Assembly (NCBI RefSeq): GCF_023161965.1
Contig: NZ_JALNTY010000003.1
Location: 43,271-107,270, forward strand
Direction: 5' to 3'
DNA: 64,000 nt
From: Anaerosoma tenue
GTDB taxonomy: Bacteria > Actinomycetota > Coriobacteriia > Anaerosomatales > Anaerosomataceae
Shown one piece after another: positions 1-64,000 of this stretch (position 1 is its first letter; each line of letters starts with the position of its first letter). The position numbers were made by a program, and so were the translations under genes. The notes beneath the pieces are model-generated. The model worked only from the letters and a program-made list of their open reading frames with translations, searched no databases and was not told where the DNA came from.

Positions 1-730
1 AGGTATAGCCGAACTGCTCGAGGTAGCGGCTGTTGATGCCGTAGCTGGAGATCTCACCGTTGTGGACGATCGACCAGTCCAGCAGGGTGAACGGATGTGC
101 CCCGCCCCACCAGCCCGGGGTGTTGGTGGGGAACCGGTTGTGCCCTACCCACGTGTGGCCCTCGTACTCCTCCAGCCGGAAGTAGCGCCCGATCTCCTCC
201 GGGAAGCCCACGCCCTTGAACGCGCCCATGTTCTTGCCCGAGGAAGCCACGAACGCACCGTCTACGCGTGCGTTGATCGACATCACAACGCCCACGACGT
301 AGTCCTCGGCGGTCATCTCCCGCTCCTCCAGCACCTCAGGGTACGGCTGCAGGAAGTACCGCCAGAGCAGCGGGGCATCGGTGATCCCCTTCACCGGTCG
401 CGTAGGCATCGGCTCGGCCACCTCGATGGCGAAGTTCTCCCTCAGCAGCCCCTCGGCCTCATCCTTCGCGCGAAGGTCGTGGTACATCATGTGGAAACAG
501 AAGTGGTCGGGGAACTCGGGATAGATCCCGTAGCCGGCGAACCCGCCGCCCAGCCCGTTGCCACGGTCGCGCTGCACGGCCATCGCCCTGATGGGCTCCT
601 CGCCGCTCATGAGCGCTCCGCTCTCATCGCAGATGCCCATGAGGCCGCAGCCACCGTGGATCTTGTAGGGGGATTCCTCCCTGTACCGGTCGGGCGAGAA
701 ACCGTCGTATCGACCAAGATCGTACGCCAT
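1..730 (-). CDS. Glutamate synthase domain 1-like class II glutamine amidotransferase (partial, 3' end outside window)
   Basis: The reading frame opens with ATG at 730, behind a strong AAGGAG, and runs off the left edge, leaving about 243 codons. It matches the stand-alone amidotransferase domain of archaeal-type glutamate synthases, which release ammonia from glutamine for glutamate formation. The probable nucleophile is Cys28 in GGCGLMGI, after a short leader that would have to be removed, as is usual in this family. Further conserved stretches are RGNGLGGGFAGYGIYPE, the VGHNRFPTN motif and WSIVHNGEISSYG. The gene starts 5 bp after the HdrB-HdrC fusion stop, so the two are almost certainly co-transcribed. 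The remaining synthase domains would be expected to the left of the window. The family call is secure; the exact substrate and electron donor are inferred. Confidence 0.85.
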   Translation of the reverse strand, partial: MAYDLGRYDGFSPDRYREESPYKIHGGCGLMGICDESGALMSGEEPIRAMAVQRDRGNGLGGGFAGYGIYPEFPDHFCFHMMYHDLRAKDEAEGLLRENFAIEVAEPMPTRPVKGITDAPLLWRYFLQPYPEVLEEREMTAEDYVVGVVMSINARVDGAFVASSGKNMGAFKGVGFPEEIGRYFRLEEYEGHTWVGHNRFPTNTPGWWGGAHPFTLLDWSIVHNGEISSYGINSRYLEQFGYT

Positions 731-735
731 GACCC

Positions 736-2085
736 TCACTCCTTCTCCGTGCCGTCCGCTGCGCCCACCGTGGGTGAGAGCAGTCGGGCGACCGCGTCCC
801 CGCCACCTGCCGGCAGCGGGTCAAGTCCGAGCTTCTTGCGTGCCGACTCCCTGGGCTTGCCCAGCGCGCCGGTCTTGAGGAACTCCGCATACGCCGCACC
901 CACCGCCTCGGGGCCCGCGCCGCGCTCTAGGGCAAGCTCCTTGAGCTGCCTGAACACTCCGGCCATACCGATGCGGCTGTGGCACATCTCCTGGCACGTG
1001 TAGCACTCGATGCACTTCCAGAGCTGGCCCTCAGCGATGACGCCATCGAGGCGGCCGGCCAGGAGGTCCGCGATGATCTCGTTCGGCTGGAAGGCGGGGT
1101 CGACCTTGCAGACGGGACAGTCGTCCTTGCACGCCTGGCAGGCGTCGCACTTGGCCAGCAGGCCCACATCGAAGTGCTCGGCAAGCCGCCGCTTCTCCTC
1201 CGACCGAGCCTTCCAGCGATCGAAGAACGGGTCGACCGACACACGGTGCATGCCGAGGCCGAGCTCTTCGGGCTCATGGCCCATCGCGAGTGCCACCAAC
1301 TCCGAAAGGTAGAAGACCGGCACGTGCACGTCTTCGTTGGCCCTCTGGAGCGCAGCCTGGTTGAGGTCGAACTGCTGGAAGCAGCTCGGGCAGACCACCA
1401 CGAGCGCGTCGGCGCCTTCGTTCTGCACATCGGCAAGCTTCCTGCGAGCGAACGCGAGCGACCCCTCCCGCTCGCCCACCCTGTCGAGCGCGCCTCCGCA
1501 GCACTGCATCTTGGTGGTGTAGTCCACCACCTGCGCGCCCAGAGCGGAGACGAGCTCCTCCACCTTCGTAGGGTGCAGCGGGTCGTCCCACCGGACGGCC
1601 GGCTGGGGACGCAACAGATGACAGCCGTAATGTACGGCGACCCGCATGCCCCACAGCGGCCGTGTCACGCGCGTGCTCAACGCGCCTGCACCCACCGTGT
1701 CCGCGAGCCACTCGGCGAAGTGCGCGATCTCGAGATCGCCCGTGTAGCGGAGGTCTTCCGAGGCAAGGCGCTCGTTGATTGCGTCGCGGTCACGCCACTC
1801 GGCGCGGAGGTGGCTCGCGGCCTCCTTGAAAGTCGAGTAGCAGCCGTTGCAGGGCGTCACCACGCCAAGACCGGCCTTCTCGACGATGGCCAGGTTCCGG
1901 GCCGCGGCGGTATAGAAGGCGTCCTCGTCGTTCGCCTTCACGAGCGTACCCTCGGGGCAACACGTGTGGCCCGCGAGTTCGTGCACCATGGCGCCGAGGT
2001 CGTCAAAGACCACACGGGTCGCCTTCTCGATGAACGGGAACCTCGCCGGGATCGTGCACCCCCAGAAGACCGCGAACTCCCTCAT
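736..2085 (-). CDS. Heterodisulfide reductase-like HdrB-HdrC fusion iron-sulfur protein
   Basis: The protein is about 449 residues and joins two modules found separately in methanogens. The N-terminal part carries two CCG domains (TCCPEG, TPCNGCY; then YGCHLL, QCCGG, CPSCFQQ), which bind the unusual HdrB clusters. The C-terminal part carries two CX2CX2CX3C ferredoxin motifs (CDACQACKDDC and CIECYTCQEMC) like HdrC. Non-methanogens use such proteins as electron-transfer subunits. Its position 5 bp ahead of a glutamate synthase domain suggests it delivers or bifurcates electrons for that enzyme; this is inference. ATG at 2085 is preferred, with AGAAGG upstream, but an in-frame GTG at 2094 is possible. 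A terminator and two-hairpin leader precede the gene, so it is probably controlled by attenuation. Confidence 0.85.
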   Translation of the reverse strand: MREFAVFWGCTIPARFPFIEKATRVVFDDLGAMVHELAGHTCCPEGTLVKANDEDAFYTAAARNLAIVEKAGLGVVTPCNGCYSTFKEAASHLRAEWRDRDAINERLASEDLRYTGDLEIAHFAEWLADTVGAGALSTRVTRPLWGMRVAVHYGCHLLRPQPAVRWDDPLHPTKVEELVSALGAQVVDYTTKMQCCGGALDRVGEREGSLAFARRKLADVQNEGADALVVVCPSCFQQFDLNQAALQRANEDVHVPVFYLSELVALAMGHEPEELGLGMHRVSVDPFFDRWKARSEEKRRLAEHFDVGLLAKCDACQACKDDCPVCKVDPAFQPNEIIADLLAGRLDGVIAEGQLWKCIECYTCQEMCHSRIGMAGVFRQLKELALERGAGPEAVGAAYAEFLKTGALGKPRESARKKLGLDPLPAGGGDAVARLLSPTVGAADGTEKE

Positions 2086-2114
2086 CCGTCCCACCTTCTC
2101 ATCTCACCGGACAA

Positions 2115-2155
2115 CAAAAAACGCCCACTCGGACCGCTTGGGTCCGTGTGAGCGT
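2115..2155 (-). terminator. Rho-independent terminator in the hdrBC leader
   Basis: On the minus strand a 15-bp near-perfect stem (2141-2155 pairing with 2121-2135, one A-A mismatch and one wobble) is followed by six T residues. It ends only 30 bp before the hdrBC start. That leaves almost no room for a separate promoter, so it more likely gates readthrough into hdrBC than simply ending the upstream gene. Confidence 0.85.
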
Positions 2156-2193
2156 CTTTGCTCATCATGCTATGGCGGCTCGCCGTTGAGCCG
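2149..2193 (-). promoter_or_regulatory. Two-hairpin ANTAR-type antiterminator motif
   Basis: Two small hairpins with six-base loops lie just before the terminator. P1 (2176-2193) has the perfect stem CGGCTC/GAGCCG and loop AACGGC. P2 (2149-2164) has stem TGAGC/GCTCA and loop AAAGAC. Both loops have A at position 1 and G at position 4, the established signature of RNAs bound by ANTAR regulators such as EutV and NasR. The 3' strand of P2 is part of the 5' arm of the terminator, so P2 and the terminator exclude each other. A gene for an ANTAR response regulator lies 0.7 kb away. That this RNA is its target is inferred. Confidence 0.7.
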
Positions 2194-2201
2194 GTGCAGG
2201 T

Positions 2202-2207
2202 AGTGTA
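2202..2207 (-). promoter_or_regulatory. Extended -10 element for the hdrBC leader
   Basis: TGCTACACT on the minus strand resembles an extended -10 (TGn-TACACT). It would place the transcript start near 2195, just ahead of the two-hairpin motif. No convincing -35 box was found. Readthrough from the upstream gene is the alternative. Confidence 0.4.
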
Positions 2208-2248
2208 GCAGAGCGAGAGCGTCCTGGAAACCCGCCCGAAACGAAACG

Positions 2249-2614
2249 TCAGTCGTTCAGACGCTCCAACACCCGGCCGTACTCCGCCTGATGCGTCACG
2301 ATGATGTCATCGGGCGTACCCCACGACCGAGCGCGCCGCGCCAACACCTGCGCGGCGGCCATGAGGTCCTCTCGCTTGGGTGCGTCCCAGCTGCCGCCGA
2401 CTTGCGAAAGCGCCGTGCGGATCGCGCCGTTCACGCTCTTGCGTACGGACTGATCGTCCCACGTGGTTCCCATCTTCTGCTTCATCCGGGTGAACGTCTG
2501 CTGCTGCGCGTGATAGAAGCAGTCGGCGAGCAGATCGCGTGCGCGAGCACCGTCCACATCGTCAAGCATGGTGGGGGTTGGGCGCCAAAGCCCGAAGTCT
2601 TCGTTCGTCGCCAT
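2249..2614 (-). CDS. Conserved-looking protein of unknown function (121 aa)
   Basis: This soluble protein of 121 residues is rich in Ala, Arg and Asp and has no signal peptide or membrane segment. ATG at 2614 follows a good AGGAAGTG ribosome binding site, and codon use matches the neighbours, so the gene is credible. I do not recognise the family. It looks helical, with an internal DDVDGARARDLLADCFYHAQ segment and a YGRVLERLND C-terminus. It lies between the pdtaRS locus and the hdrBC-glt leader on the same strand. No function is assigned. Confidence 0.75.
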   Translation of the reverse strand: MATNEDFGLWRPTPTMLDDVDGARARDLLADCFYHAQQQTFTRMKQKMGTTWDDQSVRKSVNGAIRTALSQVGGSWDAPKREDLMAAAQVLARRARSWGTPDDIIVTHQAEYGRVLERLND

Positions 2615-2703
2615 GTAGGGTCACTTCCTTTGCCGGTCTGCGGTCGTCATGGCGTGGATACACCCCTAGGTATCGGCATCCCCGACATGAACCTTGAGGA
2701 GCA

Positions 2704-2811
2704 GCGGGAGCGGAAACGGAAGGTGCGCAGCGTTCCTTTCGCAGGCGCGCGGAACGGGCGGGAGGGAGCGGACGCGGAGGGTGCGCAGCGTTCCTTTCGC
2801 AGGCGCGCGGA
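2704..2811. repeat. Partial tandem duplication of the foldback core
   Basis: A 32-base direct repeat occurs at 2722-2753 and again at 2780-2811 (58-bp period); weaker similarity extends leftward to about 2704. The second copy is part of foldback element 1, so the first is a duplicated fragment lacking its pairing arm. Apart from these repeats I see nothing else in 2615-2860. Confidence 0.85.
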
Positions 2812-2853
2812 GCGCGCCGAGGACAGAGCGAAGCACCCTCCGCGTCCGCTCCC
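2764..2853 (-). repeat. Foldback element 1 (subfamily A)
   Basis: Perfect 21-bp inverted arms (2764-2784 and 2833-2853) enclose 48 bp. On the minus strand the core contains CTCTGTCCTCGG (2817-2828) and CCTGCGAAAGGA (2792-2803). Both 12-mers are identical in foldback element 3. The element begins 7 bp after the pdtaR stop codon. It has no T tract, so it is not an ordinary terminator. The arms share no sequence with the arms of the other copies. Confidence 0.85.
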
Positions 2854-2860
2854 GCCTACA

Positions 2861-3430
2861 TCATCCCTCGGCGTCGGATGCCAGCACGATCGCCTCGGCC
2901 ACCTGCTTCAGCGTCATGCGCCGGTCCATCGCAAGCTTCTGCAGACGGCGGAACGCCTCGGGCTCGCTCATGCCCTTCTGCATGAGCACGCCTTTGGCCC
3001 GGTCGAGCGCCTTGCGCATCTCAAGCCGCTCGGCCAGGTCGTCGACCTCGCCCTCGAGCGCACGCGCTTCGGCGAACCTGGAGACGGCGACCGTCATGGC
3101 CGGCACGATGTCGGCACGGGTGAACGGCTTCACCACATATGCCATCGCGCCCGCCGCGGTGGCCTCTTCCACGTACGACTGCTGGGAGAACGCCGTGACC
3201 ATCACCACCGGCGCGAGCTTCTCCTCGCCGATCACGCGCGCGGCCTCCAGCCCGTCAACGCGCGGCATCTTCACGTCGAGGAACACAACGTCCGGCTTGA
3301 GCTCGCGTACCCGCTCGATGGCCTCCGCACCGTCCCGTGCCTCGGCGACCACCTCGTGGCCCTCCTCGGCGAGCATCTCGCGAAGGTCCATCCGGATAAG
3401 CGCTTCGTCCTCTGCGATGAGCACCCGCAT
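2861..3430 (-). CDS. pdtaR: ANTAR-domain response regulator (PdtaR-like)
   Basis: The 189-residue protein has a receiver domain followed by an ANTAR RNA-binding domain. The receiver shows the acidic pair E7/D8, phospho-acceptor D52 in FLDVKMP, T79 and K101. The ANTAR region (about 130-183) includes AKGVLM at 145-150 and ends in QVAEAIVL. Proteins of this family are phosphorylated by a PdtaS-type kinase, dimerise and bind paired hexaloop hairpins in nascent RNA to prevent termination. The kinase gene starts 9 bp upstream on the same strand. A matching two-hairpin leader lies at 2149-2193. The family assignment is firm. Confidence 0.95.
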   Translation of the reverse strand: MRVLIAEDEALIRMDLREMLAEEGHEVVAEARDGAEAIERVRELKPDVVFLDVKMPRVDGLEAARVIGEEKLAPVVMVTAFSQQSYVEEATAAGAMAYVVKPFTRADIVPAMTVAVSRFAEARALEGEVDDLAERLEMRKALDRAKGVLMQKGMSEPEAFRRLQKLAMDRRMTLKQVAEAIVLASDAEG

Positions 3431-3439
3431 CGTATCTCC

Positions 3440-4855
3440 TCAGTCGGTCTCGTCGATCGGAACGGTCACCGAGATCACCGTCTCGGCGCCCGACCGGAAC
3501 GACAGCGTACCGCGAAGGTCGTCTTCCGCCACTGTCTTCACGATCGCCAGCCCCAGGTGTGCTGACGATTCCACCTGGAACGTATCGGGAAGCGCGCCGC
3601 CGCTGTCCCGCACCGTGAGTGAGACGCTCCGGCTGTCGCGCGCGAGGAAGACGGTCACGTCCCCGCCGCCCGCCGGACCCACACCGTGCTCGATCGCGTT
3701 GTGCACGAGCTCCGCCGCTACCAGAGCGAGCGACGTGGCCACCTGCGCCGGAACGAGACCCGTGGCGCCATCCACGGCGATCCTGATACCGCTGTCTGCA
3801 CCCGTGAGGCCGCGACGCACCATGTCCACCACCGTGGACACCGCGGCCGCGAGGTCCACCGACTCGTCGGTTGACGACGCCAGCATCTCGTGAACCACCG
3901 CCATCGATGATACCCGCTCCACTGCTTCCTCGAGGGCGCGAGCCGCCTCGTCGCTCGATGACCGCCGGGCCTGGATGCGCAGCAGCGATGCGATCGTCTG
4001 GAGGTTGTTCTTCACCCGGTGATGCACCTCGCGGATCGCCATCTCCTTGACGTGCAACTCCTGCTCCCGGCGCACCGCATCGGTGACGTCCTCGACGAGC
4101 ACGAGCATCCGATCGGCCAGTGCCACCGTTCGGTACCGCAACGAACGCCCCTGCACGTTGACGGTCTTCTCCCGCGCACCGTCGGTGCCGATCACCGGCG
4201 CCACGGCAAGAGCCCCTCCCGGGAGCGCCGAGGCGGGACCACCCACCAGCTGGCTCTCCATGCCGGCGAGGCGCATCGTGTTCACGGCGTTGGGGCTGGC
4301 GTACACCACCGCGCCCGTGGCGTCGATCTCGAGAACGCCGTCACCGGCGAGGCGCGTGGTAGCGTACGGCTCCTCGGTGTCGATGTCGCGGATCGGACCG
4401 CGCTGCAATCGCTCGAGCAGCAGCTGCGCAAGGCGCATGAACGCCACTTCCATCTTGCCCGGTGCCTCCGAGACCGCCTGGCCGAGGTGCCGGACCAGGA
4501 TGGCGTACGGACGCCCGTCACCGCCCACGGGATAGGCGGTGGACGAGAACGCGATTCCCCGCCGTGTGCGTCTCTTGACGTCGCATGAAGGGGCGCCGGT
4601 CGTGAGGGTGTCGTACGCCTCGGGCTCGTCGTCGCGATCGATCACCCGGCCGACGCGTGTCGTTGGGATCGCCGAACCCGCGGTCATCGGCCGTGCGTCG
4701 GCGATCACCACGAGCGCGCCGTCGGATCCCGGCACGAGCAGCGCGACATCCCCGTACCCCAGGTCGGCGGCCAGCTGCAGGTTCTCGGCCACGTTCCGCA
4801 CGTGGACGCGCGCGTCCTCCGACAACTCCTCGACCATCTGCGCCAGCGTATCCAT
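3440..4855 (-). CDS. pdtaS: PdtaS-like sensor histidine kinase (HisKA_2 family)
   Basis: The 471-residue soluble kinase has a GAF-like sensor region (about 1-145), a PAS-like region (about 165-265), a HisKA_2 dimerisation segment with EVHHRVKNN at 277-285 (probable phospho-His 279) and an HATPase domain with ELVHNAIEH at 382-390 and GLAIV at 435. It should phosphorylate the adjacent ANTAR regulator. There are no membrane segments, so the signal is probably cytoplasmic. The frame can be extended 60 codons upstream, but that would run through the divergent gene. ATG 4855 sits 6 bp after a consensus -10, suggesting a leaderless mRNA. Confidence 0.93.
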   Translation of the reverse strand: MDTLAQMVEELSEDARVHVRNVAENLQLAADLGYGDVALLVPGSDGALVVIADARPMTAGSAIPTTRVGRVIDRDDEPEAYDTLTTGAPSCDVKRRTRRGIAFSSTAYPVGGDGRPYAILVRHLGQAVSEAPGKMEVAFMRLAQLLLERLQRGPIRDIDTEEPYATTRLAGDGVLEIDATGAVVYASPNAVNTMRLAGMESQLVGGPASALPGGALAVAPVIGTDGAREKTVNVQGRSLRYRTVALADRMLVLVEDVTDAVRREQELHVKEMAIREVHHRVKNNLQTIASLLRIQARRSSSDEAARALEEAVERVSSMAVVHEMLASSTDESVDLAAAVSTVVDMVRRGLTGADSGIRIAVDGATGLVPAQVATSLALVAAELVHNAIEHGVGPAGGGDVTVFLARDSRSVSLTVRDSGGALPDTFQVESSAHLGLAIVKTVAEDDLRGTLSFRSGAETVISVTVPIDETD

Positions 4856-4861
4856 GCGAGG

Positions 4862-4867
4862 ATTATA
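4862..4867 (-). promoter_or_regulatory. Promoter -10 of pdtaS, leaderless
   Basis: A perfect TATAAT lies on the minus strand exactly 6 bp before the ATG of pdtaS, so transcription would begin at or next to the start codon. There is no Shine-Dalgarno sequence and no good -35 box. Confidence 0.6.
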
Positions 4868-5006
4868 CGCGGGATGCCACCGCACACGCGTCGTCGCTCC
4901 TGGTCGGCGGCATACATCACGGTTATCATTGTCCCAGCGGGATCCGCGCCATGCGTTCGGGGCGCAGTGCGCGTTGTTGGGGGGTCCACCCGCCGGGAGG
5001 GGACAC

Positions 5007-5579
5007 ATGTCGTTCACCGATTCAGTGACGTACATCTACGCCTACATGGCGTTCGCGGTCATCTACCTCGTTGGCAGCATCGTGTCCGCCGCGAGCGCCC
5101 TCCGGGTCTCCAACGGCATCTCGCGCGCCCCGCACACCGCCGAGGACGCCGCACCTGTGTCCGCCGCGATCGGCGACGTGATCGGTCACGGGCAACGGCT
5201 GCTGGATTACACGCAGGTGGCGACGCTCCTGCCGCTCATCTACATCGTGGGCAGCATGTTCCTCGGTTCGTTCATTGCCAAGGACACCGGCCTCGCCCGC
5301 TCCTTCAACGTCATCTGGATAGCCTTCACGCTGATATGCGCCGCGGCGGCCATCATCCTCTCGATCCTTGCGCTGCGTGAGGCGCAGGCCATGCGATCGA
5401 TCTCCGGCGGCACGTGGAGCCTCGGCCGCGGACATACGCCCGAGGCGCTGCAGAAGGTCGGGCTTCGGCTCGGTGTCAGCGCCGCACTGCTCCTTCTCGT
5501 TGCCGTGTTCATCATGCTCAACCTCTGGTCGGTGGCGGGAAACATGGGTACCCTGTCGTCTACCGGCTTTCTCCTCTGA
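5007..5579 (+). CDS. Predicted four-helix membrane protein, unknown function
   Basis: The 190-residue protein starts at ATG 5007 after GGGAGGGG. Four hydrophobic segments are visible near residues 10-32, 70-92, 102-124 and 155-178. The connecting loops are short, and HGQRLLDYTQ precedes the second helix. It is transcribed divergently from pdtaS and ends 45 bp before tRNA-Leu. I do not recognise the family. Its codon use is typical of the window. Confidence 0.75.
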   Translation: MSFTDSVTYIYAYMAFAVIYLVGSIVSAASALRVSNGISRAPHTAEDAAPVSAAIGDVIGHGQRLLDYTQVATLLPLIYIVGSMFLGSFIAKDTGLARSFNVIWIAFTLICAAAAIILSILALREAQAMRSISGGTWSLGRGHTPEALQKVGLRLGVSAALLLLVAVFIMLNLWSVAGNMGTLSSTGFLL

Positions 5580-5623
5580 GAGGGTCACGGGTACTATCAC
5601 AGCAGCGGTTCTCACGCCCCCAT

Positions 5624-5709
5624 GCCCGGGTGGCGGAATGGCAGACGCGGAGGTCTCAAAAACCTCTGTCCGAAAGGGCGTGTGGGTTCGACTCCCACCC
5701 CGGGCACCA
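5624..5709 (+). tRNA. tRNA-Leu (anticodon CAA)
   Basis: The 86-nt gene has acceptor stem GCCCGGG (5624-5630) pairing with CCCGGGC, discriminator A5706 and encoded CCA. The anticodon stem-loop is GAGGT-CTCAAAA-ACCTC, giving anticodon CAA (UUG codons). A long variable arm and the GGTTCGACTCC T-arm fit a class II leucine tRNA. The adenine deaminase gene starts 30 bp downstream with no terminator between them. Confidence 0.97.
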
Positions 5710-5738
5710 CAGGCGATTCGCTGCGAAGGAGGAACCCG

Positions 5739-6764
5739 ATGACCACAGACCTCCGATCGTTCGTCCTCGGACTCCCCAAGGCGGAGCTCCACCTCCACCT
5801 CGAGGGCACGCTCGAACCGGAGCTGATGTTCGACCTTGCCGAGCGGAACCATGTCGCTCTCCCGTACGAGAGCGTTGAGAAAGCCCGCCTGGCCTACGAG
5901 TTCAGCGACCTGCAGTCGTTCCTCGACCTCTACTACGCGGGCTGCTCGGTACTCGTGAGCGAACAGGACTTCTACGACCTCACATGGGCGTACCTCGTGA
6001 GGGCGGCCGAGGAGAACATCCGTCACGTGGAGCCGTTCTTCGACCCCCAGACGCACACGGAGCGCGGCGTGCACTTCGGGACCGTGGTCACCGGCATCAT
6101 GAGGGCCCTCGAGGACGGCACGGAGCGGTTCGGCATCACCTCGCGGCTCATCATGTCGTTCCTGCGCGACCTCTCACCCGCGAGCGCGGCCCAGACGCTC
6201 GAGCACGCCAGGCGCTACGGTCGGCGTATCGTCGGCGTAGGCCTCGACTCGGCAGAACTCGGGCACCCGCCCGAGGACTTCGAGGAGGTCTTCCACGCCG
6301 CACGTGATGCGGGCTACCGGGTCGTCGCCCACGCCGGCGAGGAGGGTCCGCCTGAGTACATCCTCGGTGCGCTGGATGTCCTCGGCGCCGAGCGGATCGA
6401 CCACGGCGTACGCTGCCTCGAAGACCAGATGCTGACAGCGCGCCTCGCGATGGATCGCGTGCCGCTCACCGTCTGCCCTCTCTCCAACGTGCGGCTCAAA
6501 GTGGTGCCGGCGATGGCCGAACACCCCCTCAGGCGGATGATGGACGCAGGCCTCCTGGTGACCGTGAACTCCGACGATCCGGCGTACTTCGGCGGATACC
6601 TGGTGGAGAACTACGTTGCCGCGGCTGAGGCGCTCGGCCTCTCCCTGAAGGACCTTGCCGATCTTGCCGAGGCCTCGTTCAGAGCCTCCTTCCTCGACGA
6701 GCCGACGCGACTCGCCCGGAGTCGCGAGGTGCGCGAATACGCCGACGCCCACGGGGTCCGCTAG
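5739..6764 (+). CDS. Adenine deaminase (adenosine/adenine deaminase family)
   Basis: This 341-residue metal-dependent deaminase converts adenine to hypoxanthine in purine salvage. Metal ligands are H18/H20 in HLHLEG, H198 in HAGEEGPPEY and the NSDDPAYFGGY segment near 278-287, with DHGVRCLED at 221-229. The SDDPAYFGGY and GEEGPPEY motifs are those of the adenine deaminase branch (Aah1-like) rather than classical adenosine deaminase; this rests on motif recognition only. ATG 5739 follows GAAGGAGG. The gene is probably co-transcribed with the tRNA just upstream. Confidence 0.85.
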   Translation: MTTDLRSFVLGLPKAELHLHLEGTLEPELMFDLAERNHVALPYESVEKARLAYEFSDLQSFLDLYYAGCSVLVSEQDFYDLTWAYLVRAAEENIRHVEPFFDPQTHTERGVHFGTVVTGIMRALEDGTERFGITSRLIMSFLRDLSPASAAQTLEHARRYGRRIVGVGLDSAELGHPPEDFEEVFHAARDAGYRVVAHAGEEGPPEYILGALDVLGAERIDHGVRCLEDQMLTARLAMDRVPLTVCPLSNVRLKVVPAMAEHPLRRMMDAGLLVTVNSDDPAYFGGYLVENYVAAAEALGLSLKDLADLAEASFRASFLDEPTRLARSREVREYADAHGVR

Positions 6765-6782
6765 ACGGGACACCGGCACAAT

Positions 6783-6796
6783 CGAACACGTGTTCG
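6783..6796 (+). promoter_or_regulatory. LexA (SOS) box
   Basis: CGAAC-ACGT-GTTCG is a perfect 5-bp dyad preceded by T. It fits the actinobacterial SOS consensus TCGAAC-N4-GTTCGA except for the last base. It lies 60 bp before the helicase start and just upstream of a possible extended -10 (TGCTAGCAT, 6814-6822), where a repressor would block transcription. Confidence 0.8.
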
Positions 6797-6855
6797 CTTT
6801 CCTGTCCGATAGATGCTAGCATCGGCTCCTGAAGGCTCCCGTCCCAGGAGGCCGC

Positions 6856-8940
6856 ATGGCCGCATCAGATGCGAAGACAGACACGCCCGCCCTGATCGAG
6901 AGCCTGCTGCGTGACCTCAACGACGCACAGCGCGCCGCGGTCACGCACGCCGACGGCCCCCTGCTCATCGTGGCCGGGGCCGGCACCGGTAAGACCGCCA
7001 CACTCGCCCACCGCGTGGCATACCTCATAGCCAGGGGCACACCACCGGGGCGCATCCTGCTCCTCACGTTCACACGACGTGCCGCCGACGAGATGATCCG
7101 GCGCACCGAGGCGTTGCTGCGCCGGGCGTCCAACGCCGGGGAGCTGCCCGACACCCGTGCCGGCAGCACGGTCTGGGGAGGGACGTTCCACTCGGTCGCG
7201 GCTCGGCTGCTGCGCATGTATGGGGAATCCGTCGGGCTTCCCCCGGGATTCACCATCCTCGACCGGTCCGACTCGGAAGACCTCATGCACGCGGTGCGCA
7301 CGGAACTCGACCTCGGCTCGAGAACGCGGCGGTTCCCCCAGAAGGGGACGTGCCTCGACATCTACTCCCGCTGCGTGAACGCCGCGGAGCCGCTCGGCCA
7401 CGTGCTCGAGACGCGTTTCCCGTGGTGCAAGAGCGAGGCCGATGACCTCAAGCGTCTCTTCGCGGGATACGTCGACCGCAAGGAAGCGTCGCGCGTGTTG
7501 GACTACGACGATCTCCTGGTGTTCTGGCGGGGCATGCTTGCAGACGACGCACTCGGCCGGCTCATCCGCGACCGTTTCGACGCGGTGCTGGTGGACGAGT
7601 ACCAGGACACCAACGCCGTACAGGCCGACATCGTCGAGTCGCTCCGGCCCGGCGGCCAGGGGCTCACCGTCGTGGGTGACGACGCGCAGGCCATCTACGG
7701 GTTCAGGGCGGCAACGGTGCGCAACATCCTCGACTTCCCCGCCCGGTTCCCGGCGACCACCGTGCTCACACTGGAGCGCAACTACCGCAGTTCGGCACCG
7801 GTGCTGGATGCGACGAACGCCATCATCGCCGAGGCGACCGAGCGCTACGACAAGTCGCTGTGGACCGAACGACAGGGCGGCGCCCGTCCCGCGCTCGTGA
7901 CCTGTCGCGACGAGAGAGAGCAGACGTCGTATGTGATCGACCGCATCCTCGGCCATCGCGAGGAGGGAACGGACCTCAAACGCCAGGCGGTGCTCTTCCG
8001 TGCGGCGCATCACTCGATGGACCTCGAGATGGAGCTCCAGGAGCGCAACGTGCCGTTCGTGAAGTACGGCGGACTCAAGTTCGTCGAGATGGCGCATGTG
8101 AAGGATCTTGTGGCGTTCCTCCGCCTGGCCGAGAATCCCCACGACTCTGTGGCGGCCCTGCGGGTACTGGGCCTGCTGCCCGGCATAGGCCCGCGCACCG
8201 CATCGCTCCTCGCCGGGGAGTTCTCACAGGCCGACGGTGATTGCGAAGCGTGGGTGGGCAGGAACGTGCCGGAGGCCACGCGCCCGCTGTGGCCGGACTT
8301 CGTCTCCCTGATGCGCACCCTCCTGAGCGCCTCCCCCGGCGATGTCGCGTCGCAGATCCACGCATGCCGCGCGTTCTACGCTCCGCTCTGCGAGCAGCGC
8401 TACGACGCCGCACCCGCGCGGCTCGCCGACCTTGAGCAACTCGAGATGCTGGGCTCACGCTTCTCCGACCGGTCACGGTTCCTCACCGAGTCGGTGCTCG
8501 ACGCCCCGCAGTGGACGGGTGATTTCGCCGGACCGCCCCTGCTCGACGAGGACTACCTCGTGCTTTCCACGATGCATTCGGCCAAGGGGCTCGAGTTCGA
8601 TGTGGTCTACGTGATCCATGCCGCAGACGGCAACATCCCGTCGGACATGGCGACAGGATCGGTGGAGGAGATCGAGGAGGAACGTCGCCTGTTCTACGTG
8701 GCCTGCACGAGGGCCCGCGACGCCCTCTACGTGACGCACCCGCTCCGCTACTACCGGGCCGGTCGCGGACGCTCCGACGCCTACGGCTACGCCCAACGCA
8801 CGCGGTTCATCCCCGACCGGCTTCGCCCCCTCTTCGCTGAGCGACAGGCGTCACCGCATGCGGAGGCTCCGGTAGATGAAGGCGCCGTTGCGGTGACCAC
8901 CGCGGAGATCCGCGCGAGCATGCGATCCATGTGGGAGTGA
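6856..8940 (+). CDS. UvrD/Rep-family ATP-dependent DNA helicase
   Basis: The 694-residue superfamily 1A helicase has Walker A GAGTGKTA at 41-48, LTFTRRAADEM (motif Ia), the Walker B region VDEYQDTN near residue 247, GDDAQAIYGFR (motif III), LERNYRS (motif IV) and a C-terminal STMHSAKGLEFDVV followed by YVACTRARD. Such helicases unwind DNA in repair and recombination. It is shorter than AddA or RecB and has no visible nuclease domain, so it is closer to UvrD/PcrA. An SOS box lies upstream, implying DNA-damage induction. The start at ATG 6856 follows CCAGGAGG. Confidence 0.95.
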   Translation: MAASDAKTDTPALIESLLRDLNDAQRAAVTHADGPLLIVAGAGTGKTATLAHRVAYLIARGTPPGRILLLTFTRRAADEMIRRTEALLRRASNAGELPDTRAGSTVWGGTFHSVAARLLRMYGESVGLPPGFTILDRSDSEDLMHAVRTELDLGSRTRRFPQKGTCLDIYSRCVNAAEPLGHVLETRFPWCKSEADDLKRLFAGYVDRKEASRVLDYDDLLVFWRGMLADDALGRLIRDRFDAVLVDEYQDTNAVQADIVESLRPGGQGLTVVGDDAQAIYGFRAATVRNILDFPARFPATTVLTLERNYRSSAPVLDATNAIIAEATERYDKSLWTERQGGARPALVTCRDEREQTSYVIDRILGHREEGTDLKRQAVLFRAAHHSMDLEMELQERNVPFVKYGGLKFVEMAHVKDLVAFLRLAENPHDSVAALRVLGLLPGIGPRTASLLAGEFSQADGDCEAWVGRNVPEATRPLWPDFVSLMRTLLSASPGDVASQIHACRAFYAPLCEQRYDAAPARLADLEQLEMLGSRFSDRSRFLTESVLDAPQWTGDFAGPPLLDEDYLVLSTMHSAKGLEFDVVYVIHAADGNIPSDMATGSVEEIEEERRLFYVACTRARDALYVTHPLRYYRAGRGRSDAYGYAQRTRFIPDRLRPLFAERQASPHAEAPVDEGAVAVTTAEIRASMRSMWE

Positions 8941-8986
8941 CGCCCGGCCCCGCCTGACGCCACCTGAGGCGATGTCGCTTACCGCC

Positions 8987-9541
8987 CTATCGTCCGAGCA
9001 GGTCGAGGATCTGTGCGCTCGCCTCGAGTGCGCTCACGTACATGAACGCCTCCTCAAGGGATGCGCCGCGCGCGAACGGCCCGTGGGTACGCAGCACGGC
9101 CACCGGAGCCTCGCGGAGCGCCTCGGCAAGCACGGTCGCCGCCTCTGGAGACGCGATGGTCACTTCCGAAGACACCACCGGCACGTCGCCGAGCACATAG
9201 AGGCCCTCCGAGTCGGCGGGCGTGATGGCGTCGGAGGCGAAGCTGCGTGCGATCGTGTGCACGGGATGCGCATGCACGATCGCGCTGGCATCGGTGGCGG
9301 CGTAGATCGCCCGGTGGACCACCAGCTCGCGGCTGCACCGCTCATCGGCGGGACCGGGCTCCATACCCACTTCGACCAGGTCGTCATCGCCGAGCCGCCC
9401 GAGCATCGACCCGCGCCGGGTGATCACGATGCGCCCGCCATCGCGAACGCTCATGTTACCCCCGTGGCTCGACGTGAGCCCCGCTACGAACACATCCCGT
9501 CCGATGTCGCGGAAGAGCCGGATCGTCTCGCGATCGATCAC
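8987..9541 (-). CDS. Class II aldolase/adducin-family protein
   Basis: This zinc-dependent aldolase-family protein has about 184 residues and resembles fuculose- or ribulose-phosphate aldolases and epimerases. Visible signatures are TSSHGGNMSVR near the N-terminus, the zinc ligands in HAHPVHT and a third His in LRTHGPFARG. The sugar substrate cannot be told from sequence. The start is GTG at 9541 with GGGGAG upstream; a longer frame would run into the phosphofructokinase gene. It lies 4 bp after that gene's stop, so the pair is probably one transcript. It converges with the helicase. Confidence 0.85.
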   Translation of the reverse strand: MIDRETIRLFRDIGRDVFVAGLTSSHGGNMSVRDGGRIVITRRGSMLGRLGDDDLVEVGMEPGPADERCSRELVVHRAIYAATDASAIVHAHPVHTIARSFASDAITPADSEGLYVLGDVPVVSSEVTIASPEAATVLAEALREAPVAVLRTHGPFARGASLEEAFMYVSALEASAQILDLLGR

Positions 9542-9545
9542 GCCA

Positions 9546-10787
9546 TCACTCCCCGTCCGGCCGGTCGGCCAGCATGCCCTGGTACTCCAGCGCACGAGCA
9601 AGCCTGTAGAAGTCGCTGTCGGTGTCGATGAAGCGTACCTTGGTCTTCATCGTCTCCGCATCGATCAGCAGCCCGAACGGCACGTACTTCAGCGAGAGCT
9701 GGTCCTCCACGCTGACCATCACGCCATTGAGGCCCTTCTCCACGAGCGCGCGATACGCGCCCACGCCCAGCTGCGTGCCAAGCAGGACGTCGAACGCGCT
9801 TGGCTCGGCACAGCGCGCCTCGTAGCCGATCTGCTTGCTCCGCACCTTGATCCTGATGCCGGTGCGCCGCTCGTAGGCCTCTTCCATGGCCGAGGCGAGC
9901 ACCCGGCCCACCTGCGCCTCGCCGAGCTTGAGATTGCCGTGCTCGTCGGTCATCTGCGGGCGCTGGTCGTCCGGAAGGTGCGAAGCGAGACCCTCGGCTA
10001 TGCAGATGATGCCGTACCGCCTGCCGTCCGCCTCGCGCTTCAGCATGAGGTCAACAAGCTCCTCGGCCTGCAGCTTGGCGTCGAAGGTGCCGGTGAAGTC
10101 CTCCACCGACATCATCCGTGTCGCTTCGCCGGCGATACCGGAGGCGTACGTGAGCCACCCCGCCTTGCGGCCCATGATCTCGAGCACGTACCAGACCTGC
10201 GTGGAACGGGCGTCGGCGCCCAGGTTGCGGATCTCAGCGGCGGCGAAGTGCGCGGCCGAGAAGAACCCGAAGGTCCAGTCGATGCCGTAGTAGTCGTTGT
10301 CGATGGTCTTGGGGAGGTGAACGATGCGGATGGGCCGCAGCCCGCCGACCACGTTCTGCAGTTCCTTGAGGTAGTTGGCCGTCTTGAGGGTGTCGTCCCC
10401 GCCTATCGACACGAGCGCGTCCACGTCATATGCCTCAAGCGCAGCGTAGACGTTGCGCAGCTTCTGGTTGCGCCGGTGGTCGGCCAGGTCGTTCTTCTGG
10501 CCCACGGGCTTGCCGGGGTTGGCTCGCGAGGTGCGCAGGATGATGTCCTTGCGGTTGCGGATGCCCGAGACGTCGTTGCGGCTCAGACGGATGAAGTGCT
10601 GCCCCTCCACGAGTGGCCGGTCCTCCGAGTAGTTCTCCAGGTTCTCGTACCCGTCATAGAAGCCGAGCACCTCGATGCCGCTGTTGAGGAACGACAGCGC
10701 GGCTGCGGAGATCACGGCGTTGGCGGCCGGAGCAGGACCTCCGCTGAAGAGCATCCCTACCCGTTTGATGCCGGTCTCACCGTTCAC
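9546..10787 (-). CDS. 6-phosphofructokinase, probably pyrophosphate-dependent
   Basis: The 413-residue enzyme phosphorylates fructose 6-phosphate in glycolysis. Donor specificity can be read from two known motifs: GGDDT at 129-133 (ATP enzymes have GGDGS) and PKTIDND at 159-165 (ATP enzymes have PGTIDND). Both fit the pyrophosphate-using group, in which the reaction is reversible. The nucleotide-site loop is FSGGPAPAAN. The ADP/PEP effector features of bacterial ATP-PFK are not obvious. It is followed by a class II aldolase gene, with accA and accD upstream. Confidence 0.9.
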   Translation of the reverse strand: MNGETGIKRVGMLFSGGPAPAANAVISAAALSFLNSGIEVLGFYDGYENLENYSEDRPLVEGQHFIRLSRNDVSGIRNRKDIILRTSRANPGKPVGQKNDLADHRRNQKLRNVYAALEAYDVDALVSIGGDDTLKTANYLKELQNVVGGLRPIRIVHLPKTIDNDYYGIDWTFGFFSAAHFAAAEIRNLGADARSTQVWYVLEIMGRKAGWLTYASGIAGEATRMMSVEDFTGTFDAKLQAEELVDLMLKREADGRRYGIICIAEGLASHLPDDQRPQMTDEHGNLKLGEAQVGRVLASAMEEAYERRTGIRIKVRSKQIGYEARCAEPSAFDVLLGTQLGVGAYRALVEKGLNGVMVSVEDQLSLKYVPFGLLIDAETMKTKVRFIDTDSDFYRLARALEYQGMLADRPDGE

Positions 10788-10825
10788 ACGATCACGCCCC
10801 CATCGGTCCAGACTTCTTCGGCCGT

Positions 10826-11791
10826 TCAGTCGGTCTCGTTGTACTCCCCGATGGCGCGGAGCCGCTCGTAACGGCGTTCCAGCAGCCCGTCGGGGTCCTC
10901 CTCGCTCAACGCATCGAGCGCGGTGGCGATCCGGACGCCCACCTCACCGGCCACGATCTCCGGCTCCCGGTGTGCGCCGCCAAGCGGCTCGGGAACCACC
11001 TCATCGGCGATACCCATCCTCAGCAGGTCCTCGGCAGTGAGCGCCAACGCGGCCGCCGATTCGGGCGCCCGCGCCGCGTCCTTGTGCAGGATCAGCGCAC
11101 ACATCTCGGGGCTGATGACGGAGTAGTATGCGTGCTCCAGCATGATCAGACGATCGCCGAAACCGATCGCGAGAGCGCCTCCGCTGCCCCCCTCGCCGAT
11201 ACCCACGACCACCACAGGCACCCGCACGGCCGACAGCGTGGCGAGACAGTCCGCGATCGCCCACGCCTGGCCCCGCTCCTCGTCCTCGAGCCCGGGTGAC
11301 GCGCCTGCAGTATCCAGGAACGTCACGATGGGCAGACCGAAACGGTCAGCCAGCCGCATCGCACGCTCGGCCTTGCGGAACCCTTCCGGATGCGGGCTGC
11401 CGAAGTTGCGTGCGACGTTCTCCTTGGTCGTGTGCCCCTTGTTGTGCCCGATGACCACCACGCGACGGCCACCGAGGGTGGCAAGCGCCGTGTACATCGC
11501 CTGGTCGTCTGCGTACCGGCGGTCGCCCCTGAGCTCCACGACATCGTCGAAGAGGTATGCCACGTAGTCGGCGGTCTTGGGCCGGTCGGGGTGCCGGCTC
11601 ACCTGTACCTTCTCCCACGGGCTCAGCGTGGAGTACAGCGTGGCCCGGAGCCGCTCGACCTCGCGCTCCAGGTCCGCGATCTCAGCGGCGAGCTCGGGAG
11701 TCGATGCGATATCGAGGTTCGCGAGCGCCGCGAGCTTCTCTTCCAGGTCGGCGAGCGGGCGCTCGAACTCCATCACGAAGCGCGCCATCAC
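10826..11791 (-). CDS. accA: Acetyl-CoA carboxylase carboxyltransferase subunit alpha
   Basis: The 321-residue alpha subunit forms the carboxyltransferase with AccD and makes malonyl-CoA for fatty acid synthesis. Recognisable stretches are an N-terminal helical region (LADLEEKLAALANLD), FGSPHPEGFRKAERAM, FLDTAGASPG and the oxyanion-loop region GEGGSGGALAIG followed by YYSVISPE. The length is normal for the family. Its start overlaps the accD stop by 4 bp (ATGA), which implies translational coupling and equal subunit supply. Confidence 0.97.
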   Translation of the reverse strand: MMARFVMEFERPLADLEEKLAALANLDIASTPELAAEIADLEREVERLRATLYSTLSPWEKVQVSRHPDRPKTADYVAYLFDDVVELRGDRRYADDQAMYTALATLGGRRVVVIGHNKGHTTKENVARNFGSPHPEGFRKAERAMRLADRFGLPIVTFLDTAGASPGLEDEERGQAWAIADCLATLSAVRVPVVVVGIGEGGSGGALAIGFGDRLIMLEHAYYSVISPEMCALILHKDAARAPESAAALALTAEDLLRMGIADEVVPEPLGGAHREPEIVAGEVGVRIATALDALSEEDPDGLLERRYERLRAIGEYNETD

Positions 11792-12714
11792 GCCTCACCG
11801 CCTTCGGGAAGGAGCGCCGGCGTATCGTCTGCTCCGGCAGGGACGACGCGATCGGCGGGCATCAGATAACCGAGCACCGTGGCCACTCGGGAACGCGACT
11901 CCCCGCGAGGCACGACCTCGTCGATCATCCCGTGCGACTGGAGCGAGGCGGCGGTCTGGAACCCCTTGGGGAGCGACCGGCGTATGGTCTGCTCCACCAG
12001 CCGGGGACCCGCGAAGCCGATCATCGCGCCCGGCTCGGCGAATATGACGTCGGCCAGTACTGCGAAGCTCGCGGTGACGCCACCGTAGGTGGGGTTCACA
12101 AGCATCGAGACGTAGGGCAGCCCCGCTCGCGACAACCGTTCGGCGGCGGCGGCCGTCTGCGCCATCTGCATGAGCGACAGCATCCCCTCCTGCATGCGGG
12201 CGCCGCCCGACGCCACGATCATGACGACACCGCGCTGTTCCGTTCTCGCGCGCTCGAAGGCACGGGCGATACGCTCGCCCACCACGGATCCCATGGACGC
12301 TCCGATGAACCTGAAGTCGAGCGCGCCCACCACAACCGGATGACCGTCGATCGTGGCCGTCCCCGTGAGCGCCGCATCGTCCATCCCGGTGGTCTGGCAT
12401 GCGCGCTCCAGGCTGGAGGCATACGGCTTGCCGGCCGAGAAACGCAGGGGGTCGCTCGAGACCAGGCCCGCATCGATCTCCGCGAAGCTCCCCGGATCGA
12501 CTAACGCGTCGATCCTGTCCCGGGCGATCAACTCGAAGTGGTGATCACAGTGGGGACAGACCGACAGGCTGCGCTCGACCTCTCCCTGATAGAGCGTGCG
12601 TTTGCACTCGGGGCAGGTCCGCCACACGCCATCGGGCAGACTCTCCGTTCCGCTACCGGTGGATACCGTGTAGCGGCGCCCCTCGCGCTGTTTGAACCAG
12701 TCGTTGATCGGCAT
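11788..12714 (-). CDS. accD: Acetyl-CoA carboxylase carboxyltransferase subunit beta
   Basis: The 308-residue beta subunit carries the N-terminal C4 zinc finger typical of bacterial AccD (CPECKRTLY followed by CPHCDHHF) and the crotonase-fold body with SGGARMQEG and NPTYGGVTASF. ATG 12714 (MPINDWFKQR) is chosen because it begins at the usual AccD N-terminus with GTGGAG upstream; the frame stays open another 91 codons into the preceding gene region. It is followed by accA with a 4-bp overlap. Confidence 0.96.
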   Translation of the reverse strand: MPINDWFKQREGRRYTVSTGSGTESLPDGVWRTCPECKRTLYQGEVERSLSVCPHCDHHFELIARDRIDALVDPGSFAEIDAGLVSSDPLRFSAGKPYASSLERACQTTGMDDAALTGTATIDGHPVVVGALDFRFIGASMGSVVGERIARAFERARTEQRGVVMIVASGGARMQEGMLSLMQMAQTAAAAERLSRAGLPYVSMLVNPTYGGVTASFAVLADVIFAEPGAMIGFAGPRLVEQTIRRSLPKGFQTAASLQSHGMIDEVVPRGESRSRVATVLGYLMPADRVVPAGADDTPALLPEGGEA

Positions 12715-12757
12715 ATCGCTCCACGACCCTCGGCGACGTACAAGTGGTAATGATAAC

Positions 12758-12784
12758 GCGGCACCGCCACCGGGGCGATGCCGC
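12758..12784 (-). terminator. Hairpin after the class I aldolase gene
   Basis: An 11-bp stem (12774-12784 pairing with 12758-12768, one wobble) with a 5-base loop follows the aldolase stop on the minus strand. The downstream GTTATCATT is only weakly T-rich, so termination may be partial and allow readthrough into accD. Confidence 0.5.
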
Positions 12785-12809
12785 GCTCTCGATCGCAGGC
12801 ACCTTTGCG

Positions 12810-13769
12810 CTAGACGGTGAACTCCTTCTCGCCTTCGAACACCGCGAGCGCGTCGTCCACCGGCCAATCGCCGAGGGTGATAGCGCTGATGGCTTTGGTG
12901 AGCCGCACCGCCTCGTCGAGCGGGCGCTGGTGGATGTTGCGGCCAGTGGCGTTGCCGCTGGCGCCGCCAACGTGGATCTGCTCCCACAGCTGGGTGAGGA
13001 ACGTCTTGGCGTCAACGGTCGATCCGCCCGCGCACACAAGGCCGGTACGCCCGGCAGCCGCGGCGGCTTCTTTGAGCTTCTCGGCCGACGACTTCTCATC
13101 GTCGCCCTTGGGCGGGTTGACCTTGACGAAGTCCGCGCCCAGGCTGACGGCGACGCCTGCTGCGCCGGCGATCAGGTGCGCGTCCTTCTCATCGATGACG
13201 GCCTTCCCGCGGGGGTAGATCCACAGCACGACGAGCAGCCCCATGGAGTGCGCGTCGGCGATCAGCTGCCCCGCCTCCTGCATCATGTTCGCCTCGTACT
13301 CGCTGCCGAGGTAGATCGTGTAACCCACACCCACCGCATTCACGCCGTTGTCTCGCAGGTCGAGGACGGTCTGGATGTCGTAGAGCTGCGGGCTGTACGG
13401 GTCGTCCTGGTGCTTGGCGGGATCCTTGGCCGAGGTCTTCACCAGGTGCGTCTTGGAGTTCATCTTCACGAGGTAGTTGATGTCCGGGTAGTCGGCGGCA
13501 TACTGCGCGATGAGCCCGCGCTGACCGGCGAGCACGCCGCAGATGCCCTGGTCGCCGATGCGGAAGAGGTGCTCGGGCTCCGCGTCTTCAGGAGCGATGC
13601 CGTCACCGTAGAAGTCGTCGTTCAGGTGCTCGACCTTCTGGTCGCAGGCGAACAGCATGAGGCGCCCCGTGCCCCGGGTAGCCGCCAGGTAGTTGTCGAT
13701 GTAGGTCTCGCGCGCCTCGGCGGGCACGTCCACCGGGACTCTGACCTGGTCACGCGTGATGCTCGGCAT
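12810..13769 (-). CDS. Class I (DhnA/DeoC-type) fructose-bisphosphate aldolase family protein
   Basis: The 319-residue TIM-barrel aldolase resembles archaeal-type class I fructose-bisphosphate aldolases, which use a Schiff-base lysine. Relevant stretches are LFACDQKVEHLN near the N-terminus, YPRGKAVIDEKD, GADFVKVNPPKGD (candidate lysine) and VCAGGSTVDAKTFL. ATG 13769 follows a strong GAGGAGG; the frame extends 26 codons further without a better start. With the nearby phosphofructokinase it would supply two steps of the upper glycolytic or gluconeogenic path. The exact substrate is inferred. Confidence 0.85.
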   Translation of the reverse strand: MPSITRDQVRVPVDVPAEARETYIDNYLAATRGTGRLMLFACDQKVEHLNDDFYGDGIAPEDAEPEHLFRIGDQGICGVLAGQRGLIAQYAADYPDINYLVKMNSKTHLVKTSAKDPAKHQDDPYSPQLYDIQTVLDLRDNGVNAVGVGYTIYLGSEYEANMMQEAGQLIADAHSMGLLVVLWIYPRGKAVIDEKDAHLIAGAAGVAVSLGADFVKVNPPKGDDEKSSAEKLKEAAAAAGRTGLVCAGGSTVDAKTFLTQLWEQIHVGGASGNATGRNIHQRPLDEAVRLTKAISAITLGDWPVDDALAVFEGEKEFTV

Positions 13770-13876
13770 ATGGTCCTCCTCGTGGTCGGGTGAATACGTG
13801 ATCGCGGGCGCACGCATCCGGCGTGCCGGTGCACACCGCCCGCACATAGGTTATGCCACGAACGCGCTCGATGCTA

Positions 13877-14323
13877 TCACCCGATGCGCTTCTCCATCCG
13901 CACGTGCGGAACGCCCGTGCGGCCGAAGGGAAAGACGTCGCTCACCGTGCGCCATCCGATACGCGTGTAGAAACCCTCCGCGGTCGTGCGGGCGTTGAGT
14001 GTGAGCAGGGCGATCCCGCGGCGCCGCGCCTCGTCCTCGATGCCGGTCATCAGCGCGCTCCCGACGCCGCCCCCCTGGAGCTCGGGCAGCACGCTCACCT
14101 GCCGAACATGGCCGGTGCCGTCGGGTTTCAACAGCATGTTCGCGTACCCCACGAGCTTGCCGTCACGGAACGCCGCGATATGCAGACGATCCGCCCCCTC
14201 GTCGTCCCAGCGGTCGTCACGCGGGATCCCGAACGGGGCGAACAGCACCTCATGGCGCAGTGCGTGCACCTCGGCCATCCGTGGGTCGGCAGGGTCGAGC
14301 CATTCGAGCACGATGTCCCGCAT
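13877..14323 (-). CDS. GNAT-family N-acetyltransferase
   Basis: The 148-residue protein fits the GNAT fold. The acetyl-CoA binding motif A is visible as VSVLPELQGGGVGSALM, followed by EARRRGIALLTLNAR and FYTRIGWRTV near the C-terminus. ATG 14323 lies 1 bp after the nadE stop; longer readings of this frame lie inside nadE and are not supported. It is probably translated from the nadE transcript. The acceptor substrate is unknown. Confidence 0.9.
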   Translation of the reverse strand: MRDIVLEWLDPADPRMAEVHALRHEVLFAPFGIPRDDRWDDEGADRLHIAAFRDGKLVGYANMLLKPDGTGHVRQVSVLPELQGGGVGSALMTGIEDEARRRGIALLTLNARTTAEGFYTRIGWRTVSDVFPFGRTGVPHVRMEKRIG

Positions 14324-14324
14324 C

Positions 14325-15914
14325 TCAGCCCCGGTACGCGTTGGTGATGGGCATGCGGCGGTCGCGCCCGAACGCCTTGGCCGTGACGCGCGTCCCCGGC
14401 GCGGCCTGACGGCGCTTGTACTCGGCGGCGTCCACCATCCGCACCACCCGTTCCACGACCTCCGGGTCGTGGCCATGCGCGACGAGGTCGTCCACCGAGC
14501 GGTCCTCCTCGATGTAGCCGAGAAGCACCGCGTCGAGCACGTCGTAGGGCGGGAGGCTGTCCTGATCGGTCTGATCGGGGCGCAGCTCTGCCGAGGGAGG
14601 CTTGTGCAGCGTGGCCTCGGGGACGGCCGGCGAAACCGTGTTGCGCCAGCGGGCGATGTCGTAGACATGCGTCTTGAAGACGTCCTTGATGGGCGCATAG
14701 CCGCCCGCCATGTCTCCGTACAGCGTCGAGTACCCCACCGCTAGCTCGCTCTTGTTGCCCGTGACCAGCACCAGCCAGCCGTTCGCGTTGGAAAGCGCCA
14801 TCAGCATCGTGCCACGGATGCGCGCCTGAAGGTTCTCCTCGGCCAGCGTCCGCTCCAACCGCCCGGCAGCCGGCTCGAGCGCGTCGAGCAGCGCCCGGTG
14901 AGGCGCGTCGATCGGGAGCGTGTGGGTTGCGATGCCGAGGTTCGCGGCAAGCTCGAGCGCGTCGCGCACGCTCCCCTCGCTCGAGTACGGCCCCGGCAGC
15001 AGCACGCCATGCACATGATCCGCGCCGAGCGCGTCGACCGCCACGGTCGCCACGAGCGCGGAGTCCACGCCGCCCGACAGGCCGAGGACCACGTCGGCGA
15101 AACCGTTCTTTCGACAGTAGTCGCCGAGTCCGAGAACGAGCGCCCGGTGCACCTCCTCCGGACCCTCGGGCGACGGCCTGAGGGACCCGGCACGAATCAC
15201 GCCCGGCGCGATGTCGAACGAGGCGACGTCCTCCGTGAACGCGGCGGCACGGACAGCGAGGGTGCCGTCGGGCGCGAACAGCATCGACCGGCCGTCGAAC
15301 ACGAGCTCGTCCTGGCCGCCCACGAGGTTGCAGTACGCCACCCACACACCGCTTTCCGAGGCCCTGGCGCGGAGCATTTCCTCGCGCTCGCATCCCTTGC
15401 CCCGGTGGAACGGCGACGCCGAGATGTTGAGCACCGCCTGCGCGCCCGCCGCGGCAACACGCTCCACGGTCGCCGACGACCAGATATCCTCGCAGACCGT
15501 GAGCGCGCACTTCACGCCGGCGATATCGACGATGACGTCGCTCTGCCCCGGCTCGAAGTAGCGCTCCTCGTCGAAGACGCCGTAGTTGGGCAGAAGCCGC
15601 TTGTGGTAGACCGCGCGCACCTGCCCGTCGGCCAGATACGCCGCCGCATTGTGCAATCCTCTGTCCGAGCGGATCACGCACCCTGCCACACACGGCCGAA
15701 TGGCCTGCGCAGCCAACCGCGCGAGCGCCGTCTCGGAGCGCTCCACGAACCCCGCACGCGCCAGCAGGTCCTCCGGTGGATAGCCGGTGAGCGCAAGTTC
15801 GGGCAGGAGCACGACATCAGCGCCGTCGGCCGAAGCCGCGGCGTCAAGGCACCGCTGGAGATTGCCTTCGATATCCCCCACGGTGACGTCGATCTGTGCA
15901 AGCGCGATACGCAT
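14325..15914 (-). CDS. nadE: Glutamine-dependent NAD+ synthetase
   Basis: The 529-residue two-domain enzyme amidates nicotinic acid adenine dinucleotide to NAD+. The N-terminal nitrilase-like glutaminase has the E39-K105-C141 triad (LLPELALTGY, VYHKRLLPNYG, TVCEDIW). The C-terminal ATP-pyrophosphatase domain has the P-loop GLSGGVDSAL near residue 290 and a GTSELA-like GNKSELAVGY segment. The length is standard. ATG 15914 lies 6 bp after a -10-like TAGACT, without a Shine-Dalgarno sequence. The gene is divergent from the thioredoxin-like gene. Confidence 0.97.
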   Translation of the reverse strand: MRIALAQIDVTVGDIEGNLQRCLDAAASADGADVVLLPELALTGYPPEDLLARAGFVERSETALARLAAQAIRPCVAGCVIRSDRGLHNAAAYLADGQVRAVYHKRLLPNYGVFDEERYFEPGQSDVIVDIAGVKCALTVCEDIWSSATVERVAAAGAQAVLNISASPFHRGKGCEREEMLRARASESGVWVAYCNLVGGQDELVFDGRSMLFAPDGTLAVRAAAFTEDVASFDIAPGVIRAGSLRPSPEGPEEVHRALVLGLGDYCRKNGFADVVLGLSGGVDSALVATVAVDALGADHVHGVLLPGPYSSEGSVRDALELAANLGIATHTLPIDAPHRALLDALEPAAGRLERTLAEENLQARIRGTMLMALSNANGWLVLVTGNKSELAVGYSTLYGDMAGGYAPIKDVFKTHVYDIARWRNTVSPAVPEATLHKPPSAELRPDQTDQDSLPPYDVLDAVLLGYIEEDRSVDDLVAHGHDPEVVERVVRMVDAAEYKRRQAAPGTRVTAKAFGRDRRMPITNAYRG

Positions 15915-15920
15915 GCGGTG

Positions 15921-15926
15921 AGTCTA
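15921..15926 (-). promoter_or_regulatory. Promoter -10 of nadE, leaderless
   Basis: TAGACT on the minus strand ends 6 bp before the nadE ATG, the same spacing as at pdtaS and the vapB-like gene. No clear -35 box is visible. The geometry implies an mRNA starting at the AUG. Confidence 0.45.
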
Positions 15927-16061
15927 CCACCACGACGCGGGCCCGAACGGCGCACCATCTGCCGCTCGTCCGGACCGATGGTCGGGCGACTCCGCCCGCT
16001 ATCCATCCGTGAGCACCGTTCTCGGTTACACTTGGCGTGTACGTCAACGAGAGGAGCCGCC

Positions 16062-16472
16062 ATGCGCCCCCTGATACGCGTCGTTCTCATCGCTCTTGTC
16101 GTGGTGTTCTCCGCCTCGCTCGCCGCCTGCGCGACCGGCGGCGGGACCGCATCATCCGGCGACCTTGTCGCCGATGAGCGACCCGTGCCCGACGGGATGC
16201 CGGTGATGTACGAGTTCTTCACCACCAGTTGACCCAGCTGCACCAAGATGGCGCCCATCGTGAATGGGCTCAAGCCGCAGTACGAGGACGACGTCGCGAT
16301 CCGCATGTACAACGTCGAATCGAGCGCCGAGGGCAACCAGCTCGCACAGGACTATGGTGTGCAGTTCGTGCCGACCTTCGTCTTCGTGAACGCCGACGGC
16401 ACGGTGGCCGACACGCTCATCGGAGAGGTGTCCGAGAACACGCTCAAAGCGTCGCTCGACGCCTTGAAGTAA
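16062..16472 (+). CDS. Thioredoxin-like lipoprotein, probable selenoprotein (UPSC active site)
   Basis: Reading the in-frame TGA at 16230-16232 as selenocysteine gives a 136-residue protein. It has a lipoprotein signal (lipobox SLAAC, about residues 18-22) and a thioredoxin fold: YEFFTTS-U57-PSC-TKMAP aligns with the CGPC loop, and VQFVPTFVFVNADG holds the conserved cis-Pro region. The frame is open on both sides of the TGA, the reading requires only Cys-to-Sec at the redox position, and a hairpin follows at SECIS-like distance. It would act as a membrane-anchored extracytoplasmic thiol (selenol) reductant. ATG 16062 follows GAGAGGAG. A nonsense mutation is the alternative. Confidence 0.8.
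16253..16269 (+). promoter_or_regulatory. SECIS-like hairpin downstream of the TGA
   Basis: A perfect 6-bp stem GCCCAT/ATGGGC closes the loop CGTGA, beginning 20 nt after the TGA. Bacterial SECIS elements are short hairpins with an exposed G near the start of the apical loop, about 16-37 nt after the UGA. Geometry and the loop G fit. Function is untested. Confidence 0.55.
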
Positions 16473-16487
16473 GGTCGACCGCCTCCG

Positions 16488-17393
16488 TCACCCACGAACA
16501 GCCGCAGCCAGCTCCCGCACGAACGACTCCACAGCGACAGGATCGGACTGTCGCCTGACGATGGCGCTCCCCACGATCACACCGTCGGCGATGGCGGCCA
16601 CCTGCGCCGCCTGGGCGGCGTCACCCACGCCGAAGCCCACCGCCACCGGAAGGTCGGTATGGCGCTTGACGCGAGCCACCTGGTCGGCCAGGCCGATCGC
16701 CAGCGATTCGCGCTCGCCGGTGACGCCCATCGAGCTCACGCAGTAGACGAAGCCTGCCGAGGCGCCCGCCACCACCGCCAATCGCTCGTCGGTCGAGGTG
16801 GGCGCGGTCAGAAACACCGTATCGAGTCCTGCGGAGACCTGCCGCCACGGAGCCGATGCCTCCGGCGGCATGTCCGGGATGATGGCGCCCGCTATTCCTG
16901 CATCGAGCATCCGCTCCGCTGTCTGCTTGAGCCCGAGACGCATGACGGGGTTCATGTAGGTCATCGCCACGACGGGCGGCGCCTCATCCACGCCGGGGTC
17001 CCTGATGAATGCCGCCGCCACCTGGAGCGCGTGGACGAGTCCGAATCCTCCTTCGCCCGCGCGCGCAACGGCGGCCGCCTCGGCGATCACGGGGCCATCT
17101 GCGAGCGGATCGCCGTACGGGACGCCGAGCTCGATCACATCGGCGCCCCCTCGCGCAGCGGCCCGCAGCGCCTCGATAGACGCGCGCCGATCGGGATAGC
17201 CCGCCATCACATAGGTTATGAGAGCCGGCCTTCCCTTCTGGAATGCGGCCCTGAGGGCGGAGCGCGGGGCATCCCCTCGCTCGCTGTCCTCGCCGGGGGC
17301 CCGCGGCGCCGGATGGCGCGATGCGCCACCGACGCCTACCCCGGCTGCGGAGGCGTCGCTCAAGAATACCCCGCGCTCCGCCCTCTCACTCAC
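16488..17393 (-). CDS. trpA: Tryptophan synthase alpha chain with foldback-encoded N-terminal extension
   Basis: TrpA cleaves indole-3-glycerol phosphate to indole, which passes to TrpB. The core is normal: [30 protein letters not shown], the GVTGER loop and GFGVGDAAQ. The start is GTG 17393, which overlaps the trpB stop by 8 bp and has GGAGG upstream; this gives 301 residues against the usual 255-270. The excess of about 40 N-terminal residues is encoded by foldback element 2 and is Ala/Gly/Arg/Ser-rich, unlike TrpA. No in-frame ATG lies between the element and the conserved core, so the extension is probably made unless a non-AUG internal start is used. Confidence 0.93.
17253..17385 (+). 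repeat. Foldback element 2 (subfamily B), inside the 5' end of trpA
   Basis: Perfect 17-bp inverted arms (17253-17269 and 17369-17385) enclose 99 bp. The right arm ends immediately beside the trpB stop codon. The core shares a 25-base block (17286-17310) with element 4 at one mismatch, plus the identical 13-mer CCCCGGCTGCGGA (17339-17351). It also contains an inner hairpin GGCGC-GAT-GCGCC. Read on the minus strand, it stays open in the trpA frame. Confidence 0.85.
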
Positions 17394-18621
17394 CGAGACC
17401 CGCCTCCCGCACAATGTCCATGTCTTTGTCGCCGCGACCCGACACGGTCACGATCACGGTAGCGTCGCTTCCAAGTTCGGTCGCCAGACGCGGCAGCAAT
17501 GCCAGCGCGTGCGACGACTCGATCGCCGGGATGATGCCCTCTACCCGCGTGAGCAGCGCGAACGCGTCGAGCGCCTCGGCATCGGTGACCGTCTCGTACC
17601 GTACGAGCCCCTCGTCCTTCAGGTAGCTGTGCTCGGGACCCACGCCGGGGTAGTCCAGGCCGGCAGAGATCGAATACGCCTCGAGCGGGTTCCCCGAATC
17701 GTCCTGCAGCAGGTAGCTGTAGAAGCCGTGCAGGACACCGGGCGAGCCCTTCGTCAGGGCAGCCCCGTGCCGGTCGGTGTCCAGCCCGAGCCCCGCGGCC
17801 TCAGCCCCGATCAGCAGCGGACGCTTCCCGACGGGAACATCGCGCAGGAACGGGTAGAACGTGCCGATCGCGTTGCTGCCGCCGCCGATGCACGCCACCA
17901 CCGCATCCACGCTCGGAATCCGCTTCTCTTCCATCTGGCCGAGGATCTCCGAGCCGATGACGCTCTGGAAGTCGCGCACCATCTGCGGGTATGGATGCGG
18001 CCCGAGCGCCGAGCCGATCACGTAGAAGGTGTCCTCCACGCGCTCGACCCAGTGCCTGAGCGCGGCAGTCACGGCATCGGCGAGCGTGCCCTGCCCCTCG
18101 GCCACGGGGACCACTTCAGCGCCCAGCAGCCGCATCTTGTAGACGTTGAGCGCCTGGCGCCGGATGTCCTCCACGCCCATGAAGACAGCGCACTCCAGGC
18201 CGAGCAGGGCAGCGGTCGTGGCGGTCGCCACTCCGTGCTGACCGGCTCCCGTCTCGGCGATCACGCGGTGCTTGCCCATACGCTTCGCGAGCAGGCACTG
18301 GCCGATCGTGTTGTTCACCTTGTGCGCGCCGGTGTGGTTGAGATCCTCCCGCTTCAGGTAGACGGCGCCCAGCCCCACCTCGGCAGCGAGACGGTCGGCC
18401 CGGTAGAGCGGTGAGGGCCTTCCCACGTAGTCGCGGAGAAGGTACAACAACTCCTCCACGAACGCGGCGTCTTCGATGGCCTCCTGGTAGCCGGCTGCGA
18501 GTTCCTGCAGCGCGGGCACCACAGTCTCCGGCACGAAGGTGCCGCCGTACGGACCGTAGAAGCCCTGGGCGTCAGGCGTTGAATACGCCATCTCGGCAGA
18601 GGGCAGCAGCACGTCAGACAT
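17386..18621 (-). CDS. trpB: Tryptophan synthase beta chain (TrpB1)
   Basis: The 411-residue PLP enzyme condenses indole with serine. The PLP lysine is K101 in HTGAHKVNN; the phosphate-binding loop GGGSNAIG and [10 protein letters not shown] are standard. It is the TrpB1 type that pairs with TrpA, whose gene follows with overlapping start. ATG 18621 is preferred over the preceding TTG because GGAGG is 6 bp upstream. A second, TrpB2-type gene lies in the same operon. Confidence 0.97.
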
Positions 18622-18635
18622 CAAGTACCTCCGGT

Positions 18636-19361
18636 TCAGTCGAGATCGTCAAGAGTCTTGATAAGCATGGTGTCGAGCACATCGTATGCGGCGTCGTTGA
18701 GGTGGGAGTCGTCCGGAGAGACAGCATAACCCCTCTCGAGCGCTCCTTCAGCATCTGCGAGCGCAGCGTTCAGGTCGAGCACCATGACGGCTTGCCCGGC
18801 GTCGCGTCGCTCCGCCGCGAACTCCGCGATCCTCCTGCCGAACTCCCGGTGCTCGCGCACGAGAGCCTGCGTGGTCTCACCCTCCACTCTGGGCAGAGCG
18901 GTGCCGAGGATCAGGCGGGTACCTGCCGCGTCGGCGGCATCCGCAACGATAGCGACGCACTCCATGAGCGCATCGAGTTCGCCGGCATATTCACCGCCAT
19001 TGAAGTCCACGAAGCAGAACTTGAACAAGACCGTCGAACCGGCCGGGGCCGAGGCGATCGCATCCGCAGCGCTGCGTGCGATGCCCGGAGGGCCTTCTAT
19101 CTCACGGAACGTGATCGTGTAGCCATCCAGGCTCGCGGTATCGGACCCCTCGCTCCCCCAGTGGTCAATCCAGCCCGTCATCACGGATCTGCCAAGTACG
19201 AGAACCTGCCGTGAGGTTCCAGCGACATCATCAGTACTGGCGCCGGACTCTCGGCTCGCGGCCTCCTCCTGCTCCGCCTCCGGAGCCGGACGCGCCTCAC
19301 CGCACGCGGTCACGCCGATCACGAGAAGGAGTACGGCCAGTCCTGCGAGCATTCGCCTCAT
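18636..19361 (-). CDS. Lipoprotein with SGNH-hydrolase-like features, in the trp operon
   Basis: The 241-residue precursor has a signal peptide with lipobox VTAC (Cys20), then a Glu/Ala-rich linker. The mature domain shows weak SGNH/GDSL-like landmarks: [11 protein letters not shown] (possible Ser block) and a C-terminal [13 protein letters not shown] (Asp-x-x-His block). A lipid-anchored esterase-like role outside the membrane is possible but unproven. Its ATG overlaps the trpF stop by 4 bp and its stop is 14 bp before trpB1, so it is transcribed with tryptophan synthesis genes. No metabolic link to tryptophan is evident. Confidence 0.75.
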
Positions 19362-20002
19362 CCTGCTCGGACCTCCCCGTCCGCGACGCGTACCGCATCG
19401 CAGAACGCGGCGACCTTCGCACCGTCCTTGACCCCCGGCGACCGCTCGACGCCGCTGCTGACGTCCACAGCGTACGGGTGCAGCATCCGGACCGCCTCCG
19501 CGACGTTGTCAGGCCCGAGACCTCCTGCGAGGAGGACCGGGATATCCCGCGGCAGCATGTCCGCGACACGGCTCCACTCGAACGCGGTGCCCGTGCCTCC
19601 CTGCTCCCCGGGGACGTAGGTGTCGAGCAGGAGCGCCGCAACGGCGCCCCTGTATCGATCCACGTCCGCACCATCGAACCCCGGCCCCACCCGCAGCGCC
19701 TTTATCACCGGCACCGGAGCCGCTGCGCACGTCTCAGGCGCCTCGTCGCCATGGAACTGCACCGCGGTGAGGCCGAGCCGCGCCACCGCCTCCCACACAT
19801 CGTCGGCCTGGGCGTCCACGAACACGCCTACGCGCGCTACGAGCGGGGGCGCCTCGGCGAAGACAGCGGCCGCCTGATCCAGCGTCACTTGCCGCTTCGA
19901 CGGCGCCAGCACCACGCCGAGCGCATCGGCGCCTGCCGCGACCGCCGCCGCAGCGTCTTTCGCCCTGGTGAGACCGCATATCTTGATCCGGGTGCGAGAC
20001 AC
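19358..20002 (-). CDS. trpF: Phosphoribosylanthranilate isomerase
   Basis: The 214-residue TIM-barrel isomerase catalyses the Amadori rearrangement in tryptophan synthesis. The catalytic Cys is in KICGLTR at the N-terminus, the general acid Asp in LLLDTYVPGEQGGTG, and the phosphate site in LAGGLGPDNV and DVSSGVE. The length is typical. It begins 2 bp after the trpB2 stop and overlaps the lipoprotein start. Confidence 0.97.
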   Translation of the reverse strand: MSRTRIKICGLTRAKDAAAAVAAGADALGVVLAPSKRQVTLDQAAAVFAEAPPLVARVGVFVDAQADDVWEAVARLGLTAVQFHGDEAPETCAAAPVPVIKALRVGPGFDGADVDRYRGAVAALLLDTYVPGEQGGTGTAFEWSRVADMLPRDIPVLLAGGLGPDNVAEAVRMLHPYAVDVSSGVERSPGVKDGAKVAAFCDAVRVADGEVRAG

Positions 20003-20004
20003 GG

Positions 20005-21366
20005 CTACTCCTCCAGCGTCGTGCCGGCAGCGAAATCGAAGTCCTGCAGCTCACCGGCGTTGTACTTCTGATAGGCGGCAAGATCGAAGTGTCCGTGACC
20101 GGACAGGTTGAAGAGGATGACCTTGTCTTCGCCGGCAGCCTGGGCGTCCTTCGCCTCATTGATCGCGGCCAGGATAGCGTGGCTGCTCTCGGGCGCCGGC
20201 AAGATGCCCTCGGCTCGCGCGAACTGCACGGCGGCGTCGAAGCACGCGGTCTGGTCCACGGCCACGGCCTCGACCTCTCCCTCGTGCACCAGCTGGCTCA
20301 CGAGAGGCGAGTCGCCGTGATAGCGCAACCCGCCGGCGTGGATGCCCGCCGGCACGAAGTCGTGGCCGAGCGTGTACATCAGCATCTGCGGCGTCATGCC
20401 CGCCTCGTCGCCGAGGTCGTAGCGGTACTCGCCCGCCGTGAGCGTGGGACATGCTTTGGGCTCGACGGCCAGCAGGCGAGCCTTGCTCTTGCCTTGGAGC
20501 TTGCGGTGATAGTACGGGAACGCGATCCCGGCGAAGTTGCTGCCCCCGCCGATGCACCCGATGACGACGTCGGGCTCCTCCTCGGCAAGTGTCATCTGCT
20601 CGATGGCCTCCTGGCCGATGATCGTCTGGTGCAGGCAGACGTGGTTCAGGACCGAGCCGAGCGAGTAGTGCGTGCCGGGATCCTTGATCGCTACCTCCAC
20701 GGCCTCGGAGATGGCGATACCGAGGGAGCCGGTGGAGTCCGGATCCATCGCCAGCACATGGCGGCCGGCATCGGTGAGATCGGTCGGCGAGGCGTGCACC
20801 GTGCCGCCGTAGGTCTCCATGAGGATGCGGCGATACGGCTTCTGCTCGTAGCTCACCTTGACCATGAAGACCTCGACATCGATGCCATAGAGCGCACCAG
20901 CGATCGAGAGCGCGCTGCCCCACTGGCCTGCGCCGGTCTCGGTGGAGATCTTGGTGATGCCCTCCTGCTTGTTGTAGTACGCCTGCGGGATGGCGGTGTT
21001 GGGCTTGTGCGAACCAGCCGGGCTCACGCCCTCGTACTTGTAGAAGATCTTGACGCCCGCCGGCAGGCCGAGGTCGCGCTCAAGCTGCCTGGCGCGCAAC
21101 AGAGGCGATGGACGGTAGGTCTTGTACACGTCGATGACCGCGCCCGGGATGTCGATCCAGCGATCGGGCGACATCTCCTGCTTGATGCACTCCATCGGGA
21201 AGATCATCGCGAGCCGCTCGCCGATCTGCTCCATCGTGAGCTCGGTGCCGTCGGGCGCAAACGCCTTCGGCGGCGCCGCCGGGGTCTTCAGGTCCGGCAT
21301 GATGTTGTACCAGGCCTCGGGGATCCTGGTCTCGTCCAGCCCGAACCTCGTCTTGTCACTGCCCAT
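20005..21366 (-). CDS. TrpB2-type tryptophan synthase beta-like protein
   Basis: The 453-residue PLP protein belongs to the TrpB2 clade, which is longer than TrpB1 and carries N-terminal insertions (here about residues 10-80). The PLP lysine is K121 in PAGSHKPNT; the cofactor phosphate loop GGGSNFAG and the ETGAGQWGSA stretch are present. TrpB2 enzymes convert indole and serine (or O-phosphoserine in some) to tryptophan without TrpA. It may salvage free indole alongside TrpB1. ATG 21366 has GGGAGGAG upstream; the longer frame lacks a ribosome site. Confidence 0.93.
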   Translation of the reverse strand: MGSDKTRFGLDETRIPEAWYNIMPDLKTPAAPPKAFAPDGTELTMEQIGERLAMIFPMECIKQEMSPDRWIDIPGAVIDVYKTYRPSPLLRARQLERDLGLPAGVKIFYKYEGVSPAGSHKPNTAIPQAYYNKQEGITKISTETGAGQWGSALSIAGALYGIDVEVFMVKVSYEQKPYRRILMETYGGTVHASPTDLTDAGRHVLAMDPDSTGSLGIAISEAVEVAIKDPGTHYSLGSVLNHVCLHQTIIGQEAIEQMTLAEEEPDVVIGCIGGGSNFAGIAFPYYHRKLQGKSKARLLAVEPKACPTLTAGEYRYDLGDEAGMTPQMLMYTLGHDFVPAGIHAGGLRYHGDSPLVSQLVHEGEVEAVAVDQTACFDAAVQFARAEGILPAPESSHAILAAINEAKDAQAAGEDKVILFNLSGHGHFDLAAYQKYNAGELQDFDFAAGTTLEE

Positions 21367-21448
21367 GTCTCTCACTCCTCCCGCCGGAGCGCCTCGCCCC
21401 GGCAAACCGGTCTCCGCGAGCGTTCCGCTCACGGTCGTCACCGCTTCC

Positions 21449-22251
21449 CTATCGTCTCGAGCGCTTCCGCACGCCCGTAAGCTTTCTCACGGCCTCCTCG
21501 GGGACCGGCGCCCGCATGAGCGATGTCCCAACGAGCACCGCATCGGCGCCTGCATCCGCGGCGGCCTCGACATCCGCACGCACCCGGATGCCGCTTGCCG
21601 CGATCACGAACAGTTCGCAGCAGTACGCGGCTTCAGATACGAGCTCCAGTTGGGACGCCCTGTCCACCTCGAGGGTGTGAAGGTCCCGCGCGTTCACGGC
21701 GACGACCTCGACCTCGAGCGTGCATGCCTGATCCAGCTCGTCGAGGTCCGCCACCTCGACGATGGGACCGAGACCCAACTCCCACGCAAGGTCGACGTAC
21801 TCCCGCGTTCGAACCCCCAGGACGCTGATCATCAGAAGCACCGCATCCGCACCGCTGGCGCGTGCCATGTAGAGTTGGATCGGATCCACCACGACGTCCT
21901 TGCACAGCATCGGCAGGTGGACCGCGTCCACCGCGTCCGAGAGGTCGGCGAACGAGCCGCCGAAGTACTCCGGCTCGGTAAGCACCGAGACGGCGGCCGC
22001 TCCACCGGCGGCGTACATCCGTGCCTGCGCCGCCGCCGAACACTGCGGGGCGATCGGCCCCTCGCTCGGCGATGCTTTCTTCACCTCGGCGACCACGCCG
22101 ACGTCGTCGCGGTCCCGTAGGAGCATGAGATCCTCTCTCGGCCGCGGCTCCCTGCCGCAACGGAGAAGCGCCATGCGCTCCATGTCGTTCAGGGAGGAGA
22201 ACTGGGCGCGAACACGTGCCTTGCGATGCTCCACGATGGTGTCGAGGATGC

Positions 22252-22255
<4 letters not shown>
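21449..22255 (-). CDS. trpC: Indole-3-glycerol phosphate synthase
   Basis: The 268-residue TIM-barrel enzyme closes the indole ring. Characteristic residues lie in VAEVKKASPSEG (catalytic Lys region), VLTEPEYFGGS, LCKDVVVDP and VNARDLHTLEVD. The last replaces the usual NNRDL(K/R)TF, a mild deviation in substrate-site sequence. The start overlaps the trpGD stop by 4 bp (ATGA). An 82-bp gap separates it from trpB2. Confidence 0.95.
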
Positions 22256-23951
<1,696 letters not shown>

Positions 23952-23955
<4 letters not shown>

Positions 23956-25574
23956 CGGACCACGCCCCCGTCGCACTCGGCCGGCCGGGAAACCACGGCC
24001 TCTGTCCTCGGATGCTCGCGCCTCCCGGCGCTCGCATCCTGCGAAAGGATCGGCCTTAGGTTTCCCGCCCCGTCCTCGGCTGCATGTGTGGCGTTCTCCT
24101 CGTCATGCATCCCAGCCGCGAGCTCGAGCGCGTGATGGAGGGCCTTCGCCTTGTGCAGGCACTCCTCGTACTCGCGCTCGGGATCGGAGTCGGCCACGAT
24201 ACCCGCCCCGCTCTGCAGGTACGCCATGCCGCCGGTGAGGACGAACGTGCGGATGGTGATGCACATGTCCATGGCGCCATCCACGCCGAAGTAACCGACC
24301 GTGCCGGCGTATGGCCCCCGGGCGGCGGGCTCGAGCCCGGTGATGATCTCCATCGCGCGCACCTTGGGTGCGCCCGATACCGTCCCCGCCGGAAACGTCG
24401 CCCGGAGCGCGTCGAACGCGTCCTTGTCCTCGGCGAGCGTGCCGGTCACGTTGCTCACGATATGCATCACGTGGCTGTAGTACTCGACCTCCATGAGCTC
24501 GTCCACGGTCACGGTCCCCGGCCGACTCACGCGTCCGATATCGTTGCGGCCAAGATCCACCAGCATGACGTGCTCCGCGCGCTCTTTGTCGTCCGCCAGC
24601 AGATCCGCGCGCAGCCGGCCATCCTCTGCAGCGTCCGCGCCACGGGGCCGCGTGCCGGCGAGGGGCCTGGTGAGCACCTGGTCGCCTTCGACACGCACAA
24701 GCGGCTCGGGACTCGAACCCACGAGCGTCACGTCGTTGGTGCGGATGTAGAACATGTAGGGACTCGGATTCACTGCACGGAGCACCCGGTACAGATCGAG
24801 ACCGTCACCGTCGTACGGGGCCGAGAACCGCTGCGACAGCACGACCTGGAAGATGTCACCGGCGGCGATGTGCTCCTTGGCCTTCTCGACCGACGCGATG
24901 AAGTCGTCGCGATGCGTGTGCGCGTGCAGCGGCACTGGCGCGCTCATTCCCACGGCGCCCAGCTCGGCTCCCCCCGGACCCCGGTCGATGCGAGACAGGC
25001 AATCGTCGATCCTGCGTAGCGCGGCATCATACGCTGGCCCCGGCGCGCCGCCTGGTCGCACCGGAGCGATGACCTGCAACACCCGCCGGGCGTGATCGAA
25101 CGCGACCACGATGTCCGCCATCATGAACACCATGTCGGGCACATCGAGGTCGTCGTCACCGTGGCGCGGGACCCGCTCGAACCCGCTTGCGGCCTCATAC
25201 CCCACGAACCCCACCGCGCCGCCCACGAACAACGGGAGCCCCGGGACGCGCGCGACGCGGCCGGCCTTGAGCCGTTCGGCGACGACCTCGAGCGGGTCCC
25301 CGGCGCGCAGGCCATGGACGCTTCCGTTCTCGACCACCACCTCACCCCGCCGGGCGGTGATCACCTCGCGATCGCCCACGCCCAGGAAGCTGTACCGGCC
25401 AAGCCGCTCTCCCCCGATCACGCTCTCGAGCAGGAACGCGTGACGCGCTCCCTCGGCAAGCGCCATGAACGCCGAGATCGGCGTGGTGAGGTCCGCGTAG
25501 ACCTCACGCGCGACCGGCACGACATCGTATTCGGCGGCCAGACGTACGAACTCGTCCTTCGTTGGCAGGATCAC
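23952..25574 (-). CDS. trpE: Anthranilate synthase component I with foldback-encoded C-terminal extension
   Basis: The 540-residue chorismate-utilising enzyme makes anthranilate from chorismate. Conserved features are SPEPLVR, TRPLAGTRPRG, LLADDKERAEHVMLVDLGRND and GTVSGAPKVRAMEII. The start is GTG 25574 with GAGAGGAG upstream; an ATG further upstream lies inside the T-box terminator. TrpE is usually near 490-500 residues; the last about 35 here are encoded by foldback element 3 and still end in the ATGA overlap with trpGD. A tryptophan-type T-box precedes the gene. Confidence 0.95.
23986..24067 (+). repeat. Foldback element 3 (subfamily A), inside the 3' end of trpE
   Basis: Nine-bp outer arms CGGGAAACC (23986-23994) and GGTTTCCCG (24059-24067) flank a core with CTCTGTCCTCGG (24000-24011) and CCTGCGAAAGGA (24038-24049). 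Both 12-mers are identical to foldback element 1. An inner hairpin pairs GGATGC with GCATCC. On the minus strand the whole element is open in the trpE frame. Confidence 0.8.
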
Positions 25575-25605
25575 CTGCGTCTCCTCTCGGCACCCCCGGG
25601 CATAC

Positions 25606-25905
25606 AAAAAAGCCCTCGTCCTCTAAGGGACGAGAGCTCTGCTCCCGCGGTGCCACCCTTGTTGCCGATGCCTCCCGGCTCCGGCCACTCGTCCTGCAGT
25701 ACGCCGACCTTGTTCGGTCTTGATACCCGGTCCCTTGTATCGGTGGGCGTCCGCCGGAACTACTGGGCACGATGGCTGTTGCTCCGGAGCCTCAGGGGTC
25801 CATTCCTGCCGATCGCTCACGCCGGGTTTCCACCGTCCCCGGCTCTCTAGGCTTCACGATTCGGAGTACTACTCCCCGTCACAGGCCGCATGTTCGATTG
25901 TTGCG
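25606..25905 (-). ncRNA. T-box leader, tRNA-Trp specific
   Basis: The leader of trpE carries the T-box sequence AAGGGTGGCACCGCGG (about 25645-25660) and a terminator stem 25612-25637 followed by six T residues. Stem I begins with ACGGGGAGTAG and includes GAGAGCCGGGGACGG. The specifier is read as TGG (25800-25802), followed by A and CCCTGAGG as usual for this loop. Uncharged tRNA-Trp would stabilise the antiterminator and allow transcription of the trp operon. This accounts for most of the 25575-26020 interval. Confidence 0.93.
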
Positions 25906-25906
25906 C

Positions 25907-25935
25907 ACGATAGCAGGGTGTCGGACGTCGTGCAA
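25907..25935 (-). promoter_or_regulatory. Promoter of the trp operon
   Basis: On the minus strand TTGCAC (25930-25935) and TATCGT (25907-25912) are separated by exactly 17 bp. Transcription would begin just ahead of the T-box leader. Confidence 0.75.
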
Positions 25936-26020
25936 GCGCGTCCGTGACGGACCCGGGCACATCCGATGCGCGAACCGCTATCATCATCGGTGGCCCGCAG
26001 CCGCTACGGATCGGACATCG

Positions 26021-26941
26021 ATGACCGCTGACTCACACGAAACGAACGGTATCGCACACGCGCCCGGAGCGGTTGGGAGATGGGTCCTCGCGATCCGCCC
26101 CAAGACGCTCCCCGCGGCTGTTTCGAGTGTCGTGATCGGCACCGCTCTCGCCGCGAACGACGGCGGCTTCTCGCCCGGTCCGGCGCTGGCGGCGTTCGCC
26201 GTCGCGTTGCTTCTGCAGGTGGGAAGCAACCTCGCCAACGACGTCTACGACGCGGAGCGCGGGACCGACACCGAGCAGAGACTCGGCCCGACCCGCGTGA
26301 CGCATACGGGATTGCTCACCCCGTCGCAGGTCAAGACGGGCATGAAAGTGGTACTCGGCCTGGCGCTCGTGATCGGCCTGTATCTCACCTGGGTACGCGG
26401 ACCGCTTGTGCTCGTGATCGGCGTTGCGGCCATCATCGCTGCCGTGGCGTACACCGGCGGACCGTACCCGCTCGGCTACCACGGCCTTGGAGAGCTGTTC
26501 GTCTTCGTGTTCTTCGGGCTCACGGCGGTGGTGGGCACCTACTGGGTGCAGACCGGCACCACCACACCGCTCGTATGGCTCATGGCGGTGCCTCCGGGCC
26601 TGATCATCACGGCGGTCCTGGTGGTCAACAACTTGCGCGACATCGAACAGGACCGTGTCGCCGGGAAGCGCACGGTGGCCGTGCGGATAGGCGCGCCTGC
26701 CACCAGGGCCGAGTACGTGGCATGCCTCGCCGGGGCGTATCTCGTGGTGAGCGCTGCAGTGATCGCCGGCGCGCTGCCACCCGCCACCCTCGCGATCTGG
26801 CTGTCCGTACCCGTCGCCTGGCACGCCACGCACCTCGTCCTCACCGCAGAAGGGCGTCCGCTCAACGTCGCGCTTGCGGCCACCGGCCAGACCGCGCTTG
26901 CGTTCAGCCTGCTCTTCGCGCTCGGCCTGCTCCTGGGCTGA
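26021..26941 (+). CDS. menA: 1,4-dihydroxy-2-naphthoate polyprenyltransferase (MenA, UbiA family)
   Basis: The 306-residue membrane enzyme attaches the prenyl tail in menaquinone synthesis. The first Asp-rich motif is NLANDVYDAERGTD; the second is NNLRDIEQDRVAGKRT, whose NN-RDIE-D-AGKRT form is typical of MenA. About eight to nine hydrophobic helices follow IRPKTLPAA. ATG 26021 is preferred over the longer frame, which overlaps the T-box. A possible -10 TATCAT lies at 25979-25984. It converges with the ABC permease gene with only a few bases between them. Confidence 0.9.
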   Translation: MTADSHETNGIAHAPGAVGRWVLAIRPKTLPAAVSSVVIGTALAANDGGFSPGPALAAFAVALLLQVGSNLANDVYDAERGTDTEQRLGPTRVTHTGLLTPSQVKTGMKVVLGLALVIGLYLTWVRGPLVLVIGVAAIIAAVAYTGGPYPLGYHGLGELFVFVFFGLTAVVGTYWVQTGTTTPLVWLMAVPPGLIITAVLVVNNLRDIEQDRVAGKRTVAVRIGAPATRAEYVACLAGAYLVVSAAVIAGALPPATLAIWLSVPVAWHATHLVLTAEGRPLNVALAATGQTALAFSLLFALGLLLG

Positions 26942-26944
26942 CCG

Positions 26945-27697
26945 CTACGCCCCGGCGCGCCGCCATCGTGTGGAGATCCGCTCGGCCACGTCGATCGCCT
27001 CGTACAGCACGACGCCCGCCAGCGCCATCGCCAGGATACCCGCGAACATGCGCGGGTAGCCGATGCGACCCCAGGCATCCATGATGAACCAGCCGAGACC
27101 ATCCGTGCCGGCGATCGACTCGGCAACGAAGAGCACCGCCACGGCGGTGCCGGTGCTGATGCGCAGGGCGGTGAAGATCTCCGGCAACGCGGCGGGGAAC
27201 ACGACGTGCCTCGCGATATCGAGCCGCGAAGCGCCGAGCGACCTCACGGACAGCACGGCGCCCTCCGGCACCGCGCGGGCAGCGTCCCGTGCGGTGAGGA
27301 GGATCTGGAAGAACACGATCGCCGAGATGAGGACGACCTTCGAGACGTTCCCGAGCCCGAAGAGCACGAGCAGCACGGGAAGGAAGACCACCTTCGGCAC
27401 CGGGTATGTGAGGAAGATCAGCGGCGCGAAGACGCTGTCGGCGGTGGCGGACCTTCCGATCGCGAGGCCGAGAGGGACCGCGAGCGCTGTTCCGATCGCC
27501 ATCGACGCCACCACCCGCCAGAGCGACAGCGCCGCGTGCGGCACCAGTTCCGGCACCAGCGTGACGAACAGCGGAAGCGCCTCGGCGGGCCCGGGCAACG
27601 CCGGTGAGCCAAGCAGCACGGCGAGCGCCTCCCAGCCCGCGAGCAGCACGAGGACCGCGAGCGCGTAGCCTACCGGTCTGCTGAGGCCGCCTCTCAT
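26945..27697 (-). CDS. ABC transporter permease (SsuC/TauC-like)
   Basis: The 250-residue permease has about six membrane helices and the inner-membrane component signature around SLGASRLDIARHVVFPAALPE, which contacts the ATPase. It belongs to the nitrate/sulfonate/taurine-type uptake family. ATG 27697 overlaps the ATPase stop by 4 bp (ATGA). With the ATPase and binding-protein genes it forms a complete importer. The substrate is not evident; placing it beside menA does not by itself indicate a quinone precursor. Confidence 0.92.
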   Translation of the reverse strand: MRGGLSRPVGYALAVLVLLAGWEALAVLLGSPALPGPAEALPLFVTLVPELVPHAALSLWRVVASMAIGTALAVPLGLAIGRSATADSVFAPLIFLTYPVPKVVFLPVLLVLFGLGNVSKVVLISAIVFFQILLTARDAARAVPEGAVLSVRSLGASRLDIARHVVFPAALPEIFTALRISTGTAVAVLFVAESIAGTDGLGWFIMDAWGRIGYPRMFAGILAMALAGVVLYEAIDVAERISTRWRRAGA

Positions 27698-28476
27698 GTG
27701 GCCACCCCGGGATCGGCGTGGAGCGCACCCTCGGCCGCGAGGATCTCGCGCACCTCCGCGCACCGCTCGTGGAACGCGGGATCCTGGCGGTAGTCGGTCT
27801 CCCCCATCCCGGGGTTCTCGATCACGCGTCCCACGCGACCGGGCGACGGCGACATCACGACGATGCGCTTGCCGAGGAAGACCGCCTCCTCGATGGAGTG
27901 GGTGACGAGCACCTGGGCGTGTCTCCGGCCGCGCCACAGACCGAGAAGCACGTCCTGCAGGTCCTCCCGCCTGAGAGCGTCGAGCGCCGAGAGCGGCTCG
28001 TCCATGAGCAGCAGGTCCGCATCCAGGGCCACGGCCCGGGCCAGCGCCACACGCTGCCGCATCCCGCCCGAGAGCTCCCCGGGATAGGCATGCGCAAACT
28101 CGCCGAGCCCCACGCGCCGCAACGCCTCGCGTGCCCGCTCGCGTGCGATATGCGGGTCCGAGCCACGGATCCGGAGACCCAGCGCGGCGTTGTCCTCGGC
28201 AGTCTTCCACGGAAGCAGGCCATGGTCCTGGAGTATGAGCGAGGTGGCCGTGCGCGGGCCCGCCACAGGTCGCCCGTCGACGCGTACGTCGCCCGCCGTG
28301 GGGACGAGCAGCCCGGCCGCCAGCAGGAGCAGCGAGGACTTCCCGCAGCCGCTCGGGCCGATCACGGACACGGGTTCGCCCAGAGCGACCTTCAGGGTGA
28401 GACCGTCGAGCGCCTGCACATGCCTGCCTCGACCGCCATAGGTGAGCGATACGCTGTCGAACGCCAGGAACGTCAT
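27694..28476 (-). CDS. ABC transporter ATP-binding protein (SsuB/TauB-like)
   Basis: The 260-residue ATPase has Walker A GPSGCGKSS, Q-loop LILQDHGLLPW, signature LSGGMRQRVALARA, Walker B LLLMDEPLSALD and the switch His in VLVTHSIEEA. It energises import together with the adjacent permease. It starts 10 bp after the binding-protein gene and overlaps the permease start. Confidence 0.95.
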   Translation of the reverse strand: MTFLAFDSVSLTYGGRGRHVQALDGLTLKVALGEPVSVIGPSGCGKSSLLLLAAGLLVPTAGDVRVDGRPVAGPRTATSLILQDHGLLPWKTAEDNAALGLRIRGSDPHIARERAREALRRVGLGEFAHAYPGELSGGMRQRVALARAVALDADLLLMDEPLSALDALRREDLQDVLLGLWRGRRHAQVLVTHSIEEAVFLGKRIVVMSPSPGRVGRVIENPGMGETDYRQDPAFHERCAEVREILAAEGALHADPGVAT

Positions 28477-28486
28477 CTCGCGGACG

Positions 28487-29494
28487 CTACTCCCCGCCGA
28501 GAAGGTCGGACACGGTCACCTCGGATGTGAGGTAACCCCGCTCGTCCATCCAGTCGAGGACCGCCTGCACCTGCGTGGCGTCCGGCGGCGCAGCAAGCGG
28601 ATAGCCGCTGACCTGGTAGGTCTCCGCCAGCGCCTCCGGGAGCCCGGCCTTATCGATGAGCGTGGACCGGTAGTCGTCGGGCGCGTCGTTGATGTCACTC
28701 ACCGCTGCGTCCCACGCACTCAGGAGCGCTGTCACCGACGCGGCTCCGGCCTCGGTCCGGGCGTATTCCGCGCTCACCACGAGAACGCTCTGCGAGAGGT
28801 TCGCCGATGCCGCGGTATCGTCTCCGCCAGACACCACCCTGGCGCCGCTCTGCTCGGCGAGACTGACGAACGGCTCGGGAAGCGATGCGGCGGCGAGCTG
28901 CCCGGACATCAGCAGCTGGTACCGCACCGGCATCTTAGGGACCTCTTCTTTGACGACGTCGTCAGGATCGACCCCCGCGTCCTGCATCAGGCGATCGAGC
29001 ACGTATTCGGTGATCGTTCCCGCCGCGGTGCCTACTGCCGTCCCTTGGAGGTCCGCGATCGTCTCAGCGTCCGATCCCGGGGCGGCCACGATGGCGAAGC
29101 GGCCCTGGGCGGTGTCCGCGCCGAGCATGACCGTGGGGATGATCACCGGCGTCCCCGCCGCATGCAGTTTGGCGGCGACGATGAGATCGGTCATCAACGC
29201 GTCAACGGTGCCTGCGGTGAACGCCGCCTGGCATTCCTGCGCGCTCTGGAACGTCACGATCTCCACATCGAGGCCCTCGGACGCGAAGTGCTCGCGCTCC
29301 TCGGCGACCCATAGCGGAAGGGAGTCCTGGGTGGCCAGCGTCCCGATGACGATCGCTGCCGGCGCGACGCCCTCGGAGCCGCCGTCTGCGGGAGCCGCTG
29401 GAGTATCGTCCTGCGCCGCACAGCCCACGAGCAGCAGGAGCGCGGCCATCATGGCGACGAGGAAACATCGGGTGATCGAACCATCGCGGATCAT
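28487..29494 (-). CDS. ABC transporter substrate-binding lipoprotein (NMT1/SsuA-like)
   Basis: The 335-residue precursor has a lipobox LLVGC (Cys25) and an NMT1/SsuA-type periplasmic-binding fold: IGTLATQDSLPLWVAEE, GLDVEIVTFQSAQEC, DALMTDLIVAA and GTAVGTAAGTITEYVLDRL. ATG 29494 fits the signal peptide, and the upstream frame lacks a ribosome site. Alkanesulfonates, nitrate, riboflavin or thiamine precursors are all used by relatives, so the ligand is left open. Confidence 0.9.
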   Translation of the reverse strand: MIRDGSITRCFLVAMMAALLLLVGCAAQDDTPAAPADGGSEGVAPAAIVIGTLATQDSLPLWVAEEREHFASEGLDVEIVTFQSAQECQAAFTAGTVDALMTDLIVAAKLHAAGTPVIIPTVMLGADTAQGRFAIVAAPGSDAETIADLQGTAVGTAAGTITEYVLDRLMQDAGVDPDDVVKEEVPKMPVRYQLLMSGQLAAASLPEPFVSLAEQSGARVVSGGDDTAASANLSQSVLVVSAEYARTEAGAASVTALLSAWDAAVSDINDAPDDYRSTLIDKAGLPEALAETYQVSGYPLAAPPDATQVQAVLDWMDERGYLTSEVTVSDLLGGE

Positions 29495-29570
29495 CGTGCA
29501 CCGCTCTCCTTCTCGAGTGTATCCACGCACGGAGCACCCAGTGTACACCGGCGACGCGAGCGACGGCGGG

Positions 29571-31199
29571 CTAGGGATTCTCGGGGGTCTCCGGCGCCAC
29601 GTAGTCGGGGTCACCCAGGCAGTAGAAGTAGCCGTCCCGGGAACCCACGTAGATGCGGCCCTGCCAGACGATCGGCGTCGACTCGAAGCTGCCTGCGGGG
29701 AAGCTCGCCACTTCTGTGACCGCCACTCGCCATTCGCGACCCTCGGCGTCGGTGAGATCCACTCCCTCTGTGGCGTCGTAGTCGATGCGGAACACGTTCA
29801 TCGTGGCCCCGTAACCGCCCTGGATGATGTAATCGTCCACCATGATGGGAGTGGAGATACCGCCGCCCACGTACTCCTTGAAGACGAGCTTCGGCGTGGG
29901 CACGTCCTGCTCGCCGTGCGGCCCCGTGGCGGTGCCGTCGAGCTCGTCCTGCGAGACCACGTACAGGTTGCCATCGATGGCGGTGAAGCACGCAAGGGCC
30001 GGGCGTTGTGCGTCGGACCCGTACGAGTCGTTCACCGCCACTGACCCGATGACGCCGCCCTGCCAGTCGGCAAGACCCCTGTTCTCCGTGGGGAAGAACC
30101 AGACCAGGGCCTCATCCGCGGGCTTCGAGGGGTCGAGCTTCAGGACGCCGCCCTTGCCGGGGATGTACTGCCGCTCCACCGCCTGCAGGATGTGGCCGTC
30201 GGCGGTGGTGACGGGCGAGCCGTCAAGATCGGAGCCGATCCAGTAGTCCCATACGACCGAGAGGTCGCTCATCTCGAGGCCGTAGACGTGCCCGGCGCCC
30301 GATGCGAGATACAGCGTGTCCCCTATCACCGACGGCGAGCTCTCGAGCACGAGGTTGCCCCCGTGCGACGACGCCCGCTCGTCGCCGAGCAGCAGCTGTT
30401 CGTGCTTGATGACCGGCCACCGGTGGCCGTCACGCTCCTCCGTGGTGGTGGGGTCGACCGCATACACATGCCCCGTCTCGATCGCCACGTAGAGCGTGTC
30501 GCCGATCATGATGGGGCTCGAGTCGGCGTCACGGCTGTAGCTGCGGCTCCGGGGCGCCGTGAGCCGCCACAGCTCCTCGCCGGTCTCGAAGTCCACGCAG
30601 CGCACGGGCGCGATCGATGGATCGGCGATGGAGCGCGGGAACCCTCGCCGGGAGCCGCAGACCACCGCGAGCTTGCCGGTGTCGGGCATGCGGAAGACGG
30701 TGGGGCTGCCCTTGATCACGTCGTCGAACTCGTACGCCCAGAGCTCCTCGCCCGTCTCGGCATCGATCTTCACGAGGTCGTGGTCGAACCCGCCGACGAT
30801 GAGGTAGAGACGACCGTCGTCCCGCACAAGCGCCGGCTGGCCGGTCCAGCCGGTACCCGCCCACGTGACCGGACCGCTCGAGCTCGCCGTGCCGCCGGTC
30901 GTTCCGGAGCCGATCGCGGTACGCCAGATCACCGAGAGCTCCTCGGGCACCGGACCGATGCCGTAGAAGCGCCTCGTCTCATCGCCGAGGAACGTGGCTA
31001 CCTTGATGCCGTCGGTGGTTGGATCCGGGCCGTCCGGCTCGGGCAACTCTACGGTGACCGTTGGCAGCACCGACTCGATCGCAGGCCGCTCGGGTGCTGG
31101 TGGCGCCACATCAGCGGCCTCGCACCCGGCGAGCGCGGCCACCCCCGCCAGGGCGACGACCACCCTGAGAACACCGAGCATACAGGCACGGCTCCGCAC
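29571..31199 (-). CDS. PQQ-like beta-propeller lipoprotein
   Basis: The protein is about 542 residues and starts at GTG 31199, with GGAAGGGG upstream, giving a signal peptide and lipobox ALAGC. The rest is a beta-propeller of PQQ-type repeats (DAETGEELWAYEF, DFETGEELWRL, GRIYVGSRDGYFYCLG), each mixing DG and LY strands. Such proteins bind ligands or assemble complexes outside the membrane; no enzyme residues for PQQ catalysis are obvious. ATG starts at 31277 or 31259 would overlap the preceding gene. Confidence 0.88.
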   Translation of the reverse strand: MRSRACMLGVLRVVVALAGVAALAGCEAADVAPPAPERPAIESVLPTVTVELPEPDGPDPTTDGIKVATFLGDETRRFYGIGPVPEELSVIWRTAIGSGTTGGTASSSGPVTWAGTGWTGQPALVRDDGRLYLIVGGFDHDLVKIDAETGEELWAYEFDDVIKGSPTVFRMPDTGKLAVVCGSRRGFPRSIADPSIAPVRCVDFETGEELWRLTAPRSRSYSRDADSSPIMIGDTLYVAIETGHVYAVDPTTTEERDGHRWPVIKHEQLLLGDERASSHGGNLVLESSPSVIGDTLYLASGAGHVYGLEMSDLSVVWDYWIGSDLDGSPVTTADGHILQAVERQYIPGKGGVLKLDPSKPADEALVWFFPTENRGLADWQGGVIGSVAVNDSYGSDAQRPALACFTAIDGNLYVVSQDELDGTATGPHGEQDVPTPKLVFKEYVGGGISTPIMVDDYIIQGGYGATMNVFRIDYDATEGVDLTDAEGREWRVAVTEVASFPAGSFESTPIVWQGRIYVGSRDGYFYCLGDPDYVAPETPENP

Positions 31200-31248
31200 G
31201 AACGCCCCTTCCGTCCAACGTGATGGAACCGGTCTGCCGGCCCGGTCC

Positions 31249-32415
31249 TTATGAATCATACATCCCCGCACCGTCACGCTCGAACCCCTCCTGCAGCTCG
31301 ATGCGTGGCGCTACCGGGGCCGCGGGCCACCCGGGCATGTTCGGCTGCGGAACGTATGCGGCCCCCTCGGCGCCCAGCGTCTCACGCAGCCGGGCGACCC
31401 GCCGCATCTCCGGGTCGTCCTCGGGAGCGAAACCGTAGCCAGCCCAACAGAAGAACAGCTGCGAGTACGCGTCGCCCGCTGTCGGCACATGGTTGTCACG
31501 CTCGAGGACGCGTTCGATGGCCCCCAGCATCGACCGCGGGTCCTTCAGGAGCATCATGCCCTCGGCGTCGGCCTTCTCGGCTGCGGTCCATGCGGCCTCG
31601 CGGTGGTACCACGACAGGACCTCCGTGACCACGACCGCAAAGCCGTACAGCACGAGCGAGCCCGCACGCCAGTCGGTCTCGCGACGCCGGCCCAGGGGCA
31701 TCGTGGCCGAGTCCTCATAGCGCACCGGCTCGTGACGCAGGTCGTAGTCGCGCATCGCCCAGATTGGCCCCATCAGCGCCGAGGAGGCCGTCGCCCACAA
31801 CGTGTCCTGCGACACGACACGTGCGATCAGGTTCGCGAACACCGCACGCTGGTCGTCCACGCTGGTCTTTTCCAGCATCCCGCGTGTGACCCCGATACGG
31901 ACCTTCTCGATCGACCTGCCGAGCACGAACGCGTTCACGCCCCGCGTGTCGATCACGTAGAAGCGAGGGGTGCACGGGAGCCCCGCCGCGATCGCCATGT
32001 CCCGCAGAGCGCTCTTGGTCGGCCGCAGCGTTCCGCCCTTGGGCATCTGCGCGCCGAGCTTGCGCAGCAGCCGCGTCTCAGCGTGCAGCAGACGCTCCAC
32101 CGACCATGCCCAGGACGCGACCACCGACGCGACACCCAGGATGATCGCGACCACGGCAAGCACCTGACGCCCCGACTCCGTGGTGACTGAACGGACGACC
32201 TCGCCCGAGAAGACGGCCACCATGCCACCGCCGAGTGCTGCCGCTGCAGCGAGCGCCACGAACAGCGTGACGGCGGCCAGAGTGGTGAAGACCAGCATGA
32301 ACGCGGCGAAACGCCGGTGGTTGCGGGCGATACGCGTCTGCAGCGGCTCGATCCGCGTCACCCGCACGCCTGATGCCACCGCATCGGCAAGTGCCGGGGA
32401 TGGACGGCGGGCCAT
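31249..32415 (-). CDS. M48-like membrane protein lacking the zinc-peptidase motif
   Basis: The 388-residue protein has two N-terminal membrane segments (about 38-62 and 82-105), as in HtpX, followed by a cytoplasmic domain aligning with M48 peptidases (NAFVLGRSIEKVRIGVTRGM). At the place of HExxH, however, the sequence reads FANLIARVVSQDTLW, so both His and the catalytic Glu are absent. The third-ligand region retains acidic residues (AEKADAEGMMLLKD). It is probably a catalytically dead homologue with a structural role. It ends 49 bp before the beta-propeller lipoprotein start. Confidence 0.8.
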   Translation of the reverse strand: MARRPSPALADAVASGVRVTRIEPLQTRIARNHRRFAAFMLVFTTLAAVTLFVALAAAAALGGGMVAVFSGEVVRSVTTESGRQVLAVVAIILGVASVVASWAWSVERLLHAETRLLRKLGAQMPKGGTLRPTKSALRDMAIAAGLPCTPRFYVIDTRGVNAFVLGRSIEKVRIGVTRGMLEKTSVDDQRAVFANLIARVVSQDTLWATASSALMGPIWAMRDYDLRHEPVRYEDSATMPLGRRRETDWRAGSLVLYGFAVVVTEVLSWYHREAAWTAAEKADAEGMMLLKDPRSMLGAIERVLERDNHVPTAGDAYSQLFFCWAGYGFAPEDDPEMRRVARLRETLGAEGAAYVPQPNMPGWPAAPVAPRIELQEGFERDGAGMYDS

Positions 32416-32420
32416 GGCGT

Positions 32421-33086
32421 CTACTTCTTGCGGGAGTCGAGTTCGGCCGCGAGGTCATCCAGGGTGAGACCGTCGCGGACCATCACCACGAGCAGGTGGT
32501 ACACGAGGTCGGCGATCTCGTAGCGAAGATGTCCGTTGTCGCCATCCTTGGCGGCCATGATCACCTCGCCGGCTTCCTCGGCGATCTTCTTGAGAAGCGA
32601 GTCCTGCGGTCCTGACAACAGCCCTGTGGTGTAGCTGCCCTCCGGCAGGTCGCGCTTGCGCTCCTCAAGGACGCTGAAGAGCCCGTCGAGCGAGCCGCCG
32701 ATGGCCGACGCCCTGCCGGGAGCCGGGACCGCTGATACGCCTTCCTCGCCGAGCACGCGGTAGAAGCAACTCCGCTCACCCGTATGACACGCACCCGGGC
32801 CCACCTGGTCGACGGTCACGAGCAGGCAGTCAGCGTCGCAGTCGTACCGGATCTCGCGGACGGCCTGCACGTGGCCCGAGCTCTCGCCCTTCTGCCAGTA
32901 CTTCTGACGGGACCGGCTCCAGAACCACGTGTAGCCGGTCTCTACCGTCTTGGCGAGCGACTCGGCGTTCATGTACGCCACCATGAGCACCTCGCCGGTG
33001 CCCTCCTGCTGGATCACCGCGGGTATGAGCCCGTTGTCGTCGTACTTCATGTCCTCGATGCCGAGTGCGTCTCGCTCTTTGTCCAC
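32421..33086 (-). CDS. hisIE: Bifunctional phosphoribosyl-AMP cyclohydrolase/phosphoribosyl-ATP pyrophosphatase
   Basis: The 221-residue fusion carries out the second and third histidine steps. The HisI domain (about 1-115) has [24 protein letters not shown] and the zinc-binding [18 protein letters not shown]. The HisE domain (about 125-221) has [15 protein letters not shown] and [17 protein letters not shown] 33086 with GGAGG 5 bp upstream is the chosen start. It lies apart from the main his operon, about 1 kb downstream on the same strand. A TACAAT -10 candidate is at 33115-33120. Confidence 0.95.
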
Positions 33087-33154
33087 AGATACCTCCGGGT
33101 CGGGTGACACACGTATTGTAGCGGGCCTGCGAGATGGTATATGCGCCGGATGGC

Positions 33155-33595
33155 CTACCGTGCCGCGGTACCGCCGGCGGCGTCTCCGTGGGGCGCACCG
33201 TCCATGCGCACCGCACGCTGATGGACCATCGTCCACCCGAACACCATTCCGATGGCCCAGGGCAGGCCCACAGACAGCGTGGCGCTCACCCATGATGCCA
33301 CGCTCGACATCTCCGCAAGACCGCCGGTTGCCACCACCAGGGCAAGCGACCACTGGAAGCCGAACACAGACGCGACCCCCACCACGATCCCGGGCCACAT
33401 GCGACGCGACACACCCACGGCCGCCGCAGTGCCGAGCGGCACCAGGAACCACCACGCGATGGCCAGGATCCGGCCGTCCACCGGGGTGATGAACCAATCG
33501 TTGGCGTACGGAGCGAGGGCCGCCAGCCCCACGACCGCCGCCGGACAGAGAAGTCCGAGCACAAGTCCAAGAGCGGTCCTCAAGGAACGAGCCAT
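33155..33595 (-). CDS. Small four-helix membrane protein, unknown function
   Basis: The 146-residue protein has hydrophobic segments near 7-25, 42-60, 68-90 and 100-122 and a short hydrophilic tail. ATG 33595 is preferred; it lies 2 bp past the stop of the preceding gene, with AAGGTGAG upstream. I do not recognise the family. It probably belongs to the end of the his operon transcript. Confidence 0.7.
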
Positions 33596-33596
33596 C

Positions 33597-34070
33597 TCAC
33601 TCACCTTCAGACGCACGTGTGACGCCATGCCATTTGCCGTCCATCGTCTCGATCTCGATCTCGAGCACGCTCGTGATCGCACGCTTCTCTGGTGGTATAC
33701 CCTCACCCGTGCTCCCGTAGTGACGCATGATCACGTCGAGTCCGTGCTGCTTCTGATCCTCGTCGACCAGCAGCCTCGCGACGCCGTAGCCGATCACGCT
33801 TCGGAAACGCGACGTGTAGCCGCACGGGCGGTCGGCGGGGACGATCTCGCCCTCATCGATCTCGAAGCACACGCGGGCTCCGCCGTCGATCGCCGTGATC
33901 CGACGGCCTTCCCGCGGTCCGTGCACGTAGATCCGCTCACCGTCGTACCCGAAGTTCACGGGCACCACGTACGGCTGCCCGCCCTCGATCATGCCGAGCC
34001 GGCAAACCTCCGCACGGCGCAGGAGCGCGTCGCACTCCTCCGCGGGCATACGGTGGTCTTCCCGTCTCAT
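33597..34070 (-). CDS. Pyridoxamine 5'-phosphate oxidase-related flavin-binding protein (NimA-like)
   Basis: The 157-residue protein has the split-barrel FMN-binding fold of the COG3467/NimA group: [32 protein letters not shown] and [17 protein letters not shown]. Members bind flavin, F420 or heme and reduce small molecules, and some give nitroimidazole resistance; its substrate is unknown. ATG 34070 follows GAGGACGG. It sits 40 bp after hisF on the same strand, but no role in histidine synthesis is known. Confidence 0.85.
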
Positions 34071-34110
34071 CCGTCCTCCTGCCTGGCTTCGGCTCTGCCG
34101 GGACCGCGGC

Positions 34111-34881
34111 CTACAGCCGCACGGGCACTCCCGCCGCGGCCATCGCCTCCTTGACCTGTCGGACCGAGAACTCGCCGAAGTGGAAGACGCTCGCTGCCAG
34201 CACGGCGTCCGCGTCGGCCTCCACCACCACCTCGGCGAAGTGGTCGAGCACACCGGCGCCGCCGCTCGCGATCACCGGGATGCTCACGCGTGAGGTGATC
34301 GCACGGGTCAGGGCGAGATCGAACCCGTCCTTGGTGCCGTCGCGATCCATGCTGGTAAGGAGGATCTCCCCCGCACCGCGGCGCTCGACCTCCTCGGCCC
34401 AGGCCACCGCGTCGATCCCGGTGTTGGTGCGGCCGCCGGCCACGAAGACCTCCCACCGCTCCGGGCGGGAGCCAGGGACACGTCGCGCGTCGATCGCCAC
34501 CACGATGCACTGCGACCCGTACACGCCCGCCGTGGAGGTGATCAGCGAGGGATCCGCTACTGCCGCCGAGTTGATCGCCGTCTTGTCCGCCCCCGCCGAC
34601 AACATCGCCCGGATGTCCGCGGCCGAGCGCATCCCCCCGCCCACGGTGTACGGGATGAACACCTGCTCGGCGGTGCGCGCGGCCACCTCGAGCATCGACG
34701 GGCGCTCCTCGTGCGTGGCGGTGATGTCCAGGAACACGACCTCGTCGGCGCCCTCCCGATCGTAGATCGCGGCGAGTTCCACGGGATCGCCCGCGTCGCG
34801 CAGGTCGACGAAGTTCACGCCTTTGACCACGCGGCCCTCATGGACGTCGAGGCAGGGTATGACGCGCTTGGTGAGCATCAC
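34111..34881 (-). CDS. hisF: Imidazole glycerol phosphate synthase cyclase subunit
   Basis: The 256-residue TIM barrel uses ammonia from HisH to form imidazole glycerol phosphate and AICAR. The catalytic residues are in [16 protein letters not shown] (Asp near 11) and [14 protein letters not shown] (Asp near 130). Phosphate loops VGGGMRS and ASGGAG are present. The start overlaps hisA by 4 bp (ATGA). Confidence 0.97.
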
Positions 34882-35609
34882 GCCTCCCTGCGAGCGATGG
34901 CAAGCGCCCCTGAGAGATCGATCGTGCCCTCGTAGAGCGCACGGCCGATGATGACGCCCTCGGCAACCGCATCGCCGAGGGCCACGACCGCACGCACGTC
35001 ATCGGGTGTCGACATGCCGCCGCTCACCACCACCGGGAAGCCCGCCTGAGCCGCCAGGGTGCGATAGGCATCCGCATTGATGCCGGTGCCCATGCCGTCG
35101 CGGCTGATGTCGGTGTACACGAGGTGCCGTATGCCGCGTCCCGTGAGCTCGGCCACGAGCTCGGCCGATGGCACGCCGGTGCCCTCCCGCCAGCCGGCGA
35201 TCTTGACCTCTCCATCGCGCGCGTCCACACCGGCCACCACCGAGTCGCCGAACTCCGTGACCGCATCGGTCACGAACCGCTCGTCGGTCACGAGCTTGGT
35301 GCCGAGGACCATGCGCCTCGCGCCTGCATCCGTAAGACGACGCATCGTCTCGAGCGTGCGGATCCCGCCGCCGGTCTGCACGGCGAGCCCCGTCTCGCGC
35401 GCTATGCGCTCCACCACGGCGATGTTGCCCGGTACGCCGTCCCGCGCCCCATCCAGGTCCACCACATGCACCCACTCCGCGCCCCTCTCGGCGAACGAGC
35501 GGGCCTGGGCGACCGGGTCGTCGTTGTAGACGGTCACCGCGTCGTAGCGCCCCTGAGCGAGCCTCACCGCGCGCCCGCCCAGGATGTCTATGGCCGGGAA
35601 CACGATCAT
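34878..35609 (-). CDS. hisA: Phosphoribosylformimino-AICAR-P isomerase
   Basis: The 243-residue isomerase is built as a TIM barrel, with [16 protein letters not shown] (catalytic Asp8) and [13 protein letters not shown] (second Asp), plus QTGGGIR and VSGGMST phosphate loops. ATG 35609 overlaps the hisH stop by 4 bp. As an actinobacterial-type enzyme it might also act like PriA, but a dedicated trpF gene is present in this window. Confidence 0.96.
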
Positions 35610-36229
35610 CCGCCCACACGCTCCTCCACGATCTCGCCGAAGTTGCCGAGGAGGCGCAGCCCCATCGTCGACGACTTCTCCGGATGGAACTGCACCGCAT
35701 ACACGTCTCCCCGGCCCACGGCAGCCGTGAACGTGATCCCGTGCGTGGCGGCGCCAATCGTCCACGACGGATCGTCGGGCCGAAGATGGTACGAGTGCAC
35801 GAAGTAGAACGCGGTACCCTCGGGGATGCCGCTGAACAGGCGGCTCTCCCGCGGATACGACACGGTGTTCCAGCCGATGTGCGGGACCTTCACGCCGCCC
35901 GGAAGCCGCTCACAGGCGCCGGGCACCAACCCAAGGCCTTCCCACTCCCCGTCCTCGAGTCCCACGCTCGCCAGGAGCTGCATTCCCAGGCATATGCCGA
36001 GGAACGGCACGCCCGCCGCGATCCGCTCGAGCAACACCTCGCGCAGCCCGCTGTCGCGCAACGTGGCGGCCGCATCGCGGAACGCGCCCACGCCGGGCAG
36101 GACGATGCCGTCAGCCGAGGCGACCACCGCGGGATCCGATGTCACCACGATGTCAGCGACGCCCGCGTGCTCGAAGCCCTTCTGCACGCTCCGCAGGTTC
36201 CCCATCCCGTAGTCGACGATAGCGATCAT
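35606..36229 (-). CDS. hisH: Imidazole glycerol phosphate synthase glutaminase subunit
   Basis: The 207-residue class I amidotransferase passes ammonia to HisF. The landmarks are VDYGMGNLRSV, LPGVGAF, the nucleophile GICLGMQLL, and the His-Glu pair in YAVQFHPEKSS. ATG 36229 begins at the family's usual N-terminus; the open frame upstream is only the foldback element. It is separated from hisB by foldback element 4, the one clear gap in an otherwise overlapping operon. Confidence 0.96.
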   Translation of the reverse strand: MIAIVDYGMGNLRSVQKGFEHAGVADIVVTSDPAVVASADGIVLPGVGAFRDAAATLRDSGLREVLLERIAAGVPFLGICLGMQLLASVGLEDGEWEGLGLVPGACERLPGGVKVPHIGWNTVSYPRESRLFSGIPEGTAFYFVHSYHLRPDDPSWTIGAATHGITFTAAVGRGDVYAVQFHPEKSSTMGLRLLGNFGEIVEERVGG

Positions 36230-36244
36230 CGGCAGCCTCCGGTG

Positions 36245-36379
36245 GAGTCCCAGGTCAGGCAGGGGTCCGTGCTCAGACAGTCCTCGCCGGGGGTCCGCGG
36301 CGCCTGCGGACGCTTCGCGTCCTCGGCACCTTCCCCGGCTGCGGAACTGCGCGCGTGACCCCTGCCTGACCTGGGACTC
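36245..36379 (+). repeat. Foldback element 4 (subfamily B), between hisB and hisH
   Basis: Perfect 23-bp inverted arms (36245-36267 and 36357-36379) enclose 89 bp. The right arm covers two bases of the hisB stop codon. The core shares 24 of 25 bases (36280-36304) and an identical 13-mer (36333-36345) with element 2. It has an inner hairpin GGACG-CTTCG-CGTCC. It lies 15 bp before the hisH start codon, so the structure could affect hisH translation. Confidence 0.87.
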
Positions 36380-36974
36380 ACAGCGACCCCTTGGTGGACG
36401 GCACGCCGGTGACACGGGGATCGATCTCAACGGCCTCGCGCAAGGCGCGCGCGAGCGCCTTGAAGGCGGCTTCGATGATGTGGTGCGCGTTCTCACCCGC
36501 GAACGCCATCACGTGCACGGTGATGCCCGCGTTGGCCGCGAGCGCGATCATGAACTCCTTGGCGAGCGTGGTGTCGAACGTCCCGATGATCTCGATGGGC
36601 ACCTCCACGTCGTAGTGCAGCTGCCCTCTGCCGGAGATGTCGATGGCGGCGAGCACCATCGCCTCGTCCATCGGAACGAACGCCGACCCGAACCGGCGGA
36701 TGCCCGCGCGGTCGCCGAGCGCCGTGTCGATGGCCTGGCCGAGGCAGATGCCCACGTCCTCCACGGTGTGATGCGCATCCACCGCCAGATCGCCCACGGC
36801 GTCCACCTCGAGGTCGAAGAGCCCGTGACGCCCGAATGCGTCCAGCATGTGGTCGAAGAACGGCACGCCGGTGGCAACACTGGTGGCGCCTTCGCCGTCG
36901 AGCGACACGGTGACACCGATGTCGGTCTCCGAGGTCGATCGCCGGATCGTCGCTGTGCGCGTCATACCGCTCAC
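36378..36974 (-). CDS. hisB: Imidazoleglycerol-phosphate dehydratase
   Basis: This is the single-domain dehydratase of about 198 residues, without the fused phosphatase of enteric HisB. Metal-binding motifs are [17 protein letters not shown], the DISGRGQL region and [17 protein letters not shown]. It makes imidazole acetol phosphate. The GTG at 36974 overlaps the hisC stop (GTGA); ATG at 36965 is the alternative. No histidinol-phosphate phosphatase gene was recognised in the window. Confidence 0.96.
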
Positions 36975-38107
36975 CGGTCCTGTTCCAGATGCCTGTTGGC
37001 GGTCGCGTTCACCCCGAAGTGCCGTGACGCGTGCTTGCGGGCGAGGATCTCGTCCATCGCCTGGAGGAAGCGATCCACCTCCTCCTCAGTACCCACCGTG
37101 ACCCGGAGACAGTCCTCCAGGCCCGGCGTGCGGGAGAGATCGCGAACCAGTATCGAGTGGTCGTGCAGGAGGTCGCGCCATATGGCTGCGGCTTGCTCCA
37201 CGCGGAACAGCACGAAGTTCGCCTCCGAGGGGAACACGGCCACCTCGGACATCTCGGCGAGTCCGTGCACGAGGCGATCGCGGTTGCGCATCGTCTCCCG
37301 CACCCCTGCCTCGAACACCATGCGCTCCCTGAACGCGAGGGACGCGGCCACCTGCGTGAACCGGTTGACCGAGTACGGCTGCCGCACCTTGGTAAGCTCC
37401 CGTACCACGTCCGCGTGTGCGAGCAGGTACCCCGCGCGCAACCCCGCCAGCGAGAACGCCTTGGAGAACGTACGCAGGATGGCGAGGTTGGGGTGCCGCT
37501 CCATGTGCGGCCGCATCGTCTGCCGGCTGAATTCGAAATACGCCTCGTCCACGAGCACGAGCGCGTCCGTCGCGTTGAGCAGCTCGATCAGCAGCGTCTC
37601 GGCGGTCATCGTACCGGTAGGGTTGTTGGGGTTCGAGATCACCACGATGTCGGGATCCTGGTCGGCCACGGCGGCCATCAGCGCCTCGCCGTCCACCTCG
37701 AACTCCGCGTTGCGCGGGACCTCGACCACCCGGGTGCCGGTCACGCGCGCATCGATCTCATACATCGCGAACGTCGGCGGCATGTCGACGAGCTTCCTGC
37801 CAGGGCCTCCCCAGGCGAGGATGATGTCGAGGATGATCTCATCGCCGCCGTTGCCCACCAGCACGTTGGCCGCATCGAGTCCGTTCGCCTGCGCGATCAG
37901 CTCACGGAGCCGTGTCGCCAGCGGATCGGGGTACCGGTTGAATGGGATGTCGAACCGCACACGGTCAGCCAGCTTCTCAAGCACCTCGCCGGGCAGGTTC
38001 CGGGGATTCTCGTTCGCCGAGAGGTTGATCTCCGCGCGCACATCCTTGGCGTCGTAGGCGACGAGGTCGGCGAGCTCCGCGCGAGGAGGGCGAAGGCGTT
38101 CCATCAC
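36971..38107 (-). CDS. hisC: Histidinol-phosphate aminotransferase
   Basis: The PLP enzyme of about 378 residues converts imidazole acetol phosphate to histidinol phosphate. It shows [43 protein letters not shown] and the PLP lysine in [19 protein letters not shown] 38107 overlaps the hisD stop with GGAGG 8 bp upstream; the ATG at 38104 is equally possible. Confidence 0.96.
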
Positions 38108-39420
38108 GACTCATCCTCCACCCCGAAAACGGCCGCCAGCCGAAGGCCTACGGCAGCCGCGTGCGCCTCGAGTCCCTCGGCCTCGGCGATGGTCATGATC
38201 GTGGCGCCGTCGGCCTCGAGCGCCTGGAGCGAGTAGCTGAGAACCGACGACTTCTTCACGAAGTCGTCGACGGACAGCGGCGACGAGAACCGCGCCGTGC
38301 CGCCCGTGGGCAGCACGTGGTTGGGACCGGCCACGTAGTCGCCCACGCTCTCCGGCGTCCACGGGCCGAGGAAGATCGCCCCCGCGTTCCTGATCGAGCC
38401 GAGCAGCTCGAACGGCTCGGCCATCTGCACCTCGAGATGCTCCGGCGCGATCGTGTTCGCCGCATCCAGCGCCACGTCGATGTCGGGGCAGACGATGATG
38501 ACGCCGTTGTCGGTGAGCGACCGCTCGATCACGTCCGCCCGCGACGACGCGGCGAGAAGCTCCCGCAGGGCGAGTTCGACGCGCCCCGGCAGGTCCTCGT
38601 CGGTGGTGACCAGGTACGTGGCCGCACGGGGATCGTGCTCCGCCTGCGCCATCAGGTCGATGGCCACGAACATCGGCTCGGCGGTCTCGTCAGCGAGTAT
38701 GAGCACCTCCGACGGGCCAGCGAGCATGTCTATCCCAACATCGCCCATCACGAGCTTCTTGGCCGCGGTCACATACGCGTTGCCCGGGCCGGTGATCTTG
38801 TCCACCCGCGGGATCGACGCCGTTCCGTACGCCAGTGCGGCGACCGCCTGGGCGCCGCCGACCTTGTAGATCTCGGTGACGCCCGCCTCGGCGGCGGCAG
38901 CCAGCGTGTACGGGTTCACCCGGCCGTCGGCGTCGGGCGGCACGACCATCGCGATCTCCTCAACGCCGGCCACGATCGCGGGGATCGCGTTCATGAGCAC
39001 CGAAGAGGGGTAGCACGCCCGCCCTCCGGGCACGTAGATGCCCGCGCGTGCGATCGGGTTGATCTGCTGGCCGAGCAGCACGCCGCCCTCCACGGTGGTG
39101 AACCAGCTCTGACGGACCTCGCGCTGGTGGAAGTCCTCGATCGCCAGGGCGGCGGTCGCGATGGCGCTGCGGAACTCGTCGCCCACCTCGGCCACGGCAG
39201 CCTCGATCTCGTCGTCGCTCACGCGGAGGTCGGTGAGCTCGGCCTTGTCGAACTGCGCCGTGTACTCGCGCAGCGCTTCGTCTCCCCGCCGCCGTACGTC
39301 GTCGATGATGCGCTGGGCGACGCCGAGGACCTCGATGTCGATGCCGCCTGTCCGTGGCACGTCGGCCGGATCGAGCCAGCGGCCACGCTCCAGGTCGATG
39401 CGACGCATCATCACGATCAT
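38104..39420 (-). CDS. hisD: Histidinol dehydrogenase
   Basis: The 438-residue zinc enzyme performs the last two oxidations to histidine. Characteristic motifs are YVPGGRACYPSSVLM, GGAQAVAALAYGT, DKITGPGNAYVTAAKK, DMLAGPSEVLI and the late AGPNHVLPTGGTARF. The length is standard. It lies 6 bp after hisG and overlaps hisC. Confidence 0.97.
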   Translation of the reverse strand: MIVMMRRIDLERGRWLDPADVPRTGGIDIEVLGVAQRIIDDVRRRGDEALREYTAQFDKAELTDLRVSDDEIEAAVAEVGDEFRSAIATAALAIEDFHQREVRQSWFTTVEGGVLLGQQINPIARAGIYVPGGRACYPSSVLMNAIPAIVAGVEEIAMVVPPDADGRVNPYTLAAAAEAGVTEIYKVGGAQAVAALAYGTASIPRVDKITGPGNAYVTAAKKLVMGDVGIDMLAGPSEVLILADETAEPMFVAIDLMAQAEHDPRAATYLVTTDEDLPGRVELALRELLAASSRADVIERSLTDNGVIIVCPDIDVALDAANTIAPEHLEVQMAEPFELLGSIRNAGAIFLGPWTPESVGDYVAGPNHVLPTGGTARFSSPLSVDDFVKKSSVLSYSLQALEADGATIMTIAEAEGLEAHAAAVGLRLAAVFGVEDES

Positions 39421-39426
39421 CCTCTC

Positions 39427-40095
39427 CTAGTAGGCGCCGGATGCCGCGGCAAGGGCCGTGGCGAGGCCGGTCACACGTTCACTGTCGGTCTTGAGGCTCA
39501 CCGGGTTGGCCACGAACCGTGCCGTGGACGTGAGCACGTCGTCGACGATCCTCAGACGGTTCTCCGCGAGCGTCCGCCCGGTCGCCGTGATATCCACGAC
39601 CTGGTCGGCCAGACCGATGAGTGGGGCCAGTTCGATATTGCCCGAAAGCTTGACGAGTTCCACCTGCAGCCCGCGTGCGGCATAGTGCGCCTCCGTCACC
39701 CGCGGGTACTTCGTGGCCACTCGGATCACGCCGAGGTGCCGGTAGATCTCGGCCACGCTGCGCTCGGCGTCCTCCGGCTCGGCGACCACGAAGCGGCAGG
39801 CGCCGAAGCCCAGGTCGACCATCTCCACAACGTCGAGATCCGCCTCCACGAGCGTGTCCTTGCCCGCCACGGCCACGTCGACGGCCCCATACGCCACGTA
39901 GACCGGTATGTCGGTGGGCTTGCCGATGATGTACTCGATATCCCCTGCCCTGACGGTGAGCTGTCTGCCAGGGTCGCTGAGCCCTGTGGTGTCGTAGCCG
40001 GCGCGTTCGAGCAACGCCACCGACTCCGCGTACAGCGACCCCTTGGGAAGCGCCATACGGATCATGCGTCCATCACGTCCACGACGCGCGATCAT
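39427..40095 (-). CDS. hisG: ATP phosphoribosyltransferase, short form
   Basis: This is the short form of the first, feedback-regulated enzyme of histidine synthesis (about 210-222 residues); it lacks the C-terminal regulatory domain and needs HisZ. Motifs include RMALPKGSLYAE, GADIEY-like GDIEYIIGKP, VAGKDTLVEAD and the DITATGRTLAEN phosphoribosyl pyrophosphate loop. The first ATG at 40095 overlaps the hisZ stop (ATGA). The conserved N-terminus begins near the ATGs at 40065 or 40056, so the true start is uncertain. Confidence 0.95.
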   Translation of the reverse strand: MIARRGRDGRMIRMALPKGSLYAESVALLERAGYDTTGLSDPGRQLTVRAGDIEYIIGKPTDIPVYVAYGAVDVAVAGKDTLVEADLDVVEMVDLGFGACRFVVAEPEDAERSVAEIYRHLGVIRVATKYPRVTEAHYAARGLQVELVKLSGNIELAPLIGLADQVVDITATGRTLAENRLRIVDDVLTSTARFVANPVSLKTDSERVTGLATALAAASGAY

Positions 40096-41390
40096 CCGGC
40101 ATCGCCTCCACGAGTCGCCCAGGTCTCGCGCGGTGGGGCGGGCAGCGGGTCGCCGAGCGGCGTCGCGCCTTCGCCCGCACGATCCACCCGCACGATGACC
40201 TCGCCGTCCACCTCGAGCGCCTCGAGTGCGCCGAACTCGTCCGCCTCACGGACCAGCCCCGCGCCCGAGCGCCCTGCAGCCAGTCGTACGCGCCACCCCG
40301 CTGAACGCAACCGCATGCCGGCGGCGAACACGTCATCCGGCGTACGCCCGCCCACCACGGCGTCCAGCGGTGGCACGCGGGGAGTGCGCCCCTGCTCGGC
40401 GAGTGCGATCATCAGCCGTTCGAGCCCGAGCGCGAACCCGGCGGCTGGAGCCGGACGGCCGAACGTGGAGAGCAGACGGTCGTAACGGCCGCCCCCGGCC
40501 AGCGGGAGTCCGAGACCCGGCGCGTACGCCTCGATCTGGAGGCCGGTGTAGTAGCCGAACGACCGCATGATGCCGAAATCAACCTGTACCCGGTCGCCGT
40601 AGCCAAGCGCATCGAGCGTCCGCCAGGTCTCACGCACCGCGCAGACAGCCTCCGCGCAACCACACGCGAGGGTGAGCGCGGCGCATCGGTCGAGGGCGTC
40701 ACGCCCGCCACGGATACCGGGGAGCTCCACGAATGCGAGCGCGAGGTCCGGATCCAGATCCTCTCGCCCGGCGAGCCGCCCGATCTCGACCAGGTTGCGC
40801 GACTGCGCCGCCGCCACCATGGCCTCGCGCCACTCGCGGGAGCCGCCAGCGCCCTCCAGCAGGCCCCGTAGGACCTCCGCCGTACCGAGTCCGATCGTGA
40901 ACGATTCGAGACCCGCGGCTTCCAGCGCGGCGATGAGCAGCAGCACGACCTCCGTGTCGGCCGCGGGACCCGCCGCACCGATGAGCTCGACGCCCACCTG
41001 GGTGAACTGCCGGGCCTGGCCACGCAGCGACGCGTGCTCCCTGAAGACCTCGGTGGCGTACCGGATGCGATGCGGTCCGGGTGCGCCGGAGAGCCTGGAC
41101 GCCGCCACGCGCGCGATCGGCACGGTCATCTCCGGACGCAAAGCGAGCAGGGCGCCGTCCAGGTCGAAGAGACGGAACGCGGAACGCTCCAGCTCGCCCG
41201 GAATGCCGCTCGCGAGCGTGGCCGACTGCTCCACCACCGGTGTCTCCACCGGGTCGTACCCCCATGAGGAGAACACCGCCGATATATCGCCGGCCACGAT
41301 CTCCCGCTCACGGGCCTCCTGGAACAGAACGTCCCTGAAGCCACGCGGCGTGACGGGCTTCACAGGCTGCTCGGGGTCAAGCGGCTCCAC
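40092..41390 (-). CDS. hisZ: ATP phosphoribosyltransferase regulatory subunit
   Basis: The protein is about 432 residues and resembles histidyl-tRNA synthetase without a tRNA-binding role; it activates and regulates short-form HisG. The class II core is seen in TPRGFRDVL, ALRPEMTVPIARV, ATEVFREHASLRGQARQFTQ and AGGGRYDRLL. GTG 41390 has GGAGGAGGACC upstream. As the first gene of the his operon it lies 32 bp from the predicted -10. Confidence 0.92.
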   Translation of the reverse strand: MEPLDPEQPVKPVTPRGFRDVLFQEAREREIVAGDISAVFSSWGYDPVETPVVEQSATLASGIPGELERSAFRLFDLDGALLALRPEMTVPIARVAASRLSGAPGPHRIRYATEVFREHASLRGQARQFTQVGVELIGAAGPAADTEVVLLLIAALEAAGLESFTIGLGTAEVLRGLLEGAGGSREWREAMVAAAQSRNLVEIGRLAGREDLDPDLALAFVELPGIRGGRDALDRCAALTLACGCAEAVCAVRETWRTLDALGYGDRVQVDFGIMRSFGYYTGLQIEAYAPGLGLPLAGGGRYDRLLSTFGRPAPAAGFALGLERLMIALAEQGRTPRVPPLDAVVGGRTPDDVFAAGMRLRSAGWRVRLAAGRSGAGLVREADEFGALEALEVDGEVIVRVDRAGEGATPLGDPLPAPPRETWATRGGDAG

Positions 41391-41421
41391 TCCTGGTCCT
41401 CCTCCGACGATCGACGGGCGT

Positions 41422-41449
41422 ACTTTATCACAGTAGAGTGATACAGCAA
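41422..41449 (-). promoter_or_regulatory. Promoter of the his operon with dyad operator in the spacer
   Basis: On the minus strand TTGCTG (41444-41449) and TAAAGT (41422-41427) are separated by 16 bp. The perfect dyad TATCAC-N6-GTGATA (41426-41443) fills the spacer, so a bound repressor would block RNA polymerase. A TrpR-family YerC/HisR-like gene lies 3.5 kb upstream and is the natural candidate; binding is inferred. Confidence 0.65.
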
Positions 41450-41501
41450 CGGAGTATCCCACGTGGCAGGCGGGGCGTCAACCGCCGCGTTCGAGCCGGG
41501 A

Positions 41502-44500
41502 TCAGGCCTCCCGGACGGCGTCCGCCCCCAGCAACTCCTTGAGCTCCGCGTGCAATCCCGCCGAGGAAGCATCCACCCGATGTTCTTCCCCCATCTTGAG
41601 CTGCTTCGTCCCGTTGCCTGTGAGCAGATGCACCACGACACTGTCACGCCCCGGATACCGCGCAAGGATCTCCTTGAACCGAGAGCCGTTGCCGTTGCCG
41701 AGCTCCTCGATCGGCGCCCGTATCATCAGCGTGCCCGGAGGACGCTCGAACCTCCCGTCGGTGGAGAGAGGCTCGACCTCGTGCGCGATCAGCTTGAGCC
41801 CCCGGTCGGACCTCTCGACCTTGGCACGCATCCGCACGACCGTGTCCACCCCGACCACGTCGCGATACTTGTCGTACGTCTGCGGGAAGAGCACGCCTTC
41901 CATCGACCCCTCGAGATCCTCGAGCCTGAACGTGGCCATGAGCTTGCCGGCCTTCGTGGCGATGCGCTCGAACGAGGAGACGATCCCGGCGAACCAACCG
42001 CTCTGGCCGTCGCGGAACTCCTCGGCCTGTCCGAGGGACAGCGTACGCGCCTGCTCGATCAGACCGCGGATCTCCGACAGCGGATGGTCGGACACATAGA
42101 TGCCGAGCATCTCCTTCTCGAAGGCGAGCTTCATGCCCTTGTCCCACTCGTCGCCGTTGGGCGGCTCGACGCTGTCGTCCATGCCGTGCTCCTCGGCCCC
42201 GAACAGGTCGAACATCGAGGTCTGCCCGCAGTCGGCGTCGCGCTGACGCTTGATCGCGCCCTCCACGCACTGGTCCATCATCGAGAGGAGATGCTTGCGC
42301 GTGTATCCCGTGGAGTCGAACGCGCCCGCCTTGATGAGCGCCTCGAGCGTCTTCTTGTTGGCCTGGCGCATATCCACACGGTCACAGAAGTCGTTGAGCG
42401 AGCCGAACGGTCCGTTCGCCTTGCGCTCGGCCACGATGGTCTCGACGACACCCTCGCCCACGTTCCTGATGCCCGCGAGCCCGAAACGGATGCCGTCCTC
42501 AACCGCCGTGAAGTCCTTGCCCGAGGAGTTCACGTCGGGCGGCAGCACTTTGATCCCCGCCTGGTTGCAGGCCGCGATGTAGCGCACGATCGTCTCGCTC
42601 TTGCCCGTGTAGCTGGTGAGCACCGCGGCCATGTACTCGAGCGGGTAGTGCGCCTTGAGATAGGCGGTCTGATACGAGACGAGGCCGTACGCGGCGGCGT
42701 GGCTCTTGTTGAACGCGTACTCGCCGAACTTGCGCATGTCGGCCCACACGCGCTTCGCCACCTTGAGGTCGTAGCCGCGCTCGGCGGCGCCGGACATGAA
42801 CTCCGGCTCGAGCGCGTCGACGATCTCCATCTTCTTCTTGCCCATGCCCTTGCGGAGCTTGTCCGCCTTGGCCGCCGAGAAGCCGCCCATCTCCATGGTG
42901 ATGCGCATCGCCTGTTCCTGATAGACGATTGCGCCGTAGGTCTCCTCAAGGATGTGCTTGATGCGGTCGTCGTAGTACGTGATGGCGGCACGGCCGTGCT
43001 TACGGGCGATGAAGTCCGGGATGGAATCCATCGGGCCCGGACGGTACAGCGCCACCACGGCGACCAGGTCAGCGAAGCGCGTGGGCTTCAGGTCGCGCAG
43101 CACGCGCTTCATGCCCGGCGACTCCACCTGGAACACGCCGTCGGTGTCGGAGCGCTGCAGGAGCTTCCACGTCTTCGGGTCGTCCATCGGGATCGTATCG
43201 AGATCGATCGTCTCCCCGTGGTGTTCCTCGATGGCCGCAACCGCCTTCGCGAGCACGGTGAGCGTCCTCAGGCCGAGGAAGTCCATCTTGAGCAGGCCGA
43301 GGTCGGCGATGACCGTGCCCTCGTACTGCGTGATGACCGAACCGCCCTTGGTGTCGAGCTTGACCGGGGTGTAGTAGTGCAGCGGATCGCGGCAGATCAC
43401 CACCGCGGCTGCATGGATACCTTCGCCGCGCACCACGTTCTCGAGCGAAAGCGCCGAGTCGATGATGCGCTTGGTGTCCACGTCACCTTTGTACGCGTCG
43501 CGCAGGTCGGGGTTGTCGCGCAACGCGATACTGAGGTCCGAGAGCGCCTTGTCGTCGTCGCCCTTGCGGTCGATGCGCTCGGGGACGAGCTTGGCCACCT
43601 TGTCGGGGATCGAGTATGGATAGCCGAGCACCCGCCCCGCGTCACGGATGGCGGCGCGCGCCTTCATGGTGGAGTACGTGATCACCTGCGCGACCTTGTC
43701 CTCGCCGTACTTCTGGCGCACGTACTCGATGACCTCGCCTCGCCGCTCGTCATCGAAGTCGATGTCGATATCGGGCATCTCGGTGCGTTCGGGGTTGAGG
43801 AACCGCTCGAACAGCAGCCCGTGCTCCAATGGATCGAGGTTGGTGATGCCCAATGCGTAACTGATGATCGAGCCGGCGGCCGAACCACGGCCCGGCCCGA
43901 CGCCGATGTTGTTCGCCTTCGCCCACTTCACGAAGTCGGCCACGATCAGGAAGTACGCCGACAGGCCCTTCGAGGTGATCACCTCGAGCTCCGTCTCGAG
44001 CCGCTCCATCGGCTCCCCCGGCACGGGGGCGCCGTAGCGCTGCTCGAGGCCCGCGACGCACTCGGCACGCAGATGGTCGTCTTCCGAACGGCCCTGCGGC
44101 GTCTCGAAGACCGGCAGGATGATCTTGCCGAACTCGAGGGAGATGTCGCACCTGGCCGCCACCTCCACGGTGTTGGCGAGCGCCTCGGGATACTCAGGCA
44201 GCGCGGCGGCCATCTCGTCGTAGCTCTTCAGGTAGAACTGGTCCGAGGAGAACCGCATCCGCGCGCGGTCGTCCACGGTGGAACCCGTGCCGATGCAGAG
44301 CAGCAGGTCCTGCGCCTCATGGTCCTCGGCCATCACATAGTGGATGTCGTTGGTGGCCACCAGCCCGATGCCCATCTCGGCGCCCATCCGGGCGATCTCG
44401 GCGTTGAGCTCCTTCTGCGTCACGCCGTTGTCCGCGGTGATCCCTTGCTCCTGGATCTCAAGGTAGAAGTCATCACCGAACAGACGGGCGTACGTCTCGG

Positions 44501-44969
44501 CCCAGCGATGCGCCGCGGCCAGATCGCCCTGCTCGATGGATTTGCTCACGATGCCGCTCATACACGCCGACGTGCAGACGATGCCCTCGTGGTACTCCTC
44601 CAGGAGCGAAAGGTCCACACGCGGCTTGTAGTAGAAACCGTTGACCGACGCCTCGCTGGCGATGGCCATCAGATTGCGGTAACCCACCTCGTTCTTCGCG
44701 AGCAGGAGGAGGTGGTAGAGAGCGGGTTTGCCCTCGCGTTTGGTGCGCGACTCGGGCGTGAAGTACGCCTCGCAGCCGATGATCGGCTTGATGCCGCCCT
44801 TCTTGGCCGCGCGGTAGAACTCCACTGCCCCGTACATCGCGCCGTGGTCGGTGAGAGCGAGCGTGTCCTGGCCGACCTCGATGGCGCGATCCACGAGACG
44901 CGAGATCCGCGCATGCCCGTCGAGCAGCGAGTACTCCGAGTGCGTATGGAGGTGGACGAAACCCGACAT
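41502..44969 (-). CDS. dnaE: DNA polymerase III subunit alpha
   Basis: The 1155-residue replicative polymerase has an N-terminal PHP domain (HLHTHSEYSLLDG, LTDHGAMYG), the C-family catalytic core with PDIDIDFDDERR near residue 400 and GPGRGSAAGS, the FNKSHAAAYG segment and a C-terminal OB-fold region. The length fits DnaE1. It begins 3 bp after the TrpR-family regulator gene, so the two are likely co-transcribed. The large open frame on the opposite strand is a codon-bias shadow. Confidence 0.98.
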   Translation of the reverse strand: MSGFVHLHTHSEYSLLDGHARISRLVDRAIEVGQDTLALTDHGAMYGAVEFYRAAKKGGIKPIIGCEAYFTPESRTKREGKPALYHLLLLAKNEVGYRNLMAIASEASVNGFYYKPRVDLSLLEEYHEGIVCTSACMSGIVSKSIEQGDLAAAHRWAETYARLFGDDFYLEIQEQGITADNGVTQKELNAEIARMGAEMGIGLVATNDIHYVMAEDHEAQDLLLCIGTGSTVDDRARMRFSSDQFYLKSYDEMAAALPEYPEALANTVEVAARCDISLEFGKIILPVFETPQGRSEDDHLRAECVAGLEQRYGAPVPGEPMERLETELEVITSKGLSAYFLIVADFVKWAKANNIGVGPGRGSAAGSIISYALGITNLDPLEHGLLFERFLNPERTEMPDIDIDFDDERRGEVIEYVRQKYGEDKVAQVITYSTMKARAAIRDAGRVLGYPYSIPDKVAKLVPERIDRKGDDDKALSDLSIALRDNPDLRDAYKGDVDTKRIIDSALSLENVVRGEGIHAAAVVICRDPLHYYTPVKLDTKGGSVITQYEGTVIADLGLLKMDFLGLRTLTVLAKAVAAIEEHHGETIDLDTIPMDDPKTWKLLQRSDTDGVFQVESPGMKRVLRDLKPTRFADLVAVVALYRPGPMDSIPDFIARKHGRAAITYYDDRIKHILEETYGAIVYQEQAMRITMEMGGFSAAKADKLRKGMGKKKMEIVDALEPEFMSGAAERGYDLKVAKRVWADMRKFGEYAFNKSHAAAYGLVSYQTAYLKAHYPLEYMAAVLTSYTGKSETIVRYIAACNQAGIKVLPPDVNSSGKDFTAVEDGIRFGLAGIRNVGEGVVETIVAERKANGPFGSLNDFCDRVDMRQANKKTLEALIKAGAFDSTGYTRKHLLSMMDQCVEGAIKRQRDADCGQTSMFDLFGAEEHGMDDSVEPPNGDEWDKGMKLAFEKEMLGIYVSDHPLSEIRGLIEQARTLSLGQAEEFRDGQSGWFAGIVSSFERIATKAGKLMATFRLEDLEGSMEGVLFPQTYDKYRDVVGVDTVVRMRAKVERSDRGLKLIAHEVEPLSTDGRFERPPGTLMIRAPIEELGNGNGSRFKEILARYPGRDSVVVHLLTGNGTKQLKMGEEHRVDASSAGLHAELKELLGADAVREA

Positions 44970-44972
44970 GTC

Positions 44973-45284
44973 CTACGCCTCGCCGCCTTCCGCGGACGGG
45001 CCCAGCCGGTCGATGACGGTGGGGTAACCCTCGGCACCATAGTTGAGGCTGCGGTTGACGCGGCTGATCGTGGTGGACGACGCGCCGGTGATCTCCTGGA
45101 TGCGGGTATAGTGCTCGCCGGCGTGAAGCATGCGCGCCACGGCGAGCCGCTGGGCCATGTCCTGGATCTCCCGGATGGTCGCTACGTCGAGCAGGAACGC
45201 ATACCGCTCGTCATCATTCTCAAGCACGCCGAAGGCGGCCAGAAGAGCCTCTACCTCGGCCGTGCGAAGGCGTTCTGAAGACAA
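44973..45284 (-). CDS. TrpR-family transcriptional regulator (YerC/HisR-like)
   Basis: The 103-residue protein matches YerC/YecD of the TrpR-like superfamily, including TIREIQDMAQRLAVARML and the helix-turn-helix YTRIQEITGASSTTISRVNR. RegPrecise-style studies link such proteins (HisR) to histidine biosynthesis genes in other bacteria. TTG 45284 is chosen because GGGGG lies 8 bp upstream and the N-terminus (LSSERL) fits the family. The his operon with a promoter dyad is nearby. An extended -10 (TGC-TAGTAT) is at 45330-45335. The ligand is presumed to be histidine. Confidence 0.88.
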   Translation of the reverse strand: MSSERLRTAEVEALLAAFGVLENDDERYAFLLDVATIREIQDMAQRLAVARMLHAGEHYTRIQEITGASSTTISRVNRSLNYGAEGYPTVIDRLGPSAEGGEA

Positions 45285-45427
45285 CGTGCGATCCCCCTTC
45301 GACGGGCCGGTGCGCAAGATGGTGTATCCATACTAGCACCCGGACGCGACATGATGGGGCACGAGAGACTGGCCGGCACTGGTTTCCGATGGGCGGTCGG
45401 CAGAGGACTCAGCCGATCAGACGCACG

Positions 45428-46177
45428 CTACACCACGCGGTTGACGAGGCTGCCGATCCCGCCGACCTTGATCTCCACCACATCGCCGGCGCGCATCGGC
45501 CCCACCCCGGATGGGGTACCTGTGAGCACCACATCACCAGGCAGCAAGGTCATCACGTGGCTCACGAAGCTCACGAGTTCGTAGGGATCGAAGATCATGT
45601 CCGAGGTGGAGGTCGATTGGCGCAGTTCCCCGTTCACGTAGCTCTCGAGCGTGGTGTCGCACGGGTCGATGTCGGTCTCCACCCAGGGGCCGAGCGGGCA
45701 GAACGAGTCGAAGCCCTTGGCGCGGGTCCACTGACCGTCCTTGCGTTGGTGGGCCCTGCTGGTCACGTCGTTGGCGCACGTGCAGCCGAGCACGCACGTC
45801 CGTGCCTGTTCGGGCGTCACGTTGTGCGTGCGGCGGCCTATCACGAGCGCCAACTCGGCCTCGTAGTCCACGGTCTCCACGCCCTCGGGGATGCGTATCT
45901 CGGCTCCGTGCCCCGTGACGGAGGTCGGCGGCTTGAGGAAGATCACCGGTTCGTCGGGGAGATCGTGCCCCATCTCCGTCGCATGCGCCCGGTAGTTGAG
46001 CCCTGCGCACACGATCTTGGTAGGCACGGTGGGCGCGAGCAGCTGGGCGTGCGGGAGCGGTACGATACCCTCCGGCTCCCATGCGGCGAACGGCTCGTCC
46101 GAGATGAGCGTCACCGTGCTTTCGTCGGCAAGACCGTACCGAACGTCCTGCTCATGGAACAGCCGAACGACGCGCAT
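45428..46177 (-). CDS. Fumarylacetoacetate hydrolase family protein
   Basis: The protein is about 249 residues and has the FAH fold: KIVCAGLNYRAHATEMG, FLKPPTSVTG, the metal site around TVDYEAELALVIG and CANDVTSRAHQ, and VVLTGTPSGVG. Members hydrolyse C-C bonds or decarboxylate acylpyruvates and oxaloacetate; the substrate here is unknown. ATG 46177 is used, but GTG 46183 has the better spacing from GAGGAG. It stands alone between dnaE/hisR and an MFS gene. Confidence 0.88.
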   Translation of the reverse strand: MRVVRLFHEQDVRYGLADESTVTLISDEPFAAWEPEGIVPLPHAQLLAPTVPTKIVCAGLNYRAHATEMGHDLPDEPVIFLKPPTSVTGHGAEIRIPEGVETVDYEAELALVIGRRTHNVTPEQARTCVLGCTCANDVTSRAHQRKDGQWTRAKGFDSFCPLGPWVETDIDPCDTTLESYVNGELRQSTSTSDMIFDPYELVSFVSHVMTLLPGDVVLTGTPSGVGPMRAGDVVEIKVGGIGSLVNRVV

Positions 46178-46293
46178 ACGCACCCCGTCTCCTCGCAAGT
46201 CCGCCATACGGGGCGATCGCCGGTGATCCCCCTTACCCTGTGTCGTTTTTCAACATGCCCACCTGCGATTCCTGCTCGCGCGGGCGAACGACT

Positions 46294-47520
46294 TCAGGCA
46301 GATTCAGGGACGGCCTCGGACGCGGGCAGTGCCGCGCGACCACGGTCGATCGAGCCGGCCGTGCGGATGCTGCCGAGCGCGGCAAGCGCCACCAGCACGC
46401 CTCCCGCGATCAGCGTCTCCTGTATGCCGAGCGTCACAGCCAGCGTGGGCACGAAGGCCAGCGGCAGCAACTCGCCTGCGGTGCGATGCCATTGCAGCGT
46501 GCCCACCACACGACCCACATACTCGTGCGGCGAGTCCAGGTGCACCAGCGTGCGCAGCAGCGGCTCCGTGGCGCCGATGAACAGACCCCAGGCGAACGCG
46601 CCCGGCGCGATCCACACCAGGTCGGCCGACCCCACATAGAGCATCGAGCCGAGCCCCGACAACACCGAGAAGAACGCCAGACCGCGGGCCGACACGACCT
46701 TCGCGGGCAGGCGCGGCAGGAGCGCCGCGCCGCACACCAGGCCCAGGCCGAACACCGTGTTCATGTAGCCGAGCCACTCCACCCCCACGCCTACCACATC
46801 GCGGTAGAAGAGCGACTCAAGCGCCTGGAACGCGCCAAAGCCGAACCACACAGCGGTGCCGAGCAGGATGAAATAGCGGAGCGAGCGGGTGGTGTAAGCA
46901 AGCCGCACGCCGTCGGTGAACTCGCGCCATGCGTTGCCCGACACATGCTCGCGCGGCGTCTCATCGATGCGCGTCATCCACGCAGCCACTGCGGCGAGGA
47001 CGGCGGCGACCGCCATCACCCAGAAGACCGAGTGGATGCCGAACCACGTCTCGATGAGGGCTCCCACCGTAGGGCCGAGCACGAACCCCACGGAGCTGCC
47101 ACCCTCGATATAGGCGTTGGCGCGCTCCAGCTCGTCGCGCCCCTCGGTGATGTAGGGCGCGAACGACGCGCCGGCGGTCCACGTGGGGATGCCGAAGAGC
47201 GAGAAGATCGCCGAGCCCACCACGAAGAGCGGCAGCGTGGGCGCGACCATCATCCACAGGACCGGCGGGATGGAGCCGATCTCGGCCCAGATCATGACCT
47301 TGCGGGGTCCGAAGCGGTCGATCAGCACGCCAGCTGTGAACGATCCCACGATCGCCGAGAGTCCGTTGATGAGCGACATGATGGCGAGCTGCTTGGGGGA
47401 CGCGTCGAACACGTACGCGGCAACGCCCATCGTGCCGATGAACCACACCGCGGTGCCACCGAGACGGGATATGAATCGCGCCGCCACGACGAACGCGAGA
47501 TTGCGGTTGGAACGAAGCAC
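46294..47520 (-). CDS. Major facilitator superfamily transporter
   Basis: The 408-residue membrane protein has about 12 hydrophobic helices and an MFS-type loop with DRFGPRKVM between helices 2 and 3. The layout resembles MFS_3/enterobactin exporter-like permeases, but the substrate cannot be inferred. The start ATG 47520 gives a short cytoplasmic N-terminus (MLRSNRNLAF). A weak hairpin (ACGCCT/AGGCGT near 47594-47621) lies between it and cimA upstream. Confidence 0.88.
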   Translation of the reverse strand: MLRSNRNLAFVVAARFISRLGGTAVWFIGTMGVAAYVFDASPKQLAIMSLINGLSAIVGSFTAGVLIDRFGPRKVMIWAEIGSIPPVLWMMVAPTLPLFVVGSAIFSLFGIPTWTAGASFAPYITEGRDELERANAYIEGGSSVGFVLGPTVGALIETWFGIHSVFWVMAVAAVLAAVAAWMTRIDETPREHVSGNAWREFTDGVRLAYTTRSLRYFILLGTAVWFGFGAFQALESLFYRDVVGVGVEWLGYMNTVFGLGLVCGAALLPRLPAKVVSARGLAFFSVLSGLGSMLYVGSADLVWIAPGAFAWGLFIGATEPLLRTLVHLDSPHEYVGRVVGTLQWHRTAGELLPLAFVPTLAVTLGIQETLIAGGVLVALAALGSIRTAGSIDRGRAALPASEAVPESA

Positions 47521-47654
47521 GGGCGGTCCTTCACGACGTCGCCCCGCGGTTGCGGAGACACGCGGATATACGAAAGCCGTTGGGGAGTATACGCCTACGC
47601 GCCCGGAAGGGCATCAGGCGTCAGCGATACGTCACGCAGCGCGGGACCGGGCGG

Positions 47655-49226
47655 CTACTCCGTGCGGACGCGCGGATGAGCCAAGCCGAACTCGATCGAG
47701 TCGACGAGCGCCTCCCACGACGCCTCGATGATGTTCTCCGAGACGCCCACGGTGCCCCAGGTCTTCTCGCCGTCGCTCGACTCGATGAGCACGCGCGTCA
47801 CTGCGCCCGTGCCCTTCTTCTCATCGAGTACGCGCACCTTGAAGTCCGTGAGCTCGATCGCGTCGAGCGCGGGATAGAAGCGGCCGATCGCGCGGCGGAG
47901 CGCTCCGTCGAGCGCGTTCACGGGACCGTTGCCCTCGGCCGTGGCGATGAACCGTTCGTCCCCCACGTGGATCTTGATGGTGGCCTCGGTCATCACCTTG
48001 CCGTCCTCGCGCTTCTCCATGATGCAGCGGAAGCTCTCCAGGAGGAAGAACGGCTCGTAGGTGCCGAGCTCCTTCTTGAGGAGCACCTCGAGCGTGGCGT
48101 CGGCGGCCTCGAACATGTAGCCGTGATGCTCGAGCTCCTTGATGCCGTCCAGAACACGCGTGGCGGTCTCCTGGTCGCCGGTGAGGTCGATGCCGAGTTC
48201 GAGGGCCTTCATCGTGAGGGACGCCTTGCCGGCAAGCTCGCTCACCACCACGCGGGCGAGATTGCCCACCGCGGACGGGTCGATGTGCTCGTACGCCTCG
48301 GGCAGACGGGCAGCCGCGCTGGCGTGTACGCCGCCCTTGTGCGCGAACGCGCTCGCGCCCACATACGGCTGGTGCGGGTTGGGAGTCACGTTGGCCGTCT
48401 CGGCGATGAAGTGGGAGACCTCGGTGAGAAGCATGAGCTGTTCGCGCGAGATGCAGGTGTCGTCCATCTTGAGCACGAGCGCCGGGATGATCGAGAAGAG
48501 GTCCGCGTTGCCCGCGCGTTCGCCATAACCGTTGGCGGTGCCCTGCACGTGCGTGCAGCCCGCGTCGACCGCCACGAGGGAGTTGGCCACAGCGCACGCG
48601 GCGTCGTTGTGCGCGTGGATGCCGAGCGTCACGCCGGGGAGCGCCTCGGCCACCTCACGCACCACGCGAGCCACGACGTGCGGCAGGGTACCGCCGTTCG
48701 TGTCGCACAGGACCACCCCGCTGGCGCCCGCCCCGGCAGCGGCCCTGCAGACCTCGATCGCATACGAGGGATCCGCGGCGTAGCCGTCGAAGAAGTGCTC
48801 GGCATCGAAGAAGACGGTGCGGCCGGCGTCCACGAGGAACGCGACGCTGTCGCGCACCATCCGGACGTTCTCGTCCAGCGTGGCGTGCAGGGTCTCCGTC
48901 ACGTGAAGGCCCCAGGTCTTGCCGAAGATGCACAGCGCCTCACAGCCCGTGTCGAGCAGGGCGCGGAGCCCGCCATCGGTCTCGGCGGCGCCGTTCTTGT
49001 GGCAGGTGGCCCCGAACGCGGTGATCACCGCGTTGTCGAGCTCCAGATGCCGGGCCCGCTCGAAGAACTCGAGGTCCTTGGGATTGGAGCCGGGAAAGCC
49101 GCCCTCGATGTAGTGCACGCCGAGCGCATCGAGCCGCTGCGCGATACGCAGCTTGTCATCCACCGAGAGGGACATGCCCTCGCGCTGGGTGCCGTCACGG
49201 AGCGTGGTGTCGTAGAGGGTGACCAT
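47655..49226 (-). CDS. cimA: (R)-citramalate synthase
   Basis: The 523-residue enzyme condenses pyruvate and acetyl-CoA, opening the threonine-independent path to isoleucine. The HMGL-like barrel (LYDTTLRDGTQREGMSLS, HNDAACAVANS, GTANGYGERAGN) is followed by a LeuA-type regulatory domain. The length and GTQREG start favour citramalate over isopropylmalate synthase. ATG 49226 has GGAAGGA upstream; the frame continues, but a -10-like TACAAT (49273-49278) lies in that part. LeuCD, LeuB and IlvE in this window would complete the pathway. Confidence 0.92.
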   Translation of the reverse strand: MVTLYDTTLRDGTQREGMSLSVDDKLRIAQRLDALGVHYIEGGFPGSNPKDLEFFERARHLELDNAVITAFGATCHKNGAAETDGGLRALLDTGCEALCIFGKTWGLHVTETLHATLDENVRMVRDSVAFLVDAGRTVFFDAEHFFDGYAADPSYAIEVCRAAAGAGASGVVLCDTNGGTLPHVVARVVREVAEALPGVTLGIHAHNDAACAVANSLVAVDAGCTHVQGTANGYGERAGNADLFSIIPALVLKMDDTCISREQLMLLTEVSHFIAETANVTPNPHQPYVGASAFAHKGGVHASAAARLPEAYEHIDPSAVGNLARVVVSELAGKASLTMKALELGIDLTGDQETATRVLDGIKELEHHGYMFEAADATLEVLLKKELGTYEPFFLLESFRCIMEKREDGKVMTEATIKIHVGDERFIATAEGNGPVNALDGALRRAIGRFYPALDAIELTDFKVRVLDEKKGTGAVTRVLIESSDGEKTWGTVGVSENIIEASWEALVDSIEFGLAHPRVRTE

Positions 49227-49329
49227 CCGGGCGCCGTCCTTCCCCTGCTCGCCCTGAGCGCTGTGAAGCCCCATTGTAACGAACGGGGCCGACGAGCGGT
49301 GATGTTCCGGCCGACCTTCGTCGTGTGCC

Positions 49330-51330
49330 TCAGTGTTCGAGCGTGCAGACCTCATCGGATATCGCGCCTGCCGGGAACGCGAGCTCCATAGTGTCGGGAC
49401 AGTTGGGACCGGCGATCTTGAACGACTGGCTGCAGATCGTGTAGGTGACCCACCCCTCGCGATCGGATCCCGCGCCCGCGTCCGTGGGCCGCGCTGCGGG
49501 ACCCGCCGCCGCGTCGGCCGAAGCCGCCTGCATGAACTCCTTCCATATCTGGGCGGGGAAGCTGCCGCCGGTGACATGGATCCCGTACACATCCTCCATC
49601 GGGACCTGGGCCTGCGGATAGCCCACCCACACGGCCGTGCTGAGGTCACCCGAGTAGCCCACCAGCCAGGCATCGCTCCACGATTGCGACGTGCCGGTCT
49701 TGACCGCCCCCCACCGCCCGATGTTGGCGGTACTGCCGGTTCCGCGTGTGTACACCTGGTTGAGCGCTCCGGCCAGGGTCGTGGCGACGTCCTCGGAGAT
49801 GGCCCGGACGCCTGCACGCTCGGGCGCATACACCAGCTCGCCGTCGCTGTCGGTGACCTTGCCGATCCCCGACGGTGCAACGGAGGTGCCTCCGCTGGCG
49901 ATCGTCCCGAACGCGGAGGCCATCTCGAGAGGCGACACGCCCTGGGAAAGACCGCCGAGCGCGATGGCGGGATCCTCGTTGATCTCGGAGGTGATGCCCA
50001 TGCGGTGCGCCACGTCCACGACCTTGTCCGCGCCCACCGCCATGATCAACCGGGCATAGACCGTGTTGATCGACCAGGTGGTGGCCATCTCGAGCGTATA
50101 CGTCCCTCCCGTGATGGCGTTCTCGTAGTTCTCCACATGCCAGACGCCGTCCTTCACCGGCGTGGAGAACGGGGTCGCCTCCCACGTGGAGTCGAGCGTG
50201 TAGCCCTCCTCGAGCGCCGCCGCAAGCACGAACGGCTTGAACGCGGAGCCGGTCTGACGCCGCCCCTGCGTGGCGAGATCGAACTGCTCGGCGGAGAAGT
50301 CGCGGCCGCCCACCACGGCGACCACCGCGCCATCACGCCACCGCACCGAAGCGACGGCCACCTCCGGATCGTCGACGGTTGGCAGGGCGCTCCTGGCGGC
50401 CGACTCCGCCGCCCGCTGCGCGCGGGGATCGAGCGTGGTATGGATGCGCAACCCGCCGCGATACAGCCGCTCGGAGCCGAGCACCTCGAGCAAGTCACGG
50501 CGCACGTACTCCACGAAGTACGGCGCGAACTGCGGCTGCGCCTCAGCGGCCTCGTCCCGAAGACCGAGCGGCTCCGCGGCGGCGTCGGCCGCTTCTCCTG
50601 CCGTGACGTAGCCCTGGTCGCGCATCTCGCGCAACACCAGGTTCCGCCTCTCGAGCGCGTTGGACGGGCTGGTGAAGGGGTCGTAACGCGTCGGCGACTG
50701 GATGCATCCCGCGATGAGCGCCGACTGCGCAAGCGTGAGGTCGCGGGCGCTGAGGCCGAAGAAGCGCTGCGCGGCGCTCTCCGCACCGTAGGCCCCATGC
50801 CCGAAGTACACCATGTTGAGGTAGACGCCGAGCACGTCGTCCTTGTCGGCCTGGCTCTCCAGCTGCAGGGCGAGGAGCGCTTCCTCGATCTTGCGCCGCA
50901 ACGTGCGCTCGCCGTCGGTGAACAGGAGCTTCACCGTCTGCTGGGTGATCGTGGAGCCCCCCTGCCGCACCTCCCCGGCGGCGGTGTTCACCGAGAGCGC
51001 ACGCGCGATGGCCTGCATGTCCACGCCCGAATGTTCGTAGAACCGCCGGTCCTCGATGGCGACGACGGCATCCTTGAGCGTCTGCGGGAGCGATTCGCCG
51101 GCCACGACCGTGCGGTCCTCGGCATCGTGCCATTCGGCGAGCACGCTGCCGTCGGCCGCGTACACGATCGACGTCTGCGCCAATTGGATCGCGTCGGGAT
51201 TGGCGGCGAGGTCCGGCAGTCTGGTGGAGAGATGCCAGAGGTAGCCCGCGAAGGCGAGCAGCAGCACCAGGACGACCGCAAGGACGCCCGACGCCCAGCT
51301 CAGTATCCTGACGAGCCCCGTCTTAGCCAC
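49330..51330 (-). CDS. Class A penicillin-binding protein (bifunctional transglycosylase/transpeptidase)
   Basis: The 666-residue PBP1A-type enzyme polymerises and cross-links peptidoglycan. It has an N-terminal anchor helix (about 10-32), a GT51 domain with AIEDRRFYEH (Glu93) and GGSTITQQTVK, and a transpeptidase domain with SAFKPF (active Ser near residue 365), a SIN motif in ATTWSINTVYARL and KTGTSQ near 542. The C-terminal tail has cysteines in ICSQSFKIAGPNCPDTM. It lies between cimA and ilvE, 9 bp from the latter. Confidence 0.96.
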   Translation of the reverse strand: MAKTGLVRILSWASGVLAVVLVLLLAFAGYLWHLSTRLPDLAANPDAIQLAQTSIVYAADGSVLAEWHDAEDRTVVAGESLPQTLKDAVVAIEDRRFYEHSGVDMQAIARALSVNTAAGEVRQGGSTITQQTVKLLFTDGERTLRRKIEEALLALQLESQADKDDVLGVYLNMVYFGHGAYGAESAAQRFFGLSARDLTLAQSALIAGCIQSPTRYDPFTSPSNALERRNLVLREMRDQGYVTAGEAADAAAEPLGLRDEAAEAQPQFAPYFVEYVRRDLLEVLGSERLYRGGLRIHTTLDPRAQRAAESAARSALPTVDDPEVAVASVRWRDGAVVAVVGGRDFSAEQFDLATQGRRQTGSAFKPFVLAAALEEGYTLDSTWEATPFSTPVKDGVWHVENYENAITGGTYTLEMATTWSINTVYARLIMAVGADKVVDVAHRMGITSEINEDPAIALGGLSQGVSPLEMASAFGTIASGGTSVAPSGIGKVTDSDGELVYAPERAGVRAISEDVATTLAGALNQVYTRGTGSTANIGRWGAVKTGTSQSWSDAWLVGYSGDLSTAVWVGYPQAQVPMEDVYGIHVTGGSFPAQIWKEFMQAASADAAAGPAARPTDAGAGSDREGWVTYTICSQSFKIAGPNCPDTMELAFPAGAISDEVCTLEH

Positions 51331-51339
51331 AGCGGCCGT

Positions 51340-52254
51340 CTACACGCGCTCGAGCCACTCCCCGTACGCCGGGTCCTGACCCCGGACCGCCGAGAAGTAT
51401 GTCTTCTGAAGGTCAAGGGTCACCGGACCGGCATCGCCGATCACGTGGCCGTCGACCGAGCGCACCGGCACGACCTCGGCGGCGGTACCGGTCATGAAGA
51501 TCTCGTCGGCCATATAGAGGTCGGTGCGTACGAGCGACTCTTCGAGCACGGGGTAGTCGAGGTCGTCGGCGATCACCATGATCGAATCGCGCGTGATGCC
51601 CTCGAGGATGCCGTCGGAGACGGGCGGGGTGGAGATCACGCCGTCGCGCACGATGAAGAGGTTCTCGCCGGTGCCTTCGCACACGTGCCCGGCTTCGTTG
51701 AGCATGATGCCCTCGGCATAACCGTGGCGATTCGCCTCGATCTTGGCGAAGCCGGAGTTGAGATAGCTCGCCGAGGACTTGATGCCCGGCGGTATCGCAT
51801 TGATGCTGCGCTGCCGCCAGGAGGAGATGCCAACGTCGACGCCGTGCACCAACGCCTCCTCGCCGAGGTACGACTCCCAGGGCCATACGGCGATGGAGAC
51901 CTGGACGGGCGAGTTGATCGGGTCGACGCCCATGAAACCGTAGCCGCGGACCGCCAGCGGCCGGATGTAGCACGCGGGGAGGTCGTTCTCGCGGATGGTG
52001 GTCTTGACCGCCTCCACCATCTCATCCACCGAGTAGCCGAGGTCCATGAAGAGCATCCTGGCCGAGCGCTCGAAACGCTGCATATGCTCGGTGAGCCGGA
52101 AGACCGCTGGGCCGTCGTCGGTTGCGTAGCAGCGGATGCCCTCGAAGACGCCGGTGCCGTAGTGGAGCGCGTGAGTGAGGACGTGGACCTTGGCGTCTGC
52201 CCAGGGAACCAGCTTGCCGTCCATCCAGATGAATTCCACCTCGGGCAGTGCCAT
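51340..52254 (-). CDS. ilvE: Branched-chain amino acid aminotransferase
   Basis: The 304-residue fold-type IV PLP enzyme performs the last step to leucine, isoleucine and valine. Motifs are VLTHALHYGTGVFEGIRCY, the PLP-lysine region IPPGIKSSASYLNS, EGIMLNEAGHVCEGTGENLF and MTGTAAEVVPVRSVDG. The start ATG 52254 (MALPEVEFIWMDG) is standard. It is directly upstream of the penicillin-binding protein gene and close to cimA and leuBD, consistent with branched-chain synthesis. Confidence 0.96.
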   Translation of the reverse strand: MALPEVEFIWMDGKLVPWADAKVHVLTHALHYGTGVFEGIRCYATDDGPAVFRLTEHMQRFERSARMLFMDLGYSVDEMVEAVKTTIRENDLPACYIRPLAVRGYGFMGVDPINSPVQVSIAVWPWESYLGEEALVHGVDVGISSWRQRSINAIPPGIKSSASYLNSGFAKIEANRHGYAEGIMLNEAGHVCEGTGENLFIVRDGVISTPPVSDGILEGITRDSIMVIADDLDYPVLEESLVRTDLYMADEIFMTGTAAEVVPVRSVDGHVIGDAGPVTLDLQKTYFSAVRGQDPAYGEWLERV

Positions 52255-52323
52255 GACGTCTCCCCTCCGCGTACGGCCGTGTATCGGGATAGTGTAGCGC
52301 AGAGCACCGACAGCGGGGTGGCC

Positions 52324-52668
52324 TTAACGAAGTTCCGCCAGCCAGCGGCGAAGCTCGGCGAGAAGCGATGGGATGTCCTCGCGAGCGATAGACCATACCA
52401 TCACGTCATCGATGAGGTCGTACGCGTACGCCAGCCTGTTCCTCAGGCCGATCACCCTGCCCAGATGCGTGACGCGATGACGCGCGTCAGGGGTGATGCC
52501 GTCGAGAGCGTTGAGCGCCTCGCCGATGATCAGCAGCTCTCGTTCGACCGCCGAACGCAGCATGCGGGTAGTGAGATACTCCTCTTCAACGGAGTCCGAC
52601 ACGATGGCGCAGGTGGACTCCGCTGCGGCGATAGCGTCGGCGATGAGCACGATCTCGCTACGCCGCAT
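52324..52668 (-). CDS. HepT-like (DUF86) protein with substituted catalytic motif
   Basis: The 114-residue helical protein resembles HepT toxins (DUF86), including ERELLIIGEALNALDG and GLRNRLAYAYDLIDD. Active HepT RNases have an RX4-6H motif, usually RNRLxHxYD; here that His is Tyr (codon TAC). RNase activity by that mechanism is therefore doubtful. It overlaps the preceding MNT-type gene by 11 bp, as usual for MNT-HepT pairs. The role may be as a decayed toxin or a structural partner. Confidence 0.82.
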   Translation of the reverse strand: MRRSEIVLIADAIAAAESTCAIVSDSVEEEYLTTRMLRSAVERELLIIGEALNALDGITPDARHRVTHLGRVIGLRNRLAYAYDLIDDVMVWSIAREDIPSLLAELRRWLAELR

Positions 52669-53167
52669 ACAGCGTCACCTTCGTGAGCTCAAGCTCGTGG
52701 GCGAGATAGGGGTTCGTGACCGCGCTTACCATGACGAGGTCGATACGTCGGCCGAATATCGCCTCGAGCTCCTCGGCGAGCGTCCAGTATGGGTGATCGA
52801 AGCCCGATGCTTCCACCGGCTCGAACTCAACGAGGAAGTCGATGTCGCTCGCGGGGGAGAAGTCGTCCCGCAACGCCGAACCGAAGACATCGAGCCTGCT
52901 CACGTGATGTCGGCGGCAGGCTTCGGTGAGAGCAGCCTGGTGACGGTCCAGGAGAGCGCGGCCAGGAGCCTGGGTCTGCGTGCCTTCACGCGCTCCAGCG
53001 CGCCCGCCGGCCTGATCGAGCCACGCCTCAAGATCCGATGCCCGGATGCGCCAGAGCCTGCCGACCTTGATGGCGGGCAAGTCGCCCGAACGCACCCGGT
53101 TGTAGACCGTGCGCTCGGAGACGCCCAGGTACGCGGCCACAGATGCGATGTCGAGAAGCTCGTGCAT
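52658..53167 (-). CDS. HTH-MNT nucleotidyltransferase fusion (MntA-like antitoxin)
   Basis: The 169-residue protein joins an excisionase-type HTH_17 domain (DIASVAAYLGVSERTVYNRV, then VGRLWRIRASDLEAWL) to a minimal nucleotidyltransferase with GSALRDDFSPASDID, the GSX10DXD motif. MNT antitoxins AMPylate HepT; the added HTH suggests promoter binding and self-regulation. ATG 53167 starts at the HTH. The downstream HepT-like gene lacks its catalytic His. Small paired genes of this kind are often horizontally transferred, but base use here matches the neighbours. Confidence 0.85.
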   Translation of the reverse strand: MHELLDIASVAAYLGVSERTVYNRVRSGDLPAIKVGRLWRIRASDLEAWLDQAGGRAGAREGTQTQAPGRALLDRHQAALTEACRRHHVSRLDVFGSALRDDFSPASDIDFLVEFEPVEASGFDHPYWTLAEELEAIFGRRIDLVMVSAVTNPYLAHELELTKVTLYAA

Positions 53168-53223
53168 AGGCAGATAGTAGCAGGAATAGGAAAACATGGG
53201 AGAGTGAAGAAAAGCGCGGTCCG

Positions 53224-54207
53224 CTACGGAGCCTCATCCACTCCGGCGTCACTACCCAGCACTCGCCCTAGCAGTCTCGGCCGCGATGCGAGCGCTATCC
53301 AGCCGAGCGCCACGCCCCACCAGAGCGTGGCCACGCGCGTGACGATGGTGGCGCCGGACGCGGCCGCGGCGGGCATGCCGGCCGCCACCAGGATGCCGGC
53401 CATCGACGCCTCGGTTAGCCCGATGCCCCCCGGGAGGAACGAGAACGCGCCGGCGATGGTTGCGACCGCGTAGACAGAGACGCCTACGAGTGCGCCGAGC
53501 ACGTCAAAGCCGAACGCGTCGAGGCAGAGGGCGAAGCCGACGCCTTCGAGACCCCAGGCCACCACCGACGCCGGTACCGACCAGGCGAGCACACGCCAGT
53601 GGAGCGCGCATCGGAGCGTGTCGGCGATCGCCTCGGCCGAAGCCTCGTGTTTTCGCGCCTTCTCGCGACTGCGCACGATGCGCAGCGCGAGACCGTGGAA
53701 CCACGAGGAGCCGGCGAGAGCGGTTCCTCCGCCCACAACGACGATCCCAAGCACGAGTGTCCAGGTAGCGCCGCCGAGCGCCCAGAGGCCGCCGAGAGCG
53801 AGAAGACAGACCGCGATGAGGTCGGCCACCCGCTCGGCGAAGACGAGCGTGACGCTGCGCGTCATCCGCATCCCGGCTATCTCGCGGGCAAGCCAGGGCT
53901 TCACGACCTCGCCTACGCGGCCGGGCGTCACGGTCATCGCCTGACCGGAGATCTGCAGGTAGAGCGCGTCGCGCAGCGGCACCCGATGACCCGCCACACG
54001 CATGAGCGCGCCCCACCGCATCGAGCGCACGAAGAAGCCGACCGCCCCCATCAGGAGCATCCACACCAGCACGAGCGGGTCGAAGTCGCCGAGCGCGCGA
54101 ACCACCTCGGAACCGTCGCTCACCACCACGAGCACCGCCGAGACGACAGCACTCCCGATCGCGGCGATGACGAGCCCGCGGAGGATGTATCGCGGGGTGG
54201 GTTGCAC
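53224..54207 (-). CDS. Lysylphosphatidylglycerol synthase/UPF0104-type flippase-like membrane protein
   Basis: The protein is about 327 residues with around eight membrane helices and belongs to the UPF0104/AglD-type family, related to the flippase part of MprF. Landmarks are SMRWGALMRVAGHRV, ISGQAMTVTPGRVGEVVKPW (the conserved P-GR-GE motif) and SFLPGGIGLTEASMAGIL. Lipid or glycolipid translocation is inferred. GTG 54207 is chosen because it follows the leuB stop by 4 bp; the longer frame lies inside leuB. Confidence 0.85.
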   Translation of the reverse strand: MQPTPRYILRGLVIAAIGSAVVSAVLVVVSDGSEVVRALGDFDPLVLVWMLLMGAVGFFVRSMRWGALMRVAGHRVPLRDALYLQISGQAMTVTPGRVGEVVKPWLAREIAGMRMTRSVTLVFAERVADLIAVCLLALGGLWALGGATWTLVLGIVVVGGGTALAGSSWFHGLALRIVRSREKARKHEASAEAIADTLRCALHWRVLAWSVPASVVAWGLEGVGFALCLDAFGFDVLGALVGVSVYAVATIAGAFSFLPGGIGLTEASMAGILVAAGMPAAAASGATIVTRVATLWWGVALGWIALASRPRLLGRVLGSDAGVDEAP

Positions 54208-54211
54208 GCGC

Positions 54212-55324
54212 TTACGCCCGCAGCCGCTCCACCACGAGATCCCCCATCGCGGTGGTGCCGACCGTCTTCTGCGGAAGCGTGGTGGCATCCGCGATGTCAC
54301 GCGTGCGCCATCCGCCCGCGAGGACGCCCTCGATCGCCGAAGCAAGCGCATCGGCAGCATCGTGCATCGAGAAGCTGTAGCGCAGCATGAGCTCGACGGA
54401 GAGCAGCATCGCAAGCGGATTGGCGATTCCCCGCCCGGCGATATCGGGCGCGGAGCCGTGGCTCGGCTCGTACAGCGCGGTCCCATCGCCGAGCGACGCG
54501 CTCGCGAGCATGCCGAGCGAGCCGGTGAGCATCGAGGCTTCGTCCGAGAGGATGTCGCCGAACATGTTCTCGGTCACCATCACGTCGAACTGCGCCGGGG
54601 TGCGGATGAGCTGCATGGCCGAGTTGTCCACGAGCTGGTCCACGAGCTCCACGTCGGAGAACTCGGCGGCGTGGAGGCGGTGTACGACCTCGCGCCACAG
54701 ACGGCTGCTCTCCAGCACGTTCGCCTTGTCGACCGAGTGCACGCGCCCGCGCCGAGTGCGTGCCGCCTCGAAGGCCGTGCGTGCGATGCGCTCGATCTCG
54801 AACTCCCGGTAGTCGAGCGTGTCGTAGGCGCGCATGCCGGGTCCGCCGCCGGTGGCTGCGCCCGGAACGCCCGTCTCGCGAGCCCGCGCGCCGAAGTACA
54901 GACCGCCCGTGAGCTCGCGGACGATGAGCATGTCCACGCCCTCAAGGTACTCGGGCTTGAGGCTCGAGGCGTCCTTGAGCGCATCGAAGATCTTGACCGG
55001 CCGCAGGTTGGCGTACAAGCCGAGCGCCTTGCGGATGCCGAGGAGACCCTGTTCGGGGCGCGGCTTCTCGGGGTCGGTGGTGTCCCACCTGGGTCCGCCG
55101 ATCGCAGCGAGAAGCACGGCGTCCGCCGCATGCGCCGCCTCCAGCGTGTCATCGGGGAGCGCCGTGCCGGTGGCGTCGATCGCCGCGCCGCCAAGCAGCG
55201 CCTCGGAGAACTCGAAGGTTGCGCCGAATCGCTCGCCGATGATGCCGAGCACCTTGACGGCCTCGGCGGTGATCTCAGGGCCGATGCCGTCGCCGGGCAG
55301 CAGGCAGATGCGGTAGGTGGTCAT
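54212..55324 (-). CDS. leuB: 3-isopropylmalate dehydrogenase
   Basis: The 370-residue NAD-dependent dehydrogenase makes 2-oxoisocaproate in leucine synthesis and acts on methylmalate in the citramalate path. Signature stretches are [31 protein letters not shown], the metal site [14 protein letters not shown] and [14 protein letters not shown]. The start overlaps leuD by 4 bp. Confidence 0.97.
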
Positions 55325-55815
55325 CGAGCCACCTTCTTCTTGGCGGCCTCCACCAGTCCGCCGCCTTCGATGATGTCCTTGATGAACGGCGGGAACGGCT
55401 GCGCAGTGAACGTGGCGCCCGTCGTCTCGTTGGTGATGATGCCGGCATCCGCGTCCACCGTCACACGGTCGCCGTCGGAGATGCCCTCAACGGCTTCCGG
55501 CGCCTCCATGATCGGCAGGCCGGTGTTGATGGCGTTGCGATAGAAGATGCGCGCGAAGCTCCTCGCGATCACCACGGACACGCCGGCGGCCTTGATGGCG
55601 ATCGGCGCGTGCTCGCGGCTCGACCCGCAGCCGAAGTTCTCGTCGGCCACGAGGATGTCTCCCGATTCGACCTTCTTCACGAAACCCGGGTCCAGATCCT
55701 CCATGCAGTGGAGTGCGAGTTCGTCCGGGTCGCTCGTGTTGAGATACCGTGCGGGGATGATCACGTCCGTGTCGATGTCGCGGCCGTACCGGTGAGCGGT
55801 GCCTGAGAACTTCAT
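55321..55815 (-). CDS. leuD: 3-isopropylmalate dehydratase small subunit
   Basis: The 164-residue swivel subunit pairs with LeuC. It is of the short, archaeal-like type: [37 protein letters not shown] and [17 protein letters not shown] 55815 with GAGAGG upstream begins at the family N-terminus. It overlaps leuB but is separated from leuC by about 5.5 kb of cytochrome-related genes, whereas leuC and leuD are usually adjacent. Confidence 0.97.
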
Positions 55816-55897
55816 GGAATCGCCTCTCGAAAGAGCGGACAGCGCAGGGCAGGATTCTACCATTGCGGGCGATCGTGCTGCGCGCTAAGGCGGTGCG

Positions 55898-57016
55898 CTA
55901 CTGGTTGAAGTCGTGGCAGAGGTCGCAGATCGGACCCTCATGCTGGCTGTGGCAGGTGTTGCATGCCGAGTCCGGAGAGAGCCGCTTGTGCTCCTCCTTG
56001 AAGCTCGGCGGATGGTTGCTCCACAGTCCGTGGCACTTGTAGCAGTCGGCGTCGGTGTGGCACTGCTCGAAGCACTGCTCCTTGAGGTCGAATCCCGAGT
56101 AGCGGGGATGCGTGCGAAGGAACTCCTCCGAGTGCGGCATGCGGATACCGTGGCATGCGTCGCACGACTCCATCGAGTGGCAGCCCTCACAGTCGGTACG
56201 CGTGATCGTGGCCGTGCCGTAGATGCGATCGGCCGCCAGGCCAGACGCAGCGCTCGTGTCCTTCGCATGGCAGGTGGAGCACTCGGCGCTGGCGGTCTCG
56301 GCATCGTGACAGGCCAGGCATACCGACATCCCCACCGGCGCTGCCATATCGGCATGCTCGTCGGAACGGTGACAGTCGGCACACGCGTAACCCGCCTCCA
56401 GCGGCTCAGCGTGCGACATCATCACACCCGTCTCGTCGTTGCGGATGACCTCCGAGTCGATGCCCCGATGGCATGCGACGCACCGCCGCGACGGCACGTC
56501 CGCAGTGTACGCCGAGGAACCGAGGCCGTAGTGCGCGGCGATGTCGAGACCGCGGCGCAGCGCGTTGGATGGCAGCGACCACGCGTCCTCGTGACACCGC
56601 ACGCATGCGGCGTCCGCGTGAACACCGCTGTGGTCGTCGAGCCGGACCTCGGCGTGACAGGACAGGCAATACGAACTCTGAGCCGTGCTCACGTATGCCG
56701 AGGCGAGAGCCACCACGACACCGGCGACGACGACCCACGCGGCCCCGCGCCCGCCGCGTGCGGTCAGACTTGTGGTGGGCGCCGCATCAGCCTCCACCCG
56801 CTCCCCCGACTCCGGCATGCCCTCCCGCGCAGGCTCCTGCTCCCGGACGCGCCTCCGCCGTGCGCCCGGCAACATGACGATAATGGCAACCAGCACGATG
56901 ATCAGCACCAGGAGCACAGCGGCGGCCATGAGGAACACCGCGGCCGTGAGGTTGCTGGTGGGATCGGCGATGATATCCAGCGCCGCGGAGACGAGTGCTG
57001 TCGCCTGGATGTCCAT
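55898..57016 (-). CDS. Membrane-anchored dodecaheme c-type cytochrome with one CX3CH site
   Basis: The 372-residue protein has two membrane segments (about 24-48 and 93-112) with a charged loop between them and an exported domain with eleven CXXCH motifs (first CLSCH, last CDLCH) plus one CFEQCH, a CX3CH spacing. If all bind heme it carries 12. Candidate distal His residues are abundant. It would shuttle electrons between the quinone pool and extracytoplasmic partners. It begins at a TGATG junction with the preceding dodecaheme gene, so the two are translated together. No known named cytochrome matches with certainty. Confidence 0.92.
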   Translation of the reverse strand: MDIQATALVSAALDIIADPTSNLTAAVFLMAAAVLLVLIIVLVAIIVMLPGARRRRVREQEPAREGMPESGERVEADAAPTTSLTARGGRGAAWVVVAGVVVALASAYVSTAQSSYCLSCHAEVRLDDHSGVHADAACVRCHEDAWSLPSNALRRGLDIAAHYGLGSSAYTADVPSRRCVACHRGIDSEVIRNDETGVMMSHAEPLEAGYACADCHRSDEHADMAAPVGMSVCLACHDAETASAECSTCHAKDTSAASGLAADRIYGTATITRTDCEGCHSMESCDACHGIRMPHSEEFLRTHPRYSGFDLKEQCFEQCHTDADCYKCHGLWSNHPPSFKEEHKRLSPDSACNTCHSQHEGPICDLCHDFNQ

Positions 57017-58029
57017 CAGTCACCCGCCTTGGGCGGCTGCGCCGCATTGCCGGGATGCACGTGGCGAACGTGGCACGCAACGCACTCCTCCGGGTCGTGG
57101 CAGCGCACGCACGCCGGATCCTCTACGCCATCCGTGATCGCCGAGTGCTCCGGCAGGAACCCGTCGGGGTGCGGCATCTCGATACCGTGGCATGGTGTGC
57201 AGAGCGTGTCCGCGTCGTGGCATGCCGTGCACACCGCGAGGTCCCTCGCGGCTTCGTCCCCGTGCGACTGGCCGAAACCGGCAGGATGGGGCAGCACCGT
57301 GCCATGGCAGCGTACGCAATAGTCGGACGGATGACACACTCCGCACGACCGCAGGCTGCCGAGTCCGTGCGTCTGCGACCACTGCGAACCGTGGGTCACC
57401 TGCCACGGGCCGCGCTCAAGGCGCTCGTGCTGTGTGTGTGCCGAATGGCAGGCATCGCACTCGAGCGTGGCCTTCTCGCTCTGGTGGCAGGCGGTACACG
57501 ACTCCATCGTGTAGGTGCGCCGGACCCGTGCCGCATCGCCGTGAGCCACATCCCCGTGGCAGTCGATGCACGGCGAACCGCTCGCGCACGCGGGGTGCAG
57601 CACCCTGATGCCGTCGCGATCCGCCATCTCCTCGATGCCCGCCCTATGGCACGAAACACAGCCCTCATCAGCAACGCCCTGCGCGGGACCGGTAACCTCA
57701 GCAGCGCCCATGACCGCCGCCGGGACCATACGGGTGATGACCCGCCCGGCCATCCCGATGCGATCGGCCGATGTCGGCGCATGGCATGTGACGCACCCGG
57801 TGGAACCGTGCTCGCTTTCCGCAAGGGTGCCCGCATACGGACGCATCGCGTGGCAACTGCCGCACAAGCTCGAAGGGCCGGCAGCAGCAACGATCGTCAC
57901 GAACGCGGCCAGCAAGAGCGCCGCCGAAACGATGCCTGCGATCATGCGTGTACGACGAGAGTGCAGGATGACCCTCCAAAGGAGCCCGAAGACGGACGCG
58001 CCCGGCGACTCAGTGAGCGAGCATAGCAT
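57016..58029 (-). CDS. Membrane-anchored dodecaheme c-type cytochrome
   Basis: The exported part has twelve CXXCH motifs (CGSCH, CVTCH, CVSCH, CIDCH, CTACH, CDACH, CGVCH, CVRCH, CTACH, CTPCH, CVRCH, CVACH). A single hydrophobic segment (RMIAGIVSAALLLAAFVTIV, from about residue 28) would anchor the N-terminus, NapC-like. The first ATG is at 58029, but its Shine-Dalgarno is poor and the ATG near 57945 is possible. It is followed directly by the second dodecaheme gene. A strong terminator separates it from the hexaheme gene upstream, so it needs its own promoter; TATGCT near 58020 is a weak candidate. Confidence 0.9.
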   Translation of the reverse strand: MLCSLTESPGASVFGLLWRVILHSRRTRMIAGIVSAALLLAAFVTIVAAAGPSSLCGSCHAMRPYAGTLAESEHGSTGCVTCHAPTSADRIGMAGRVITRMVPAAVMGAAEVTGPAQGVADEGCVSCHRAGIEEMADRDGIRVLHPACASGSPCIDCHGDVAHGDAARVRRTYTMESCTACHQSEKATLECDACHSAHTQHERLERGPWQVTHGSQWSQTHGLGSLRSCGVCHPSDYCVRCHGTVLPHPAGFGQSHGDEAARDLAVCTACHDADTLCTPCHGIEMPHPDGFLPEHSAITDGVEDPACVRCHDPEECVACHVRHVHPGNAAQPPKAGD

Positions 58030-58056
58030 GAGGAAGCGTGCGGCGGCTCCAGAGCG

Positions 58057-58090
58057 AAAAGCGGGCTCCGGGGGATTCCCCGGAGCCCGC
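58057..58090 (-). terminator. Strong terminator after the hexaheme cytochrome gene
   Basis: A perfect 13-bp GC-rich stem (58078-58090 with 58061-58073) and a 4-base loop are followed by TTTT on the minus strand, 30 bp past the stop codon. Confidence 0.88.
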
Positions 58091-58119
58091 CTACGTGCAT
58101 GTTGCGTGTGTGGAATCGA

Positions 58120-59049
58120 CTAGAAGCCGATACCAACACCCGTAAGGCCGTCGGTGCCAACGTGGCACTTCAGGCAGACGCCGTCTTCCGTGGCCTTCGC
58201 GGCAGCGGTTGCCGTGTCGTTCACGAAGTCGGACGACATCATGAAGCGAGCGCCGCTGGTGAGGTGCGGGAAGTTGTCCGCAACCGTATCGGCGCCGCCA
58301 TCATGGCAGCTGGTGCAGTACGCTGAAGAGGCGTAAGCGACCTGGTCACCATCGACCGAAGCAGAAATGTGCGCACCTGGTTCGTACGCCACGAAGTCGG
58401 CCGTCATGATGTGCGAGTTGTAGGGGCCAGGCTCACCCGTACCCGCGATATCGCCGTCCGTGTTGCTAAGAGCATAGGTGCTCACGTAGTACGGATGGCA
58501 CTGCGTGCAGTACGCGCTCAGGGCGCCGTCACGGCTACCCGTGCTCAGATCCCAGTCAACGGCCGGGACGCCCGACTGGACGCCGATGTCGGCCTTGAGG
58601 ATCTTCTGAGACAAATCAGTCTGATCAACAGTGTTCGCGCCGTGCACGGCGTGGCACGCGGTGCAGGAGTTGCTATGGTTGAACTCCGTGTCCGACTGAT
58701 GGTTCGTCGGATCGTTATTGTACACGCGAACTGAGGAAGCACCCGTCGATGAGACGTGGCAGTAGTCACACGCGTTACCCACGGTGGCGCCCAGCAGCAC
58801 CTCGCCAGTGGCAGATGCTTTGTGGACCGCATGGCAGACCAGGCACTTCTCCGTGTTGTACGCATAACCCTTGTGCGGCGTTGCAGGACTGTCGTTTGGC
58901 GCCGTCGGATCCCAGGTGATGGTACCGGATGAAGTGTTGGCCATAGCACTCGCGGCGAACGCGAACACCAGGATCGCCGCCAGGAATAGAACAAAAGCAG
59001 TCTTCTTCATCGAAGTTCCCTTCGTGAAAGTTGAATTACTCTTTGGCAT
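58120..59049 (-). CDS. Secreted hexaheme c-type cytochrome
   Basis: The 309-residue precursor has a signal peptide (MKKTAFVLFLAAILVFAF, cleavage after AMA) and six CXXCH motifs: CLVCH, CDYCH, CTACH, CTQCH, CTSCH and CLKCH. Further His residues could give bis-His ligation for all six. There is no anchor, so it is released or surface-bound. ATG 59049 is chosen for the exceptional AGGAGGTGAT 8 bp upstream; ATG 59010 is the alternative. A dedicated promoter, structured leader and strong terminator make it a monocistronic, probably highly expressed unit. A role in extracellular electron transfer is plausible but unproven. Confidence 0.93.
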   Translation of the reverse strand: MPKSNSTFTKGTSMKKTAFVLFLAAILVFAFAASAMANTSSGTITWDPTAPNDSPATPHKGYAYNTEKCLVCHAVHKASATGEVLLGATVGNACDYCHVSSTGASSVRVYNNDPTNHQSDTEFNHSNSCTACHAVHGANTVDQTDLSQKILKADIGVQSGVPAVDWDLSTGSRDGALSAYCTQCHPYYVSTYALSNTDGDIAGTGEPGPYNSHIMTADFVAYEPGAHISASVDGDQVAYASSAYCTSCHDGGADTVADNFPHLTSGARFMMSSDFVNDTATAAAKATEDGVCLKCHVGTDGLTGVGIGF

Positions 59050-59150
59050 CGTAAGAATCACCTCCTGCCTTGCCTAAGCTCAAGCACAGTCGGCACAAGG
59101 GCCGACGGTCTTCCCCCATTGAGCATGCCGTGCTTGGCTCTCCACGGCAC
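59050..59150 (-). other. Structured 5' leader of the hexaheme cytochrome gene
   Basis: About 100 nt of untranslated RNA contain two stable hairpins: GTGCCGTG pairing with CACGGCAT, and GTCGGC-CCTTGT-GCCGAC. The second is followed by a purine-rich ribosome binding site. I could not match it to the cyclic-di-GMP riboswitch consensus or another known class. It may stabilise the message or regulate translation. Confidence 0.5.
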
Positions 59151-59156
59151 GCCCCG

Positions 59157-59185
59157 AATCTACCATTGAGTATCGGCAGAATCAA
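59157..59185 (-). promoter_or_regulatory. Promoter of the hexaheme cytochrome gene
   Basis: TTGATT (59180-59185) and TAGATT (59157-59162) on the minus strand are spaced by 17 bp, placing the start near 59150. Confidence 0.7.
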
Positions 59186-59213
59186 CGTGAAAGATGAACA
59201 AACCTGCCGCGCA

Positions 59214-60539
59214 TCAGCCTTCTGTGACCGAACCCTCCTCCGGCACCGAAGTCCTGCGACGGCGGGATGCCGCCACAACTCCGGCCAGCGCCAGGACCAC
59301 CAGCGGCACGGCACACACCACCCAGGGCACATTCGCACTGCGGACCGCCGCGAGCGGCGACCCGCCGGAATCAGGTATGCGCACGATCTGCACACGCCCG
59401 TTGGCGGTGTCCGCAACGGCGAACCAGTCGCGATCGGCATCGTATGCGATGCCCGTGGGATAGTTGAAGAGTCCATCGGTCTGACCCTGGTCGCCGTACC
59501 TGGCAACGATGCTCTGCTCGTCGGTGTCCACAACGTAGACGGCGAAGGCGAACGCATCCGCGAACACCAACCGTCCCGCGCCGTCAATCGTCATCCCAAC
59601 CGGCAGCTGCAGCGTGGAAGCGAGATCGGCCCCCGCCGTACCGGTGCTCTCCCCCGTTGCGGTCGCCCCGGCCGATGCCTGCGCATCACCCATCGTCGGC
59701 GGAGTCCCGTCGCCTTCCAGCGCCGCCGCCCTGGCAGAGGTCTCCGGCACGGCCCATTCAAGCTCGCCGTCAGGAGAGAACGCTTTCACCTGTCCATTGT
59801 GCGTATCCGTGATGTACAGCGTGCCATCCTCGGCGATCACCGCGCCGTTGGGCATGTCCACCTGGTCGAGGGCGATGCCACGCGACGACCACCGGGCGAT
59901 CTCCTCACCTTCAGGCGTGAAGAGGAACAGACCTTCGGCCGACGTGACAAAGACACGATCGTCCCGTACGGCGATCTGTATGGGTGAGGGCACCTCGAAC
60001 GCGCGGTCCACCTCGCCGTTGCCATCGAACACGATCACGAGATCCGTGCTGTTGGAGGCGACGTAGATCTCGCCGTCCTCGCTTGCAGCGATGCCCGCAG
60101 GTCCTTGCAGCATCGACACGCCCTCGCCCCCGTCGGGGCTGCCGGCGATCAACTCCCCGTGGAAGGAGCCGTCAGGGTTGAAGCCCAAGACACGGTTCAT
60201 CACCGAGTCGGTCACCCAGATGGTGCCGTCGGGATCGATGGCGGTGTGCGCCGGACTGCGGAGCTGATCCTCCGCGCTTGCGCTCGCGCCGTAGATCGAG
60301 CGCACCCACGTGAGCCCGCCGGAACGCTCCACCGTCTCGGCGGAGGGTTCATCGGGTGTGATGAGGTTGCCTACGAAGACCAGGATCGCGACGAGCAATC
60401 CGGCCAGGATCACCAGCAGCGCGATGAGCGCAAGACGCATCCGCGCGTAGCGCGCCGATGCTGCGTCTCTCACGCGGGGCTCTGCCGACGCAGCCTCGGA
60501 CACATGAACCGGCGACCGCCTCTTCGCATGCTTGGCCAT
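59214..60539 (-). CDS. Membrane-anchored NHL-repeat beta-propeller protein
   Basis: The 441-residue protein has a basic cytoplasmic N-terminus, a membrane helix (about 34-58), a propeller of NHL-type repeats (SPAHTAIDPDGTIWVTD, GPAGIAASEDGEIYVAS, PNGAVIAEDGTLYITDT, YPTGIAYDADRDWFAVAD) and a second C-terminal helix near 415-435. NHL propellers bind proteins or ligands and are often found beside multiheme cytochrome genes. It starts 7 bp after the TPR gene and ends before the hexaheme promoter. Confidence 0.88.
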   Translation of the reverse strand: MAKHAKRRSPVHVSEAASAEPRVRDAASARYARMRLALIALLVILAGLLVAILVFVGNLITPDEPSAETVERSGGLTWVRSIYGASASAEDQLRSPAHTAIDPDGTIWVTDSVMNRVLGFNPDGSFHGELIAGSPDGGEGVSMLQGPAGIAASEDGEIYVASNSTDLVIVFDGNGEVDRAFEVPSPIQIAVRDDRVFVTSAEGLFLFTPEGEEIARWSSRGIALDQVDMPNGAVIAEDGTLYITDTHNGQVKAFSPDGELEWAVPETSARAAALEGDGTPPTMGDAQASAGATATGESTGTAGADLASTLQLPVGMTIDGAGRLVFADAFAFAVYVVDTDEQSIVARYGDQGQTDGLFNYPTGIAYDADRDWFAVADTANGRVQIVRIPDSGGSPLAAVRSANVPWVVCAVPLVVLALAGVVAASRRRRTSVPEEGSVTEG

Positions 60540-60546
60540 CTGCCGG

Positions 60547-61275
60547 TCAGCCTCCGATCCTGTCCAGTGCCTCAAGCACCGGAGCGTAGTCGGGAACATA
60601 GGTGAGCGCCGCGTTGAAATCGGCACGCGCCTCATCGATGCGCCCGATCTCCTCGTAGAGCAGACCGCGGGCGAGCAGGACGTCGGCCATACGGCCGCTG
60701 AATTCAAGCGCCTCGGTGTATGCGTCGATCGCGCCCTCGGCATCGTCCATCTCGGTGAGGATCTCGCCTTTGAGGACACGGGCGGCTATCTCGTTCGTGT
60801 AGTCGGGGTCCATCGCGATGCCCCGCTCGGCAAGGCTCTTCTTCTCCGCCTCGGTCTCCTCGGCGACGATCTTCAGGGCCGCGTCTATCTCCTCGAGCGC
60901 TACGGCGTAGTCGCCTTCAACGAACGTGATGCGGGCGGCCTCGATGCCGACCGGCCCACGGCGTGTGCCCAGCGTCTCGTCGGCGCGCTCCACCGTCTTC
61001 GCCGCTGCTGCGGTATCTCCCGAAGCGGTCTGCGCGCGGATCAGTTGCGCCCATGCCGATGCGTTCTCGGGGTCCTGGGCAACAGTGCTCTCGAGAACGC
61101 GGATGTTGCGCTCGATGGCGGTGCGGGGGGCGCCCGATTCGAGCGATGACACGGTGATCAGCGCCCACAGGACGGCTACCAGGATGAGGATGACGAGTGC
61201 GAGCACGCCGAACTGCAGCCAGAAGAGCGACTCTCGCTCCCCGTCGACGTTGTTCCCCCTGCGCGTACGTGCCAC
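60547..61275 (-). CDS. Membrane-anchored TPR-repeat protein
   Basis: The 242-residue protein has a short charged N-terminus, one membrane helix (about 20-44) and tetratricopeptide-like repeats (DPENASAWAQLIRAQTASGD, EGAIDAYTEALEFSG, ARADFNAALTYVPD). Such proteins scaffold complexes and are common in cytochrome c maturation and electron-transfer loci. GTG 61275 has AAAGGAG 6 bp upstream. It is the first gene of the cytochrome-linked module and has its own promoter. Confidence 0.87.
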   Translation of the reverse strand: MARTRRGNNVDGERESLFWLQFGVLALVILILVAVLWALITVSSLESGAPRTAIERNIRVLESTVAQDPENASAWAQLIRAQTASGDTAAAAKTVERADETLGTRRGPVGIEAARITFVEGDYAVALEEIDAALKIVAEETEAEKKSLAERGIAMDPDYTNEIAARVLKGEILTEMDDAEGAIDAYTEALEFSGRMADVLLARGLLYEEIGRIDEARADFNAALTYVPDYAPVLEALDRIGG

Positions 61276-61321
61276 ATGGACTCCTTTGCGTGGATCCCCC
61301 TGCCCGCGAGGGGCCTGTCGC

Positions 61322-61350
61322 AGTATGCCGCAAGCCGCGGCCTCGTTCAA
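61322..61350 (-). promoter_or_regulatory. Promoter of the TPR-NHL genes
   Basis: TTGAAC (61345-61350) and CATACT (61322-61327) on the minus strand are separated by 17 bp, between leuC and the TPR gene. It lets this module be transcribed independently of leuC. Confidence 0.65.
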
Positions 61351-61376
61351 TGCGAACAAAGCCCCGGCGGCAACCG

Positions 61377-62645
<1,269 letters not shown>

Positions 62646-62780
62646 TGGGCGCTCCTTCGTGCCGAGTGTGGTTCGTGCATTCTACGCGATGGGACGAGGC
62701 GAGGCCACAGGTCCATCCAAGGAGCCGTGGCGCCCGTCACCGCCACTGCCGCAGCAGGGCCGTTCGCACGCTATGCGGTC

Positions 62781-62809
62781 TTGCCGTTTTTCCCTTTTTC
62801 CGTCATAGT
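62781..62809 (+). promoter_or_regulatory. Promoter of the vapBC-like pair, leaderless
   Basis: TTGCCG (62781-62786) and CATAGT (62804-62809) are spaced by 17 bp; the -10 ends 6 bp before the antitoxin ATG, implying a leaderless transcript. Apart from this and the leuC -10, I see nothing else in 62646-62815. Confidence 0.55.
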
Positions 62810-62815
62810 GACATC

Positions 62816-63046
62816 ATGCCCAAGACCAAGACTACCGTGTATCTCGACGAAGACGTCCTCCGTGGCGCCAAAGTGATGGCCGCCCGCACCGGCAAGAAAG
62901 ACTACGAGGTGGTCGAGGAGGCGCTCCGGGCGTACCTCGGCATGGAGGTCCTCGACCGGGTATGGAGTGCCGCCGACATGCCCGAGGACGAGGCGCTGCG
63001 CCTGGCGGTCGAAGAGGTGCATCGCTTCCGCTCCGGCTCCTCGTGA
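62816..63046 (+). CDS. Ribbon-helix-helix antitoxin-like protein
   Basis: The 76-residue protein starts with the RHH strand TTVYLDEDVLRGAKVMAA and helix YEVVEEALRAYL, typical of VapB- or CopG-type antitoxins, followed by an acidic C-terminal tail that would cover the toxin. ATG 62816 lies directly at the predicted transcript start. It overlaps the PIN toxin gene by 4 bp (GTGA). Confidence 0.87.
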   Translation: MPKTKTTVYLDEDVLRGAKVMAARTGKKDYEVVEEALRAYLGMEVLDRVWSAADMPEDEALRLAVEEVHRFRSGSS

Positions 63047-63462
63047 TCCGAGGCGTCCTTGACACCAACGTCTACGTTGCCGCGCTGCTCTCGCGTAGTG
63101 GCGCCCCAGCGCGACTGATGCGCGCCCTCGGCGACGGGCTGTTCGATGCCGTCGCCTGCCCGCGCTTGCTCGCCGAACTGCGTGGCGTGCTTGCGCGCCC
63201 CAAGATCGCCGAGCGCGTGGACGCCGAGACCGCGGCCGCCTTCGTTCTCTGGCTCGAGCGGGTGACCGTCTCCGTCCCTGACCCCGAGACCATCCAACAC
63301 GTCTGCCCCGACCCTGACGACGATTACCTGCTCGCTCTCGCACTCATCGGGCGCGCCCAGGTGATCGTCTCGGGCGCCGCGCATCTCCTCGGACTCCGGG
63401 ACTCGACACCGCGTACCATCTCACCTGCCGTCTTTGCCGAGCTCGTGGAGGGCTTGCGCTAA
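63043..63462 (+). CDS. PIN-domain toxin (VapC-like, COG1569 type)
   Basis: The 139-residue PIN-domain protein has LDTNVYVAALL at the N-terminus, LLAELRGVLARPKI in the middle and PDPDDDYLLALALIG, which supply the acidic metal-binding residues of a ribonuclease. The start is GTG 63043, coupled to the antitoxin. The pair lies on the plus strand between leuC and leuA, which read the other way, so it looks like an insertion into the leu locus. Confidence 0.88.
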   Translation: MIRGVLDTNVYVAALLSRSGAPARLMRALGDGLFDAVACPRLLAELRGVLARPKIAERVDAETAAAFVLWLERVTVSVPDPETIQHVCPDPDDDYLLALALIGRAQVIVSGAAHLLGLRDSTPRTISPAVFAELVEGLR

Positions 63463-63467
63463 GCGCC

Positions 63468-64000
63468 CTACACCTCGGCGGGCAGCTGAGGCCGTTCTGC
63501 CGCCACGAGCAGCCGGTTGAGCGCGTTCACGTACGCCTTGGCGCTAGACACGACGATGTCGGGGTGCGCGCCGCGGCCCGTGAAGGTGCGGCCGTCCTCG
63601 CTCTTGATGCGGATGGTGACCTCGCCCACCGCGTCGATGCCGCGGGTGATGGACTGCACGCTGAACTCGGTGAGGTCGTTGGGCTCGCGCACGATGCGGT
63701 TGATGGCGTTGTAGACCGCATCCACCGGACCGTTACCGTGGCTGGAGTCGATGAAGCTCTCGCCGTCACGGTCGATGAGCTCCACGGTGGCCGTGGGGAT
63801 GCCGGGCTCGCCGCAACTCACGTGCACCTGCTCCAGGTGGAAGACCTCGCCGATCATCCGCTCGGCCTCGCCTACAAGCGCCTCGAGGTCCTCGTCGTAG
63901 ACTTCCTTCTTCTTGTCCGCGAGGTCGAGAAATGCCTGGTGGATGTGCTCGAACTCGTCGTCTTCCATCACATAGCCGAGTTCCGCCAGCCGGTGGCGGA
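63468..64000 (-). CDS. leuA: 2-isopropylmalate synthase, C-terminal part (5' end outside window)
   Basis: The visible 3' end (about 176 codons) is the LeuA regulatory dimerisation domain, including RLAELGYVMEDDEFEHIH, LADKKKEVYDEDLEALV, SSHGNGPVDAVYNAINRIV and the late VVSSAKAYVNALNRLL. The frame is open to the right edge, so the GTG at 63971 is not the true start. LeuA is the committed, leucine-inhibited step. It converges with the toxin gene, with 5 bp between the stops. Confidence 0.93.
   Translation of the reverse strand, partial: RHRLAELGYVMEDDEFEHIHQAFLDLADKKKEVYDEDLEALVGEAERMIGEVFHLEQVHVSCGEPGIPTATVELIDRDGESFIDSSHGNGPVDAVYNAINRIVREPNDLTEFSVQSITRGIDAVGEVTIRIKSEDGRTFTGRGAHPDIVVSSAKAYVNALNRLLVAAERPQLPAEV

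Follow-up and report, generated by a model that had tools for sequence, protein, structure and literature searches.

The leader RNA in front of a glutamate synthase operon of Anaerosoma tenue raises the question of whether it acts as a switch on transcription of that operon, and which protein would operate it. We analysed a window of 64,000 nucleotides, that is the whole stretch of DNA presented (G000:C3:43271-107270), from a 2.1-Mb assembly that is 99% complete. The earlier note had proposed an ANTAR-type antiterminator, controlled by a PdtaS/PdtaR pair encoded 0.7 kb away and placed in front of an "Hdr-linked glutamate synthase" operon. Pfam domains confirmed both members of the pair, with pdtaR ending 668 bp from the first hairpin of the leader (P1), and the gene content showed that the reading of the operon was right. 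The genes concerned are:

1-739, minus strand: class-II glutamine amidotransferase gene, start only; the operon runs on past the window
736-2094, minus strand: hdrBC-like gene, the first of the operon (CCG domains and 4Fe-4S dicluster; ATG probably at 2085)
2861-3430, minus strand: pdtaR, receiver-ANTAR response regulator (Pfam ANTAR, 4.1e-19), the only ANTAR protein of the genome
3440-4855, minus strand: pdtaS, soluble histidine kinase (GAF_PdtaS, 1.5e-22, then HisKA_2 and HATPase_c)

The operon encodes, in order, HdrBC, the class-II glutamine amidotransferase, an FMN glutamate synthase with a ferredoxin domain, a GXGXG subunit, glnA and an OmpR-family regulator; its part outside the window was read from the stretch L002 (G000:C3:30001-48500). 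A 121-aa ORF (orf121; 2249-2614, minus strand) lies between pdtaR and the leader; it has no Pfam match and was not found in the fetched relatives. Between the pdtaR stop and orf121 (2704-2856) there are two 54-nt direct repeats that are 91% identical (2706-2759 and 2764-2817), and 2833-2856 holds an inverted partner of them.

The leader contains two hairpins and a terminator, in the order of transcription:

2176-2193, minus strand: P1 hairpin, CGGCTC-AACGGC-GAGCCG (6-bp stem, loop AACGGC), with covariation in 43 sequences
2165-2175, minus strand: P1-P2 linker, 11 nt
2149-2164, minus strand: P2 hairpin (antiterminator), TGAGC-AAAGAC-GCTCA (5-bp stem, loop AAAGAC), its 3' arm lying within the terminator
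2116-2155, minus strand: intrinsic terminator, 15-position stem with one mismatch (2121-2155) and T-run (2121-2116)

Both hairpins lie exactly where the earlier note had placed them. Its statement that P2 shares bases with the 5' arm of the terminator also proved correct: GCTCA, the 3' arm of P2, is part of that arm (terminator sequence, minus strand from 2155 to 2116, ACGCTCACACGGACC-CAAGC-GGTCCGAGTGGGCGT followed by TTTTT). As GCTCA is common to both structures, P2 and the terminator are mutually exclusive. The predicted energies were -23.5 kcal/mol for the terminator, -9.7 for P1 and -5.6 for P2. Folding of the whole leader (123 nt) gave the terminator (-52.1 kcal/mol, z -3.58), and folding of the leader minus the 3' arm of the terminator gave a centroid structure that holds P1 and P2. 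The locus has the features of an ANTAR RNA: two hairpins with six-base loops and stems of at least 3 bp, A at position 1 and G at position 4 (A1/G4) in both loops, a short linker, exclusivity between P2 and the terminator, and a cognate ANTAR protein in the genome. Published linkers measure 5-12 nt in the Enterococcus faecalis eut leaders (PMC3369931) and 2-25 nt in actinobacteria (PMC8164766).

A scan of both strands of the window detected one dual A1/G4 hexaloop with both stems of at least 5 bp. Markov-randomised windows yielded 0.7 such dual hexaloops per window, so the dual loop by itself is unremarkable and weak evidence, and it was rejected as a stand-alone argument. A dual hexaloop with a terminator that shares the P2 arm occurred once in the window and was found in none of the 60 randomised windows. 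The combination of hairpins and terminator, unlike the dual loop alone, stands out from chance.

Conservation of the leader was analysed at 60 loci encoding a relative of HdrBC, picked by protein and not by RNA; the records fetched carry the labels Coriobacteriia, Anaerosomatales or Actinobacteria MAGs. Hairpins P1 and P2, followed by a terminator, were present ahead of hdrBC in 45 sequences (44 of the 60 loci and the window), and a covariance model (described below) added L010, L041 and L042 to the motif-bearing loci. Compensatory change in P1 was extensive, with six of seven pairs changed on both sides among 43 distinct sequences and a covariation score of 0.254 (0.047 or less in slid controls). 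Both-side changes amounted to 44 cells compared to 13.4 ± 2.7 in shuffles (0/500), a count that covers the whole structure, P2 included. In the terminator, 10 of 14 pairs had both-side changes (40 distinct sequences), with 61 cells vs. 28.5 in shuffles (0/500). The P2 core GAGC/GCTC was invariant in 43 sequences; its pairing hardly varies, and P2 consequently gives little covariation evidence of its own. GCTC is under a double constraint, pairing with GAGC in P2 and with GGGC in the terminator. One leader, from a record labelled Slackia heliotrinireducens and placed outside the class (L050 4908-4991; G592), has a compensated terminator stem: its arm reads GGAGC instead of the GGGC form, and both pairings are retained.

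Loop conservation had been set in advance by the earlier note as a point on which its reading would stand or fall, and the loops were conserved. Loop statistics were taken from unconstrained folding only, because G4 was a selection criterion in the motif table. This folding gave 73 six-base loops in the relatives, with A1 in 67 and G4 in 71 of them, and six-base loops in both hairpins in 28 of 43 relatives. About one relative in five has G in place of A1 in the P1 loop. Median predicted energies across the leaders were -25.3 kcal/mol for the terminator, -9.7 for P1 and -5.6 for P2. The terminator was the minimum-energy fold in 45 of 45 leaders, which suggests that the default state would be "stop" and that P2 would need a protein in order to form.

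Mycobacterial ANTAR RNAs overlapping the ribosome-binding site have been proposed to work through translation or mRNA stability. If PdtaR bound the dual hexaloop here to the same end, the terminator would be incidental. This reading is quite unlikely given the geometry of the leader: approximately 64 nt separate the end of P2 from the start codon, and in every relative the distance from the motif to the downstream hdrBC match is 55-117 nt, so that neither hairpin covers the ribosome-binding site. Moreover, compensatory changes have preserved the terminator, which has bases in common with P2.

Next, we built a covariance model (R1) from P1, linker and P2 and ran it on 298 Coriobacteriia genomes, which were also searched for Pfam ANTAR and HdrBC. 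Strong R1 matches were detected in 60 of the 298 genomes, every one of them 55-117 nt upstream of hdrBC. HdrBC genes were present in 63 genomes, and the motif preceded 60 of the 61 hdrBC genes with an assembled leader. The hdrBC genomes without a match were G133 and G097, where the contig ends, and G059, the sole real exception. The G059 leader (L022, about 4781-4796) has kept P2 and the terminator and has lost P1. An ANTAR protein was encoded in 73 of the 298 genomes, one apiece. RNA and ANTAR protein occurred together in 59 of the 60 motif genomes and 224 genomes had neither; the RNA was found in one of the 225 ANTAR-less genomes (G147, 64% complete). The association was very strong (Fisher p = 1.4e-47), a value that overstates independence, since the genomes are related. 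The motif was absent from the hdrBC-glt operons of five ANTAR-less genomes of other actinobacteria (L047, L048, L051, L053 and L055). A 396-genome sample of the phylum yielded one hdrBC leader outside the class, that of G592, while three further weak R1 matches in this sample were spurious.

Within its own genome, R1 gave no other strong match beyond the leader. A wider regulon was considered and rejected: matches of 14 bits or less in the own genome, and of about 24-31 bits in other genomes, were in coding sequence without a terminator or before unrelated genes. R1 was built from these leaders and would miss ANTAR RNAs that are differently made, so the leader counts as the only target among RNAs of its own make. 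Two genomes (L115 and L116; G061 and G107) had pdtaSR, but the searches turned up neither hdrBC nor a motif close to pdtaR; they may be incomplete assemblies or may have another target. The deltaproteobacterial hdrBC-glt operons L059-L062 come from genomes with 2-5 ANTAR proteins each and have leaders without an R1 match; some of these leaders have a stem resembling an intrinsic terminator before hdrBC.

The motif tracks the single ANTAR protein of each genome even when pdtaR is on a different contig, and its loops fit the published ANTAR recognition rule. Both facts argue against a reading in which the hairpins serve another regulator, be it a small ligand or some other RNA-binding protein, and pdtaSR is just a neighbour. 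Such a regulator would be compatible with the Rfam searches, which returned no known RNA family (window at the gathering threshold, leader at E up to 1), and with PdtaR binding being a prediction; we nevertheless consider it very improbable, and PdtaR remains our preferred partner of the RNA.

The closest solved relative of PdtaR is 1s8n, annotated as "putative antiterminator" (E 1.8e-63), which we take to be M. tuberculosis Rv1626/PdtaR. The residues that contact RNA in EutV (PMC8934654) were compared in 31 PdtaR homologues. R142, K149, E160 and M172 were invariant and R175 was present in 30 of 31, while the remaining contacts were substituted (K147 = R, Y164F, R168Q, N173D) or variable (R177; S/T/P/G). 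The aligned residues of 1s8n at the matching positions are F, Q, M, D, R and T; Y164F, R168Q, N173D and a T at 177 agree with mycobacterial PdtaR. Receiver residues D52, T79 and K101 and most ANTAR contacts were kept in about 30 of the 31 homologues, and the PdtaS H-box was conserved in every homologue that covers it. Cys92 of PdtaS was rejected as a sensing cysteine (present in 13 of 25 homologues, and no convincing sensor). Mycobacterial PdtaS is reported to be inhibited by copper and NO (PMC8131098) and by heme (PMC11537054), and mycobacterial ANTAR proteins have been reported to bind RNAs of this kind in work cited in PMC8164766.

The sequence upstream of P1 revealed two further elements:

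2202-2210, minus strand: extended -10 element TGCTACACT, with a predicted transcript start at about 2193-2197, the 5' edge of P1
2227-2242, minus strand: tandem GTTTC-N6-GTTTC, a GlnR-like box with 11-bp period; an extra GTTTC abuts it at 2243-2247

The pattern TGNTANNNT was present 6-11 nt ahead of P1 in 43 of the 45 leaders (0.5% of random 30-nt stretches). With an extended -10 element in this position, the predicted transcript start falls close to the 5' edge of P1. GTTTC-N6-GTTTC was present upstream in 30 of the 45 leaders (0.6% of random 110-nt stretches). The box ends 19-20 or 30-33 nt before the -10 element, and these two registers are about one 11-bp repeat apart.

In 43 of 45 loci a conserved promoter separates P1 from pdtaR, which is hard to reconcile with a stem and T-run that merely end the upstream pdtaS-pdtaR(-orf121) transcript and follow two fortuitous hairpins. 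The arrangement of the genes would suit such a terminator: in every one of the 47 genomes with RNA and ANTAR gene on one contig, the gene precedes the RNA and shares its strand, and pdtaR ends about 80-150 nt before the motif in some relatives. However, the distance from pdtaR to the motif ranges from 37 nt to 14 kb (within 150 nt in 18 genomes) and the motif stays with hdrBC, while P1 and the loops are conserved and covarying. We regard a terminator serving pdtaSR as so improbable as to be almost negligible.

The leader is thus very probably an ANTAR-type transcription-antitermination switch that gates the hdrBC-glutamate synthase operon via PdtaS/PdtaR. The antiterminator proposed by the earlier note is supported in silico by covariation of P1 and the terminator, by the 59/60 co-occurrence with ANTAR and by the presence of the motif only at hdrBC; what we add to that note is the promoter, the GlnR-like boxes and an exclusive target. 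Judging from the conserved sequence, an extended -10 promoter with GlnR-like boxes would set the transcript start close to the first base of P1. By default, folding and the T-run predict that the nascent RNA would form the terminator and that polymerase would stop about 75-80 nt past the start. By homology with EutV/NasR, PdtaS would phosphorylate PdtaR, and a PdtaR dimer would bind the A1/G4 hexaloops of P1 and P2. Bound PdtaR would keep P2 closed, making the 5' arm of the terminator unavailable, and polymerase would read into hdrBC-glt. As PdtaR is the sole ANTAR protein and the leader the sole strong target of the model, the pair appears to be a dedicated switch.

The switch resembles the eut leaders with EutV (E. 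faecalis), nasF with NasR and amiE with AmiR in its two A1/G4 hexaloop hairpins, linker length, overlap of P2 with the terminator and receiver-ANTAR regulator (PMC3369931, PMC8934654). It differs from them in its occurrence in Coriobacteriia, its hdrBC-split glutamate synthase operon, the single RNA and single ANTAR protein of each genome and the predicted start at about P1. A 2012 study predicted ANTAR RNAs ahead of glutamate synthase genes of Desulfotomaculum reducens, and most of its terminator-type matches preceded nitrogen genes (PMC3369931). In Clostridium thermocellum, an ANTAR regulator is encoded within the split glutamate synthase cluster (Clo1313_2030-2036; PMC4676874). Both have the same pairing of ANTAR and glutamate synthase, but they are Firmicutes; the Coriobacteriia operon starts with hdrBC. 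The principle was therefore known already; the lineage, the hdrBC operon partner, the exclusivity and the promoter layer are new. A survey described few terminator-type ANTAR RNAs in actinobacteria, and its main text mentions no Coriobacteriia, glutamate synthase or heterodisulfide reductase (PMC8164766). Among the papers searched, none was found that ties ANTAR regulation to Coriobacteriia.

In M. tuberculosis, PdtaS and PdtaR have the domain architecture found here, and those RNA-contact residues that can be compared follow the same pattern. In mycobacteria, the targets and mode of ANTAR proteins are debated (translation; lipid, redox and iron; virulence genes) (PMC8164766, PMC11537054, PMC8131098), and a 2021 study stated that the exact role of PdtaR in gene regulation was not known (PMC8131098); here, by contrast, there is one conserved target of the terminator type. 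A PdtaR-type protein with one conserved textbook-terminator target and no second ANTAR protein in the genome makes its function directly testable. The leader also adds a class-wide case to the few terminator-type ANTAR RNAs of actinobacteria, and connects a specific regulatory input with a glutamate synthase that includes HdrBC.

The box upstream of the leader promoter suggests a second layer. Published GlnR boxes consist of five-base half-sites (e.g. GTnAC, GAAAC) with 6-bp spacers (PMC10704036), and the boxes of actinomycetes share with ours the half-sites (GAAAC/GTTTC, n6 spacer), the 11-bp steps and the association with glnA and glutamate synthase promoters (PMC10704036). The exact pattern had only two copies in the 2.1-Mb genome, one in this leader and one (GAAAC-ACGCAC-GAAAC) about 52 nt upstream of glnA (L002 9753-9768; G000:C3:39753-39768). 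An OmpR-family gene followed glnA in 12 of the 16 relatives checked. The closest solved structures to the operon-end OmpR-family protein, matched by its DNA-binding domain, were 8hig, 8hml and 8hih, which are presumably GlnR structures. As with GlnR of actinomycetes, this is an OmpR-family gene, here beside glnA; Pfam detected Trans_reg_C only, the N-terminal half being without a match here. The box and the promoter suggest that a GlnR-like protein may control initiation at the leader promoter, a putative GlnR role based on the box sequence and the match of the DNA-binding domain. Ammonia assimilation would then be under two-key control, with the GlnR-like regulator acting on initiation and the PdtaS signal on elongation.

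More tentatively, and with slightly less confidence than an even balance would give, we propose a one-regulator/one-RNA switch across the Coriobacteriia. PdtaS/PdtaR would serve essentially to gate hdrBC-glt, the transcript starting at P1 would be under separate GlnR-like control of initiation, and the operon would respond to nitrogen status and to a second cytoplasmic (perhaps redox) signal; this arrangement could reflect an ancestral job of actinobacterial PdtaR. The glnA copy of the box overlaps a doubtful 217-aa ORF (L002 9729-10382), so this ORF may be a promoter region and not a gene.
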